A stretch of 64,000 nucleotides of DNA, from positions 3,123,095 through 3,187,094 of the forward strand of contig NW_006917095.1 in assembly GCF_000516985.1 (NCBI RefSeq), given 5' to 3'. This stretch comes from Pestalotiopsis fici W106-1. Taxonomy: Eukaryota; Ascomycota; Sordariomycetes; Amphisphaeriales; Sporocadaceae. Under the pieces are notes generated by a model. It did no database searches and had not been told where the DNA came from. It worked only from the letters and a program-made list of their open reading frames with translations. This document shows positions 1 to 64,000 of the stretch, in pieces. A program made the translations under genes and the position numbers. Numbering within the stretch: the stretch's first letter is position 1; each line of letters opens with the position of its first letter.

Positions 1-1746
1 CTATACCATGCCTGGAATTCTGCTCTTTGTGCTGCCCCGAGCTGTGTCTGCGAGTTGGTTGAAAGACTGACATTGCTGCTTGTATCATCCAAGGTCATGT
101 ATGGATAGGTTCCGAATTTACTGATGTAGTCTTTTTGAAATCTTAGGAAGAAAGTGCTCGTGCCTTGCACGTAACTAAACGTCTTAACACCTTATTAGCT
201 TCCATCCAATGAACTGTTTCTGGATTCTTACATTTTGGAAATAATCGCCGATACTAGTATTTCCATGACCGGAAGTGTTGAGCCAAAGCCGATTGGTGTC
301 AATTGGTGTACGATCAACTCCCAGAAAAGCTTCTAGTTTCTGCAAATATAACTCGCAAGGGGCAATGTAGTCAGCGTCCACATTTGTCCAGTATTCTTGG
401 GGATATAATATTCTGTTCGGAAACTTTGTAAAGTTTTTGAAATTGGATCCGCGATACATGGCCGCGCCAAATGTATTCAAGGAGTCGACATCGCGAGCGA
501 AATGGCCCGCTGCATCAAAGGGCCCAAAGTCTGTGAATGTGGTGTTGGTACTGTTAATGGAGCTGCGAATACCGTAAAGACCATTCAAGGCTGAAGGATA
601 GCGCATGGCTGCCAAACAAGTCAGTTTTTGAATACAGATAAGATAAAGGTTTTACAGACATCCACCGGTATCTTCACCCACAGTGTTGTCTAGCCAGTCG
701 TAGGCGATCATGGAAGAGCCGGATCCTGCCGAAGATGCACCCGGTATCTGGTAGGAATCGCCCCTCACGTTCTAGAGCAGTCAGCATCTTTGATTTTCCG
801 AGTATAGGGCCATAAGACTTACGACTGGCAGAGAGTAATCGACCCACTGAGCCGCGGTAAAGTATGCTTGCGCAAATGTTGATAGCTTTGTTTTGCCAAC
901 AATGATAGCGCCCTGGTCGATAAGAGCCTGAATAACACCCGAAGTACGATTTGCGGGAGGGTACGTTGCTGCATATGATCGACTCCCGTAAGTCGTCAAA
1001 AGGCCGTTGATGTCATACTCATCCTTGACTGCAACACGGTAGCCGGCAAGAGGCTTTTCGGGAGAAGGTTGATAGAATAGCCTAGATGGTACAGCAACGG
1101 ACATAAAACCGAATTGATTGCCTGAATTGGCCGCAAGAGGTTCATATACGTTGGCATCATTGGCGCTGGGAACAGAGGCCAAGACAAACGAATTTGTAAA
1201 GTCGTCATATAAACGCCAGGCTCGGTGCAAGCCTGCATAGGTGGCAAAATATGGTCCATCTGGAAGCGTTACATTGCAGCTTGAGTCAGCTCTGAAAATG
1301 TTCTCGACCCCCAACGATTGGATCAATTGATGTGCGTCATCAGCAAAGCTGACGTTGTGATGTCCCTGAATGTAGAATGCTGTTGAGCAAGATACAAAAG
1401 TCAGCACTTTTGAGGTCGGCAGGCGGGAAGCGGTAATGCACCATACCTGACAAGAAACCTTTTGTGTAAACATCGTCCTGGTCCAAGAATCCCGAAATCG
1501 TATTGTTCAACCATGAAGCTGTGACGAATTGTTCGGGCAAGGTCAGAACGGTGACGGGTGCTGGCGTCGGAATTTCAAAGTGATACGGTAACTTTTACCT
1601 TTGTTATTCACCGCTTCGAATTTTCGATCAAGAATACTCACCTCTACTTTTGACGGGATATAGTATGTCACATTCAAAAGTTGAGTAACAGATGAAGCAG
1701 AAGTGCAGGCCACGAAGGCCGCCATGGCTTGCAATGGGTGGACCAT
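1..1746 (-). CDS. Amidase-signature family hydrolase, partial (runs off left edge)
   Basis: Amidase-signature enzymes hydrolyse amide bonds with a Lys/cis-Ser/Ser triad. All three are visible: the Lys in VAVKDEYD, the cis-Ser in a GSGSS stretch, and the nucleophile in DTGGSMRYPS, whose Ser codon is rebuilt across a splice junction. Exons in frame are 1746-1642, 1560-1447, 1379-823, 771-660, 608-191 and 141 to beyond base 1. The first intron has a clean GTGAGT donor. The ATG at 1746 opens a short hydrophobic N-terminus that could be a signal peptide. About 200 residues then precede the amidase core, resembling the extra N-terminal region of some fungal amidases. The C-terminus lies outside the window. 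Family assignment is firm; the substrate is unknown. It lies about 0.5 kb from the 3' end of the Zn2Cys6 regulator. Confidence 0.85.
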
Positions 1747-2281
1747 CCTCACATGTATTCAAGTGGTCCTTGTCATTTGCTTTCGACTTGTCTTGAGTCC
1801 CCAACTTTTTGCATGGACATGGTGCACGAATTTAAATGACAAGTCCCCTTGAGCGGAACGGTATTTATAATGACAAATAATCATGATAAGCAAGCTCAGA
1901 TGGGATTTCTATAAATGATAGCCTTATTTCGGCGTCTTTGATTGCGTGCTGCTGCAATGGACCGCATGCACTAACTAAAGGCAAGCAGCCAGGTTCGCGT
2001 GCTCCGCCCAAATGCCTGGCCGGGTAAATGCCGAAACAGCATATGGCATTGACAAGGGTCTAAATCTACACTACTACTAAGCTTAGCTACAGATAACCAG
2101 AACACTCGTCATGTAGATATTCTCTAATAAAGGCATATAGCTCGTAGTAGCTGATTCACTGTGCCAAAAGAAAGGAAGTGGGCGAGACTCCGCCACATGG
2201 GCCATCCTGGAGAGGACGTTATATCTACGTCTTAACACATGCCCAGTCCAAGAAGCATTTTTATTACCAGATCATAAAAGA
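1747..2281. other. Intergenic: amidase promoter and regulator 3' end
   Basis: This stretch holds the 5' flank of the amidase and the 3' flank of the neighbouring regulator. A possible TATA-like run (TATTTATAA) lies near 1860. I see no further gene. Confidence 0.5.
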
Positions 2282-5200
2282 TCATATGAAAGTAGGAATA
2301 AAGGCTCTAGTCGCTGGATCATCCATCATAAAACCAGGAGGCAAACCTGTTGACCCGTCGTACAAGGAAGGGTCAATAAACGAGTTCAACCCAAATCCGA
2401 AATTTTCTAGCATAGAAAAACCATTTGCTTGCCCTTCAGATCGCACGTGTCGGTCTCCAGCTATGTCTCCCCTGCGGTCGGTGGAAGCGCCACTGCCCCA
2501 GACTGGACGTGGTGTTGTATCGGGTACCGTTGAATCTACAGGGGGCGTGTGGTCATGGAATTGGGAAGTCTGTGCTGGCATATGAGGTGAAGCTGTTTGC
2601 AATGGATTGCGATCAACTGAAAAGAAATCACCAATGCACGTCAGTAAACCAAAGAAAATGGGAGGGATGGGGGCTAGAGGCAAGAAGTCTTGTCATACCA
2701 TGCATCATTCGTTCTTTAAGTGCAACTAACAATTCAATGTAGCCTTCAACACGTGAATGTCTGCCACTGATATGTTGAAGGGTCCTAATACAGGACTTCC
2801 AGGCTACGTCAAGGTTTTGCTGCGCGAGATGAGGCTCAAGTTGCGATGAGCTCTGGGCTAACAGGAGAATTGTACCACACGTAACAAGATCTGGGACAGA
2901 ATGTAGTTTTAGTCATCTGCGCTTTGATCGCGTTCACGTCGTAAGCAGCTTACAAAACACACTGAACCACCATGCACCCGTCGTATTTCGCATAATCGCT
3001 GTTTCCATGAGCTTAACAAGGTCGCATGTTGTCTGCACGCAAGCGACCGCACAAGGAAGCCGCATCGATTTTATGAAGGTACTATCAAGTGGCGATGCTG
3101 ATCGAACGTTATCAGCAGTGCCTGAGTGCATCCTTTGCTTGAGAGATGATGCATCACTACAGTAAATGCTCAGGCTTGGTCGATAGAGTAGAATCCGGAG
3201 ATGCAGAATCCTGAATTCGGGACAAACATTAGACCATAAGTTCTCACGTAGCATTCAAGCTAGTTGTCCATGTCATCGGTGCCGGGTGTTAGGGAAGACC
3301 ACATACCGCGCATGTAGGACTTCAGTTTGGCGAACGAGTCTTCTGTCCCTCGATTGCATAGGTTCGAACTCATTTTGTTGGAGAAAGGCAGGAAGCTCTT
3401 TGGTAAATCTGTTTAATTGACCGTCCAACGAGGCAATTGCATTAAAGTCTTCGCAATTCAGGTCACTGCCTTGCAACCGCAAAGGTAAGTGGCGGTTTGG
3501 GTCCTTTGGTGTGGTTTCGTATAGGACATCTAGTATATTGCCGAGAATTCGTGTGAGTCTAATATTTTCTACCATGAAAGCATTGATAGATGGGTCATCC
3601 TTGGTGTGAGAATTAGGGCTGCCAACTCTCTCCAGCACCTCATCGTCCACAGGAGTGGGTAATGGAACCTCAAGGTTCATACTTGTAGAAGGCTTGCGGC
3701 CTAGCATCATACTTATAAACCTAAGTCAGGAAAAATGGCATCGATATCAGTAGTAGAACAGGCATGGTGCTAAAGAAAAAAAGAGGGGGAAAGGGGCTTA
3801 CATGTCCATCTGGGCGCAGCCGTACCACACACGCCGCCTGATTTCGACTTCGATGGGCAGAAGACCCTCCGGATATGTCTTGGTCTGTAGCCCAAGGCCC
3901 ATGGCCATCCGGCAGGCAAGGCCCGACACATTCCAGCAGCGTGATGGATATTGTGTACACAATAGGTATTGGCCAACAAGCAAAAACGCTTGCACGTGTG
4001 CCAAGCTGTTACCGCCGACAAGCTCCATGTTGACAAGTTCCTCCATTCGTCTGTAGAACATTTTGGATGCATCCTCCTTCTCTGCAGCGTCAAACCGTGA
4101 GAATTGCAATCCTAGTGCAAACATGGCATTCAGCGCCAAGAAGAATATGCGCTGTGGGCAAGGACTTCCCAGGCCAACTTCGAAGCTTTCCGCTGGTTCT
4201 TGAGGTTGATTGTCCTGTAATGCCCAGATACTTTCATAAGTCTTACGCACACGGGCTGGATGCGTCCAAGGGTAAAATATATGGACGTTGGCATAGTAAT
4301 TATTGAATAGTTCGTCTGCAACATCTCGAGGGGGCAACGAGTATTGTGCTCCGAGCAGACCACTCAACGAGCCCTCTCGACCATCGAAACGAAGCGTGGG
4401 TTCATTAGCTCTGTCACCAAGACCTCGTCGCGGTGCCGGTATGTCACTCCTAGCCGAAGTCGACTCAGCAGCGTAAGAGCTTGCTTGTAGAACAGGATGT
4501 GCTACTTGTTCTAGTAGAGATACGATAGATGACTGGCCAAAAAACTCCCTATTACGAGACGATGACGACCAAATGGAGGTTGCTGCACCCATGGCGTTCA
4601 CGGGAGTCATCTCTGTATTTTGGGCAGCCGACTCTACTCTTGGGCTCACTCCGTGCCTTGAGGACGTTGTTTGTCGTTTTGACCCAACATCCGACCGAGG
4701 ATTCACGTCCGCGACGGGATGCGTGGATGATTGCGGGTTCGATAGAACAGGCAGCGGTGAGGCGTCGCCCTGAACACTGTATGGCAAGATCGATGATGGG
4801 TCTGGATACGTTGAGCCATCCTGAGGCGCGGGAATCCGACGAGGGTCATATTGGTGGGCACTTTGTAACGATTGTGGCAGTGTCGAGGTAGGAGCTGGTG
4901 CACGCCCTGGACTTACTGAAAAGGCAGTTGTGCGAATCTGAGGTACCAGAGGAGCGCTTTCACGGTTCTGACGACTCGTAAGCGCTTGTCTAAGATCCCG
5001 TATTTCTTGCTGCAGGCAAGAAATATATCTGTACTTTCATTATTTGCTGCTGAACAAACATTACGGGGTGGAATTGTGTAAGGAGGATAACGGTATAATA
5101 ATTCAGTTTTATGAAAATCTTACTCCTGTTCGCTCTGTCGTTTCGCACTGCCAGCCAGGACCGCATACGCACATTCACTATCGGCATTGCCGCGCTTTGT

Positions 5201-5347
5201 GCAAGGTCCGCATACGGGCTTCTGGCCGTCGCAGCGTGTTTTGCGATCTCGGCAGGAGCCGCATGCCAGGGCTATCCTCCTGCGTTTCGCTGGTTGTTGT
5301 TCGAGAATCTCCACTGAATCGTGACTGGACTCTCGATTGTCTTCCAT
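2282..5347 (-). CDS. Zn2Cys6 transcription factor with fungal-specific TF domain
   Basis: A predicted nuclear DNA-binding regulator of about 850-900 aa in six exons. From the ATG at 5347 it reads a short acidic leader, a basic KRRR patch, then a C-X2-C-X6-C-X6-C-X2-C-X8-C binuclear zinc cluster. Exon 1 (to 5124) joins best to an acceptor just before 5028, giving a leucine-rich coiled-coil linker (YISCLQQEIRDLRQAL), as expected for dimerising members. A Ser/Pro-rich linker follows, then the fungal transcription-factor middle domain (roughly 4380-2970), with typical phrases such as ISMMLGR, LHLRILLYRPSL and RNTTGAWWF. The C-terminal tail is low in complexity. No frame is broken. Its neighbours are the amidase and the decayed and intact FAD monooxygenases, which are possible targets; that is inference from position only. 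Confidence 0.9.
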
Positions 5348-5829
5348 GTCGCCGGGGAAACTGCTCCGAAAACCGCGCCTTTGCCAGCAGCACGCGGGTA
5401 TTGAGGTCGTGCGAAACAGTATGGAAAAACTGAATCGGCAAGTTGCCGACCGGGCCACGCATATGAAGCAAAGGTAACCGTTGCTCGGGATTTGACTCGC
5501 GTGAAATTTGTGGAGATGAAGTCATAGTGGGTGATCTCCGGGAGCCCTTTCCGAGATAAGCTTGAGCAGTCCGGATAGTACCCGACTACCCTAACCTAGC
5601 AGAATTCAATTACAAGATACCTAGCTTTCACGAACTGAGCCCAATAAGGACGCTACAGGCTAAAGCCAATATGAACACGGAACGGTAACAATTAGACCAC
5701 GGCGACAAATCCATTCCTACCTAGGTACTTAATTAATGGTAGTCGTGACATGCTGACTTGGGCTTGGCTGTATGATTATTGCCACAGCGCGAATTGTCAT
5801 GTTTACGATTCCTCAACGGATTATCTAAT
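5348..5829. promoter_or_regulatory. 5' flank of the Zn2Cys6 regulator
   Basis: Upstream region of the regulator, about 480 bases. Alternative-frame open stretches overlap the first exon but look non-coding. Short TACCTAGGTA-type motifs are present around 5720. No specific binding site can be assigned. Confidence 0.4.
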
Positions 5830-6890
5830 TGGATCTTTACTGCTTGTTAAATCATCTCATCTTTTCGATAAGCTTTCCAGGTGGACAATACATCAGGAAG
5901 TTCTATGTCCAGAAGCTGAAAAGACATGATAGCTATCTGTCAACGACTCCACATTTTTTTAAGTGCTTGAGCCACACCTTGCCCAGATGCTGCAGGCATG
6001 GAATGAGCAACAAATCCAATGATCACTACTCAACCATATTCCGAAGACCAGCGCCCCAAAACTGGCACTTTATGACGTGAGCTTATGGCGAGTGTGTGTC
6101 GGTCTTCACAAAGCTTCTGGTTGAGCGCATTTCCAACGCCACAAAATTTCCAATATTTCTCAAGAATCATAGAGTGCAATCGAATTCGGCGAGATGCTGA
6201 GCTTTCCCGTCGTTCAATGCCACCATCTGTGCATGAGGCCGGTAAACCAAATACGGAATTCAAAGAAGTCGACTCCTCGCTTACTTCAGGAACAATGACC
6301 AGGGTGCTCTCTGTATATGGAATAAGGCAGGCCGTTTTGTAATCTTTACTCAGCCATCACAGTTCCCAAATCGGAACACGTCCATACACTCAATAAATGC
6401 CGGTGTACTGGGGCTATATAATGCTTAGATACAGCCTTACCGTCGAATAATCACCATTTGTGCCGATAACCATAGATGCAGTTCTCAACACATTGACCAC
6501 TCAAAATATGACCTTGCTCTCTGTTTCCTCAATGCGTTTTTCGAATATTAAGCCGTATAGTATGGAGACACCGTATTGTACCAATGTTACCATGTCGCCA
6601 GAGTTTCATCCCTATTGTTCTTCATAACAAGCACCTCAGGCCCGAAGTGGTGCATAGACCCCTAATATATCAAGAAAGCGACAGGGATGTCCAGTGAGTA
6701 CGATCTCTTCGTTGTGCGATTGCATGTATTTCCCATTCGCCTCGTATACAGAGCAGGAAATTGATTGCTGGTATAGGGCGATAGCCAAGGACAGACCCTG
6801 AATTGCGCTAGCTTACTAAATTTGGCAACATATAGATTAGCACAAACACATGGTCCTGCTCCAATGATGGCGACATCTCCTCCTCAAACT
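5830..6890 (-). pseudogene. Decayed FAD-dependent aromatic-type monooxygenase
   Basis: Read on the minus strand, scattered pieces match the order of a salicylate-hydroxylase-type FAD monooxygenase. Near 6880 is a dinucleotide-binding start (VAIIGAGP). At about 6800-6640 comes a GLSLAIALYQQS stretch followed by FLDILGVYAPLR. Near 6030-5950 is a remnant of the flavin ribityl site (VVIGFVAHSMPAASGQGVAQAL), in which the normal GD-(A)-AH motif has become GF-V-AH. Near 5860 is an LSTWKAYRKDE helix. Frameshifts and stops separate the pieces and no continuous gene can be built. An intact member of the same broad family begins 750 bases away on the other strand, so this may be a lost paralogue. The family is clear; the exact limits are approximate. 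Confidence 0.65.
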
Positions 6891-7638
6891 ATATTTATGG
6901 TCGAAGATTGATTGCTTGTATGACTTGCTACATGGCGGTCAAGACACTACCATCAAGTGATCGTTTGGGTTGAGGCCGGACTTTCAGCGTTTGTTTGCCC
7001 GCCCGTTCGATCGTTCTGAACTCTAATGGCACTAAGATGTCCGCCTCCCCTGGAGCTAATTGCAAAAAGCCCGAAAGTCCGACGCCGACAAAGATTTACG
7101 GCACTCATTGCAGCTGTCACGGGGTGCGGGCGGGCAGTATAGGCTTAGGCTCGTATAGCAGTATATTCACTACAGTTCGACGGCTCTACGGGTAAACTGG
7201 CGTACCATTATGGTAGGTTAGTTGACAGGACTTAGCACCAAAAGTCACAGCACACACATACCTTCAACATCGTGTAGGAGACTCGCACTAACGAGTCTCG
7301 CATGGTTCGTGCATCTCAGCCTTGGTCGGCGAAACTTCAAAGTCCGAAATCACCGTGACAAAACGCACGCCTAGGTAGCTGTCGCGTCTCAAGGTGGTCG
7401 GTTCAAACTAGACTTGAAAACACTAGAAATTTATAGCTGCGATGGATTAAGTCCAGCACTGTCCCTCGGAGCTGTGCGCGGCGTCCGTTTCTCCGTTGAA
7501 AGCGCCTATTAGTTGATATATTCATCATGCCTCGAGCAGTCCAGGAACAATTGCCTGAGTCATCATCAACCAGAAGTGAAATCGAACAACGTGAATCAAA
7601 TTCAAGACGCAAATCATTATAAAGATACTTTTGAAAAA
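6891..7638. other. Intergenic, between decayed and intact monooxygenases
   Basis: No gene is recognised. It contains the promoter of the intact monooxygenase. Short open frames here show no family features. Confidence 0.4.
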
Positions 7639-8961
7639 ATGACAAACGTCAAAAAGGTAGAAGTGCAATACGTACATATTATTCATTTAGTCATTAGTAC
7701 TAACGACATTTTGTTGCAGGCAATTATTATTGGAGGCGGGCCAGCGGGGCTGCTTGCAGCACTGCGTCTTCAGAGATCCAATGGAATTCATCCTGTCGTT
7801 TACGAAATTCGCTCTGAAACCACCACGCTAGGAGGAGCAATTGGCATACCCTCCAATGGTCTTCGCTTGCTCGATCGCCTCGGACTGTACCATAAACTAG
7901 CTGCACGAGGTGCACTGACATCTGCTGTAGTCATCCACTCGTTGCAGGGTTCGGTAGTGGGAACCATGGATATGGTGTCGTGGAGCAAAGACAAGACCGG
8001 GTTTGGCTACCTGCGAATCAAAAGAACAGACCTGATGGACGTCCTGCTGGAAGCCACCGCAGAGGCAAAAATTCCAATTCTTTACGGCAAGCGATTAGCC
8101 AAAATCGAAGATGGTGCCAATGAGGTCACTGCTATCTTTGCGGACGGAACACAAGATTCTGCAGATCTTGTGTTGGGCTGCGATGGCATCCATTCGGCAG
8201 TCAGAAAACTCTACGTCGACCCTGACTGCATCCCAGAATATTCCGGCATTGCCAACATGTATTCCATGGTCTCGACTGCAAATCTTCCGCCTTCAGCCGC
8301 GGCGATTGATCAACTCAATGCCACCCTGACCACTGACGGACTGTTTGCAGTGAGCCCGGCAACAAACGCAAGGGACACACTGTATTGGTTTTTCTCACGA
8401 GAGGTTCCGATGCCAGAGACCCATGACGTTCGAGACGGGTGGGAACATCGCAGCCAAAGTGAAGTTCAAAATGCCATTAAAATGATGTTGGGGCTCTTTG
8501 GAGATGCAGATTCTGACTGGACGAATTTGATACGCGACATAGTCAAATCGACAGATGTCATTCGATTCTACCCAGTGTACAAATTGCCTCCTGGTAGACC
8601 ATGGTGCAAAGGACGCTGCCTTATCTTGGGTGATGCAGCCCATGCCATGCCACCGCATGCAAGCCAAGGAGTTTCAATGGCAATCGAGGACATCTTTCTC
8701 CTCTCCAAAGCTTTGCAGAACGATCTGCCGCTCCACGGGTCACTCCAAGCTTTTGAGAAGAAGCGGAAGATCCGAACTGAGGAAATGCTGCGAACGGCGG
8801 AACGCAACGGTACGATTCGTGAAAAGGTACCTCAGTGGCGTCTCAAGGCCAATGAATTCTTCATGAGAGGCGGATTGTGGGTGTATGAGACTGCAAACCT
8901 TGGAAAGCTTGGAATCGGACAGAAAGCACTGGCGTATGACGTGGAGGAAGAGGATATTTAA
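7639..8961 (+). CDS. FAD-dependent monooxygenase (aromatic hydroxylase type)
   Basis: A 419-aa predicted flavin hydroxylase that uses NAD(P)H and O2, probably on an aromatic or polyketide-like substrate. I choose the ATG at 7639: six codons (MTNVKK), then a 63-base intron (7657-7719) with a perfect TACTAAC branch site, then the GxGxxG Rossmann start (AIIIGGGPAGLLAALRL). Reading through the intron would add a meaningless leader. The DG motif (GCDGIHSAVR) lies near residue 160, and the ribityl-binding GD motif (LILGDAAHAMPPHASQG) near 310. All motifs expected of group A flavoprotein monooxygenases are intact and the length is normal. The decayed relative upstream suggests a former gene pair. 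The substrate cannot be read from sequence. Confidence 0.92.
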   Translation: MTNVKKVEVQYVHIIHLVISTNDILLQAIIIGGGPAGLLAALRLQRSNGIHPVVYEIRSETTTLGGAIGIPSNGLRLLDRLGLYHKLAARGALTSAVVIHSLQGSVVGTMDMVSWSKDKTGFGYLRIKRTDLMDVLLEATAEAKIPILYGKRLAKIEDGANEVTAIFADGTQDSADLVLGCDGIHSAVRKLYVDPDCIPEYSGIANMYSMVSTANLPPSAAAIDQLNATLTTDGLFAVSPATNARDTLYWFFSREVPMPETHDVRDGWEHRSQSEVQNAIKMMLGLFGDADSDWTNLIRDIVKSTDVIRFYPVYKLPPGRPWCKGRCLILGDAAHAMPPHASQGVSMAIEDIFLLSKALQNDLPLHGSLQAFEKKRKIRTEEMLRTAERNGTIREKVPQWRLKANEFFMRGGLWVYETANLGKLGIGQKALAYDVEEEDI

Positions 8962-9360
8962 GGGGTAGTTGGCACGAGGAATCTCGACTCTGCATATAAA
9001 CCAAGTATAGCATTTATTATACGGTATCGGCAAATGTTGAACAGTGGATTTTTCGCTCGGCATGGAGTTTACTCAATCCAATAATATAATGGCTCGAAAC
9101 ATGTCGTGAACGACAAATGAATGGCTAAATATAATATATTATGTTATGAAAATTGTATGGTAATCTATATTTAAGCAAAAACGGTGAGTTCCGTGGAAAA
9201 AATGGGACATGTAGCGATCTAACGTATATTATGCTGGAGGAGGTGTATATCACTCCCCACTCCTCACGGGGATACCTAGGGGATTCTGGAGCAAGCCATT
9301 AAAAAAGGAGCATATGATCCATCCTCATAACATTGACAACTTCTATTCCTATTATGCTCC
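8962..9360. other. Intergenic, AT-rich 3' flank
   Basis: AT-rich sequence downstream of the monooxygenase, with several ATATAATATATT-like stretches between 9080 and 9160. No gene is seen. Confidence 0.4.
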
Positions 9361-9579
9361 ATGTATTCACCCAAGAGATACAATCCTATGGCATCTGTGG
9401 ACGCACGGATCGTGGAGCTGGTCCGCAAGTTAGAGAAGTCCGAAAAGAGATTCAAAGAGGAGCGGCGCCGACGCGAAGAAGCTGAGGAACTGGCCAAGGT
9501 GACCAGACCACAAGCGCTTCAGCAATATCTCGAGGCGTGCCATTCGCTCAGCCTTTTCATTCAGGTGGTGTCAAACTAG
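9361..9579 (+). pseudogene. Fragment of a coiled-coil fungal protein (truncated)
   Basis: A 72-codon frame opens with an ATG and encodes a strongly charged helix rich in E and R (EERRRREEAEELAK), then RPQALQQYLEACHSLSLFIQVVSN and a stop. From memory, this helix followed by a YLEACH-like phrase is found at the start of larger fungal proteins of unknown function. Here the frame stops where those would continue, and a phrase like NPAGTERY follows in another frame near 9660. I read it as the broken N-terminus of such a gene. A small real gene is possible but less likely. Confidence 0.4.
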
Positions 9580-10385
9580 AAGTTTGGCCAGACAGGGTAC
9601 TGGAGAGGAAGGAAAGATCTCGTGATGGACCTAGTCCAGGAGAGTGGTCAATCACGAAATCCCGCAGGGACTGAAAGGTATAGTAACACACATATGCATT
9701 CATACACACATCAATCAATCAGCATAGCCGGGTACAAGCTAAATACAAAGACTACAATATAGGCCATTGTGAAAGCCGTCCGGTTTCATATCTAAGAGGA
9801 CGCCTTGGGACCGGACGACGCGACGGCCTCAAGATACATATTAATGAGAATTTGTTCCATCATGTAGATAGTAGGAAAGATATCGTAGCATGTGCGAAGC
9901 TCTGCGAACCTTGCTCATACTAATGCCTGCTTGTAGACCATAAGTCGATCATGCTCCTGCAAAGTGGTACGTGAAGGCAATGATGTATGTGGCGTCAGCC
10001 TTACGTGGAATGCGTAACATTGTACTGGGACAATGTTATGAAGCTGCCATCGGCCTTGGTAGCGGCCTAGATCGCGGAAGCTGCCAAACTATCGGAGCCA
10101 CTGAAGCCCCAAGTAATTCTAGCAGGTGGCATAGCGAAACATAAAGGTCTTAAGAAAAAGATCTATGACATGTGTCACACTGTTAACCTTGATGATTCCA
10201 TCAATGTGGGATATCGATAACTAGTACAATAATTGATAGCAATCTGCAGAAGAAAGAAACTCATGACACACCCGCACCTCACAGTGTTCACACATACTCC
10301 TCGGAGCCGGAGAAATAGAAATGCTGGGATTCCACCACTCCTTAGGGTGGCTGCTAGAGTGCCAAGGGTACGTCGAAGTACGACG
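9580..10385. other. Gene-poor stretch with possible minus-strand relic
   Basis: No intact gene. On the minus strand, about 10090-9790 gives protein-like text in two frames (RYQGRWQLHNIVPVQCYAF, then YDIFPTIYMMEQILINMYLE), ending in a stop near 9795. This could be the eroded C-terminal end of an unidentified gene. Support is weak. Confidence 0.25.
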
Positions 10386-10904
10386 TTATGCGATACCCCC
10401 ATCACTCACAGGAGGAATGTATCCATTCGTAGTCGACAAGCTAAGTGACAACGCTTTCATCTTGTTACTGGCGGCACCGACATCGGTGTTTAGCTTCTTG
10501 TAAACTTCCGACTGTGGACTGAGATCCTTGAATATAACACCAGTAACTGATCCAATAAAGCCATTGCCGCCAAGTGCAACGCAAAGCGCTTTACCACAGT
10601 TGGCCGTGTTGTCAATTGCTGCGTAAATGTCGGCAGCACCACGGATGTTTTGGACAGTAGTGGTCCTGTTATTTTGAGAGAGAGCAGGGTTGATGTATTG
10701 CGGCGACTGAACTGTGTCCGCAATAGATCGCAAATAACCGACGACGCTGTTGATAAAGCCGTTTTCTGCCGGTGTGAGGGGACGTGACATCTCCTGGATA
10801 TTCTTCAGGATAAGTTTCTGTGGGATATGGAGCTGGGTTGCCAGTTGCTGGCCCACGGCAAGCGCTGCTTCGATTGAAATGGGTTTTAGTGGCTGGCAAG
10901 ACAT
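10386..10904 (-). CDS. Hypothetical protein, 172 aa
   Basis: A single uninterrupted frame from an ATG at 10904. I do not recognise the family. The product is moderately hydrophobic with no obvious signal peptide. It is rich in Ser, Asn and Ala and has two cysteines in its second half (TANCGKALCVALGG). A TATTTATAAA element lies about 90 bases upstream (near 10995 on the minus strand), a sensible TATA position, which supports a real transcript. The neighbours do not suggest a role. Confidence 0.5.
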   Translation of the reverse strand: MSCQPLKPISIEAALAVGQQLATQLHIPQKLILKNIQEMSRPLTPAENGFINSVVGYLRSIADTVQSPQYINPALSQNNRTTTVQNIRGAADIYAAIDNTANCGKALCVALGGNGFIGSVTGVIFKDLSPQSEVYKKLNTDVGAASNKMKALSLSLSTTNGYIPPVSDGGIA

Positions 10905-11886
10905 GTTAAAAATGACTTATAATACTGCTTCGAATGTATAAGGAGTCTTGGTGCTTGATGCTGACAGATTTCGATTTGCACCGACGAGGGTTTATAAATA
11001 CGTGAGAAATCTTGAAGATACGTATCCTTGGTCCTGAGAAATCAAAACTTGGCCAAGCTTCCACGATATTTTTAGTAGGGTGTAGGCTTACCGCTGATAG
11101 TTTGCTAATATGCTTCCATGCAAAGTGTCCTAAAATGAAAGGCGGCGAGGTAATCTCCACCTCTCGGATTATTAGAATCATGTCAGCAGCTCGCGCTATG
11201 CAGGATACTAGGTTCTTCGTGTTTTAAGTAGCAGCCCGTTCTTAAGAGCCTCTTATTTTCGACAACGTCTCCGCAATTCACTTAAGGAGCCATGTAAATC
11301 ACGCTGTGATAAGGTCCAGAACATGAACACTAAGACATATAGTGTCACAGCGTTGCCGTGGAGCTACCCTGACCACCTGGGGTCTTCTTGGTCTTTGTGG
11401 CTAGCTGACTGGGCATAATTAGGCAAGACGCATAGTACTAGTCATTAGAGGGAGGCCGCCTCCGTATCTCCAACCTATGGCCTTTCTTATTTCCTTTCTA
11501 ACCACTTTCTCCTACTTTCCTGCGGACTCCAATTATTGGAAGGTACAGGTAAATTTGGTAGTGAATGGAATGTCAAACACACCAATGGTCCCATGATCAT
11601 TGGCCAGAATGACCATAATCCCGCCACCGCCCGGAACAACCCCATCTTGTCCTGGCAATTCCCCCCTAGACGTAATCCGTATTGGCCCTCGCCTGATTCC
11701 CCTCTCAGCCTGGGGTAAAATGAGTATGTCTTACCTTGGGGGGGACAGCTGGTCCTTCGTGGTAGCGTGGTCCTTGACAGCAACGCCGCGTAGGGCTGCG
11801 CTGGCCCTGCCGCTCAATCAGCCCGCGGCCCCCCGCCCTGGTCTTTCCTCGAAAGGCCCGCCCCCATTAAGCCCGAGTATTTTTTT
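10905..11886. other. Intergenic up to the assembly gap
   Basis: Apart from the TATA-like element serving the 172-aa gene, I see no gene. The last 130 bases before the gap are rich in C and G runs and may be poorly assembled. Confidence 0.4.
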
Positions 11887-11986
11887 NNNNNNNNNNNNNN
11901 NNNNNNNNNNNNNNNNNNNNNNNNNNNNNNNNNNNNNNNNNNNNNNNNNNNNNNNNNNNNNNNNNNNNNNNNNNNNNNNNNNNNNN
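11887..11986. other. Assembly gap (100 N)
   Basis: Exactly 100 N bases, a conventional scaffold-gap size, so the real distance is unknown. Open frames spanning it are meaningless. Confidence 0.99.
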
Positions 11987-12005
11987 GCCCGACGTACTTT
12001 TTTAA

Positions 12006-12023
12006 CCCCCCCCCCCCCCCCCC
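12006..12023 (+). repeat. Poly-C run beside the gap
   Basis: A run of 18 C bases just after the gap, preceded by T runs. This is likely low-quality sequence at a contig end. Confidence 0.9.
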
Positions 12024-12506
12024 ACCGCCCCGGATTCTCTAGATTAAGTTAAGTTAAGCGACATTTGCCCACTGTAGCGTCCGTATCTAGGGTTAGACTC
12101 CAGCCACTGCAAAGCTAAAAGCATGCTATTGCCAATATCACATATTACAGCACTCTGCATGTTTCTCGAGATGTGATCACATCACTTTTCGCATACAGAA
12201 TCAAGACTCTGGTCTCTATATCACATTAAAATGTCTTAGATTTTAGTCATTACCTGAGACGATTTAGGCAGAACCTCGGCGACCTATCATGTTTCGAGTT
12301 GAGTCGACCAGGATTGAAAACAAGCCACACCGAGTACTTCAAATTGCTTTCCCATGAGATTTTTGACCAGATAAGTGAGCTATATGTAGGCTCGCGAGAC
12401 TTCCGTGACCATATATCAAATAGCGATAGCAGAGATTCATCCTATATACACCATACTCAGTTTACAATCACAATCACCTCAAAGTCACATTCGGCCAGCT
12501 ACACCA

Positions 12507-15500
12507 ATGTCCTGCACAGATTCTCTCGAGTACCAGGACGCTAACAAGTCCGAGCATGAGCATCAAGGTATTCAGGCTTCAAAGAGTAAGCTTGACATGA
12601 TCTGCATACGCCTGAGAGTGGCTAATGTATACAAGACCAATTTTCTTTCAATGAAGAGTTTGACGTCTTCTTGAAGAAGCTAGCCACATCTCCTGATGGA
12701 AAACAGGATGCCTCTGTAGTTTCATCGCGATTGATCACTTACCACGATCTCCAAGATAAAGCCGCTCAAGATGGTTATTCTCTGCGCAGCCTCCCATTGT
12801 CAAAACTCAGCTCCAGGTATGCCCCATTCCCTTCCGCACAGTTGACCAACCATCTGACTTATGGAGTTTTGGCAATGGTTACTTCTGCCTTAAGTCCATG
12901 GACATGGCCCGCGTTGATAGCTCTATGTCTCTTCAGGACTACAAAGACCGTGAGATCCAGTCTGACAATGGAGAAAAAGGACACCAATCTATGAATGTGT
13001 ACTGGACGCGCGACTTTCAAGGAGATCTTAAGAAGGTTCTTAAAGATGTTTCAGAGACAGGCAAGGTAATGGCCGAAAGAATGAAACGACGGTAAATAAT
13101 ACTAATATGTGCTAGCTTCCTAAGGATGAGCGCGAGCCATTCAAACCAGAGGCGATTCCAGACTATAAATCGGCTCTCAGCACGGAACAGTCCATCAAGA
13201 TGGAGAAGCCGAAGGAGAAAGAGTCAGTATGCCTAGTCATAGACATTGCCTATCTAATCTTTTTAGCTCCTTGTACGGCCTTTCTCAGGACAATTGGTCT
13301 CATATTATTGAGGGAAACCAGCTGCTGTATGCGTTTCAGGTTAACGAGGAGCTTGTGGACAGACTCCACGGGCAGTCTCTCCAAGACTTCTTGGCAGTCA
13401 AGCCTAGCAAAGCAACTGAGTCCAATGACGCAAAAACGACAGAGAAAGCCGCAGAAGATTCCAATCAGTCGGTTGATTCCAATGACGCAAAAACGACAGA
13501 GAAAGCCGCAGAAGATTCCAATCAGTCGGTTGATTCCATGGCTATACATGATGAACCCAATGTTTCTGCTATGTCGACAGTCAACTCAGTCGTCCCAATC
13601 AGCCGCTCAACCAGGCCAGGTACTTCTCGCTTGCACTCAGTATAAGATCATCATCTGACGAATTGCCAGTGTTCATCATCAACCCTGACTCTGGAATTGG
13701 AAGCAGTGGGAAAAAGGAACTCGAGTCAAGCAAGATCCATGCTGGGCTATTCTGGAGTAGTCCCAACATACTGAGTACCACCGAAATCATCAAGGTTGAG
13801 GACACTGTTCAGCAATGGTCTATCCAGAGTGGCATGTCTTCTAAGTCATTCACCGCAGGAATATCATTCCCAATTGGCAAGGCGTCCGTTGGTGCTAAAT
13901 TTGGGTTTGAGCGTGAGCAAATTAACGAGAACGAGCAGAAAAAGGCAGAGCGTTGCAGTACTCTTACAGCAGTGCATCTGATTCCTACAGCACAGATAAA
14001 TATCAACGAAACTACAGTTCTTCTGAGTCCTGATGCTGAGGCTGACATCAAGAAACTGAGACAGAAGCGAAGGTTCTCTGATCTATTCACTTTTCTGATG
14101 AAATATGGTATGAAGACCCAGCGAAGCTCGAGTTCGCTGAGCCTGACAGTTTCTGCAGGCACTCAGGTCTACCAGACCGTTACACTCGGCGGCCAATTGT
14201 ACCATGCACAGTCTTTAAACACTTCAGACGCTCAGCAGGTACAGGAGCAGAAAAATCGAGTCAAGAAATCTATGAACGCAAGCCTTGGCATCCCGGATTT
14301 TGTTGAGGTCACCACCGGCTATTCTAAGGAGGACAGCAACACAAAAGTGGAAGGCAACAGGGAAATCCATACCACAGAAAACCTGTCTTGGTCCGGAATC
14401 GGTGGCAATCCCACCCTCATTGTTGAGTAAGTGAAATAATGACCGCGAATGGCGCGTTCTGAGCTGACACCGAAAGCCCTCCTAAATGGCGCGAGTCACT
14501 AAACGAATACACTAACTGGAGGCCAATTCGGGTAAGAAAAGAGAAGAAAAGATGGCAATTGAATTCATGAACTAACGGAACCTAGTATGAGACTCCTGTC
14601 CGGATCGATACTTTTATCGGCAGGATCCAGGGCTACAGCGACGTGCCGGTTCTCTTTTCTGAGATATTGTCGACTGGCGTTTTTAACCGTTCTATTGCCT
14701 CCTTGTCTCCCGTTGGCCTCCAAAGAAGTGATGACAAGTCGTCGTACTTGGTCCCGACGCCTGGAATGATCATTAACGCGACAACTGGCACCACTCTTCC
14801 GAGTTCAACTTCATTATCCACTATCCAGACGGAGGTAACACCAGGGGGTTATTCATGGGCCGTTTATGCGAAACCACGTGGAATCCAACAGGAAATACGT
14901 GCCGAGTTGCAATCCACCTTGAACTTCATGGTCAACATTCATCACCACGCCCGCTACCTCAAGGATCTATGCGCAGATACAGACAGTTTCTCAATTTTGC
15001 TCAAGTGGACATCTTCGTCGGTCAGAGATTCGTTTATAGTTGACGTGGAACCGAATACGCAGAAGAGCGAGAACGACAGAACTGAACTCAAGAAGGCTTC
15101 CACACAGCTTGAAGCAGCTAAAGAGACACAGAAAAACGCAGAAACTGCCTGGGAACAGGACAGATCTACACTTGAGAAGGACAAGGCGAGTTGGCCAGCG
15201 TGGCAAAGGGGAACGCCAGCAGAGCAGCAAAAAGCTAAAGATCAAAAGAAGCAGTTCGATGACGCCAAAGCCAAGAGAGACAAGGAAAAGGCTAACAACG
15301 ACAAGCAAGTCGCCATGAATACTGGAAGGCTTGCTTATGCTAGGGTGCTTGGCCTAACAGGCCCCGATGATAACGCGGATAAGAACATGCTACTCCTCAG
15401 AAGCGTTACCTCGGAAGCATGGATCGTGGGTCTTTGGACAATTCGCCGACAAAATCCCGCCAATGCACCTTCTAAGAAGTCGGGCAATAGCAAAGAGACG

Positions 15501-16016
15501 TCACTTTCGATAGAAGACTTTGAAGATCTCAAGTCTGCATTTGTCCGACGTTTCAGCGGCCCACAAGGAATCGAAGGAGGCTGCGACTTCATCAATGACA
15601 CCCTGAGGACTCGGTCGCAGGCGGTTGTCAAATTCAGCATGTTTGCTAGCGATGGGATTGCCAGACAGGAGGCTGAAGTGCATAGCAAGATAGATCCTCG
15701 GTACGCATTCGACTTTATCGATCGACGGATCAGCCTCAGCAGCATTCATTACTTGGCTGTTAGTGGCGAGATTGCAGCAGCTGGTGGAGGCCCGTTGCCC
15801 CTTCAGGGATATATGCCTGAAGCTATACTTTTGCAGTATCAGGAAGCACTAGCTTGCCTTATCTTCCTTCAAACCCAGAAAGAGAATGTAAAAGACTCGA
15901 AGAAAAAGTTACTCAAATCGATTCAGGTACAGGATGCAGCAGGAGCACAGAAACAGCTTACAGAGTTTTTTGAGACGATGTATAAGCTTGAGGTTAAGAA
16001 GAAGAAGGAAGATTAG
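12507..16016 (+). CDS. MACPF (membrane-attack-complex/perforin)-type protein
   Basis: A 1053-aa product from eight exons that join in frame: 12507-12585, 12636-12816, 12867-13065, 13116-13222, 13267-13619, 13670-14426, 14477-14531 and 14586-16016. All introns are about 50 bases with GT/AG ends. MACPF proteins insert into membranes and form pores. The fungal MACPF pattern appears at roughly residues 440-570: a FLMKYG stretch, a VTLGGQLY stretch, and a GGNP...PPKW...NWRPI tail. The first 310 residues are unfamiliar and include a perfect 19-aa duplication. The last 450 residues contain a long Glu/Lys-rich probable coiled coil (around 15050-15310). No signal peptide is seen, so secretion, if any, would be unconventional. 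The MACPF call rests on pattern memory; the target and role are unknown. Confidence 0.75.
13421..13534 (+). repeat. Perfect 57-bp tandem duplication inside the MACPF gene
   Basis: Two identical 57-base units, 13421-13477 and 13478-13534, each encode the same 19 residues beginning SNDAKTTEKAAED. The duplication keeps the frame in exon 5. Identity at every base implies a recent origin or collapse-prone sequence. Confidence 0.95.
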
Positions 16017-18927
16017 AGTTAAGTTGCTATTGTATAATTTTATTCCTATTTTCTTTTATTTGATTGAGATTGAGACCGCTGTATCCCAAAGGTTTACAAC
16101 AGCTGCAGAAGAACACGGGCTCCTCCCGGAGGGCCAGATGGGGAACAGGGCCACAGGTCGGGTTTGGTTAGGGGTGTATTGGCCTCCCAAATAGCTTATC
16201 TGCTCGACTAGTGCTATTCTGTATTTTCTACTCAAGTATCCTTGAATGGAACTCGACGCGTTCCTGTGAAGCGGCACTTTCGATTGGTCACCAGGCCGCC
16301 TCGATCCACACCTATCCTCGACGCGTTCCCAAGGAAATGACACAGGCCAGGCCCCCACTATACGATAGGGATTGCTATCTCTAGCGCGTACTAGAGGGGC
16401 AGGCAGGGCTTCTCTTCGTGGTGCTGGCTAGAAATCTGTAAACGCCTTTTGCCGCCGCGGTGTTTGAAGAGCTAAGAAGAGCCACTACTAGCCAAATTGT
16501 CTGGTGCTATAGGCGGCGAGGGTCATGTGCTGCCACCCACAAGCTACAAGGGAACGCTTTGGAAACCACACGACTGCGAAACCAATCCTACAATTGGCGA
16601 ACGTATGAGCCGTGTGACGGGACACCCTTGGGGTGCCACTGCTGCTCTGCCGAAGGGATATATTGCGCGATAAACGAAGAAGTGATCCAGTCGAGAGGAG
16701 ACAAAACGAAGAATAGAAACGACACGAACCGAATCACGCAGAGAACGACGAGGCACCTAGGTTAGTGGGAGAGGGAACACCGTATGGCTTGGCTATGGCG
16801 GGCGTAGAGAGTATGCGATTGATTAATCTCTTACGAGATACGGTCAGCTCTGGTAGGCTTGAGGTGCAAACTGCGTATTGACTTGCGAACCGGCAGTGCC
16901 TCGCAAGAGGGAACGGAGACAGGATCCAGGGGGAGCAAGGCAGAGGGTTCATGAAGGTGGATTTACTCTACCTCTGCAATGTATTTACTATCGCCTCGGT
17001 AGAGAATACAGATCAATACGCCGACAGGAGCCGCAGAGATCGGGGCAATACCCCTGTGGGCTGCACTACGCTCTTTGGACAGATGAATGAATGGCAAGGA
17101 GACCTATCATGATTGCTGGGGAGCGCAACCTCATCTCTCTCGATATGCATGTTTCCAAGGTCATACCTGAACTGGAAATGCTTGGTGTTCTGGAGGGTTT
17201 CAGTAGGGATGATGATCAGCCAACCGTATCCCATACGGTTCGTGGCTACTGACATGACTCAAAAGGTACGCCTATTCTGCGGCCACTATGACAGCCTATC
17301 ACGCTACGACATCTTATTACCTGCGGTGAAGAATGTGGCGACATGGCCCTGGCCAGGGCCTGCTCGATGTTGTGAATCAGTGGCTGCCACGGGGTCCGTC
17401 GCAGCCCGCTTCGGCAGGGTTCTGAATTGCTACGGGGCCACAATGGATGAGCGGCTGGCCTGAAGTCAGTTTCCACGACCTGTGACGCGCCACTGGTTAG
17501 GTTGTCGGGCGGAACCAGGCAGTTGCGGGTGTATAATACGGGGTCAGCCGGTTCCAGGGGCACCGGCAGCCCATGCTAATGATCCACCGACCGTAATCCC
17601 CAAGGCAAACGTGGCCGCCTTTGCCTTCATGGCCGGAATTTCCTCTGCCAAGAAATCTTAGTCGGCTACCGGAATGGGAAAGTAGGTGCGGGTACTTTCA
17701 GGTATTTGTATTCGGCAGGCTGGCCACCACTATGGCACTCCACAGGTGTACGCCCAAGTTCCAAGCCAAGTGCGTCAGAGCGATCAACCTCGGAAAGACA
17801 ATTCCTTCCAAGCATATGAGCTATACTTCATGTATTTGAGCTATAATTGATGGAGCCCGGTCCGTGAGATCATGTCGAGAACGTTATGTTTGATCTTTGA
17901 CCATCGGTCTGGCTATTATGCTTGACCCTATAGCCGACAATCAATCACGACTTTTGTTTACAGAGCTCGCTAACCGTCCTTACGGGGAAGTGGACCCTGG
18001 CGACTTGTCAAGAAGATACAAACTCTCTATACAGCCTGACAACAAATATATAATAAACCAAAAAGCATTTGGCACAGAGATATCGATGACATGTGGTATA
18101 ATGCCTCAATATTTTTAGATTTAATACTGTACCTGAAAACTGCTTACAAGACGTTCCACGAGATAGAAAGTCATGTGACTATCTCCTATTTTTAGAGCTA
18201 GCATTTGGCATGTGAGCCTCCATTTTCGGCATCCAGAACCTCACTTTTTGGAGGGCTCCATGCCTGGTAGACGACTTTTGTATGCAAAGTGTTTTTATCA
18301 ACACACCTTGAACTAAGGAAAAAGGAAAACTTGCCGAGGCATGGTTTGCTCACTCTCCGCTAAGGGAATCCATCACGAATTGACCGCCGATGAATATCTT
18401 ACTCCTTGAAAGCTTGAAGTAGGAACTAATAGTGGGCCAATAACAACAGGGTTTGTTGACTTTGACCAATCATGACTACTCAATCCTCATTCCAGGGTCA
18501 TAGATCGGACTCGGATGGCATGTCCTAGCACAAATCGGGATCGGGGTCGGGGTCGGAGTCCAGTGGATATGAGTACGGGGCGTGATCAAGGTCTGGGCAA
18601 ATTGGCGGGGAAAGTCATGCATCAGATTGTGGGAACCTAACTATCGTGTCTAGCTCGGGCCCTGGGGAATATACTGGTATATTTGGCTTTCATATCGTTC
18701 GCGATTCGGCCTGTGGTCAATGGACGCGACGCCGGAAAATCTGCATGGGTTTATGGAAGTTGGATAGTGTATTCTTGCTGACTATATCGGGATAGTCTCC
18801 TACATCCACTTCTTACAGTCATGCTTTATGCGCTGTCATGCCACAACAGTGCGTGACTATTAAATTTAGGCCCACTTTTGCATTTCAAAGATATAGAAAC
18901 GTAGCTTTGTTTCTTCCACACATCTTA
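16017..18927. other. 2.9-kb region with no recognisable gene
   Basis: Open frames of 60-116 codons occur on both strands, but none shows a family signature or intron-linked continuation. A pair of TCGACGCGTTCC words occurs at about 16253 and 16319. A GGTCGG/GGATCGG low-complexity tract lies at about 18540-18565. The 16.4-17.8 kb part is richer in G+C and could be an eroded element, but I cannot name it. Confidence 0.4.
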
Positions 18928-19120
18928 TTGCAGCAGCAGACCCTCTATTGTCCTCACCTGAATCAATACGAAGGGAACGATGTCATCGTGAAGGTAACCA
19001 AGAAGTCTGAATTGATCCTGTCGAGTTACAACAGACATAAACTGAAGATCTATCTAACATACCCAAGCATGTGGTCTGCGGTGTGTACTATTTACATCAG
19101 TGCCGCATCGGCGCTCCAGA
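18928..19120 (+). pseudogene. Relic coding segment, copy A (TKKSELILSSYN family)
   Basis: A plus-strand frame reads QQQTLY, then TKKSELILSSYN, then a YLTYP...TIY stretch. A second copy lies at 38578-38765. Over the 12 shared codons at the core, seven codons differ between copies and all changes are synonymous, which argues that both descend from a translated gene. The segment ends at the stop codon of the opposing monooxygenase gene. I do not know the family. Confidence 0.5.
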
Positions 19121-21095
19121 TCAGTGAGAGAACGGCCGCATCTTGTACCGCATATCATCCTCTGGGCGTCCTGGCAGGGGCTTGTCCTGGAACATTGGGT
19201 CAATGTACCATGCAGGATCTCCGCCATATTGGCCATCGTCTGAACTTGATTTGGTGTGCGTAATACTGTACCCATTCCCTAGCCAGCGCATCTTATTACC
19301 CGAATTCCGCAGACTTTCCCATTCAAAGTCCTCCCATCGAGGTGATCTCAAAGCCTCGAGTGCGTGCAACGTACTCCCAGGCCACAACCCTATAATATGG
19401 CTCCCGTCGCCGCCCGAACCTTTATACCAAGACTTGCACTGGTCTGTGTAGACAGTCTTCTTAAAGTACGCCTGGCAGTGCTCGACCCAGTCCGACACAC
19501 GTTCTTTCTTGACATTCATTGTGCTGTAATCCTCCTTTTGCAGCTTCCGAATGCACTTGATGATGTAGTCGCCTGCGCTCTCAATGATGATCGTGAGGGC
19601 TCCGCTTCCGACTCCGGCATTAGGCCCCAACATGAAAAACAAATTTGGGAATCCATCGACAGCCAAGGAGAGATATGCTTCTGAATTCGGGCTGAAACGC
19701 TGTGCAAGTGTTGTACCATTTGACCCGTGTACTTGGAACTGCGGAACTCCACTGGTGTTGAACCCAGTGGCACAAACAATGCAATCTAGGTCAATTTGGC
19801 GCCCAGTCTTCAAGAGGATACCTTTCGAATTGACTTCTTTGATGGGATCGGTAATAAAGTCAACGTTAGGTCTGCCTAGGGCTTCGAGGTATCCTGGTCC
19901 TGGGGTCGCACGTCTGCAGCCAACACCAAAGGAAGGGATCAAGAAATCAGCAATTTCCGGCTTTGATGAAAGTCTTTCTCTCATGGCAGCTGTAGACATG
20001 GTGACAGCCATCTTTTGCAGATCTGAGTCTCGATGTGCAACTTCATGGACAGTATTGCCATGGCGTTCAAGCGTTTTACGGAACGCGAGTAGCTTCTCGG
20101 GATCGTTCAGAAACGCATTACGCTGTTCATCAGAGACTAATACATGAGTAATACATACAGAGGCGGGTTTTGTAGGAGGCTTACATTTTGGTCGTGTAGG
20201 ATCCAAGCCAAGTTCCAGCATAGCAGCTATACTTGTGTCAACCTCTGAGACAATACCATTGGAGCAGGGGTATTCAAAAAGAGAGCGAAAGGACAGGAGC
20301 GAATATTTCATGGGGCGCATGACTCCTGAATCACTGTTACTCACAATCACCAAATGGATTTGTGATCCATGTTTTGCTTCTTACGAAGCATGAAAGCTTG
20401 GTTCCTCCGATCTTCTCAAGCTCTGGGACGATCTGTATGGCACTTGAGCCGTTTCCTATCACGCCAATATTCTTGTCTCCAAAATCGTAGCTTGTATCCC
20501 ATGAGGCAGAATGCATAATCTGCCCTTCGAAGGTTCGAAGTCCCGAAATGTCAGGCCACGACGGGGTAGTGAAGAACCCTCTGGCGGAAATCACCACGTC
20601 TGCTTCATCTCTGAAGGTGGTCTTGCTTTGGACGTCTTTGACATCTAGTATCCACTGCTTTGTGGTCGCGTTCCATGTGCATGCTGTGACCTCGTGCTGT
20701 TGCTTGACAAACCTTGTCACGCCGAACTTCTCCGCTACGCCCTGTAGATAGGCGCATATCTCATGCTGAGGAGCATACATGGAAGACCAATCCGGTTTGG
20801 GTTCGAAGGAATACTGATAGCTATGCGATGGAACGTCGCACGCGCAACCTGAATTATCGACCTGTCTTAATATCTGTCATGATCCTAGGAGCGTAGACTT
20901 GAAGTGCTCACCTGGGTATTTGTTCACCCACCACGTTCCACCGATTTGATCCTCCTTTTCGTAGATTCTCAAGTCCACGTTCCGCAGTCGCTGAGGAATT
21001 CGGATACCAAGATAGATTCCTGAATACCCAGCGCCAATGACGCGAATCTTCAGCTTCCGGTGGTTTTCTACCGGAGAATCCTTGATGGTGAACAT
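19121..21095 (-). CDS. Baeyer-Villiger-type flavin monooxygenase
   Basis: BVMOs insert oxygen next to a ketone using FAD and NADPH. The ATG at 21095 opens a frame reaching the first Rossmann motif (VIGAGYSGIYLG) and GGTWWVNKYPG. A canonical intron (20911-20849) then rebuilds YPGCACDVPSHSYQYSF. The BVMO fingerprint FxGxxxHxxxW (FEGQIMHSASW) and the second Rossmann motif (VIGNGSSAIQ) follow. The last exon carries SDEQRNAFLNDPEKLLAFRK, DCIVCATGFNTSG and LGPNAGVGSG. The join between exons 2 and 3 is unclear: the frame stops soon after TWITNPFG, and about 190 unusual bases (20350-20160) precede the next conserved phrase. They could be one long intron. If so the protein is complete, otherwise it is damaged. 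It may tailor a product of the fusion/GTP-cyclohydrolase block (inference). Confidence 0.85.
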
Positions 21096-22294
21096 GATGA
21101 ATAATTTGAGTGGAAGTAATCAAATAAGCAAGTTTAGTAATGACAGAGATGGCAAGTGATATAATTCATCAGTCAACAAACCGTCGAAGCTTTAAATAAT
21201 ACATGTATAGTGGTAATCCCCACGCTCTTCTGCAACTTCTCCACAGTCTCCGCGATCTCCACGATCTTCATTCCGCCATAATAGTCTCGGCAGTCGAGAT
21301 TATGGGGATAGTCTAGCAAGTATTATTATACCATCGGACTAGGGCATCGGCCGCTACTACGGACCACAATGTCCTGCCCCTCACTGAAGTCTCAAGTGCC
21401 GAACTCGTCTCGCCCACAATCTTGTCGCCCGAGTCCGAGTCCGACCCCGAGTCCCGAACTCATGTCTTGATTCTTGCCATTCAGTGCAGATGTTTCAGGG
21501 TCAAGGCATCTAAATAAACGACTTGCTTAAGACAAGCACCGCAAGTCTAGTGCCATTCCTCTGCTCAGCAGTTGGTTCGAAGATGACCTCTGGGGCATAA
21601 GCATGGGTTTTCACTAATAAAAATCGCTGGTTGTATAGCCAGGCTTCGAAAATTGCCGAACATTCGTAAATCTCATGTCAAAAACGACTTGATCGCCTCT
21701 TGTCGAAATGGAGGAATATGTGCAGCGCTTCTCCACACATGTATATATCTTTGACCATCCAACTACTGTTGGATGTGAATAACTCAACTTGTACAACAAC
21801 TATTGTACCATACCCATAATACCTTTTCACAGATAATAACTGGGAGGCTTGTGTTTACTTTCATCCGAATTTCGCGAGTGAAGGCCTAGCTTCAGCAGAT
21901 AAAGTACGCCTGCATTATTCACTGACTTTCGCATCATATACATCTGGAACTTCGGGATCAGCCAAGACCCACTGCCACTCATTGCATATCATTATGCACG
22001 CGGGGAAGTCTTCGAAACCATTTATTTGCGTGGCCGTGGTGGGGAATCATTTGGGGACGGGGAGGTGTCCTCGATCGCTGATAATGAGCCTACTCGCCCG
22101 AGGCATAGGTATCGAGATACCTAGGCCGCCTACCTACCAGATACTTACCTAAACTAGGCATATAACCGCTGCCTATACTGCATGTGCACATATCGCTTGA
22201 TACATTGAATGTAAGAAGAGTAAGCGCCATATGTAATTATCTCACATTGATAGATACGCTTTCAATCTGTAAGCAGACGCTTGTGCTGTAACCT
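21096..22294. other. Intergenic, BVMO promoter side
   Basis: It holds the BVMO upstream region, the CCGAGT repeats and a TACCTAGG-rich stretch near 22100-22160. No gene is recognised. Confidence 0.4.
21428..21458. promoter_or_regulatory. CCGAGT direct repeats upstream of the BVMO gene
   Basis: Three to four CCGAGT/CCGA words lie head to tail about 335 bases upstream of the BVMO start. CGG-type triplets are the usual targets of Zn2Cys6 regulators, so this is a possible operator, though it may be simple low-complexity DNA. A related GGTCGG tract lies beyond the gene's 3' end near 18550. Confidence 0.3.
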
Positions 22295-23272
22295 TTATGC
22301 CTCAGGTATGTAGCAAGCCAGTACATCCTTCATTTCCTGGCTTCCCAGCTTGTTCGCGTAGTCAACAGCACTGCCCCAGGCACCCTTGGCCTTGGGATCC
22401 GCACCGTGGTCCAGCAACCATTTCACCCTCTGCACAGCCCCGGCCATGACAGCCTCGACAACCGCGAGTCCAGGCACCTGATGCCGTGACACTTCGCGGG
22501 AATTCACATCAGCGCCGTGTGCGACCAACAAGGCCATGGTCGGGATCAGCTTTTCGTCAAAATCACGCGAGGGCGTCACGCGGCCGACAAAGGGATTCGA
22601 CACGCGGTCGGTTGAAAGAGCCCCGGCGGCCCGATGCAGCGGTGCGCCGTTGCTGATGGACGCTCCGGCAGCTAGGAGGTGTCGGACCGCATTTTCGTCG
22701 CCGTACCTTGCGGCTCTCTCGAGCGCGGCGCATGAGTCCGTCTCGGGCCCGCCGAGGCGATCGCGGTAGTCGCGCTGCGGGCCGAGATTAGGATCGGCGC
22801 CGTGTGCGAGGAACCATTCGAGTAAATTATGGTTGGTAACGATTTCAGGCAGCAACACGGCTCCGTAAAACCCAGGCGTGTTGGGCGTCCAGCCGTGCTG
22901 GGCCAAGAGCTCAAAGAGCGCTATTTGGCTGGACGACGGGGCTGATAGAATACAGCGGGGAGTTTGCCGGGCAATGGGCGCGCCAATGGATAGTGAATAG
23001 GCCGCTACGGCTATCTGGCCAGATCCGAGGGCCACGGCCAGACCATAGTGCAAAAAGGCCGGGGTACTGTGGGTTTCGGCGATGGCGAGCGACTCAACAA
23101 CGTCAAGATGTCCTTGTTGACAGGCAATATAGTAGGGAGTTGGATGAATACTGGGGCCAGGCCTGTAATTAAGTAAGTAGACGTCTGTGGGATGGACGAT
23201 GGGAATGTCGTCGTAAGCAGTGCCCATGCGTTGCGGTTGCGGTTGCGCTTGCATGACATTATTCATCGTCAT
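22295..23272 (-). CDS. Ankyrin-repeat protein
   Basis: A single-exon product of about 325 aa. The first ATG in the open frame is at 23272 (MTMNNVMQAQ); the frame extends further upstream only through a non-ATG codon. Ankyrin helices recur along the protein, with phrases such as TPYYIACQQGHLDVVE, LLEWFLAHGADPN, ALERAARYGDENAVRHLLAAGA, ALLVAHGADVN and VKWLLDHGADPKAKG, giving about six repeats. Ankyrin repeats bind other proteins. No enzymatic domain, signal peptide or membrane segment is visible. It sits 490 bases from the stop of the fusion gene in the same orientation. A link to the neighbouring biosynthetic block is not shown. Confidence 0.88.
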   Translation of the reverse strand: MTMNNVMQAQPQPQRMGTAYDDIPIVHPTDVYLLNYRPGPSIHPTPYYIACQQGHLDVVESLAIAETHSTPAFLHYGLAVALGSGQIAVAAYSLSIGAPIARQTPRCILSAPSSSQIALFELLAQHGWTPNTPGFYGAVLLPEIVTNHNLLEWFLAHGADPNLGPQRDYRDRLGGPETDSCAALERAARYGDENAVRHLLAAGASISNGAPLHRAAGALSTDRVSNPFVGRVTPSRDFDEKLIPTMALLVAHGADVNSREVSRHQVPGLAVVEAVMAGAVQRVKWLLDHGADPKAKGAWGSAVDYANKLGSQEMKDVLACYIPEA

Positions 23273-23761
23273 TCTGTGGCGTCTTGATTCTGAACGCTTT
23301 TCCAATTGTCAGTGATTGAATAATGAATGGCAACGGTTCTATTTACCAATATTGTGGTTGCTGTGAATGAATTATTTAGGTAAGTACGCATGTGCACAGG
23401 CGTATCAGTAGAACGTCAACAAAAGCATCCAGGCAGCCACTATTATAGCCCGCGGCTATTTTTAGTATAGCTAGTAGGTTAGATAGGTATGTACCTGGTT
23501 TTATGTTCTGTACGTACTAATAGGTAGGCACATGAAAAGTATCTAAAAAAAAAAAGCAATTAGAAGATGGTCTACATTTACGAAAACTATGTGTGTGCAA
23601 ATAGACTTCATTAACCCTTCCCGTTGTGTGACCCGAAAGGTGCCTCACTACCCAGCCACACTGTGGCGCATCGCAGTCCTTGATTAAAGCACCCACGATC
23701 CGAATTCCTAGGTATAAGTGTCCAGCCTAACTAAATGCTCGGCACACAATGCAGCAGACTT
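23273..23761. other. Intergenic, with poly-A run
   Basis: Short region between the fusion gene's stop and the ankyrin gene's start. It contains a short A run near 23547-23556 and TAGGTA motifs, but no gene. Confidence 0.5.
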
Positions 23762-26700
23762 TCAAGATCCACCAAAAACCAAGAGACTCTGAATTCTAAC
23801 ATTTCCAAAGCCATGCCGGCGCAGAAGTTCCCGTCCGCGATGGATGGGAAACTCGGCCACGACCAGAATGGTTATATCTGCAGCATCAAGACCAAGACCA
23901 CTCTCTTCAAGGAGCTTCATCATTGCACAAAGCGTCTTTCCAGTGGCAAGCACATCATCAACCACTACCACTGATTTGCAATTACTGCTAGCGTCACGGT
24001 CCATGCCTATCCTCTGGTCTCGACTCTTGACACGCGAAGACGACGATATGTACGATGCCGACTTGACGACGGAGAGGATGGGCGGGGGGAGCTTGGAGGC
24101 TTCGCGCATGAGCAGTAGAGGCACCTTGGTTCGTGTGGCCAATGCTGATGCAATCAAGAATCCGCCGGCCTCGCAACACGCTATGCGGTCAACTTGACTC
24201 CATTCAGATGCATACTGCGCTTCCAAGAGTGACGCGCATAGATCTAGGCCGCCCGGCTGTTCTACAATGCCAAGGATGTGCCGAAACTCAATTCCTGGCC
24301 GGGGATAATTAGGCACTGAGCGTACCATCTTGGCCAGTTTTCCCAGATCCTCATCCAAGAATTGAAGGAGAATATGTTGGGCAAAGTGCTCTGCGGCCTC
24401 ACTGCCAGACGTTTCGTTGTGAAATGTCAGACTGGGCTGATAGTCCACGGTAATCGAGTCTGACTTGCAGAGATTACCGTCTTCGATGCCAGTATCAGTA
24501 TTGTGGCTGTCAAAGCTTCTCCGCAGGATTCGAGTCTTGGTACTGGCTTCAACGCGTATATCCAGTAGCCTCGTGTGCGGCACCAAGTGTGACAAGGTCG
24601 TCACCGGAGCGGCGTCTCTCATTCCGGTAATCAAGAGTACGTCCACATTGCCAGCGTTGTGCACAGCACTGAGAAAGTTTTCGACTGGTAGTCCAGGTCT
24701 CTTTCGCACCTGACCCTGGAAGAATGCTGTCAATGCCGGTCGGTGCTGTTCCTTGTAGATACGATCTCCAAGGAGGCGGTCCAGATCTGCGCCCGTAGCC
24801 GCCGCATACTGGCGCTTGATTTTGTTGCTGATGCTAACTGATGCACATTTCAGGTTGACGTGGACGCACTGATTGAGAAAGGCAACCCATATTTCTGCGC
24901 AATAGTCTTTGCCGGCACCACTGTCGCCAGTGACTAGAATGACAAGCTTTGGTCCTATTGGCAGTTTTGGTAGCGGACATGCATAGGCCAGCACGTTACA
25001 AGGATCGCAATTCTCTTTGAGATGAGCCAGTCGCGGTCGATTTGGGCCAAAGGCCTTGTTCGCCAGTTCGAGGTCTCTTGGATCTGGACCAAGGTCTGCG
25101 CCATAGAAACCGCTGCTCAACGATGAAAGACTTGTTGCGACATTATATACCCATTGCTTGATGGAGCGAGAAATGACGGTGCCGTCTTGTTCGCGTGGCC
25201 AGACACCAGTGATTACGCATGCAAAGTCCCAATCTCGACAGCCAAAAGCTGTAGAAGTGGCTGCCACATCGCTCACCGCTCCACCACCCTGAAGCAGGTG
25301 GATGTAGCATAAGGGTGAAGGGCGAGTCTGGATAGCTGACATGACCACATTCGCGACCTTTGCCGCCCCAATGTTCCTTATGAATGCACAGCGCTTGAAG
25401 GACGAGGTTTTCCCCCCGCCATGCCCCCCATGCATACCGGAAATGTACATCTCCGTGTCAAAGACATCGACGCTGTCCACGATTTTGACGCATTCTTCCG
25501 GTCCCAAGACTTTTTCCAAATCAATATGATCCGGAGTCTCAGATCCGGCCAGGAACGATTGATACAACGTGACACCAACTAGCAGCATTCCTTCATCTCC
25601 AAAGATGTAGGCATCTACTGAAGAGTCTCGCCCCAGCTTCTGAGCAATTTGCTTGTCGAAATCGGCCAGAAAAACAACTGGATTTGCCATGTTTGGAACA
25701 GGAACTTTCCAATTTCGAACCAGAAAGTTCCGAGCCGGTTGTGCCTTCAAAGTGACGCTAGTTACAACACCAAAGTTTGTGCCTGCACCTTTTATTGCCC
25801 AGAGTAGATCGGCCTCGTTATCTGGACGTACTGATCCAGCTGGTCGATAGGCCCTTGGGACATGACCGACATGAAGAACCTGACCAGAATCAACACTCAC
25901 CAGGACGGCGCCAATGATTGCATCGCACGTCAGGCCGTGTATCCGAGATAAGTGTCCAATGCCACCTTGAAGCCATAATCCGGCGCCAACGCTTGGGCGA
26001 GCACCCAGCGGAACAGTCAATCCCGATGCCATGGACTTGCGTATGACGTCTCCCGTATTACAGCCGGCCTCGGCAATGATCAAGTGGTCCAAAGGAAGAG
26101 GTCCATTTGCTCCTTCTTCTTCTCCTGGTTCTTCGAGAATATGAACTTGGTCAAACGCGCCCATGTCGATGGCAACTACATTAGACCACAGACACTGGCC
26201 GCTGTGACCCCCACCAATGATGGTGAGGCCAACTTGGTGGTCCAGAGCCCATTCAACACAATGTTGTAGCTGTCGGATTCCTGTTGGTCTTACGATGGCA
26301 GCAGGACTATGAAGCCGTGCGTCCCGGTTCTTGACTGTCTTTTGCTCCTGGAATACCAGTCCCTCTGATTTGAGAAACTCGAGACTTGTCGAATCTCGGG
26401 TAAAAGCCACAATTTCTTGTGGCGCGCTGAATTTGAGATGGTTGAGATGGTCTTTGTCAAGACGGCCCAGGGTGCGGCACACGATACGCCAATGATCGCG
26501 GACATTCTTGTCAGCTGCGGCGTCCTCGATCGCAAAGCCGGCGATGAAAGCGCTGAACGAGTCTAACGACACGTCGTCATTTTCCACGTAAACGCAACCG
26601 CTAGGGAGAGAAATCGTTCGATAGCAGACCAAGCCGTCTAGATGCAACGTCGCCTCGCGGTGGATGATTACAACCAAACCTCCTGGTGCATCATGCGCAA

Positions 26701-27247
26701 GCAATTCTAGCGCTCGTTCAACAAAACTACGCTTGGGATTCATGCCATACATGCTGTGGCAGAACAGAACAAGGTCAAAGCCTTGGTCTTGGTCATCTTC
26801 ATGCGGTGGAGTACTGCTTTCTGCATGGCGGCCCATTTCGAATGGTGCTCGGTGAATGATGGGTTCGCTTCGAAGTCGAGGCAGCGGGCACTCCCCTCCG
26901 CGGCAGTCGGAGAGCCATGCTTCCAGTCGTGTAGCGTGCAAGGTATTTGGCTCAAATGCAGTATATCTCTTGATCCTGGATCTCATCTCCTGTGAAAGGT
27001 GGCCGAGTACACTCTTTGGGCCAGGACCAATCTCCAAGACGGAGATTCCGGTACGTGAACCAAAGAGAGGGCCCAGCAGTTGGGACAGCTGGGCCATAAA
27101 GCTCTCGTCTGTGGCCCACTCTGGGTCCCGCGCCAAAAGCTCAAAGCCAGTGGCATACTGATACTCGGACAAGACCTGCCTCGGTAAGGGCGTGATGCTG
27201 TCAGCTTTCAGCCAGAGGGCCTTTTTGAGTTCGTTGAGGGTAGCCAT
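23762..27247 (-). CDS. Four-domain fusion: methyltransferase / FAD-linked oxidase / P-loop kinase / APRT-like
   Basis: A single exon encodes 1161 aa from an ATG at 27247. Residues 1-262 are an S-adenosylmethionine methyltransferase-like domain (motif I LEIGPGP, 71-77). Residues about 310-755 are a PCMH/berberine-bridge FAD oxidase: IIGGGHSG (343-350) supplies the flavin-linking His, but the usual second Cys site is replaced (GARPSVGAG), so only one covalent link is expected. A typical oxidase end (RLAHLKENCDPCNVLAY) closes it. Residues about 765-915 have a P-loop (GDSGAGKD, 774-781) and KRQYA/LLGDRIYKEQHR phrases resembling animal-type phosphomevalonate kinase. Residues about 974-1161 match adenine phosphoribosyltransferase, including the PRPP loop VVVVDDVLATGKTL (1093-1106). 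I know no characterised protein with this order. It is divergent from GTP cyclohydrolase I. Confidence 0.88.
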   Translation of the reverse strand: MATLNELKKALWLKADSITPLPRQVLSEYQYATGFELLARDPEWATDESFMAQLSQLLGPLFGSRTGISVLEIGPGPKSVLGHLSQEMRSRIKRYTAFEPNTLHATRLEAWLSDCRGGECPLPRLRSEPIIHRAPFEMGRHAESSTPPHEDDQDQGFDLVLFCHSMYGMNPKRSFVERALELLAHDAPGGLVVIIHREATLHLDGLVCYRTISLPSGCVYVENDDVSLDSFSAFIAGFAIEDAAADKNVRDHWRIVCRTLGRLDKDHLNHLKFSAPQEIVAFTRDSTSLEFLKSEGLVFQEQKTVKNRDARLHSPAAIVRPTGIRQLQHCVEWALDHQVGLTIIGGGHSGQCLWSNVVAIDMGAFDQVHILEEPGEEEGANGPLPLDHLIIAEAGCNTGDVIRKSMASGLTVPLGARPSVGAGLWLQGGIGHLSRIHGLTCDAIIGAVLVSVDSGQVLHVGHVPRAYRPAGSVRPDNEADLLWAIKGAGTNFGVVTSVTLKAQPARNFLVRNWKVPVPNMANPVVFLADFDKQIAQKLGRDSSVDAYIFGDEGMLLVGVTLYQSFLAGSETPDHIDLEKVLGPEECVKIVDSVDVFDTEMYISGMHGGHGGGKTSSFKRCAFIRNIGAAKVANVVMSAIQTRPSPLCYIHLLQGGGAVSDVAATSTAFGCRDWDFACVITGVWPREQDGTVISRSIKQWVYNVATSLSSLSSGFYGADLGPDPRDLELANKAFGPNRPRLAHLKENCDPCNVLAYACPLPKLPIGPKLVILVTGDSGAGKDYCAEIWVAFLNQCVHVNLKCASVSISNKIKRQYAAATGADLDRLLGDRIYKEQHRPALTAFFQGQVRKRPGLPVENFLSAVHNAGNVDVLLITGMRDAAPVTTLSHLVPHTRLLDIRVEASTKTRILRRSFDSHNTDTGIEDGNLCKSDSITVDYQPSLTFHNETSGSEAAEHFAQHILLQFLDEDLGKLAKMVRSVPNYPRPGIEFRHILGIVEQPGGLDLCASLLEAQYASEWSQVDRIACCEAGGFLIASALATRTKVPLLLMREASKLPPPILSVVKSASYISSSSRVKSRDQRIGMDRDASSNCKSVVVVDDVLATGKTLCAMMKLLEESGLGLDAADITILVVAEFPIHRGRELLRRHGFGNVRIQSLLVFGGS

Positions 27248-28125
27248 ATGATTTCAAGGTGCAAGCAGCAAAACAATTGAGAATTAGCAAAACTTGACTG
27301 GCTCAGACAGGCTGCCAAGATATGGACAAATTGCAAGCGTATGGAGTGTAGATGTGACAAATGATTTATCACAAGTCATGAAAGTGGATTGCGGCTCAAG
27401 TTCAAGGTGATTGCTAGTATTTGTAGGCTCACTGCCAGAGAGCGACGTGGTTAGACCTGATTTAGGCACACACAAGACCTTTGACAGGGAGTAAAAGTTG
27501 AATCAGGCATCAACTGCTATCAATTGCCATTCTCCTTTTTCATGCAACCCTCATTTGCTCTTTCATGCTGGCCAAGGTGGGTATAGTGCCGATGATTTCG
27601 TGTTTCTGCATGCACCCTGCCACAGGCAACACGATGCCTACCGCATCTGAATGCTGACTCTTATTGATATTTGCCTGTTTGCCTCATCGATCAATGCAGC
27701 AAATCAACTCTGGGTGACACCGTGGCAGGGCGCAAAAGTATTTGCCTCGTCTCGTCCTTGTTACACCAGATGTGGGAGGCCACCCAGTCTCGCGGGTCAG
27801 CAGGTCAGGATTGGGTACGACAATGCGGGAGTCCAGCTGTCGGTAAAAGAAAGATCTTCAAAGAATCAGGCTCCAGATTTTGATGCCTTGTCAAAATATT
27901 TGGATCATGCAGGAGGCCATACAACCATGAATCAGTCTTGCCCAAAGGCTGCCTTTGTGGTGTTGATCTGTTTGCTAACGAGAGGGCGTGTATTTCAATG
28001 CTACCAAGGCCGCTTCAAAGGAACATATAACGTTGGATTTCATGGCCTTGTGTTTCCAGGCCTAAAGACATATCATACACAATTCATGACCAACATACCG
28101 AGTTCATACACGTTAAACATACGTC
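27248..28125. promoter_or_regulatory. Shared divergent promoter region (fusion gene / GTP cyclohydrolase I)
   Basis: These 878 bases separate the start codons of two genes facing away from each other, so both promoters must lie here. A 178-codon plus-strand frame (27651-28187) overlaps the start of the cyclohydrolase, but its composition does not look like a protein. Divergent pairs in fungi are often co-regulated (established); that it holds here is inference. Confidence 0.6.
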
Positions 28126-28962
28126 ATGCCGGCCACCTCCACTTTAGCAATTGGGGCTGCTATCAAGGACACCAACCAATTTGGTGACAGCAATGTAGAC
28201 AGGAACGGTGAGTCAAGTTCTCCATGAAGCTTGCAGCAGAGAAAGTATTTTAATGTGCTTCTGATTTAGGTCGTAGGCAAAGGGGAGAAGATGCCTCAAC
28301 ACTGCACGGCCAGTCTGTCGTCGGCGCCCAGACTGATATTGAAGCGGCGATTCGTACAATTCTCTCGCACATTGGCGAGGACCCAGATCGCGAGGGTCTG
28401 CAAAAGACGCCCGCACGATACGCCAAAGCCCTTCTCCATCTTACCAAAGGGTACACCGAGAGGGTCCAAGACGTGGTCAATGACGCCATCTTCACTGTCG
28501 ACAACAAGGATTTCGTCATTGTACGCGATATCGATATTTCTAGTACGTGCGAGCATCATTTGCTGCCATTCTTTGGAAAGGTTGGTTCCGTCTCTGTCTC
28601 CTTAATGGCTTGGTTGAATCTGGCTCTGACAGGGGGTAAAACGAAACTAGATGCACATTGGATATATTCCCAACGGCCAAGTGCTTGGTCTGTCAAAGCT
28701 TGCAAGAATTGCTGAGATATTCTCACGCAGACTACAAATCCAAGAACGGCTCACTAGTCAAGTTGCCACAGCAATAGACGAGCTCCTCAATCCGTTTGGT
28801 GTTGCGGTGGTTACGGAATGCACGCACATGTGCATGGTAGCGCGAGGGGTAGAAAAGGCTGGAACATGTACGCTTAACCAGAGTATGACTGGACAATTGA
28901 GGGATGATCCGAAGAGACAGGAACAATTCTACAATCTACTCAGATCAGGCCAAAAGGGATAG
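28126..28962 (+). CDS. GTP cyclohydrolase I
   Basis: It converts GTP to 7,8-dihydroneopterin triphosphate, the first step to folate and tetrahydrobiopterin. Three exons join in frame (28126-28207, 28270-28580, 28651-28962), giving 234 aa, close to the usual length. The ATG at 28126 opens [10 protein letters not shown]. Zinc-ligand and catalytic residues are intact: [39 protein letters not shown] and [10 protein letters not shown]. The N-terminus is short and variable, as usual. The gene stands beside an unusual biosynthetic fusion. It may therefore be a pathway-dedicated second copy rather than the housekeeping folate gene; whether another copy exists elsewhere cannot be seen here. Confidence 0.95.
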
Positions 28963-29130
28963 TCATATTTGAATATCAATTGCTTACAGTACACCGTCCA
29001 TGTACTGCGTATGAATAGATACTGAGCCACGGCCAATGAATTCAAAGTGCTAAGTCAGAGTCAAGAACATAACTTCGGCGTACTGTGTAATCTCAAAGGT
29101 TATTGGAATGAATTATTGTTTCACCTAATT

Positions 29131-30551
29131 CTATGCCTCAGTGCCCCATGCAGTATACGCTGGCGCGGTTGTACCGTCGCAAGAGTACTGCACAATATAG
29201 GGACTGTTCTCAGTGCTAGAGTCCAAAAAGACGGTGCCATCAGGAGCAGTAACACTGAGCTGGAACACGGCATTGCCCTGTCCCTGTCCAAACAAGACCC
29301 GGATGGGAAGATATTGGCCCTCGACCAAATCAATCGTAGTGCTGCCGCTTCCAGGTCCGTATCCCTGGTGGAAGGGAACGACCAGGTTGGCATTGGCACG
29401 GGTCCAGCCAGCGTAAGCAGTAGAGCCCAACCACAGCGCGGCGATATCGTCCACGCCAGCGAAGCTAAATTTATAGGTTCCGGTGGCGACAGCAAAGAGG
29501 TAGCCCTTGTGGTCCAGCGCGAAATAGTCCGAGTAAAAGGTGCTGCTGCTGCCGTAGATACTAATGGCGACACCGCCCGAGGCATCAATGCCACCAATGG
29601 TGGAGGTCACACCCTGGACATTCGGGGTCTGGGTCTTGTAGACTTCAGCATAAAAGTTGCTGTACGAGGCATCGTTGTTGTCACCCTGGCTGTTGTAGTA
29701 CTCGGCCCACTGCAGACCTTGGTTCTAATGAAGCGAAGTGAGTTAGTTTCTTGTTCCCCGTTCGCTTGTACAGAAACAAATTTGCATCCCAGAAAGATTT
29801 CCCAAGACAAGATGTGGGACCGGGAAATACGCTCTCGGACCATATGCAAGAGAAAGATGGGCTCTTGATACTTACATCGCAGGACGAGGGTGTCGGGCAA
29901 ACAATTTCAGTAGACGTCGACGTGGCGGTGACTGTCACGGTAGGCGTCGTCGTCGCTGAAGCAGCAACCTGAACAATACTAGTGGCGGTCGGGGTCACGG
30001 TCACTGTGGATGTGACAGTCGTGCTTGGAGTAGGGATCGACAAGCAACTGCAGGCGGTTGAGATCTGGGCGCTAGCAAATGTCGCGACGCACGACGGCAA
30101 CGCAGTGGACTTGGAAGTCGAGACAGAGGTGGTGCTGGACTTGGTGGTGGTGGTTGTCTTTTGACCACGCTTTTGCACTGCGGACAGAATGCATGTCGTG
30201 ATGGTTTCAGAACTAATGGTTTATTAGCACCCAATCTCAACTCTCAACAGGGGGGTTGTGATCTCACGCAGTCTCTGTGACAGTCACGGCAGGAGCAGTG
30301 CTTGTGTCGGTTCCAGTGGTTGTCGTAGTGGTCTCGGTGGGAAAGACTGTCGAAGTTGCAGTGGCCGTACTGGTAATGGTAGGAATTGACAAATACGAGC
30401 TACAAAAGGGAGTCGCCGATGAGTACGTTGCCAAGGCCTTGACAACTGCATTCACAACAAGACATTCAACCTGCGAAATGAGGTTCACCGGAGTCGCGTT
30501 TACCGCGACACCTGCCGCCGCGAGGAATGCTGTTGCAACGCGAAAATGCAT
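29131..30551 (-). CDS. Secreted GLEYA-domain adhesin-like protein
   Basis: Three exons. The ATG at 30551 starts a clear signal peptide (MHFRVATAFLAAAGVAVNA). Next come two Thr/Ser/Val-rich stretches with TVTVT-type repeats, separated by a short intron near 30270-30180. The second intron (about 29870-29725) leads to the C-terminal domain. This reads GLQWAEYYNSQ, IGGIDASGG, YKFSFAGVDDIAALWLGSTAYAGWTRANA and a Cys-containing end, the layout of a GLEYA (PA14-like) carbohydrate-binding adhesin domain. Such proteins usually sit at or beyond the fungal wall and bind glycans. No GPI signal is seen after the domain. It lies tail to tail with GTP cyclohydrolase I and is probably unrelated to it functionally. 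Confidence 0.85.
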
Positions 30552-31741
30552 CTTGAGAGGTTTGCCTGGATTCGGTCGTGGGTATCTTGACTATTTGTCT
30601 TGAGGATGGTTGTAGGAACAATGGGAAGGGGCAATCATTACTCTATTTATCTTGTAGAGGAGATGGTCGGATTACCGTCTCAAATATTGCTGTGCTCTTT
30701 TTTCAATCGTCCTCGTGAGTATAGACCGATCGAGGCCGTCAATAGTCGACGTTGTTCTTGTGAGAATTGTCATCTTGGGAACAACTCCGTCTGGTGGCTG
30801 GCTTAGACGGCGCTTCCGCCAGCGCAGAAAAGTCTCTTCAATCTACTACGAGGGACGGGCCTTCATCAGACTAGAAGCACCTATGCAGAACGTCAAGGGT
30901 CGAATTCAGCTCCAAGAACACTGTCGGCTGGCATTATCCCCATATATCAGCTGCAATCGTCGGGACTTGCGGAAATAGATCGACGTTGGAAAAGCCGTTA
31001 AAGTCCGATTTCAGCCAAATAAGCCGCAAATGAACCCGCCCAGACCATTTGTAAAACTAATAGCGCCGTGGTCGAGATGCATACAGGAACCCGGGAAAAG
31101 CCTAGCTTGAGTTGATGTGGAGTAGCTGAAGAGAGGAAAAAGCTGGGGAAGCAGCTAGCTGAAAGCAAAGCCAGGGGTAATAATGCATTATACAGCTGAG
31201 ATGGACCCTTGCCAAGCAGCGGTGGAAAGCCTTTCTAGCCCCCACAACGAAAACCTATCGTATACTGTCGAATGGCTTGATTCGAGAGCGTATCTATTTC
31301 CATTCATTGTACCCAAGAAACAAATTGAACACATCTGTGCTTTGAGAGCCTTTGCATTGGGTGGACTGACATATACAGCGCTGATTCTTAATTGATCTGA
31401 TATTGTGGCAGCGATCGATCTCCCCTGAATTGGTGTCAGAGTACCAGAACCATTCGCGACTTTGTTAAAAGATTGAAAACGGGCAATATCTCATGAAATC
31501 ATTTCTATTCTCATTCCTATGGGTAACCCATCTTGGAACTGCATATACCTGCCTGTCTTCTCTTATAGACTGGGTCGGGTATTCCCAATCACTAAAATGA
31601 GTTGTTAGGAAAACGGACATAATGCCGAAGAGTCTTTTTCACTATCTCAGGGATAATCAAACTACTCCACAGGTACAAGTTTCTACGGACAACCCCTTCA
31701 CTACCGAAACTATAGGATTGATTATTTAGTCGAACAAAACA
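30552..31741. other. Intergenic, no gene recognised
   Basis: It contains the promoter of the GLEYA gene. Open frames of 60-90 codons on the plus strand show no family features. Confidence 0.4.
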
Positions 31742-32471
31742 TCATTCTTTGGCTGTGATGAGAAGGGCATCGCGGGTAGTCTGAATGAGATCTTTGATCT
31801 TAAGACAGATCTGCTGTGCGCTTAATTCCCACCCCATCGCCTCACCTACAAAAATGCTAGCGTGGATACCATTCACATCACAATAAATCTGGATAGAGTT
31901 CCCTTTGATAGCCCGCATCTCCGTGGCCCATGCGGCAATATCTGCCCCCAATGCCTCAAATTCACCAAACGTAGCAAGAATCGGCACAGATGTTGAAAAT
32001 GGATGCCCAAGAAGTGTATATATGGCATGTCAGATTCCCTGATACCTTCGGGTGGTTGATAAGTTTTACTCCCCCACTGATGAAATGATTCTGCAACGTA
32101 TTCCGCGCTGTAGTCCGCCGGTAGTCTGGTGCAGCTGTCTCTAAGGGGGCAACCCATGACGAGAGGGCCGCAGCACACAGAGGTCGGCTGATTTATGGCC
32201 TCATATGCTCAATGTATTTCAAAAAGGCAATGACAAGATTTGCCTCAGAACTGTTTCCAACCACGACTACTGAACTTGAAGGGATCTCGAGGGTCCGCAA
32301 GAGGTAAAGGTAGGCAGTGACTATATCTTGGAGGGCAGCTGGAAAGGGATCTCTGCCGCCGTAGCCTGAGAGGCGATACTGAACGCTGAACACCGAGTCC
32401 ACTCCTGCATTCTGCAAGAGGTAATTCTCAGGGCGCCCGCGGGTATCGCTGCGGCCGTAATTTATTTTCAA
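31742..32471 (-). pseudogene. Broken alpha/beta-hydrolase (esterase/lipase-like)
   Basis: Pieces match the alpha/beta-hydrolase fold-3 group: SVQYRLSGYGGRDPFPAALQD, then the nucleophile elbow as VVVGNSSEANL, where GDSAG-type is expected. Later come PILATFGEFEALGADI and a GIHASI stretch near the catalytic His. The N-terminal third with the oxyanion-hole HGG motif is absent, cut off where an AT-rich tract begins. A stop codon near 32190 and a frame change follow the elbow. Both the missing start and the altered elbow argue for a dead gene. Confidence 0.7.
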
Positions 32472-32590
32472 AAATAAAAAAAAAATATATATAATTTTTT
32501 ATTATAATTATAATAAATTAATTTAGCATATTCATTTTAAAATAATTTGCTTAAACGATTAAAGCTATATTTTTAATTCGTATTAAATGG
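32457..32590. repeat. AT-rich tract at the truncation point
   Basis: About 130 bases are almost all A and T, with runs of A, TA and TTAT. They start where the hydrolase relic is cut off and separate it from ordinary-composition DNA. This could be an insertion footprint or heavily mutated repeat DNA. Confidence 0.75.
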
Positions 32591-34877
32591 CCTGAGATTA
32601 AAAGGCGACTCGCGTATTGGCACCTATTACCCTGGGTGGGATTGGACCCAGTTTTGTGATCATACAGACGCTAGCAAAGAGTCACACAGCATGCGCGCAC
32701 AGCCTTGATGTACATACCACAAGACGCTCGAGATACCGAATACAATCCATGCAACCTAAGGGTCGTTTTGATTAATTGACTGCGCGGTACTTTTGTGCGC
32801 GCAACTGCCCGTCCCCAGCAATATCGAGACCTGGGGATCACCATCTACCCGCGTCCCCCCGAACTTGACCTGCCCCGGCAACACCTGGGCAGACTAATCG
32901 CAGCGAGATCGCATGACGGACAATTCTTGATAATCGAGCAGACGATTATTAAGCATACGATCAATCCAGCAAGCACAGACTGCCAAAAGGTAGAGATTTG
33001 AGCAAAAGCCATAGCGGAATCCCGTGTAAGTGGGGAACATCAGTAGCCGGGAACAAGAAGACCAAGTCATCGCGATACCAAAGGTCACATTCAATAAAGA
33101 CAACTGTGCCGCTTCCTGGCCGTGCCAATGCATTCCAGGCGGACCGCTGTGCCACGGCAACCTTATCCGAGCTCGCCGCCTCTTTTCCGATTGGGTTGGC
33201 GGCATACACAGTACGGTCTCGGTGCGCTCCGTGGTGACGTTTGGGGCTCCATATGCAATCAAGTACGCGAAAGTGATTGGTTGCCAGGGGACGGCTGAAT
33301 CGTTGCAGCAGCAATATTTTGGGGTACACTTGTCTACATCACGAAGGGGCGGCGACGCTGTCCATCGCTTCACCTGCACTAACCTAAAGTCCCAGTGTCT
33401 AGAAATCGGAGGTCTTCAGCGATACCGGATTGGCTGGAGTGGGCAACATGAACCGCTTCGCCCATTGATCGGCGAACCTCTTCCAAGTATAGGATCTCGC
33501 GACTCTTTCGATATGTGCGAATGAGGCCGGAGGTTGTGGCTGGCCGGGTGGCGCACCGTGTGGTAAGCCACAAGCTGGCCAATAAGAGGCCAGCCAATGA
33601 TAGGCCGCCCTGGGGCCACGCATCAGATATCTACTATATTTTTGCCCAGTCGGTTTCGTCGGATAAGGACTAACTGGTACTTCTGGGTCAATGTTTCTCC
33701 TTCTTTTGCATACGGAAACCGACGGAAACCCAATGAATTTGGTCAGTGGAGCTCTAAAGTGCAAGCAAGAGTTCGTTTTAACCATTTTTAAACATGACAC
33801 TATACAGAGATTCCGCTGAAATATATGAGCAAATCAACCACTGATCAGACCAAACAACTCGACCACGGAAATTTTTATTTCGAAGAGACCGTATCGCATG
33901 GAAGGAATCGTAGACTCCAATTCCAGCAACAATGAGTCATATTCAGACCCCATATGTGACCATATCAATATCGTTTACTAAATGTCATCAAAAGGCATGG
34001 AAGCAGTCCACGCACTCAGCGTATAAGGTACCTGACCTATACTAAAAGTGGCATAAAATAACGGCTATAATATTGTACTGCGAACCTACTTACTTACATT
34101 AATTTCGTTACCTTTGGCGCCTCTCATTTCCATTGTATATCTCACTTCCAACGAAAGGTTTATCGATATTTAATATAAATTCATCATCTGAATTGCACGC
34201 TCATCTAATATAACCCTTTTTGAGTAAATAACAAGCAAAGGCAACACTTTGCGAGGAAAATAATATATAAAGATTGCAATATGCACGTCAAGGCGTACAA
34301 TCTCCGTGTTGCCCACTTGGCAAAAGTTCCTGTAATATTAAGGCTGCTTTGTATACCGAGATCACTACATATAACCAGCTAAAACATTATTAAACGGTCG
34401 TTAACCAAAAAGGCCTTACATTCAAAAGTGAAATTACTGGTACTTGGCTCCGCGCACACTAGCACGGGATCGAGGGGCATTTGCCAATACCATTTGTTCG
34501 GCCGCAAGAAATGAAAAGGATAAATAACATAATGAAATAAGAAAATCACCACCGTTTGTTCAAGAGGCGTCTCAAAGTCTCACTCGCAACCAATGGGATT
34601 CTTCACGCCGAGTTGCTTATGCATGGTATTTTTGCGCGGGGAAGACTATATGAGCCGCCAACAGCGTGTAATTTGATTGCAGGAAAAATCAGCATTGTGA
34701 CCTGTTGTGTCTGGAATGTTGTAGCCTCACTTATGCGTCTCAACTCAACTACAACTCGATATCGGCGTATAAGTATCGTGTCTTGCCCAGCTCCGGGACG
34801 ACTCTTTCTCAAATTGTCAATTCCACACAGCAGGATCACTTGAACGTCTCCAATTCATCAACACCAAAAAGATCAAA
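32591..34877. other. 2.3-kb gene-poor stretch
   Basis: Between 32.9 and 33.6 kb, frames of 120-164 codons are open on both strands, with phrases such as GTVVFIECDLWYRDD on the minus strand, but they are interrupted and unrecognised; an eroded gene is possible. From 33.8 to 34.5 kb the DNA is AT-rich with no coding appearance. The last 300 bases hold the promoter of the next gene. Confidence 0.35.
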
Positions 34878-35445
34878 ATGCTTATCTCCACTATGCGCTC
34901 CACTACCCTTCTCCTCAGCCTCGTGTATGTGTGCGGTTTAGCACTTGGCGGTCCGGCTGCATCCCTTCCCAACCACCATCCGATTGGACCCAAGAGCATT
35001 GAGAAACGTTCATTTGCATCAAGCTGCAGCAACTGCCAAATCACCTACAACTCAGTCTTGAATTGCAATTGTAGGAACAATGCAGGACAAACTGTTCTAG
35101 CACAACTCGATCTCAATGGATGCCTGACCAACGATGCATGTTGGCTAAAATGGCACTCTGGGTAAGTGAGCTGAAATTCTGAGTTGCAAGGTGGATGAAT
35201 ACTGACTTTTCTTTCCATTTGATAGGAGTGCCTTTCGGACGTGCTCTAACACGAAGATTGTGGATGGCTACACGCTGACATCCGATTGTAAAGCTGGTGA
35301 CGGGGCTGTTTGCCACAATAGAATTGGCTTAGGTAGGTGCAGTTTCCAATATAAGCAACCTCGAGAAAGTCAACTTATACTGATTTACTTTTTTGTAGAT
35401 CCTAATATTGACAACCAGAATGGCAACTTAGTCTGCCATAGTTGA
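34878..35445 (+). CDS. Small secreted cyanovirin-N-like (CVNH) protein
   Basis: A 145-aa product from three exons joined in frame (34878-35161, 35226-35332, 35399-35445). A signal peptide (STTLLLSLVYVCGLALGGPA) is followed by a short propeptide-like stretch ending in KR. The mature part follows the CVNH two-repeat plan: FASSCSNCQITYNSVLNCNC, LDLNGCLTNDACWLKW, then AFRTCSNTKIVDGYTLTSDCK, IGLDPNIDNQNGNLVC. CVNH proteins are small sugar-binding lectins. It has eight or more cysteines in the mature part, which suits a stable extracellular protein. The ATG at 34893 is an alternative start. A KEX2-type cut after EKR would free the domain (inference). Confidence 0.8.
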
Positions 35446-36506
35446 GAGCTATTTGACCGTCTCTTAGTCAGAGAAGGTCATGACCTGTGATTTCGATATC
35501 GCCGGATGCGCGCGGTGTATGGGTATGAATAAGTAGTTGGAAATAGTCTGGCTTTATTACACTGACGTAGGTACCTTTCGCGGGTCACTTGCTCGGGCAT
35601 ATACTTCGCTCTTCAGCACTTCTCTTTGGTAGATCAGACAAATCAATACACATACTTTCCTTTCGCTTAATCGATTAACTATTCTAAATTTTATTTTCTA
35701 TTATATTCTAAAATCTCAAGGTCTGGTTTGTTTGAGAAGTATGCCGTAGCGCCTACTGGAATCCGGTCATTCTCGATATAAAGGACTTTGTCAGCGCCTA
35801 CAGAGATGCCAATGACACAATATCCATCTTTCTTTGTCCAGAAAGGAAAAGCCGCAATAGATCTCTCCCCATCTAACAGTTGGGATATGAGTGTTAGGTG
35901 CTAGGCACCACGCTAGGTACTAGTACCTAATTTCCCCCGCAGCCACTGTAGCTTTCCGCCCTCTTCTCTTTATCACCTTTTGCTACACTTGCCACACATA
36001 GATTGATGATCATCAGAGCCTGATAATCCACAGTCTCGTGGCCGTAGCTAGTTGACATAATCATCTTCCATCAAAAACCTTCTTCTCCGTCGTTTTCCGT
36101 GAAGTACCAGTACGAATCAGCAAGGCTCTGGCCTTACATTGTATGCAACGGTGCATATTTGTAAGAAAGAGGCTGCGGGAGTTTCTTTTGTTGATAACTT
36201 AGGTAATTGATTATCAGTCACAAAGATACTTTGAATATGAGAGATGTTAAATCAGGGAGTGTGCATTCAGTGTTTGCTAAATATATGAACATGTCGCGGT
36301 TTCAATATGGGGGTTTCGTTCAATTGGTCTGTGACATCTTTCGGCTATCAGGATACAAAGACCACTCTTTGGGGCCATTTAGGTACCTGGATATAAAAGA
36401 CTCGCATTCACACTACAAATCTACAGCTAAGCACAAACTAGCTGTCAGGTTTACAGAGTTCGACCAATGGAAGCCCAAATGCTTGTGCTCTATCTGGATA
36501 TATGCC
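35446..36506. other. Intergenic, no gene recognised
   Basis: About 1 kb between two convergent genes. It includes a TAGGTGCTAGGCACC...AGGTACTAGTACCT palindromic stretch near 35895-35930, of a kind common in this window's intergenic DNA. Confidence 0.4.
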
Positions 36507-37574
36507 TCAAGATGGTGGTAAAGGAGGAGGGCTAGGCAAAGTAAGCCCAGCGTCAATAGGCAAAGCGGTGCCGTTAATAAAGCTACCGGATGGACTGGAC
36601 ACGAAGACAATATAGTCGGCCACTTCATCAACAGTGGCGGCCCGATTCAGAGGTGTGATATTTGAAATAGCATATTTGAGCATTGGGTTCTTTTCGGCGG
36701 CGACCTGAACCATGGGCGTGTCTACCCAGGCAGGGCAGACAGCATTGACGCGAATGGCGCTCTTGAGGGCCAAAGCATCGACAGCTAGAGAAAATATGGT
36801 TAGTGTTTGCTTTGGCATGAAAACCTCACACGCAGTCTGCGGCTTACCTGCAGACCGCATAATGCCAATAACGGCATGCTTTGCTGTAGTGTAGCCAATC
36901 ATTCCCGGTGCGCCAATGAGCGAGTTTGTGGAGCCCAAGAGGACGATAGAGCCCCTGCCAAGGCTCCGCGTACCGTGACGACCGGTATACGTGAGCGGCT
37001 CTTGTTGGGCCATTGCAGCTGTTACAGCGCGAACAAATCGTACTGCACCCGCAATGTTCGTGTCACTGATCTTGGAGAAGGCATCCAGGTCGACAGCCGG
37101 AGTGAAAGACGAATAATTCTCTAGATCAATCTTATCGGAGGCAGTTGTCAGTTTTTTTTTTTTTTTATAGTTTTTTTTTAAACTTATCAAATAGAGTGTT
37201 GGAGAGCGAGGCTTACGCCTGCACTATTGACGGCATAGTCAATGCGTTCAAAATCTTTCACAGCTGAAGCAACCAAATCTTGCACGCTCTTGGCGTCCGT
37301 CACGTCGACTTTGATAGCAAGTGCTCGATAGCCAGCATGCTTGGCATACTGGCGGCTCTCTTCGGCGGCCGCTCTCGCGCCCTCGTCATTGATATCTGCA
37401 AAAACGACTCCCTTGGCGCCGGCTTCAGCAAAGGCAATTGCTGTCTCTTTGCCTATACCGCTTGCGGCCTTGAAAGGAATGTCAGCGAGGTCCTTGGCAG
37501 TTTATAGGAATTATTCGCTTGCTTACGCCAGTCACAAGGGCGATACCGCCGTCGAGAGTCAATTTGGATGCCAT
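36507..37574 (-). CDS. Short-chain dehydrogenase/reductase (SDR)
   Basis: NAD(P)-dependent oxidoreductase of about 290 aa in four or so exons. From the ATG at 37574 it reads LDGGIALVTG, an intron, then AASGIGKETAIAFAEAGA, which completes the TGxxxGIG cofactor motif. FADIND follows, then VDVTDAKSV and the structural NSAG motif. After an intron containing long T runs (37150-37185) come the catalytic Ser region (IVLLGSTNS) and YTTAK (YxxxK). The next exon reads IRVNAVCPAWVDTPM and ends GSFINGTALPIDAGLTLP. All classical-SDR active-site elements are present. The Asp at the end of strand 2 suggests a preference for NAD over NADP (inference). The substrate is unknown. Confidence 0.9.
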
Positions 37575-38577
37575 TGGGGATGATAGAGGACTTGATATGG
37601 CGAGTTCAGGCAAGTAAAGCGAGTGTTTGGAACTTGATGATGACTCAACAAGGCAGATAGAACGATAAATATATGCTGCACGTTATTTCAAAGGATCGTA
37701 TTTTGCGTCACTGTTTGTTGAAATTGACTGCATTTTCTCAACAAAGCCTAGCGGCTCTTACACCCTTGTTTCAGTATGCAATTGGAAGTATTGCATCATG
37801 TCAAATGTGCTGTGCTACTGTAGGGTGTACTTGGTACCCTTCAACTGGCACAAATGCTGCATGCAGGCCTCACCTTTTCGGGGAGGGGGCGGACCTATTA
37901 AAACACGCGTTTGGAGATCTACATGTTTATGCCTATTTATTTCCTCTGCATCTGTTCAAGTGCATACTATGGCTTCCATGTTGATCATCTTGGATATCAC
38001 GTATAGTGTCGACATTGATGCATGCTTGGTTCTTTTTCGATTGTGCAGGCAGCCAATAGGCCGTGACGATGCAGGTCGGCCGTTGGATGCAAGTCGGCCG
38101 TTGGATGCAGGTTCGGCCCGCCGAGAAACCGTCACAGTGCGGGCTGCAAGCTAGACGCCCAACTTCTAAGCCAGTCACATCATAGTAATGTGTACAGAGT
38201 ATACAGTGCCAATGGTTTCCGCCCCAACCAATCAACTCCAAATCAGCCCCTTCGCAAAATCCTGTGATTATTCCCGGGGGATTGGGTGGTACTGGAGCTG
38301 GGGCCGATGGGGACCGGTCCGGATCTGCATTTGTGCGGTTCAGCGTCTAACAATGGTGAATGATTGTATGCATTCCAATGAGTCGGCAGCGCAAATGCGG
38401 AGGAGTGCTTCCCGTCCATGAAAACCAACTTCCCTCTGTTATTCTCTAGCGTCCTGCAGATCTCCCCGAGAGGGAAGTGGAGACTGGCGGGCAAAGATGT
38501 GTAGGGCTGTGCTTGGGGTATCGGAACGAGCAAACAATCGAAATAATGGTAGCTATCGATCGGCAATTGTGTCGGGT
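37575..38577. other. Intergenic with short tandem repeat
   Basis: Promoter side of the SDR gene and about 1 kb of unassigned DNA. It contains the 18-bp tandem repeat listed separately; no gene is seen. Confidence 0.4.
38071..38117 (+). repeat. 18-bp tandem repeat, about 2.6 copies
   Basis: The unit GCAGGTCGGCCGTTGGAT occurs at 38071, with a one-base variant at 38089, followed by a partial third copy. It lies in non-coding DNA. Confidence 0.85.
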
Positions 38578-38765
38578 GTCAGCAACAGGGTATATTTTGG
38601 ACCCTGCAAATGGCAATCATTGCAATGTTGCTTACAAAGAAATCTGAGTTAATTTTATCGAGCTACAACATAGAGGTGACGAAGAGCTATCTCAAATACC
38701 CAGGTAGGCGACCTGTAATGGGCACTATCTACAGCACCATGACATACTTGTCCAACTTTGAAACA
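38578..38765 (+). pseudogene. Relic coding segment, copy B (TKKSELILSSYN family)
   Basis: Homologous to 18928-19120, in the same orientation. The frame gives QQQGIF, TKKSELILSSYN and YLKYP...TIY. Like copy A it ends at the stop codon of an unrelated minus-strand gene. The frame stays open for 75 codons from an ATG at 38610. The family is unknown. Confidence 0.5.
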
Positions 38766-40058
38766 TCAGACATTTTCTCTCGCCATGGTCTCCATAGGAG
38801 GCAAGGTGTCGAAAGTAGACTTTTGATGCATGTTTGAATGATTGCGATTCTCCCTGACATATCCCGAGTCCTTTTGCTCGTTCGTAGACAATCGTCTCCA
38901 GGTCGTCAGCCGTCGGAAAGAGGTCAACCACTGGGGACGGGTGACGCTCTGTATGAATGCAGGGAGAGCTGGCATACATGCCACAATCATGCCAAAATCC
39001 ATTTCAACGAGAGCCCAGATCCCTGTTAGCCAAGTATACCATGAGGTATCGTCAGATTTCGCAAGTTGCACCGTGTAATAGAGACGGATGGTCGCAGATG
39101 CGATTGCCCTGTTGCGTCATGGTCAGCATGGCGAGCACATCGGAGGCAGGGGAATACCAACAAGACGGCAACTAGGAAAATTATTGAGACGCCCAGCTTT
39201 TGCTTCTGGGGTAAGTGGAGGCGCCAAATGACTGCCTGCGGTAACAGTAGAATAATTGTATCTGACGCAACATTGACGGAACTGGCTGCAACGTTGAGGG
39301 CTAGAACATCAAGACAGTGACCTTCGGTAATGAGTATATTCCATGACTTCTCCATTGGTGTACAGACCCAGATTTGAAATCCTAAAAGTATCACATAAGC
39401 GGCCAAGTTGACAACAATGGTGGCAATTGTCGTCCAATATAGAGCTGGAGGATGTTTATTTGGCATAAAGACTTGGATGTATTGCCCCAGAATTGAAAGC
39501 TTAATCATGAAGATAGTTGGCGCGTATAGAATCGAGGCAATGCGAACATCCTAATAGTTGGTTAGGCCTGATTGTATGCAATGATATACTGCCATAGACT
39601 AGAACAGGAACGACTGACGTAGAGAAACTGGATGAGATCTTTCGCGCGTACGTTCCAGACGTGTAAACCAGGTGCGGCGTCAGCAGACCGAAGGCACATG
39701 GCGCAAAATCCCAAGAACGCCCCCTAGAATACATTAGTCCAACACTGAGACATTGAAGCTGAAATGTCCTACATATCCAAGTAACAGCGACCCTGTCCGT
39801 CGCCTCGGTTAGCATATAAGAGGCGTCGAGCACGCGCTTCAATGGATGAGACTTACAATCTGGAACCCCAAAGTTCCGAGTGATGAAAGCTCTAGAATAA
39901 GTTCGCATAGCAACCGTCAATGTCGCCAGGCATATAGAAACGGTAACCAGAACGATTGTTGCGGTCCTCTGATTTGGTGGATTGTCCAGTTGGACAACAA
40001 CTCCAGGAGGCGGGCTCACCAGCGGCGCTTCCAGGATCGCAGTTAGATTAGTAGCCAT
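38766..40058 (-). CDS. Fungal rhodopsin-domain integral membrane protein (PTH11-like)
   Basis: A multi-exon gene for a seven-helix membrane protein of the fungal rhodopsin-domain family, whose members are often discussed as PTH11-like receptors. From the ATG at 40058 the first exon gives an extracellular tail and helix 1 (TATIVLVTVSICLATLTVAMRTYSR). Further exons carry RAKDLIQFLY, ILYAPTIFMIKLSILGQYIQVF and a TM helix beginning WTTIATIVVNLAAYVILLG. Then come CTPMEKSWN, ALNVAASSVNVASDTIILLLP and KLGVSIIFLVAVLLVF. The last exon reads DTSWYTWLTGIWALVEMDFGMIVACMPALPAF and ends in a short cytoplasmic tail. No frame break is visible. The ligand and function are unknown. No Cys-rich CFEM domain is visible at the N-terminus. 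Confidence 0.85.
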
Positions 40059-41350
40059 GGTTTCCTGAATACAAGCCGGCGCAAAGCCCCTTTGATTGAA
40101 ACACTATCCGAACACGAGGTGAAATACCGATTGATTGCGATGAAGGGGCAGCGGGATGCACAGAAAAGAATACAGCGAGTATGGTAAAGAAGATTGATTG
40201 AATCGTTAATTGTAGAAGGCAGTACACGCTAGATATGTGACCTTTTCTTGATCCCCACCACCCTGGGTACCTATTTTAGCCAGGGCCATAGCGCGCGGCT
40301 CAGGTGCAGCTAGCTGCTCGTCTTGCAGCCGCCGACTACTACCGTATTTTCAACAGAAAATGCATGCGCATGTCATAGATGCTGAGGAATCCAACATACA
40401 TCTTTAACCTAGGCTAGATACATGGTCGTCCCACTGCCCTACCATTGTAGGATCATCTTTAACCCTCTTTCCTTTTTTCTTTTTCAAGGCGTTACATTGG
40501 CGACTTTCACGATTTAAGCAGCTTTTTGTTAACTGCAGCAATTTGAAGTGAAATTAGTAACGAGGTATTTAGTTCAATAGAAACCACCTTTTAGCATTAA
40601 GTTCACGCAGGTCATAATGGTACAACCAGCGTAGCGCCATCTCATTTGACTAATACCACGCAACCCTTAGAATAGCCTCACTTATTTGATTTCAACATGA
40701 ACAGGAGGACTCTCGTGCATTCGCATATGGAGAATCCAGGCAGTCCGATGTCCCTCCCCAGGTCCGACTGGTATTGAGTTGAATTTTTGGTAAGCACAAC
40801 ACCGTTGGATGCGACGTCAGTGAGGATGTGTTATGTAAGGGGTGTCGGCGGGGTTCCATGCTAGGGTATTGTTCTTCGTCCTATTAATAGGTAGCCTTGC
40901 CGTGGGAGAATCCAGACGGGCTGGCGAGTGAGATCACTCGGCCTGGAGTGAGACTCAAGCAGCGCAAAACATTTTCGGTACGTGGCCGCTGGTGACTTGG
41001 CCAACCAGATCACATTGCTACGGACGCAATATCTGGGTCTTGTCTGCACGGCAATACTACCTACCACACGTGCCAAGATTGCACACAGTGCGGAGTATCA
41101 AGAGCCCAGTCGACCCCAGTGAGGGCTCCGGGATCAACACCACACCTGCGGCCAACGGACGGCCCCCCAATTTATGCGAGTCACCAACAATCCAAACAAA
41201 CAACTAACGGATTATTACCAGATTTGTTTCCACGATCGCAAGGTTAGGAGAAGCTGCCTTGCATGGAGTCTAGAGTACTCATCCTCCCCTTCTCCCGCCC
41301 ACGCATCTGACTGTCTCATCATCTTCAACCTACTGGTGTGCGTCCCTACC
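40059..41350. other. Intergenic between divergent membrane-protein genes
   Basis: About 1.3 kb with no recognised gene. Pyrimidine-rich stretches near 40450-40490 and short TATTAATAGG-type words are present. It must hold the promoters of the rhodopsin-domain gene and the damaged MFS gene. Confidence 0.4.
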
Positions 41351-42642
41351 ATGTCAGCCAATCCATTATCAAGTGTTGAGCAGCGTGCTGATGACCTTCC
41401 GGGCAGCAAGGCCCAGCGAGATGATGTTGGGGCCACGAGCGCCGAACACGAGAAGAGACAAGACTACCTCCAAGGAGCGAAACTACGTCTAATCACTGCA
41501 GCGTATGTAGTTTTGAGTATTCCGCAGTTTCGTGGCGCTTAGACTAATTCCTTGCCAGTATCTGCATGGTTCTTTTCCTATCGAATCTCGAAATTCCCGT
41601 CGTGACGACTGCATTGGTTGGAATATCTGATGAACTTCAAGGTTTTAAAAAGGCAAGCTGGGTGTCAACCTCGTATGATATTAACTCAGAGCTGTTTTGA
41701 ATATAGGTCATAACCCTTTTAATCATCGCTGGGTTGAGATGGATCACATTCCTTCTTTGGGAGCGGCATATCACTTTGCGGGCAAAGCCTCAGGAGCCAG
41801 TGTTCCCCTGGCGCTTCGCGCAAAACCGCGAGTTTATGGGTACACTACTGTGAGTACATACTACCCAATTCCAAACCTGCTCGGACATTGACACCAATTG
41901 CCTAAGGTGCTCCATGTTCCTCGGTGGGCCCTGGATCTGCGCAGTATTCCAGTTGCCCCAAAGATTTCAAGTCGTTAATGGCCTGACCCCAATTGATGCG
42001 GGAATTCACTTCATGCCTTTCACTTTGGCGGCTCCAGTTGGATCTGTGATTACTGGCATTTTGGCGCAGAGTGCCAAGATACCTCCTCTATACATGGTCC
42101 TTTTCGCAGCAGTACTGCAGGTCATAGGATTTGCCTTACTTTCTACACTTCCGGTCTCACAATCAGTAGCTCCTGCACAGTATGGATATCAAGTAATCGC
42201 AGGGCTTGGATGCGGGACAACAATTTCATTACTCACCCTATTGACTCCTTTCAGCGTCCAAGAACGTGACAAAGGTATGTATCCCGCTCTTCAGGTTCCA
42301 GTCATTCAGAGTCCGGTCTAACTAGTCACACATGAAGCGGTGGCTATGGGATCTGTTGCACAATATCGAATCATTGGAGGAGCAGTTGGTCTCGCCATTG
42401 TTACTGCGGGCTTCAATGGATTAGTCAGAAGTCGGTTGGGCAACGTGCTACCTCCCAGCCAAGTTGACAGTCTTCTGACGGCACCACCCTCCCTCGAGGC
42501 TTTCCCGGAGGCTATCCAAGGAACGATTCGAGCCGCCTTTGGAGACGGTTACAATTTGCAATTGAAGATTTTGGCAGGGCTGGCCGCTGGTCAGATTCCA
42601 TCTGCGCTGATGATGTGGAGGAAACAGCAGATCGTCACTTAA
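41351..42642 (+). pseudogene. MFS drug-type transporter with large internal deletion
   Basis: The ends match a fungal 14-helix MFS exporter. The start (ATG 41351) leads through an intron to TM1 (ICMVLFLSNLEIPVVTTALVGISDEL) and KKASWVSTSY. The next coding piece is VITLLIIAGLRWITFLLWERH, which normally lies some 200-250 residues later. The rest (FLGGPWICAVFQLPQRFQ, PFTLAAPVGSVITGIL, VAMGSVAQYRIIGGAVGLAIVTAGF) is in order to the end at 42642. At the junction (about 41674-41706) a GTATGAT donor-like word is followed after only 34 bases by an ATATAG acceptor-like word. The loss therefore seems to run from one ancestral intron into another. Missing about six or seven helices, it is unlikely to transport. 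Confidence 0.75.
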
Positions 42643-43289
42643 CGATGTTAATTAGCCATACAAGAGAATAATGGCAGTCGCAGAAAGCAGAGAGTTCAGC
42701 TCTACATAGGATAACTAGGCATATTGGATTCTAAGCATTGCTATTGTTTACGCGTTTATCATATTCAAAGCTCCTATGAACTTCCGTGACATCCTTAACT
42801 AAAACACACCCATGGCTTCTAATTCTTGATAAAAAACAACTAGCACATATATAATGGTAGTCCATTACATCATTGATTTCTAAGATACTGCCCCTTCGCA
42901 TATCGGCTCAGGTGAGAATATGCTTAGAAATATTGCATCAAAAACATTAATTGGCGATATAATAATGTCCAGTCAAATACGACCCAACATTAGGCCCCAC
43001 TCTAGTCAAAGTCAGCACCCAGTCTCTTCATTTACACGATTCCTTTATCTTCCGTGTAGGTTTGTATGTTTATAGTCACTAAACCATTGAGGCTTCCTAG
43101 TACGTAACGTAGTATGGTGGGGATAGCGGTCACTGATACAAGAACAACCAACCCTCTCCGTCGCCGACCCAGATCCACACTCACAGTGGTCTTGCCATTA
43201 GGTAAACACCAGCCCATTCTCGAAATCATTTATCCAGTATAGTTACTTCTAAGCTCCGTTTTCTCAACAGCTTCTGTTAACATCTTGTG
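42643..43289. other. Intergenic before tRNA
   Basis: AT-rich 3' flank of the MFS relic; no gene recognised. Confidence 0.4.
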
Positions 43290-43360
43290 GCATTAGTGGT
43301 TTAGTGGTAAAATCCATCGTTGCCATCGATGGGCCCCGCGTTCGATTCGCGGCTAATGCA
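43290..43360 (+). tRNA. tRNA-Gly (anticodon GCC)
   Basis: A 71-base cloverleaf without intron. The acceptor stem GCATTAG pairs with CTAATGC followed by discriminator A. The anticodon stem CATCG/CGATG encloses loop TTGCCAT with anticodon GCC. The T arm CCGCG-TTCGATT-CGCGG is perfect. Internal box elements (GTGGTTTAGTGG and GTTCGATTC) are typical RNA polymerase III promoters. A TTTTT run shortly after 43373 can terminate transcription. Confidence 0.97.
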
Positions 43361-43526
43361 ACTTATAATTTTGCCTTTTTGTCTCAGGACTCCTTGTCAA
43401 GTGAAGAACCTCGAGTATATTTTATCAAAAATTGTCGCACATTATCAGAGATGTGGAAATATATAAAATGAATACATAGCGCGCAGGCGCAGATATCCAT
43501 AATACACTTTTATTCATTCGACGAAT

Positions 43527-45508
43527 TCAAGCGTCTTGAGTCAATCTTACTACCGGGCCTTCGTACACTTTCCTACCATGGAAAGAGTAGTAGACTATCG
43601 CTATAACTGCAACTCCGCCAAACATGACAGACCCATAATTCATGGACTGTGGTATGGGTTGCGCCGTGACTGGAAACATGACAACGACAACGATAGTTGC
43701 CATGAAGACAACCGAGACGCCATTCACCGGAATCGTCAATCTGCCCATGTTGAACCGAGTTGGAGGCAAAGCTTGGCGACGGAGTCGTTTCAATAGCACA
43801 CAACCGATGCTAATCATGTAGGAGAAGGCGCCTGCGCTTGATAGAAGACCCACAGACGCATTGAACGCCGCGGAACTGCCCAAGTTCAACAATGATAGAA
43901 TGGCCGTTATGAAAAGGGAAGCGAGGATAGAGTTTATGGGTACCGGAACGCCAATGTCATGGACCTGTAGATATTCAGTATCAGTATTCTTGTTGTATGT
44001 GCAGCAAAGTCAGAGTATCATATCATCACCTTGTGAAACCATGAAGAAAATGGAAGACCTCCATCGCGGGCAAAAGACCAAGCTTGTCGCGAGGCAGCTG
44101 CTTGGACACTGATTGCGGAAAGATAGGTCATGCTGATGCCAATACAGACCAAAGCCGTTGCACCTGACGCGCTTCCAAGACCCAGATAATATACCTGGAT
44201 GGATATAAACGGCGAAGGATTCTCAAGGACCATGTCAACAATGTCCGTGACACAATACACCTACGACGGGTCAACTGACTTTCCTGTAATACTATACACC
44301 CCAAAACCTACAAATGTTATAATTGCCACTAGGCCCATGGCGCCATTCAGGAAAATGGTCAAAAGCATGATGCGCGGCATAGTCCAAGAAGCATCTCTGA
44401 TTTCCTCAGCCATGTGAGCGACACCATCGACGCCGAAAAAGGACCCTGTCGATGTGATTGAACCAATGATACAAGCGGCACCATTCGAAGACCAGCCACC
44501 AAAATTGGCAAATTCAGTAAAGACGTCCGCCGTTGCATTCTTCGGAACTAGCACCCATAGGGGTACTATGGTCTATACTAGCCATCAGTTGGAACGTTCA
44601 GATACGGAGATAGATTTCTCTTACTGCGAGGAAACCAAGCACAAAGAGAATCAAAATGACAGATGCTGTCAAGGGCAGCATTCTTGTCAGAAAGATGTTG
44701 ACCGCAGTGACTGATAGAGCTACGGCCATGGTAAGTAGGGTTTGGTGCCTAGCGGTTCTTTATGTCAGAGTTTGCTTCTTTAGAATTGGTAGTCTCCAAT
44801 CATTACCAGTTTTGAACCTCATACAGAGGGTTATTCGTCTCGGCAAGCGCCAGTATCAAGCATGACACGGCGTAGCAACAGCTTGCCAGCGCTGCTTGCC
44901 ATCCAAGGGCAACAAGCCAACCTTGATTGATCATGATCAGCAATGAGACGAAATACAAATATCCGAAACAACTTAGTTATACCAGTAGTGTAACTCAAGA
45001 TCTTTTGGCATGATCTTGGCGCAAACTCGGAAACCCACTATTCGCCCAATCAGCTTGGAGCTGCGCAAGCGCCTTGGCTATACCTACGTGATACTGACCG
45101 GCACTATACGCAAAATTCAGCTTTGAGCCTTGAAGACTTCGCCATGTGACTATAGGGAAGACGCTTGGTACCTCGATGGCGCCATGGATGCCATATCACC
45201 CAGTGATGCAGCCACGGGAAACATCATGACCCAAACAAACACATACGACCATATCGTTCCCTGGAAAGTTCATGAGCGTCATCTTTTAATGTTAGATAAT
45301 CGTCCATATATACCGCAAGGCCACCATTGATCAAAGAATATACCGCCAAGCCGATTACTGACGGCCAGGTAAAGACGTTGATAATCGCAAATCCCAACGT
45401 GGAGACTCTCTTGAACGTTCGTTTCAGTTCTTGCCCTTGGCCTAGGCGAGACATGTCCGCGGCGTCATCCTTTGAGCTCTCCAATACCAGGTTCTTGTTG
45501 ATTGCCAT
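43527..45508 (-). CDS. Amino-acid/GABA permease (APC superfamily)
   Basis: A multi-exon plasma-membrane transporter of the fungal amino acid/choline/GABA type. The first ATG of the frame is at 45508 (MAINKNLVLESSKDDAADM); upstream codons are non-ATG. The charged N-tail is followed by RVSTLGFAIINVFTWPSVIGLAVYSLINGG (TM1). Later exons read SYVFVWVMMFPVAASLGDMASMAPS, SAGQYH/WVSEFAPRSCQKILSYTTG, VNIFLTRMLPLTASVILILF and GVDGVAHMAEEIRDASWTMPR. The final pieces are GATALVCIGISMTYLSAISVQAAASRQAWSFARDGGLPFS and the last helices ending at 43527. About 12 helices are expected and no break is seen. Exon edges near 45000-44800 are approximate. The substrate is probably an amino acid or related amine. Confidence 0.88.
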
Positions 45509-46553
45509 TTCTGTAAGTTGTGCAAACTTTTCAAGCAAAATCGCAATGTAAGCATGAAGTTCGACAAGTTGTGTGACTATAGCATTTCTTGGGACTTGAT
45601 ATATTGGCCTATGCTATACACTATATTTTAGGGGGCATGTCCGCACAGCATCTGGTACAGTATGATGGCGGGGCAGTCGCCCCAATTCCGCCTTAGCGAG
45701 ATCATGAGGAAGTGCGCTTAGGAACCTCCAATCTACGTCCTATGTATCTACCTAGACATGCTGCAGGTTCCTACCGGTAGACAAATATCTATTCTAAAAC
45801 CGGAAATTCGCGTGTAGTCATATGATTTGTGAACATTGCATCAAACTTAAAATGTATAAGCATCCCCATCTTGATCTGCCACACAAAATCGAGGGTGCTA
45901 CCACCCCATATGCATCAAGGGTATACCCAGCCAGCGGATTGGGCAACAATGCGATTTTGCTTAGACTTCTTACATGCACTTGCGATCGCTTGCAATCTGG
46001 AATGACGCAGACTATCTTGCCGGTGAAGCAAGGACTTGGTATGGATCCTTCCCCAGACGGCTCGTCTCGACCTATACTGCCCTTCGCTACGGGCAACCTG
46101 CACGCTTCTACTGCAGCCGGTGCGATCTGGAAGAGCCAGGGCAAGACTCCGCTGAATCCCAACATTTTTGCCTCAAGGAAACCAGGCCTATGAAAAAGTA
46201 TTCAGATAAATGTGTAATAATTTAATAACCATCAAGCAGTGCGGCTATGGCATCATTTCTTCAGCTGACATCTGCACAGGCGCCGCTTCAACGCAAGCGA
46301 CGCCATGTCACACCAATTCGCGCCGCATCTGGTGAGTGCTGAAGATCGGCATGGGGCCGCTTCCTAGCCCTGCGAGCGCATCCGAGAATGCAGCAAAGCA
46401 TGATTGATTTCTTTCGTCACATCATTGGCGAACTACCATTTTCTGGGCAGGGGAAGCCAACGCCCAAATCCAGCACTTTGCACAAAGTCGCGCCTCGCTT
46501 GATCGTGTACCAGATCAGATAAAGGCACTTTGGAAATATCTTGCTTGATTACA
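45509..46553. other. Intergenic between divergent permease and oxidase
   Basis: About 1 kb containing two promoters. Frames at 45820-46225 on both strands are open for 80-120 codons and include a CSRCDLEEP phrase, but no family is recognised. They may be relic or chance. Confidence 0.35.
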
Positions 46554-48501
46554 ATGATATTCCCGTGCCTTGTACTTATTTTTGTCATCCTTTCCCTACC
46601 ATTCACAAATGCTGCACCTCCGCTATTCGAATCCGAGGAATTCCAATTAACAGCTCAAGAAATCCAAAGCGCCGGCAACTTGTCTCATTTGTTTTCATTT
46701 GGAACTCTTCAAGTCACAAAAGCTGAACAAAGACCATGCAAGGTCTATCCAGGTGATGATGAATGGCCTTCATCGCAAGCATGGCAAGCGCTCAACGACA
46801 TAACAAATGGCCGTCTGCTCCAACCGAGGCCAAAGGCAGCTCCATGCTACAGTGGTTCCGAATACAACAGTACTAGATGCAATGAAATTTCTGAAAAATG
46901 GACAGATCCGGCCACTCATTATGATGATCCACTTGAAATGATGGCTCCGATATATCAAGGACTCACTTGCTTGCCGCCCACCATTCTGGATACCAAGACC
47001 TGTACCATGGGGGCGTTTCCAGTCCATGTTCTCAATGCAACCAGGCCGGTACACGTTCAGGCTGCTGTCAATTTTGCCCGGAATACTGGCATTCGACTAG
47101 TCATTCGGAATACAGGTCACGACTATCTAGGTAAATCCGGCGGTGCTGGATCTCTAAGCATTTGGACCCATCATATGAAGGATATCAAGTATATTCCAGA
47201 GTACACAGCCCAAGATGGAACCTACTCGGGACCTGCGTTCAAGGCGGGCGCTGGGGTTCAGGCTTTCGAGCTCTACCAGGCTGCACACGAGAAAGGACGT
47301 GTAGTTGTCGGCGGAGACTGTGCGGTAATTTCACAAGGTCGCATATTGTCCAGTTCCTCGCTGACGCATCTCCTAGACAATCGGAATCATGGGTGGATAC
47401 ATTCATGGTGGTGGCCATAGTCCTCTCAGTTCCGTCTATGGGACCGGCTCAGATCAAGTCTTGGCCTTTGAAGTAGTCACATCCGACGGCCGATTCATCA
47501 CCGCCGACGCTGGACACAACCAAGATCTCTTCTGGGCCCTTCGAGGCGGCGGAGGGAGTACTTTTGGAGTCACCATATCGGTCACTGTCAAGGCTCATCC
47601 GGATGTCTACACGACTGTATCCAACTTCTCCTTTAGCTCTGAAATCTTGGGCATTGAACCTTTCTGGAGAGGTGTCAGGTCTTATTTTGACTACTTTGTT
47701 GCAAATGCCGATGCTGAGACGTACTCGTACTTTCTCATTCTCCCAGATTACCCACGACAAGGCGTAACAACATTCGATTTGGTCGCTGTAGTTGCCCCAA
47801 ACAAGACTACACGGGAATTTTTGAAGCTTTTTAATCCATGGTTTACCAGATTGAAGGACCTAGGTATAATGTTTGACCCCAATGTCAAGCACTGGGACTC
47901 ATACTATGACGCCTGGCTTCACACTTTTCCTGGTGAGTCGGTCGAACAAACTCACTCCGCCATGGGCTCGAGGCTCTTTCCAAGAAACAACTTTGTCGAC
48001 CCAGTACTGCTCAATCAAACCTTTGAGGCCATTAAAGAATCAGTAGAACAAGGTCGCCAGGTTTACGCATTCAACATGAAGAATACCTCTCCCGATGATA
48101 CCGACAATGCAGTCAATCCTGCGTGGCGCGAAAACATTCTCTTTGCAATACAATCGTTTAGCTGGCCAGAAAATGCTACAGCGAGGGAAATAATGAATGT
48201 ACGCAGGCGGTTTACTCACGACCATATGCAAAAGTGGAGAGACATTACACCAGGTGCTGGCAGTTATCTTGCAGAGGCAGATCGTCTCGAGCCCGACTTT
48301 CAACGGAGTTTTTACGGGTACAAATATCCGCGTCTCTTGCGCATCAAGCAAAAGTATGATCCAATGGATGTATTTTACGCTGCGACGGCGGTGGGCAGTG
48401 AGCGTTGGCGTGTCCGGGTGGACAGCGGTCTCCCAGGCGAAAATGGACCATTGTGTCGAGACGGATCATATGCCACGCTTCGGCAACAATTTCTTCTTTG
48501 A
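46554..48501 (+). CDS. Secreted FAD-linked oxidoreductase (berberine-bridge type)
   Basis: A 631-aa product of two exons (46554-47324 and 47377-48501) joined in frame. The ATG at 46554 opens a signal peptide (IFPCLVLIFVILSLPFTNA). The PCMH FAD-binding domain includes VIRNTGHDYLGKS with the flavin-linking His. The second covalent site is rebuilt across the splice: GGDCA/TIGIMGGYIHGGGHSPL, so bicovalent FAD is expected. The substrate half ends with the BBE-domain phrase YPRLLRIKQKYDPMDVFYA. Several Asn-X-Ser/Thr sites suit secretion. Such enzymes oxidise sugars or metabolites and often sit in biosynthetic clusters. The methyltransferase 1 kb downstream in the same orientation is a plausible partner (inference). 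Confidence 0.92.
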
Positions 48502-48984
48502 GTGGATAGTTACTAATGAAACTGAGTTAATCACGTGGAAATATCTTACATTTTCTGTTCGAGTTGGAAGCCCTGCTACTGCTCGTAACCGGTGTGCATA
48601 ATGCCTCAGCAGTGGCGCCTGCAACAAGTTACGAATGTGGTAGCTTTGCAAATGATTGCATTGCGATGCAGGTGCTTTTACATACCCGAGCTGCAACTTA
48701 TCTGCACGAGGCTCAAGTAAAACAAGTCACAATTGGTGCGAATATGAGCGCGGCCAGATCTAGATCTAGATGAAATGACGAGTTTCCCAATCCTGCACGC
48801 CGGATGAAGTCGTCATGTGAGAATCGCATCCGGGTACTGGCGGCCTTGGGTGTCGTGCGCCTCAAGGCCGGGATATGCAGCAGCGCACCATACTACTGCT
48901 CAGTGCTCACTATAAATCCAGTGCTAGCGCCAACGCAGATTCACTGCCTTACCGTACAGTAGTGGGAAATTGAGGTGGCCAAGA
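48502..48984. other. Intergenic, 3' flank of the oxidase
   Basis: No gene recognised. A short AGATCTAGATCTAG repeat lies near 48758. Confidence 0.4.
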
Positions 48985-49485
48985 AGTGTTCTTGCCCTTC
49001 TGGAAGCGCTAAAGCCCTTCTATAGCAAAATGTTCTTCTCGGACGAAGAGTTCTTCTTAAACCAAAAGTTCTTCTTAGTCCCCTGGAGAGGGCCGCTAAA
49101 GGCACTGCTATACAATAGAATCTGAAATAACCGGCTGCATCGTCGTGATCGTTGTAAATCCGTAAATCCGTGATGCCGTAGTCGTAAGCCCGTAAACTTT
49201 ATTATAATCCCGTAGGTTTTATATTCAAATCGTATTATATTTAAAAAAAAAAGAAAAAAATCGCAAGTTTTCTTTTTGCCAGTGGATGACTTAGTAGATG
49301 GCTTAGTGGGTGGTCCCGATGGCTATAGTGGACGTTATAGCGGCCTTACAATAGGGTTTTTAAGAAGAACTCTTAATTTAAAAAGAACTCTTGGATCAAG
49401 AAGAACATTTTGCCACAAAAGGCTTCTAGTGTGGGAAAGGCCCTGTAAATTAGCAGGTTTTATTATATACAGAAGACTTCTCAAC
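48985..49485. mobile_element. MITE-like element with long imperfect inverted repeats
   Basis: The left arm (about 48995-49125) and right arm (about 49335-49455) are imperfect reverse complements of each other. Shared words are GCAAAATGTTCTTCT, AAGAGTTCTT and a GGCCGCTA end. The middle has repeated CGTAAATCC/CCGTAA words and an A-rich tract. No transposase is encoded. This is the structure of a non-autonomous DNA transposon; the exact ends and any target duplication could not be fixed. Confidence 0.6.
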
Positions 49486-49567
49486 CCCCCAAAAGCCCCA
49501 CAGCTGTACTTGGCATTAAAATCACAAAAAAAAAGCCAACCCTCTACCGATATTACTATACACAAAC

Positions 49568-50329
49568 ATGGCTGTTGATTCCTTGACGAGTACTCCGGCT
49601 AATCACCTTTACAACGTGCGGTTCCCACAAAAACACGAAACAAATGTCCAACAAGACGATGAGTGGTGCGAGCTCTTGACCAAAGATCATGTTCAGCACA
49701 TTCGCTTTCATGATTACGCCTTCATCTTCAACAACCGCGGACTTTACGAGCAGTTATTTGTCGATCGGTTGAAATGCAGCTCTCACCGCGTCGTAACGGA
49801 TCTTTTGGGAAAGGAAACACATCGATTACAGGGAGCGCCTCTGCACGCAATGGATCTAGGGGCTGGCAACGGTCTAGTCGGCGCACAGCTTCACCAGCTC
49901 GGGGCTTCGCGACTCATTGGCTGCGACATTTTGCCAGAAGCCAAACAAGCTGCCTTGAGAGACCAGCCGGGTATCTATGATGACTACCTCATTTGCGACT
50001 TGACCAATCTTTCCGACGAGCATTCCACCTTGCTACACAAGGCCGATATCAATGTCTTGACCATTGTCGGAGCACTGGGGTTCGGGGATATCCCCAAGGA
50101 AGCATTCTTGGCTGCCATTGGGTTTGTAAAGAATGGAGGTTTGATTGCATTCAATTTGAAGGACCAATTTTACGGATCCGAAGATCAAAGCGGATTTTCA
50201 GAAACTATAAAAGAGTCTGTCGTGAATGGACGATTGGCCATTCTCTCAGAGCAGAAATACTGCCATAGGCTATCCGTCACTGGTCAAGAACTGTATTATT
50301 ATGCATTTGTTGCCGTGAAGCGCTCATGA
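49568..50329 (+). CDS. SAM-dependent methyltransferase
   Basis: A single-exon, 253-aa class I methyltransferase starting at the ATG at 49568. Motif I is AMDLGAGNGLVGAQL (around residue 94), followed by an acidic strand end (RLIGCDILPEAKQAA), YDDYLICDLTNL, VLTIVGALGFGDIP and the post-motif strand KNGGLIAFNLK. The N-terminal helix resembles small-molecule methyltransferases of fungal secondary metabolism. There is no signal peptide, so it should be cytosolic. It follows the FAD oxidase in the same direction, separated by the inverted-repeat element lying immediately upstream, which could influence its promoter (inference). The substrate is unknown. Confidence 0.9.
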   Translation: MAVDSLTSTPANHLYNVRFPQKHETNVQQDDEWCELLTKDHVQHIRFHDYAFIFNNRGLYEQLFVDRLKCSSHRVVTDLLGKETHRLQGAPLHAMDLGAGNGLVGAQLHQLGASRLIGCDILPEAKQAALRDQPGIYDDYLICDLTNLSDEHSTLLHKADINVLTIVGALGFGDIPKEAFLAAIGFVKNGGLIAFNLKDQFYGSEDQSGFSETIKESVVNGRLAILSEQKYCHRLSVTGQELYYYAFVAVKRS

Positions 50330-51279
50330 TAAAGCGAGGGATTCAATTGAATACTTGCTTATTATTTTTTGAACATGACTGGAAGAATCGATTCCCAGAC
50401 ATTTGCTAAAGGGATAAAGTTAATGTAAATGCCAGTCAGTGTTACATTTTACCATGTGGCCATTGGTTAGGTTAGCACCAAGACTGCGCAACACCATAAA
50501 ATCTTACCTAAAAACAAGACCCCCTGAGAGTGTGTCCTGCAGCAGTTCACAACGCACCCAACATTTTCAAACATGAACAATATGGCAAAGTGCCTAACTT
50601 CTACCCAGAAGCATATAATCATGCAAGTTCACGGTGGCTGATAGGCCTAAAAAGTGTTGGTTACCACGCAGCCATTCACAACGATGATAATTCCTAGAGT
50701 AGCTTATTGCAGCTACAAAGAATATCTTCCAGGCAATTATCCTTTCAGAACAGCTCAGCCATTGAGACTCAGGCTCCAGTCATGTCTTTGAATGCCCCCA
50801 TCTCATTCGCTTGCGCACTGTTTGTCACGACTGTCTGGTTCGCCGTTCGATTCCTGGTTCTAGCCTTGATCTACGTACGTTTTGATATAGTCAGATATTC
50901 CAAAGAGAAGTTGCGCACACCGGCCCTTGGTCAGGAGCTATCGCGTCATGCGGTTGTCCCATTGAAACTTTTTGATACAACGAAAGAAAACACTGTGTGA
51001 TTGTCTCACCATCCAATGGCCAATTACGGAAACTTGAAAAGTTTCTCGTTTGATCAAGTGACAGAATTGTATCAATATTCACGACTAGATAGTGTCCAAC
51101 GTTAATCATAGTCATTTCCATTGATGTTATTCACGCATCTACACTCGCTGAATGTATAAATGTGAGAATAGATCTCCATGCTTGCGAGTTCCTTACAATG
51201 GTTTGCCTGTTATTTTTGGAGCACTTGACCAGCTCAGAGATTTACGTTAGCTTCACTACATCTATCACCAAGAATCACC
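50330..51279. other. Intergenic; possible 72-aa membrane ORF
   Basis: An ATG at 50782 opens a 72-codon plus-strand frame ending at 51000, with a hydrophobic helix (FACALFVTTVWFAVRFLVLALIYV) and a basic tail. It could be a small membrane protein or the remnant of a larger one. Nothing else is seen. Confidence 0.3.
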
Positions 51280-52680
51280 ATGAAGGTAGCCACGATCCTT
51301 GTTTGCCTTTTATATGGGGTTGCCGCCTTTGAGGATACTGCAGCCTGGAAATCGTCGGCGATACTACCACGAGAAGAAGACATACATTCTGTTCTGACAT
51401 CACTATCGACATCTCTCGCTTCAGTCAAACACTCTGTCGAAACCTTTACCAGCGATACGACACAATCAAAACCCGACTTGGAAGCCCTGATCAGTACAGT
51501 CAACTCAGCTGCAGCTTTGATTGAAAGATCCCCGCAAAATCTTACCCAAGATGAGTTCTTTACCATAAAAGACGCCCTCATTGGACTTCTTCACGAGCTG
51601 GATATCAAAAAGGAGCTCTTGGCGCAGTCAGATGCAGAGAATAGCGTTGATGGTGCCAGAGATGGACTTGAAAGACTCAGTGCCGCCATGGCGTCCAGAC
51701 TGCCAAAGGCCCCAGGCTTACCAAGGGATATTCCTTACAAGAATGTAGATGGTCCAACGGCTCTCAGATATTTAGTGGAAATGGTGTCTGGCAATCTATG
51801 GGACTTTCTAGGTGTATTCCAGCCATTCATCAACGGCGACGCAAACACTCAGCCTCAGTTGAATCTTGTCACCAAAGACGCTGACAAACTATTGGTTGGG
51901 TTGATTCAAGCCACGTCTGCGATGGAAAAAATCACAGGAAATGTGAGCATGGATGAAGTCGTCAATATAGAAGGAATCTACGTCACAATGTTTAATTCGA
52001 CAAGGGACAAATTAAACAACACAGAATACATGCCGAATCCACAATTCATCAATCAAGGGCTCTGCACATCTCTCAGCGACATCGAAACGCATTTCGAAAA
52101 CTTCTTCACCACCACTTACGGAAAGCTTGGTTCATTTGTACTTTTAAATGATGTCTCGGTCTCTGTTTGGCAAAACTTTCTGGCCGGAGTGATCATTTGG
52201 TCGAACGATATTAATACCGCTTTCAATGAGTCTGCAGAAAAGTGCAGTGCAGCCAAAGGTGGCACTCCAGCGCCGGGTCTTCCTGGTGTCATTGTCGTAA
52301 GCGTCATTGAGACTGTCACGGGCCCATGCCACTGTGCGACTGCCGGGCCGCCCACAAAAACCAGGGATTCTATCAACACCGTCACAAGTACCTTCATGGA
52401 CGCGGTACCAGGCGATGCGACCGCGCCACCAGGCCCGTCGCCTCCAGCGGCGGGACAAGCTAATACCGTCGTGGTGAGCGTATTTGACACGGTCACAGTT
52501 CCTTGTCTCTGTGCAACTAGCTCATTGGCAACTACCACGGATGCTTCAAAGACTAGTACCTCTACCGCTCCGGCTACTGCAGAGAGCGAACAACCGTCTG
52601 CCTCAGATCCCAGCGGTGCCATGACCAATGTTGTTGTCCCCTTGGGACTGGTCGCTGGGATGTTTTTCTTGTTTTTCTGA
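51280..52680 (+). CDS. GPI-anchored HsbA-like cell-wall protein
   Basis: A single exon of 466 aa. A signal peptide (KVATILVCLLYGVAA) is followed by two helical modules, roughly residues 25-150 and 165-325, that resemble the hydrophobic-surface-binding HsbA/cell-wall galactomannoprotein fold. This fold is Leu/Ser/Asp-rich with SVLTSLSTSLASVK-type helices and few Cys. A Thr/Pro/Ser-rich stalk carries two copies of a VVSVxxTVTxPCxCAT motif. The end (SGAMTNVVVPLGLVAGMFFLFF) is a typical GPI-attachment signal. Such proteins coat the wall and can recruit enzymes to hydrophobic surfaces. The module assignment is by pattern and moderate; the secreted, anchored nature is clear. Confidence 0.75.
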   Translation: MKVATILVCLLYGVAAFEDTAAWKSSAILPREEDIHSVLTSLSTSLASVKHSVETFTSDTTQSKPDLEALISTVNSAAALIERSPQNLTQDEFFTIKDALIGLLHELDIKKELLAQSDAENSVDGARDGLERLSAAMASRLPKAPGLPRDIPYKNVDGPTALRYLVEMVSGNLWDFLGVFQPFINGDANTQPQLNLVTKDADKLLVGLIQATSAMEKITGNVSMDEVVNIEGIYVTMFNSTRDKLNNTEYMPNPQFINQGLCTSLSDIETHFENFFTTTYGKLGSFVLLNDVSVSVWQNFLAGVIIWSNDINTAFNESAEKCSAAKGGTPAPGLPGVIVVSVIETVTGPCHCATAGPPTKTRDSINTVTSTFMDAVPGDATAPPGPSPPAAGQANTVVVSVFDTVTVPCLCATSSLATTTDASKTSTSTAPATAESEQPSASDPSGAMTNVVVPLGLVAGMFFLFF

Positions 52681-53020
52681 TGCTCTAGTCTCCGGCTCAT
52701 GCTCGAGGAGAGGGGCAAATTTGTCTGAGGCTAAGTTTCGGTTTTCTATATCATACTTCCACCATCTATTTACAGCAAATGCCTACAGCCTAAGACGAAA
52801 TAATGTCCTAAAATAGAAAGAATATATTTGTATACTCATAGACTAAACCAGAGTTAGTACTGTACGTGAAGTGGCAAGTATTGTATAGATATATAATCCT
52901 GACCATGACAATAGTCCAAGTCTTCAAGATTACAGTCAAGCTCATATCATTAACACGAGATGCTGTCGCATGGGCCAATCTGCGAGCACAATGAGTGAAG
53001 CAATAAATTGAACGCAGAAC

Positions 53021-53845
53021 TCAGGAACCTCTACTAATGGCTGGCATCTTCCCGATCCACTCATCAGCTTTGCCCTCGGCAGCATCTACCAGCCATCTCG
53101 CCAAAAGTGCCCGCTTTATCGACGACGACCAGCCCTTTTCACCAATCCACCCGACAGAGACCTCGCCATCGTCCCTGTCTTTTCTCCAGCTTTCCTCATC
53201 GGGCTCGCCGGGTATCTGCGCGATACGAAAGACGGTCCAATCGAGACCAGCAGCGTCTCGATCAAAAGCGTCGGCAAGGTTCAGCATGTTTCGGTAAAGG
53301 GTACCAGAAAACAGCCTCATGAAGCAAACCACCATGAATTGAAAGGCAGTCCAATGGTCCTCGGTGCGTTGAATTGACACGGTCCCCATTGCAACGATGC
53401 GTCGTACGCCGTGTTGTCGCATAAGGGGAAATATGTAATTCTTGTACATGTCGGCATAGAGTGAAGGATCAATCTTGCGATCGCTGATCTGAGGACCCAA
53501 GAGCGACAGGACAGTCGATGAGCGTGACATGGCTGCGGATAGAGTTTCCCGGTCGCTCATTTCACCTTTAACTACCTATATTTATTTAGCCAGGATTATC
53601 ACTTCTAATGTCAAGGCGAGTCGAGTTGAGGAGAGACATGGTGTAGGTAAGTGAGCGAAAAGGGTGCACAATGGGGAGCACTGGGTAAGTACCTCTAGTA
53701 GCGGGTGTTTGGCCAATTCCTCTGGCAGTTTAGCGGGATTGCGGACGTATACAATCGCTGCATGGTTGCCGTGTGCAAGCTCTCGCAATAGACAGATTCC
53801 GGCAGGTCCAGTGCCCCCAAAAACAAGAATCTTGTCTCCTGGCAT
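53021..53845 (-). CDS. NAD(P)-binding NmrA-like protein
   Basis: Two exons (53845-53693 and 53575-53021) give 235 aa. The chosen ATG at 53845 begins MPGDKILVFGGTGPAG, with the Rossmann motif GGTGPAG directly after the start as usual; further upstream frame is leader only. Later phrases are VYVRNPAKLPEEL, VVKGEMSDRETL, VLSLLGP, HGVRRIVAMGTVS and a C-terminal half with DWTVFRIAQIPGEP. This is the atypical SDR/NmrA group: redox-sensing regulators or reductases that often lack the YxxxK catalytic pair, which is not visible here. It is divergent from the Zn2Cys6 gene with 346 bases between starts. Confidence 0.88.
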
Positions 53846-54191
53846 GTTTATGGATGCAATATTCAATATGGCTTCTGATTGCATGACTTTTGAAAGGAAA
53901 TATTGGGCATTCTGGTACATTATATACCCATTATATACCATGTCATCTCCAGCTTCTTGCCGTACCCGAGCAGAAATGGTTCCCACCCGTGTTATAGTGC
54001 TGTTCGCTAGTGCTTTAGCGCACAGAGCCCATCGCGCGCGGGATACAATCTACGCGCGACATAGAAAGAGTGACGAGGACCTTGACCACGGGCATTTTCA
54101 CACACTAGATCCCGCGCAAATTCCATCGCGCGCGCAATATTGACCAGGATCAGCAAAGCCCCCATGTTTGATTGAAAACTTGAAAACACCA
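53846..54191. promoter_or_regulatory. Divergent promoter, NmrA-like gene / Zn2Cys6 regulator
   Basis: Just 346 bases separate two opposite start codons. GCGCGCG palindromic words occur several times (about 54035, 54053 and 54127-54135). They could be regulatory sites, but none can be assigned. Confidence 0.5.
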
Positions 54192-55916
54192 ATGCCGAAA
54201 AAGAAGCCAGAGAATTGCTGGACTTGCCGGCTGAGACGCAAGAAATGCGACGGAACACAACCAACGTGTCGAGTTTGCGCCAGCCTCGAAATCTCGTGTC
54301 ATTACAGCGAGACGCAACCAGAGTGGATGGATGGCGGGCCAAGGCAGCAGGCCGAAGCTCAGCGCAGGAAATCAGAGGTCAAATTAAGCGCAGACCGCCG
54401 GAGAAAAGAAAAGGTTGTGCGGCGCCTACAATCCGAGTTATTGTCCGATCCAGGCCGAGATGAGTATCATCAGGGTGTTGCGTCTCCCTTGACAACCGGC
54501 GCAACGCCAGCCCCGGACAAAGAGTCTCGGGGCTTTACACAATCTTCCTCGGCGTTGGAAGCCACATCCCCAGGCGGCAGCACTTCAAATGTTTGGCTGT
54601 CACACCTAAACTGCGACTATGACATTGGCTTGGTAGTTGCTTTCCTTGACCATGTTTTCCCCTTATTGTCTCCATTCTACCAGCCCTCTGTACTAGAAGG
54701 CGGCCGCATGTGGCTTTTGGCAGTAATCATGAGAGACAAGGTTTTTCGTCTACACACAAATGCCATAACATCGTACCTGCTGTCTGTCATTCCATGCCGC
54801 TCAGAGACCATAACAAATACATGCAAGCTGTATGCTCTGGAAGGTGCGCAACGTCAAAGAGATCTCGCCATTAGTCATCTCCAAAGCGACCTTTCAAGTC
54901 TAATCACACGGGGCATACACAACAATTTGTCCGAGACTGCAACACTACTCACCAATATGGTCAATGTACTCGATTTGGAAAGAACCTTGGCAGACGGAGA
55001 CGAGTGGCAAATCCACCTTGAGGCTGCCCTCAACCTTATTCGTGACCTGCTGCAAGACGAGTCTGGCTTGCAAGGTTCAAATTGGTCCTTGGTCCTCAGA
55101 CGGCTTTCTGACCGCTCCAAGCCCGCCGGCTTCGACATGTGGAGTATCGACCAGGCTGCCTTTCGTTTCTCTGTCGCGAAACTTGTTGTGTTTGATATTG
55201 TCACCAGCAGCTCGTTGGGACGGCCTCCAGGGCTACTATCTCATCACCAAGAACTTCTCCGAGGCGATCGAGATCTAATGGACAGGAACCCTCTGCAGTT
55301 GACCGAGGTGAATGGTTGCCAGAACTGGGCGATGGCCCTCCTTGGGGAAGTAGTCGCCCTCGATGCTTGGAAGAAGGACCAAGAAAAGCAAAAAACCCAA
55401 TACAGGCAGCACTTACTCCTTCGTGGTGAGGACATTTACACCAGACTCAACGATGGTCTCGTACAACTTGACAAGTGTTCTAATTCTCAGGATAATGTAA
55501 TGACCATGGACAGCCTAACCTCTAGGGCGCCGCCGCCGCCGTACGTTATAACAAAGTTATGGACATTCGCCACTCTTGCGTACCTGCATATTGTTCTGCA
55601 TGGATGGCAACCATCTAACCGCGAGTTTCGCCACTCGGTCTTTCATGCTACGGAGCTCATCAAGCAGCTATCTCCGTGGCCTCTTCATCTGCGAGCTCAA
55701 TCCTGGCCTCTGTGCGTCGCGGGCTGTCTTGCTTCTGAGGAGGAAAGGCCATTTTACCAGAGCCTGGAGAGCATCTTGGGTGCACTGGCGAGCTTTGGGT
55801 CGATTCAGCAGACGAAAAGGATATGGAAAAGGGTGTGGGCAGACAAATCTGATGAACCTCGAAAAGATGTAGCAACATGTCTTGCAAGCTGTGATTATAA
55901 GGCATTTCTGGCTTAG
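54192..55916 (+). CDS. Zn2Cys6 transcription factor
   Basis: A single-exon nuclear regulator of 574 aa. The ATG at 54192 starts MPKKKPENCWTCRLRRKKCD, and the zinc cluster is C-X2-C-X6-C-X6-C-X2-C-X6-C within residues 8-36. A basic KRRKS/RRRKEK region follows. The rest matches the second type of fungal TF middle domain (DUF3468-like): DIGLVVAFLDHVFPLLSPFY, MRDKVFRLHTNAITSYLLSV, HLQSDLSSLI, WTFATLAYLHIVLHGW and SWPLCVAGCLASEEERPFY. It is complete and unbroken. The divergent NmrA-like gene is the most likely co-regulated neighbour (inference). Confidence 0.92.
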   Translation: MPKKKPENCWTCRLRRKKCDGTQPTCRVCASLEISCHYSETQPEWMDGGPRQQAEAQRRKSEVKLSADRRRKEKVVRRLQSELLSDPGRDEYHQGVASPLTTGATPAPDKESRGFTQSSSALEATSPGGSTSNVWLSHLNCDYDIGLVVAFLDHVFPLLSPFYQPSVLEGGRMWLLAVIMRDKVFRLHTNAITSYLLSVIPCRSETITNTCKLYALEGAQRQRDLAISHLQSDLSSLITRGIHNNLSETATLLTNMVNVLDLERTLADGDEWQIHLEAALNLIRDLLQDESGLQGSNWSLVLRRLSDRSKPAGFDMWSIDQAAFRFSVAKLVVFDIVTSSSLGRPPGLLSHHQELLRGDRDLMDRNPLQLTEVNGCQNWAMALLGEVVALDAWKKDQEKQKTQYRQHLLLRGEDIYTRLNDGLVQLDKCSNSQDNVMTMDSLTSRAPPPPYVITKLWTFATLAYLHIVLHGWQPSNREFRHSVFHATELIKQLSPWPLHLRAQSWPLCVAGCLASEEERPFYQSLESILGALASFGSIQQTKRIWKRVWADKSDEPRKDVATCLASCDYKAFLA

Positions 55917-56745
55917 GCTCATAGAAGGAGTCGCAAGAGTTGAACTGTACTCATTGACTTGACGCCGTTGTCTCTTTCATGAGGGCCACTTTAGCGATTC
56001 TGCTATTTAGGTTTTTCACAAGTCAACTGATTTTGAATGCTAGAGAAGAACTTATTCTCAACGCCGATGTGGCTTAAAAAGAAGGGTAGACAAAATGTCT
56101 GCCTTGGCTCAATAAGCGTAGACTACCTCCTGAATGACCAAGTGAGTTGGACCGGTGAAAGGTTATGAACAATTTTTGTAAACAAACCCGGCTACCTTGA
56201 GGGAGCCTAGTAGAATTCTGTCAACTTAATTATAAAACCAGTCATTTACCTCGAGTCTCCTCCATCTGTGTCTCTGTCTCTATTTTTCTCTCACATTCTT
56301 CCAGCTTTCCACATTTCCTTCGCATTTCTCGTTACTCTTCAGTTCCTTCTCATCGTCCAATTTCCTTCATCTGCCTGTCTCTATTTTCCTTTCCATCTCG
56401 CCATTGCTCGTCATAATTTCTGGAACAGAAAACAGTAGGCAAGGGAGTGTACTTTGAAGAGCACATAGAATATCTGCAAGCGTTAATCGCTGCATATTTC
56501 GAGCATTTGTCAAAAGATATATGCAAGCATATATCGGCGCGAACGCAAAGACGTACATGAGAGCACATAGAGAAGCATACTTTGCAGCATATCGCGCAGC
56601 ATCTCAAGAAGCATACCAAGAAGCAGAAAGAGCAGCACACGGAGCAGCACACGGAGCAGCACACGGAGCAGCACACGGAGCAGCACACGGAGCAGCAGAA
56701 CGCAAATCAGCCGGACAGCAGACATTTCGCACCACTCTTGACAAA
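55917..56745. promoter_or_regulatory. Promoter and leader of the NLP gene, with CT-rich tract
   Basis: Strongly pyrimidine-rich DNA at about 56250-56400 resembles the CT tracts before transcription starts of well-expressed fungal genes. From 56521 an ATG opens a frame continuous with the NLP gene and containing the 12-bp repeat. Confidence 0.5.
56635..56694 (+). repeat. 12-bp tandem repeat, five copies
   Basis: The unit GCACACGGAGCA is repeated five times without change. In the plus frame shared with the downstream NLP gene each unit encodes Ala-His-Gly-Ala, and a multiple of three keeps the frame open. Confidence 0.95.
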
Positions 56746-57947
56746 ATGGCACGATCGTTTTCGATTCCCATGGCATTGTGAGTACCTGATATACTGATAT
56801 AGCTCTGCAGAGCGACCAAGGAAACCAGGAGCTAATATTTCTTTTCCTTTCAAGTTGGGGTATGATGATTCTTCTCATCACCCTCGCCCATGCCATGCCG
56901 ATTCCGGCGGATGGAAACCAATACGGCGACCTTGATCATCAAGGCTGGGATCACCATGTCCCGCAGGCGCTGGCGCAACATGCCACGGAAGACCAGTTGA
57001 GATTTCAGCCGGCGCTCGACTTTGACAAGGATGGCTGTTACAACGCTCCCGCCATTGATGCACAGGGAAACGTCAATCATGGCATGCATCACGATGGTAC
57101 CTCGGCTAATGGTATGGTTCCCCAAGCTGAGAATTCCAAAACGCGAGACTTGGACTGCCCAGAATTTGACAGCTGGCTAACCTTGCGCTTGATAGATCGT
57201 TGCCGTAACCCATCATATCTCGATAATAATAACGTATATGTGCGCTCAAAGTGCAATAACAATTGGTGCGCGCACATGTACGCCTATTACTTTGAGAAGG
57301 ACGTGGCGGTCGAGAATTTCATCATCGATATCGGCGGCAGCAGACACGACTGGGAGAACGTAATCGTGTTCCACGAGATGAACTCGACTGATGTCAAACA
57401 CGTCGCCATCTCAGAGGAGTACGGTTACAGTGTCAGAGTAGGCGACTACGTAAAGTATGACAGCGGCACCCACCCAAAGGTCGTATATCACAAGAACGGA
57501 GGCTCCAGACACTCCTTTCGGTGGTCCGACAAGGGCGACGAAAAGGACGGGCCCGAGAATGACAAGCACGTTTGGTACCGCGGCCCCCTCGTGGATTACG
57601 ACAATGGGTTTCCCAGCACGGCCATTCGCGACACGTTGATGAGACACGACTTTATAGAGGACAAGAATGTGATTCCCCTGCGGCCCTGGACCTTCGAGGC
57701 CTATCTTCGCGATGCCATTGTCAGGGTCAAGGGCAATGGAGTTGGAGACTTTCACGAGTTTCACAAGGACTTTAACCGCGAGTTCTTCTTACCCTCGGAA
57801 ATGGACAAGGAGATGTGCAAGATTTGGAAACCCCCCTTGTTGTTCCCTCCGGAAACCTACGAGCGGCCTTGCAAGAACAACGATCCGGGCTTTTGGGATT
57901 GGATTGCGAGCTTCTTTGATGGCTCGCACCCAAGGTGGCCACTCTGA
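56746..57947 (+). CDS. NLP-family (NPP1, necrosis/ethylene-inducing-like) secreted protein
   Basis: Two exons (56746-56777, 56855-57947) give 374 aa. From the ATG at 56746 the splice yields a good signal peptide (IPMAFWGMMILLITLAHA). The NPP1 domain covers about residues 75-300. It includes CNNNWCAHMYAYYFEKD and, in the place of the family's GHRHDWE heptapeptide, SRHDWENVIVF preceded by Gly-Gly, so the first His is Ser. Several family members are cytolytic to plants, others are not; the change and the long C-terminal extension (ending DWIASFFDGSHPRW) leave activity open. An in-frame ATG at 56521 would add 75 residues and hide the signal peptide, so 56746 is preferred. Confidence 0.85.
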
Positions 57948-58915
57948 CGTGGGAGTACTGGAACTGCCCACTAGTGTGGCTATGGAAGTTTGACATGGGG
58001 TGGCTTAGTGGTCCAGTAGGGGACATAGAAACGTTTGTTTTTGGTTGAAATTTTGGCTCCAGCACACGAAAGGAGTCACCTAGTTTTACGCATACACTTT
58101 CAATATAGTTATCCATGCGCCCTCCTTAAATTATTATTTGAGAAACATGTCTTTGAAAATCTCATCTTTTCGTTGATTTATCAAAACCATGCAAGGGCAA
58201 CAGCCGCCTGGTTGTGGTCCTAGTTGGGGTGTGGTTTGGTTGTGTTTTTGTTTCCCATCTCAATTCATGAGCTGATTTTTGTTGGTTGATATTTTTCTCT
58301 CTGGCTGTATACCATGTTCAATCGTGTACAGAGTACTCGAGGTACCAACTATACTACGCTGCTTTGTATCTTGCAAGTTCCACAATCCAGCCCATTGGAG
58401 AGAAATACAGCTTCAATATCGCGGCCCCGGGTGAGAAAGCATGCGGTAGCGACGCTAATTAGAAAAATATAGTTGTGATAATCATCGCTCTTGACGCAGC
58501 CAATGAGTACAGAATACGTAAGGCCACATTCACTGGCGCTTCGCAACTCTTGACCACACAGTCAGCATTGCTGACAACCGAGGGTAGCAGCGGGACAGGG
58601 ATCATCTGCATGGGACAGTCAAGTATGTCGTCCTGTAGCATACTCAGTAGTTCTATCCAAGAAAGAACTTTGCAGTAGCTGCATACCTAGTAGTTTCTAG
58701 ATAACCGCATACGCACCTGCAGCTGACATTGCTCCTGGCAATCCGTGCGCTATACGCCCATTTCGTCTGAACGAATCACCTCGATAGAATCAGAGAGTTG
58801 CAACACTCTGCAGGCTATGGATTCTCTAACATATAAGAGTGATTGGTATCCATTGCCAATGTCCTGATCGAGTGAAAGAATGATACAGACTTAGTCATTC
58901 CCAAACGACATCAGA
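57948..58915. other. Intergenic, no gene recognised
   Basis: About 1 kb between the NLP gene and the P450. It includes the P450 promoter (ACATATAAGAG near 58829 is a possible TATA element). Confidence 0.4.
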
Positions 58916-60626
58916 ATGGATAACATCAATCCACTTGTTTTGATCGCTACCCTGGCAGCCATATTTCTAGCATCATACTGTTTCTATGCCGTCTATCTGC
59001 ACCCGCTCCGAGACTTTCCTGGTCCTAAACTATCAGCCGTGACCCGCATCCCCTACTGGATCGTCTGTCTGCGTGGAGACCAGGTCAGACATTTAATCAA
59101 GCTCCACGAAAAGTACGGCCCCGTCGTCAGGTACGCGCCCGACGACCTGAGCTACGCCGACGGCCGGGCCTGGAAGGACATTGCCAGCGTCCAGAAAGGC
59201 AAGAAGGAGAATCCCAAACAGGTCGAATTCCACGCGCCCTCGTGCAACGGGACGCCCAACCTGGTGACGGAGAATAACCAGGAGCGCCACGCGGCCATTC
59301 GCCGCGTCTTTTCGCCCGCCTTTTCGGAAAAGGCCCTCAAGGCGCAGGAGCCCCTGTTCCACAAGTATGCCGACCTCATGGTCAAAAAGGGCGGCGCGGC
59401 CGGTACCATCAACATGACCGAGCTCTTGAACTGGGCGACCTTTGACATCATGGCCGACTTGGCGTTTGGAGAGTCTCTTGGCCTCTTGGAAAAGGGCGCA
59501 TACTCTTCATGGATTGCAATCGTCTTCAACGCTGTCAGGGTACGTAGTCTGAGCAGGTGAACTGGGGCAGTCGAGCTTATTCAATGTCAAGGTTCTCCCG
59601 TTTGTCCAAATGATATCCTTTTATCCGCTTTTGAAGAGGCTGTACGACTTTCTGGAGCCCAAATCAGTCGTGGCGATGCGCCTGGATCATTTCAATCATA
59701 CCGTGGAACGCGTCGATAAACGACTCCGCGATGGTTCCGAGAGCCCTGATCTCTGGAATTTGGTGGAGGAGACCAATGTACTCACTGTGAAAGAGATGCA
59801 TACCAATGCGGAACTGTTCATGCTCGCAGGCACAGAGACTACAGGTAGGATGACGGAAATATTCGGGCTACACTGTATTTTCGTGTGGCTGAGACTTGTT
59901 AAACAGCTTCATTATTGACGGGCCTCACATATCACCTACTCACGAACCCCGATAAGATGAAAATCCTGACCGATGAGATTCGCAGCCGGTTCAAGGATTA
60001 TCAGGACATGACGTTTGAAGCGCTTGCCCAACTAGAATATTTGAATGCATGTACGTACACCTCGACTCGAAGCAACAAGATACTCGACATTCTTTTTTTT
60101 TTTTTTTTGACACCGGGACACAGGCATACGTGAGGGACTGAGAATTTACCCCTCGATTCCCACTGGCATTCCCCGAGTGGTCGCAGACGGTGGTAATATC
60201 ATACTAGGGAAATACATTCCAGGAGGCACTCGTGTGTCGGTGCATCAATCAGCAACCTACCGCTCATCGACAAACTTCAAGTAATGTACCCGCCTTGCAT
60301 GATGGAACAAGGGAGATAATTGGAATCTTTTCTGACCATGAAACTTGTCCGAGTCCAGGAACCCCAATGATTTTATTCCAGAACGCTGGCTCGGTGATCC
60401 AGAGTATAGCCACGACAAGCGCGATGCGCACCAACCTTTTTCAGTGGGCCCGAGAAACTGTCTCGGCATGAACATGGCTTGGCACGAGATGCGACTTTTG
60501 CTCGCAAAGCTATTGTATAGTTTTGACATCGACTCTGATGTTGGGCCCGAGTGGACGGAGCAAAACGTCTACGTTATTTGGGACCGTAAGCCGCTGGTGT
60601 GCCGCCTGGTACCAGCTTCGTCATGA
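58916..60626 (+). CDS. Cytochrome P450 monooxygenase
   Basis: A 481-aa microsomal P450 in five exons that join exactly in frame: 58916-59539, 59592-59844, 59907-60050, 60124-60280, 60359-60626. An N-terminal membrane anchor (LVLIATLAAIFLASYCFYAVYLHPL) is followed by the proline hinge FPGPKLSA. The I-helix reads FMLAGTETTAS. The ExxR is in CIREGLRIYPSIP, rebuilt over an intron holding a T(18)-type run. PERW (FIPERWLG) and the heme motif FSVGPRNCLGMNMAW carry the Cys ligand. The sequence style recalls fungal secondary-metabolism P450s related to isotrichodermin hydroxylases. All essential residues are present. It stands alone here, with no adjacent synthase. Confidence 0.94.
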
Positions 60627-63600
60627 CCATCAGTCGACAGTATGGACGTGAAATATGGGCAACGGTGTGCGTTTGCACTTGTATATTAGTACCGTACCTG
60701 TATAAGTTTCGTCAAGATTATATGATTGCTATTTTGCATCATGAATGTACAAGCACGAGCAATCTAGATCTTGAAAACCAGATTTCTGTTGCTTGTATAA
60801 CTATAGTTGTAGGGCTGGCTGCCATTTCATTGCGACTACCGCTGGTTCATGCTCAGTGTGTATAGGTGAGGTGTAGGACGTTGCTCACGGTGGAGCAACA
60901 ATCGCGAAAGTTGTCAGCATTATGTTGCATATTACGTAGGTAGATGATCGGGATGCTTTGCTGACCGACTCAAAGAAGCATCTGTAACGAGTCAGTTCGA
61001 GTGCCATATCTTCCAAAGGAACCGCTATTGCCAAGAAAGGCTCAACGGTAACGGCGCGTGTCACTTGCGCGGTGAAAGGGTCCCTTCGAGTCAGGAGAGC
61101 AATCCACATTTAGAATACACAAAACATACTGTTGGATATAAGAAAGCTGCACTGCGATATCACGAATCTAGTCAGGTTGGGCATTAAAGGCAGAATGGTG
61201 TTATCGACAAGGCAAGGTTTGACATCTGAAACTCTTGTGAACAACATGATATAGATACCATGTCCAAGGCTGGTCAGATGCCCAAAAATGGTCTCGTTTT
61301 GCCAGGTCAGGCGGCTGACTGATTGGGAACGCAAAGACTCTTATCGCTGTCGTGCTTTTGGTATGCGAGCTTGTGACTATGCTTATCTCTTTGCTCCTCG
61401 TGGGTAGTAGGGCCAGCAGGCCAGCATGACCACTGCCACCTGGGCAGCTACCATGTACCTATCTTCCCCTAAAAGTCCAAGGTCAGGCGCCCGAGACGAG
61501 AACCAACCAACCAGCGCGTTTTGTCCCCGACAGCACCTGGTGTGAATGGGCCGTTAGCAGCGACCTAGCCTGCAGTCCCTGCTAGCATAAGGAATTTCAC
61601 GGGATTTCTTGTCCGAGCATCAGTGGCTCGACTGGCATTTGGGGGTCCTGGGGGCACTGAACAGTAAAAGAGTCGCCGCTGGCTTGGTGGAGAAGAGCTG
61701 ATCGTCAGTCCTACGGTGGGTAGCAGAAAAGCGGAGAGACCCCTGCTTCCGAAGATCCGTCCGTACATAAGGGTCTTGCTCGCGTGGGAGGGGGTAAGGC
61801 GGGCGAGCAACATATGGTGAGGGGTTGGTTGGAATCGGGGGCATAAAACACTACATCAAATAGATGACCACCAAAAAGAGCACCTGTGCATCATCATCAT
61901 CAAGTGTCATGACCGCAACAACCTTTTTTAATACATGGGAAATAGCTTTGAAATGGTGGTGTAAGAGCTTGGAGGTTGTGCACTCTTGCCTTTGAATCTC
62001 CAGTCATGTTTTCCTTCGAGAAATTGTGAGTGGTGCCACAATAGTGGATGAGCCGGCTGATAGGCAGTTGGGGGACAGCTTCGAAAAGATGGTGGGGTCG
62101 GCCCTGGAGCTAGCCATAGCTGGTGTAGTGAGCAGCACATATTCCGTAGCGCCGACATGTATGAAGGGACCGTTGATCTTTTGGTGGTTGTGTGATTGAA
62201 TTATACCTAGCAGGCTACAGACAGTCGGTGGACGCTCCTTTTTTCTTTAGTGTAAGTGTCCATAGCTACAGTGTTATGCGTGCGTTGTTTTTTTCTTCTT
62301 CTCTCCTCCCCATCAAGTATGAATCTGACCGCCGAGTCCAGCCCAGCGGTGAGATTGAAAGCTGGAGACTCTAGCACCGGGATCTCGTTCCGCCTCGGTT
62401 TGATCAAGGTTACTGCTATAGGCGGAAACATATTGGTTCGCATTGCCTTACCCAACTGGCTGGTTCCTCGAACTAATTGCTCGGGTAATAACCTATTACC
62501 ATGGTACAAATCTGAGCCCTGCGCCATTTCCTTCTTTCTGCAAGGTGGCGGACTTTTTGGCATGATCGGTAACAGATATGCCCGAGTAGGTAATGTCGTG
62601 TCTCGACCATAAGCCAGCCATTATTAGACGGATGCCCAAGCAGCAGGCAGTTTGGCTCCCTGTCTCGAATTTGATCTCAATTACTGCAGTCGGATATAAC
62701 CAGGTCTTGCCATGGCTTCTGCTGAGTTGCCACGAATGTTGATCGTCTCAACATGCATGCATCAAATTGATCCATAGATGTATGTACACACTTCCATCTG
62801 CAGATATGCAGCGAGCGAGCAAGCACGCAGTGAATGTCAGTCCGCCTGCACCCAGTCAGTGCATCCAACCCTGGCACGCCACCAGAAATCTTTATGGGCA
62901 GACTGGCAGACTGGTAGGAGACCACATAATACAGCAGAAAACTGCAAACAGATTTGGAGAATGAAGAGGCGACACCCTGCATCCAGTAATTGGAGAAGAC
63001 TCTATTTCCGGTTAGTCCGCCACCACATCCAATCCTCAGCTCGCACCCGCCGACCCAAAGGGAGCGAGGGACAAGAAGTAAAAAAGAGCGACAAGGATGG
63101 GGAGGTGTGGAGAGGCGCACCGCCAAGAGATCCAGGGTCTTGCGGTTCGGCGGGCCAAAGTCAAGCGGACACTGACTTGGTGGGATGGTGGTGGGTTGGG
63201 GGTGGGACAGGCGGGCTCGTGTCTCAATGCTACGCTAAAGTCCAGGGTAACTAACGTCGAAAGAAGTATCCCCTCGTTACCTACTGATAAGAAAGTAGTT
63301 GGTCACGGTCAGCTGCGACGGACAGACAGACAGACTTGCTATGTTATTAGAAAGACAAGGCTATGGACAATTCCATCCGTGGTTCCATTTCTCCCTCTTG
63401 ACAAATTTTGTTTTCTTCTTTGCTTCCATCTCAACTGTTTAGACGTCCGGCCTGCATTTATAGTCGTGATGCTAGGATTACGAATACTCCGTGTCTAAGC
63501 AGACTCTAAAAGCAGGTATGTATGGCCACTCCAACCAGCCCACTACTGCCGTTTTAGGCCAACCCACGTCTTCCCCCTTCCTCCATGGCTGCTCCTCACT

Positions 63601-64000
63601 AACTGTCGTATCCGTCGTTGGACGCGAGTCAATGCTGACCAGCAGAGTCTAGAAAATCTAGAAAACCCGAAACAAAAGATCCCGTAGTTGGCCCAGTTTT
63701 TGGTTGGGGGAAAAGGAAGAGCTTTCCTCCACGAGTCCAGTCCAGCTGCATCTGTCTCTATTAGACCTGTTTCCAGCGGCAACTTGCACCTTTTGTCTTT
63801 CTGGAACTATTCGACTGAAGGCCTACTACTCCGCTCTTTTTCTGCTATTAGTGGTTCGCCCACCGGCATCGTCCTCGCCCATTCTAAAGAGGCTCACCCT
63901 CGCTCGTACAATATCGGACATTATTTCGCGACCCAATCATCCTTTTAACCTTTTTGGCGCATACTATACATAAGCATATCTCAACAACGTGCGCAGTAAC
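60627..64000. other. 3.4-kb right-hand region with no recognised gene
   Basis: Frames of 60-158 codons occur on both strands, but none carries a family motif or a convincing intron-linked continuation. Pyrimidine- and purine-rich stretches near 62.3 kb and 63.4-63.9 kb may belong to the promoter or long leader of a gene beyond the right edge. Confidence 0.4.

Follow-up and report, generated by a model that had tools for sequence, protein, structure and literature searches.

A single-exon fungal gene that joins methyltransferase-like, FAD oxidase, kinase-like and phosphoribosyltransferase-like domains in one polypeptide, and its family

The window analyzed here is a stretch of 64,000 nucleotides from Pestalotiopsis fici W106-1 (contig NW_006917095.1, positions 3,123,095 to 3,187,094). 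Its minus strand carries a single-exon frame in which four enzyme-like domains follow one another. The gene and its parts, in window positions, are:

23762..27247, minus strand: four-domain fusion ORF, uninterrupted single exon from ATG to stop, 1161 aa
26333..27247, minus strand: N-terminal class I SAM methyltransferase-like module, residues 1-305
27020-27034, minus strand: motif I EIGPG, within the methyltransferase-like module
24956..26332, minus strand: FAD-linked oxidase module of the PCMH/BBE type, residues 306-764
26204-26206, minus strand: His348, candidate histidyl FAD link, aligned with the GGH histidine of 6-HDNO
24353..24955, minus strand: P-loop PMVK/NMP-kinase-like module, residues 765-965
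24905-24928, minus strand: P-loop GDSGAGKD of the kinase module, residues 774-781
23765..24352, minus strand: type I PRTase-like (APRT-related) module, residues 966-1161
24158-24178, minus strand: altered PPi loop CCEAGGF of the PRTase-like module
23930-23965, minus strand: PRPP loop of the PRTase-like module, residues 1095-1106

An earlier note had read this locus as four enzyme types joined in one frame, and had called for a domain search of its kinase and transferase parts. The four domains do lie in the claimed order in the uninterrupted 1161-aa ORF. The motifs LEIGPG, GGGHSG, GDSGAGKD and VVVVDDVLATGKTL are all present in the translation of ORF 23762-27247(-), and PF04275 (kinase), PF00156 (transferase) and PF01565 each score above their Pfam cut-offs. 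When the ORF was shuffled 200 times at the mononucleotide level, the longest open run was 195 codons. The start of the protein (MAT, three invariant residues) and its end (LL.F.G) are kept across 23 aligned rows and therefore indicate one gene rather than several joined through a missed intron or stop. With both ends and the domain joins conserved, a missed intron or merged genes at 23762-27247 can be ruled out.

The architecture is that of a family and is not singular to this genome. A search for it elsewhere, also suggested earlier, returned 120 best matches, one of which is the window's own protein. All 120 contain PF04275, PF00156 and PF01565 and cover 96-100% of the query, at lengths of 1110-1178 aa; the 119 others are 56-67% identical to the window protein. 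The list was ranked on whole-length score, which favors full-length proteins, and the family also has many shorter members that appear to be truncated. Organism names accompany 43 of the best 120 matches, and all 43 are Pezizomycotina. The literature that we searched contained no characterized protein of this four-domain architecture, in agreement with the earlier note.

Within the main clade, all parts are equally conserved: the median identity of P0010 to the other members is 0.759-0.789 for the methyltransferase, linker, FAD, kinase and PRT parts. The window copy is least conserved in its methyltransferase (0.529 identity to the rest) and linker (0.394). It retains 298 of the 320 columns in which 118 other rows agree to at least 98%, and neither its P-loop nor its PRPP loop is disrupted.

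The methyltransferase assignment comes from a profile match below the cut-off and from conserved motif residues. Methyltransf_23 (PF13489) matches residues 53-201 at E 2e-4, with 21.6 and 24.8 bits in two scans of the window (cut-off 27), and each of seven scanned N-terminal pieces, one of them from the window protein, has a match to this profile at E <= 0.01. Motif I reads EIGPGP in 109 of 120 aligned rows, while its glutamate, E72, and the following acidic residue, E99, are invariant (120/120). No PDB sequence matched the module at E<=1. Foldseek ranked NNMT and other methyltransferases first, for a structure model that is poor (pLDDT 54). From this low-confidence model the module may be most like histamine N-methyltransferase, at 13-14% identity.

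In the oxidase module, PF01565 (FAD_binding_4) covers residues 315-460 (E 1.5e-13, 51.1 bits, cut-off 26.4), the BBE C-terminal domain gives a weak match below its cut-off (15.8 bits versus 20.6), and the PDB matches are 6-hydroxy-D-nicotine oxidase, EncM and chitooligosaccharide oxidase (ChitO). With these PCMH/BBE oxidases the module shares both the FAD_binding_4 domain and the GGH histidine, H348, which is kept in 119 of 120 rows. It differs from them in being fused to three further parts and in having Arg417, invariant in all 120 rows, at the position of the second, cysteinyl FAD link of bicovalent enzymes. The GTCPG of ChitO is aligned with GARPS here, so the cysteine through which bicovalent oxidases of the ChitO and GOOX type attach FAD is missing. 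The alignment fits FAD attachment through one histidine.

An animal-type, PMVK-like P-loop domain had been claimed for this fungal protein, and such a domain is present: PF04275 matches residues 772-889 at E 2.1e-21 (76.4 bits, curated cut-off 33.8), the P-loop Gly-Lys is kept in 119 of 120 rows, and K780 and D781 are kept in all 120. PF04275 was found in none of 14 control prokaryotes. Likeness to the animal enzymes extends to the GKD P-loop and the S..IK..(Y/W)A and YKExxR motifs, which align with silkworm and human PMVK (7xnd, 3ch4), and the later arginines of the module align with silkworm PMVK. PMVK structures are the first rows in both fold searches of the module, at about 20% identity, with adenylate-kinase-type folds tied in Z in one of the two. 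Thus the Pfam family and the model fold uphold the PMVK-like label, but the score for the PMVK equivalog TIGR01223 falls far below its cut-off (32.8 versus 188.15 bits). In addition, the Arg-Arg pair of silkworm PMVK, which we take to be a PMVK feature with a functional role, is aligned with Arg-Asp (R877 in 120/120 rows, D878 in 115/120).

The genome also has three matches to TIGR01219, the ERG8-type GHMP kinase, all on contig C10 and none at the fusion locus. Given the TIGR01223 shortfall and an ERG8-type kinase on another contig, a mevalonate-pathway role of the kinase module is improbable. In the published literature, PMC7078317 names a gene 'related to phosphomevalonate kinase' without domain details, and PMC13412983 handles PMK as a GHMP kinase.

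In the C-terminal module, PF00156 matches residues 995-1117 (E 3e-14, 53 bits, cut-off 26.3), and APRT structures match the module at E 4e-21. The type I PRTase domain and the PRPP loop are shared with APRT, and the PRPP-loop residues are nearly invariant in 120 rows (D1097 in 119, D1098 in 120, T1102 in 118, G1103 in 120). To this extent the APRT-like transferase of the earlier note stands; the APRT residues themselves are missing. The PPi-loop Arg position (D-x-R-G-F) is Gly in 120/120 rows, the position of the Lys in the APRT Arg-Lys pair is E in 114 rows, D in 4, A in 1 and K in 1, and the hood Glu-Tyr-Gly occurs in 0/120. This Arg, Lys and Glu-Tyr have functional roles in APRT. The same residue changes are seen against human APRT, whereas the separate APRT of the Pestalotiopsis fici genome retains DARGF, RKKGK and KEYG. 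The module also has a longer loop than APRT, and the family-specific loop REAGKLPPP..S..K..S..SS is conserved. Scores against the NCBIfam APRT equivalogs fall short of their cut-offs (97.4 versus 125 bits; 88.6 versus 185.85 for TIGR01090). Because the APRT residues are missing, adenine salvage by this module is improbable, and a PRT domain that lacks several of them may be a non-transferase.

The distribution of the family crosses fungal classes. Leotiomycete monophyly was rejected in a test with 44 rows (p-AU 4e-7) and again after metagenome-type sources had been left out (30 rows, p-AU 4e-75). The best cross-class identity is 0.876 (0.831 once Lepraria and Lasallia are removed), and the congeneric pairs in Hyaloscypha (0.79) and Hypoxylon (0.775) lie below both values. 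Each of the 15 closest cross-class pairs includes Lepraria or Lasallia. These class-crossing relationships in tree and identities suggest horizontal spread, although an important caveat is that the tree is of one gene, was made with a quick method and has short inner branches.

Vertical descent combined with ancient gene duplication and loss would also account for the tree, and we regard it as a possibility of real weight, if not the one we lean toward. The short inner branches favor it, as do the Sordariomycete and Hypoxylon monophyly tests, neither of which led to rejection (p 0.356 with 44 rows and p 0.136 with 30 rows, respectively; the genus-level tests were picked after the tree was seen). 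Moreover, three of five congeneric pairs (0.868-0.885) are closer than every cross-class pair once Lepraria and Lasallia are set aside. Against it, without these two lichen fungi 66 of 242 cross-class pairs still exceed the Hyaloscypha pair and 106 of 242 the Hypoxylon pair, and the Orbilia copy adjoins a Leotiomycete copy in the tree with starred support.

The DUF3435 (PF11917) Starship captain has three genome matches, on contigs C3, C1 and C2, and none on the fusion's contig C5, and Starship carriage was set aside on this result; a distant or lost captain is possible. Scans with two short peptide patterns each gave 20 matches in GTDB genomes and 17 in IMG/VR, of which none was confirmed as a relative; such scans could miss single domains or distant relatives. 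On this result the fusion was not taken to be of prokaryotic or viral origin. The 20 window ORFs scanned against Pfam include FMO-like, ankyrin, GLEYA, SDR, P450, FAD and transcription-factor matches and no match to polyketide or peptide synthase models, so they do not point to a biosynthetic cluster of those types.

We tentatively propose, at less than even confidence, that the fusion forms a self-contained pathway, biosynthetic or modifying, which acts on a PRPP-derived or nucleotide-like small molecule within one polypeptide. Each of the four parts keeps its site across the family; conserved motifs alone do not prove a common molecule for the four sites. In the scheme that we infer, with its activities, common substrate, order of steps and horizontal route, the C-terminal domain would bind PRPP or a PRPP-derived 5'-phosphate and, using an acceptor that is not adenine, form or handle a nucleotide-like intermediate. 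The PMVK/NMP-kinase-like domain would phosphorylate a phosphate on this intermediate, the histamine-N-methyltransferase-like domain would N-methylate it, and the histidyl-FAD oxidase would oxidize it with O2. The purine- or pterin-like substrate suggested earlier for a single polypeptide is possible, and no observation points to pterins. With the whole pathway in one gene, no cluster would be needed, and the pathway could move as a unit, which would fit both a tree that crosses classes and the large number of shortened copies. The full scenario is more speculative and somewhat unlikely in its entirety: a four-step, intronless, one-gene pathway to an N-methylated, oxidized, diphosphorylated nucleotide-like metabolite that traveled horizontally among Orbiliomycetes, Leotiomycetes, Lecanoromycetes, Dothideomycetes and other classes and decayed in many recipients.

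It is possible instead, though unlikely, that four activities were fused for co-expression or stability only, each acting on its own substrate. The domain types are indeed drawn from unrelated pathways, and methyltransferase-only members are possible. Among the 120 matches listed for a methyltransferase search, the ends are broadly spread but peak near the methyltransferase/FAD border, with 33 of the 120 at residues 290-335, lengths that the length filter of this search favors. If real, methyltransferase-only proteins would weaken the view of an obligatory fusion. Yet the best 120 matches to the whole protein retain all parts at similar conservation, and only 2 of the 120 matches listed for the kinase search are confined to the kinase domain.

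A different role for the C-terminal domain, by analogy with Bacillus PurR, would be regulatory: binding PRPP or nucleotides, it would switch the other three activities by purine status. Consistent with this, the PRPP-loop Asp-Asp is kept while the PPi-loop Arg and Glu-Tyr-Gly, both present in the genome's own APRT, are absent, and PurR structures are among the PDB matches of the module. We consider this view quite unlikely: APRT chains outscore PurR (up to 77.6 versus 31.4 bits), and the conserved family-specific loop suggests a re-shaped working site. That the fusion is a second, animal-type phosphomevalonate kinase plus adenine salvage in ordinary primary metabolism is highly improbable, because despite the PF04275 and APRT-like profile matches the protein is below the cut-off of all 25 NCBIfam models listed, the second Arg of the PMVK pair is Asp, the APRT residues are missing, and the separate ERG8-type and APRT genes in the genome mean that the fusion is no replacement for either.

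Among the nearest known systems, AROM-type pentafunctional fungal enzymes likewise combine several activities in one polypeptide, but their activities are known steps of one pathway, whereas the steps and product of the four-domain fusion are putative. Another is Cns3 of the Cordyceps militaris cordycepin/pentostatin cluster, described in PMC8719641 as an N-terminal nucleoside kinase with a HisG-type PRT, forming part of a gene set; the same paper gives its role in heterologous cordycepin synthesis as unconfirmed. By that description, both are fungal proteins in which a nucleoside or nucleotide kinase domain is fused to a phosphoribosyltransferase domain. They differ in that the kinase here is PMVK-like, the PRT is APRT-like, and a methyltransferase and an FAD oxidase lie in the same chain; no HisG domain is among the Pfam matches of the fusion protein at E<=1.

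Naming a multidomain protein after one of its domains is misleading, and the annotations in question here are 'adenine phosphoribosyltransferase', 'phosphomevalonate kinase' and 'hypothetical protein'. If the proposed pathway is real, a metabolite of fungi in many classes would have been overlooked through such annotation. One-gene pathways are easily expressed and tested, and they are invisible to gene-cluster mining. If borne out, this one could account for the passage of a pathway from one fungal class to another where neither a cluster nor a visible mobile element is involved.

The fusion ORF is uninterrupted over 1161 aa, against a longest open run of 195 codons in 200 shuffles of its bases, and every motif that the earlier note had read in it (LEIGPG, GGGHSG, GDSGAGKD and a PRPP loop) is present in the translation. 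That note had proposed four fused enzymes. Domain search bore out the kinase, the phosphoribosyltransferase (PRT) and the FAD oxidase over their Pfam cut-offs, whereas the methyltransferase (MT) stayed under its own. All seven N-terminal pieces scanned matched the methyltransferase family at E ≤ 0.01.

Fusion ORF and its domains
Window 23762-27247, (-): fusion ORF, ATG to stop, 1161 aa
Residues 53-201: methyltransferase domain, Pfam, under cut-off
Residues 315-460: FAD-binding PCMH domain, Pfam, over cut-off
Residues 772-889: PMVK-type P-loop domain, Pfam, over cut-off
Residues 995-1117: phosphoribosyltransferase domain, Pfam, over cut-off

Neighbouring ORFs in the window
20340-20876, (-): FMO-like monooxygenase stretch, downstream of the fusion gene, same strand
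22298-23308, (-): ankyrin-repeat ORF, likewise downstream and on the strand of the fusion gene
29134-29724, (-): GLEYA/PA14-type domain ORF
46503-48498, (+): second FAD_binding_4/BBE oxidase, split across two overlapping ORFs
54144-55913, (+): Zn2Cys6 transcription factor ORF, 590 aa from one stop to the next
56790-57944, (+): NPP1 necrosis-inducing protein family ORF

A search with the whole window protein scored 7994 candidates and gave 1096 proteins at E ≤ 0.001, of which the best 120, the window's own among them, form our family sample; ranking by whole-length score biases it toward full-length proteins. The same architecture, sought in other proteins as the earlier note had advised, recurs in 120 of these 120: all share three Pfam domains, cover 96-100% of the query and are 1110-1178 aa long, with 56-67% identity to the window protein (its own entry left aside). 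The Neopestalotiopsis clavispora protein is 67-68% identical to the window protein, which stands at about 59% to the rest of the family (median 0.590), and the all-pairs median within the 120 is 82%. The 43 organism-named members are all Pezizomycotina (six lineages were looked up, the others assigned from names). Among the names that sources give to members are 'hypothetical protein', 'adenine phosphoribosyltransferase' or 'phosphoribosyl transferase domain protein'. Because even short metagenome contigs yield full-length calls, the fusion gene, read as DNA in the window alone, is probably intronless elsewhere too.

Judged by conserved columns, the window copy seems functional. Of the 320 columns with 98% uniformity or more across the 118 other rows, it differs at 22 (MT 5/46, linker 1/13, FAD 9/155, kinase 1/44, PRT 6/62), and its conservation to the rest is lowest in the MT (0.529) and linker (0.394), the other modules lying at 0.585-0.645. 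The Neopestalotiopsis copy differs at 29 of the 320, one of them G779W, which breaks the P-loop. With Trp in place of the last P-loop glycine, this protein (P0002) is the sole row among 120 without the P-loop GK, and its kinase may be dead. Among the best candidates scored in the P. fici genome, one match is full-length, the other 19 cover the FAD part or, once, the PRT part, and PF04275 matches once.

Profile searches with the kinase (best 120 of 153 matches) and the MT (best 120 of 172) listed 240 matches, all of which align with the window protein; the organism names among them are fungal. Our reading of these matches is that most shorter members, found in Fusarium, Penicillium, Colletotrichum, Plenodomus and others, are probably truncated genes or broken gene models: 32 organism-named ones viewed in detail cover arbitrary stretches of family sequence, several lack internal pieces, and kinase-only coverage occurs in 2 of the 120 listed kinase matches. 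Genuine methyltransferase-only genes among them are possible, with 33 of the 120 listed MT matches stopping between residues 290 and 335, close to where MT meets FAD, a position that the search length filter favours. Shorter relatives ending by that border, P0278, P0329 and P0354 among them, are possibly methyltransferase-only genes or truncated copies.

The nearest structures to the PRT domain are those of APRT (E 4e-21), and the PRPP loop is retained. The PPi loop, however, is Asp-Ser-Arg-Gly-Phe in human APRT and Glu-Ala/Val-Gly-Gly-Phe in the fusion, the Arg position being Gly in all 120 family rows. At the Lys position of the APRT Arg-Lys pair the family has Glu (114 of 120), Asp (4), Ala (1) or Lys (1). 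Human Glu-Tyr-Gly occurs in 0 of 120 rows, a longer, partly conserved segment replacing that region. As a control, the separate APRT-like gene of P. fici, on another contig, has Asp-Ala-Arg-Gly-Phe, Arg-Lys-Lys-Gly-Lys and Lys-Glu-Tyr-Gly. Because residues missing from the fusion are kept by the genome's own APRT, adenine salvage by the fusion appears improbable; the roles left are an acceptor other than adenine, or PRPP sensing.

The family tree crosses fungal classes. On 44 rows (the 43 named plus the window, the 76 unnamed omitted) class labels change 13 times, against a possible minimum of 7 and a shuffled mean of 26.2, so that classes are mixed yet more clustered than in shuffles. Monophyly was rejected for Leotiomycetes (p-AU 4e-7) and Lecanoromycetes (p-AU 1e-118), and not for Sordariomycetes plus the window (p 0.356). 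With 14 metagenome-type rows dropped (10 marked MAG, 4 by judgement), leaving 30 judged to be isolates, Leotiomycetes were again rejected (p-AU 4e-75) and Orbilia adjoins Venustampulla with starred support. In genus tests on those 30 rows, picked post hoc with the tree already known, the two Hyaloscypha were rejected as a group (p 9e-4) and the two Hypoxylon were not (p 0.136). Cross-class identity reaches 0.876, the 15 closest pairs all including Lepraria or Lasallia; with these two set aside the maximum falls to 0.831, between Venustampulla and Orbilia, and 66 of the 242 remaining cross-class pairs are more alike than the two Hyaloscypha. The five congeneric pairs have identities of 0.885, 0.884, 0.868, 0.79 and 0.775. 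The simplest reading of the class-crossing tree is that the gene moved by horizontal transfer. Ancient paralogy is a serious rival; both trees were built by a quick method and have short inner branches. End branches on the 44-row tree are among the shortest for the lichen fungi Lepraria, Psora, Gyalolechia, Umbilicaria and Lasallia, and likewise for the Geoglossomycete copies, as if these copies lay near the source of the spread.

We found no characterised member of the family in searches of open-licence papers. In plan, the closest analogue known is the fungal protein Cns3, in which nucleoside kinase and HisG are fused; it is linked to cordycepin and pentostatin synthesis, and its part in heterologous cordycepin synthesis is reported as unconfirmed (PMC8719641). 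For the fusion family, the anatomy, the conservation, the loss of APRT hallmarks and the conflict with species classes are established, whereas we infer the substrate, product and step order. The best-supported reading is that of a self-contained pathway on one chain, in which a PRPP-derived or nucleotide-like small molecule would undergo methylation, oxidation and phosphoryl transfer.
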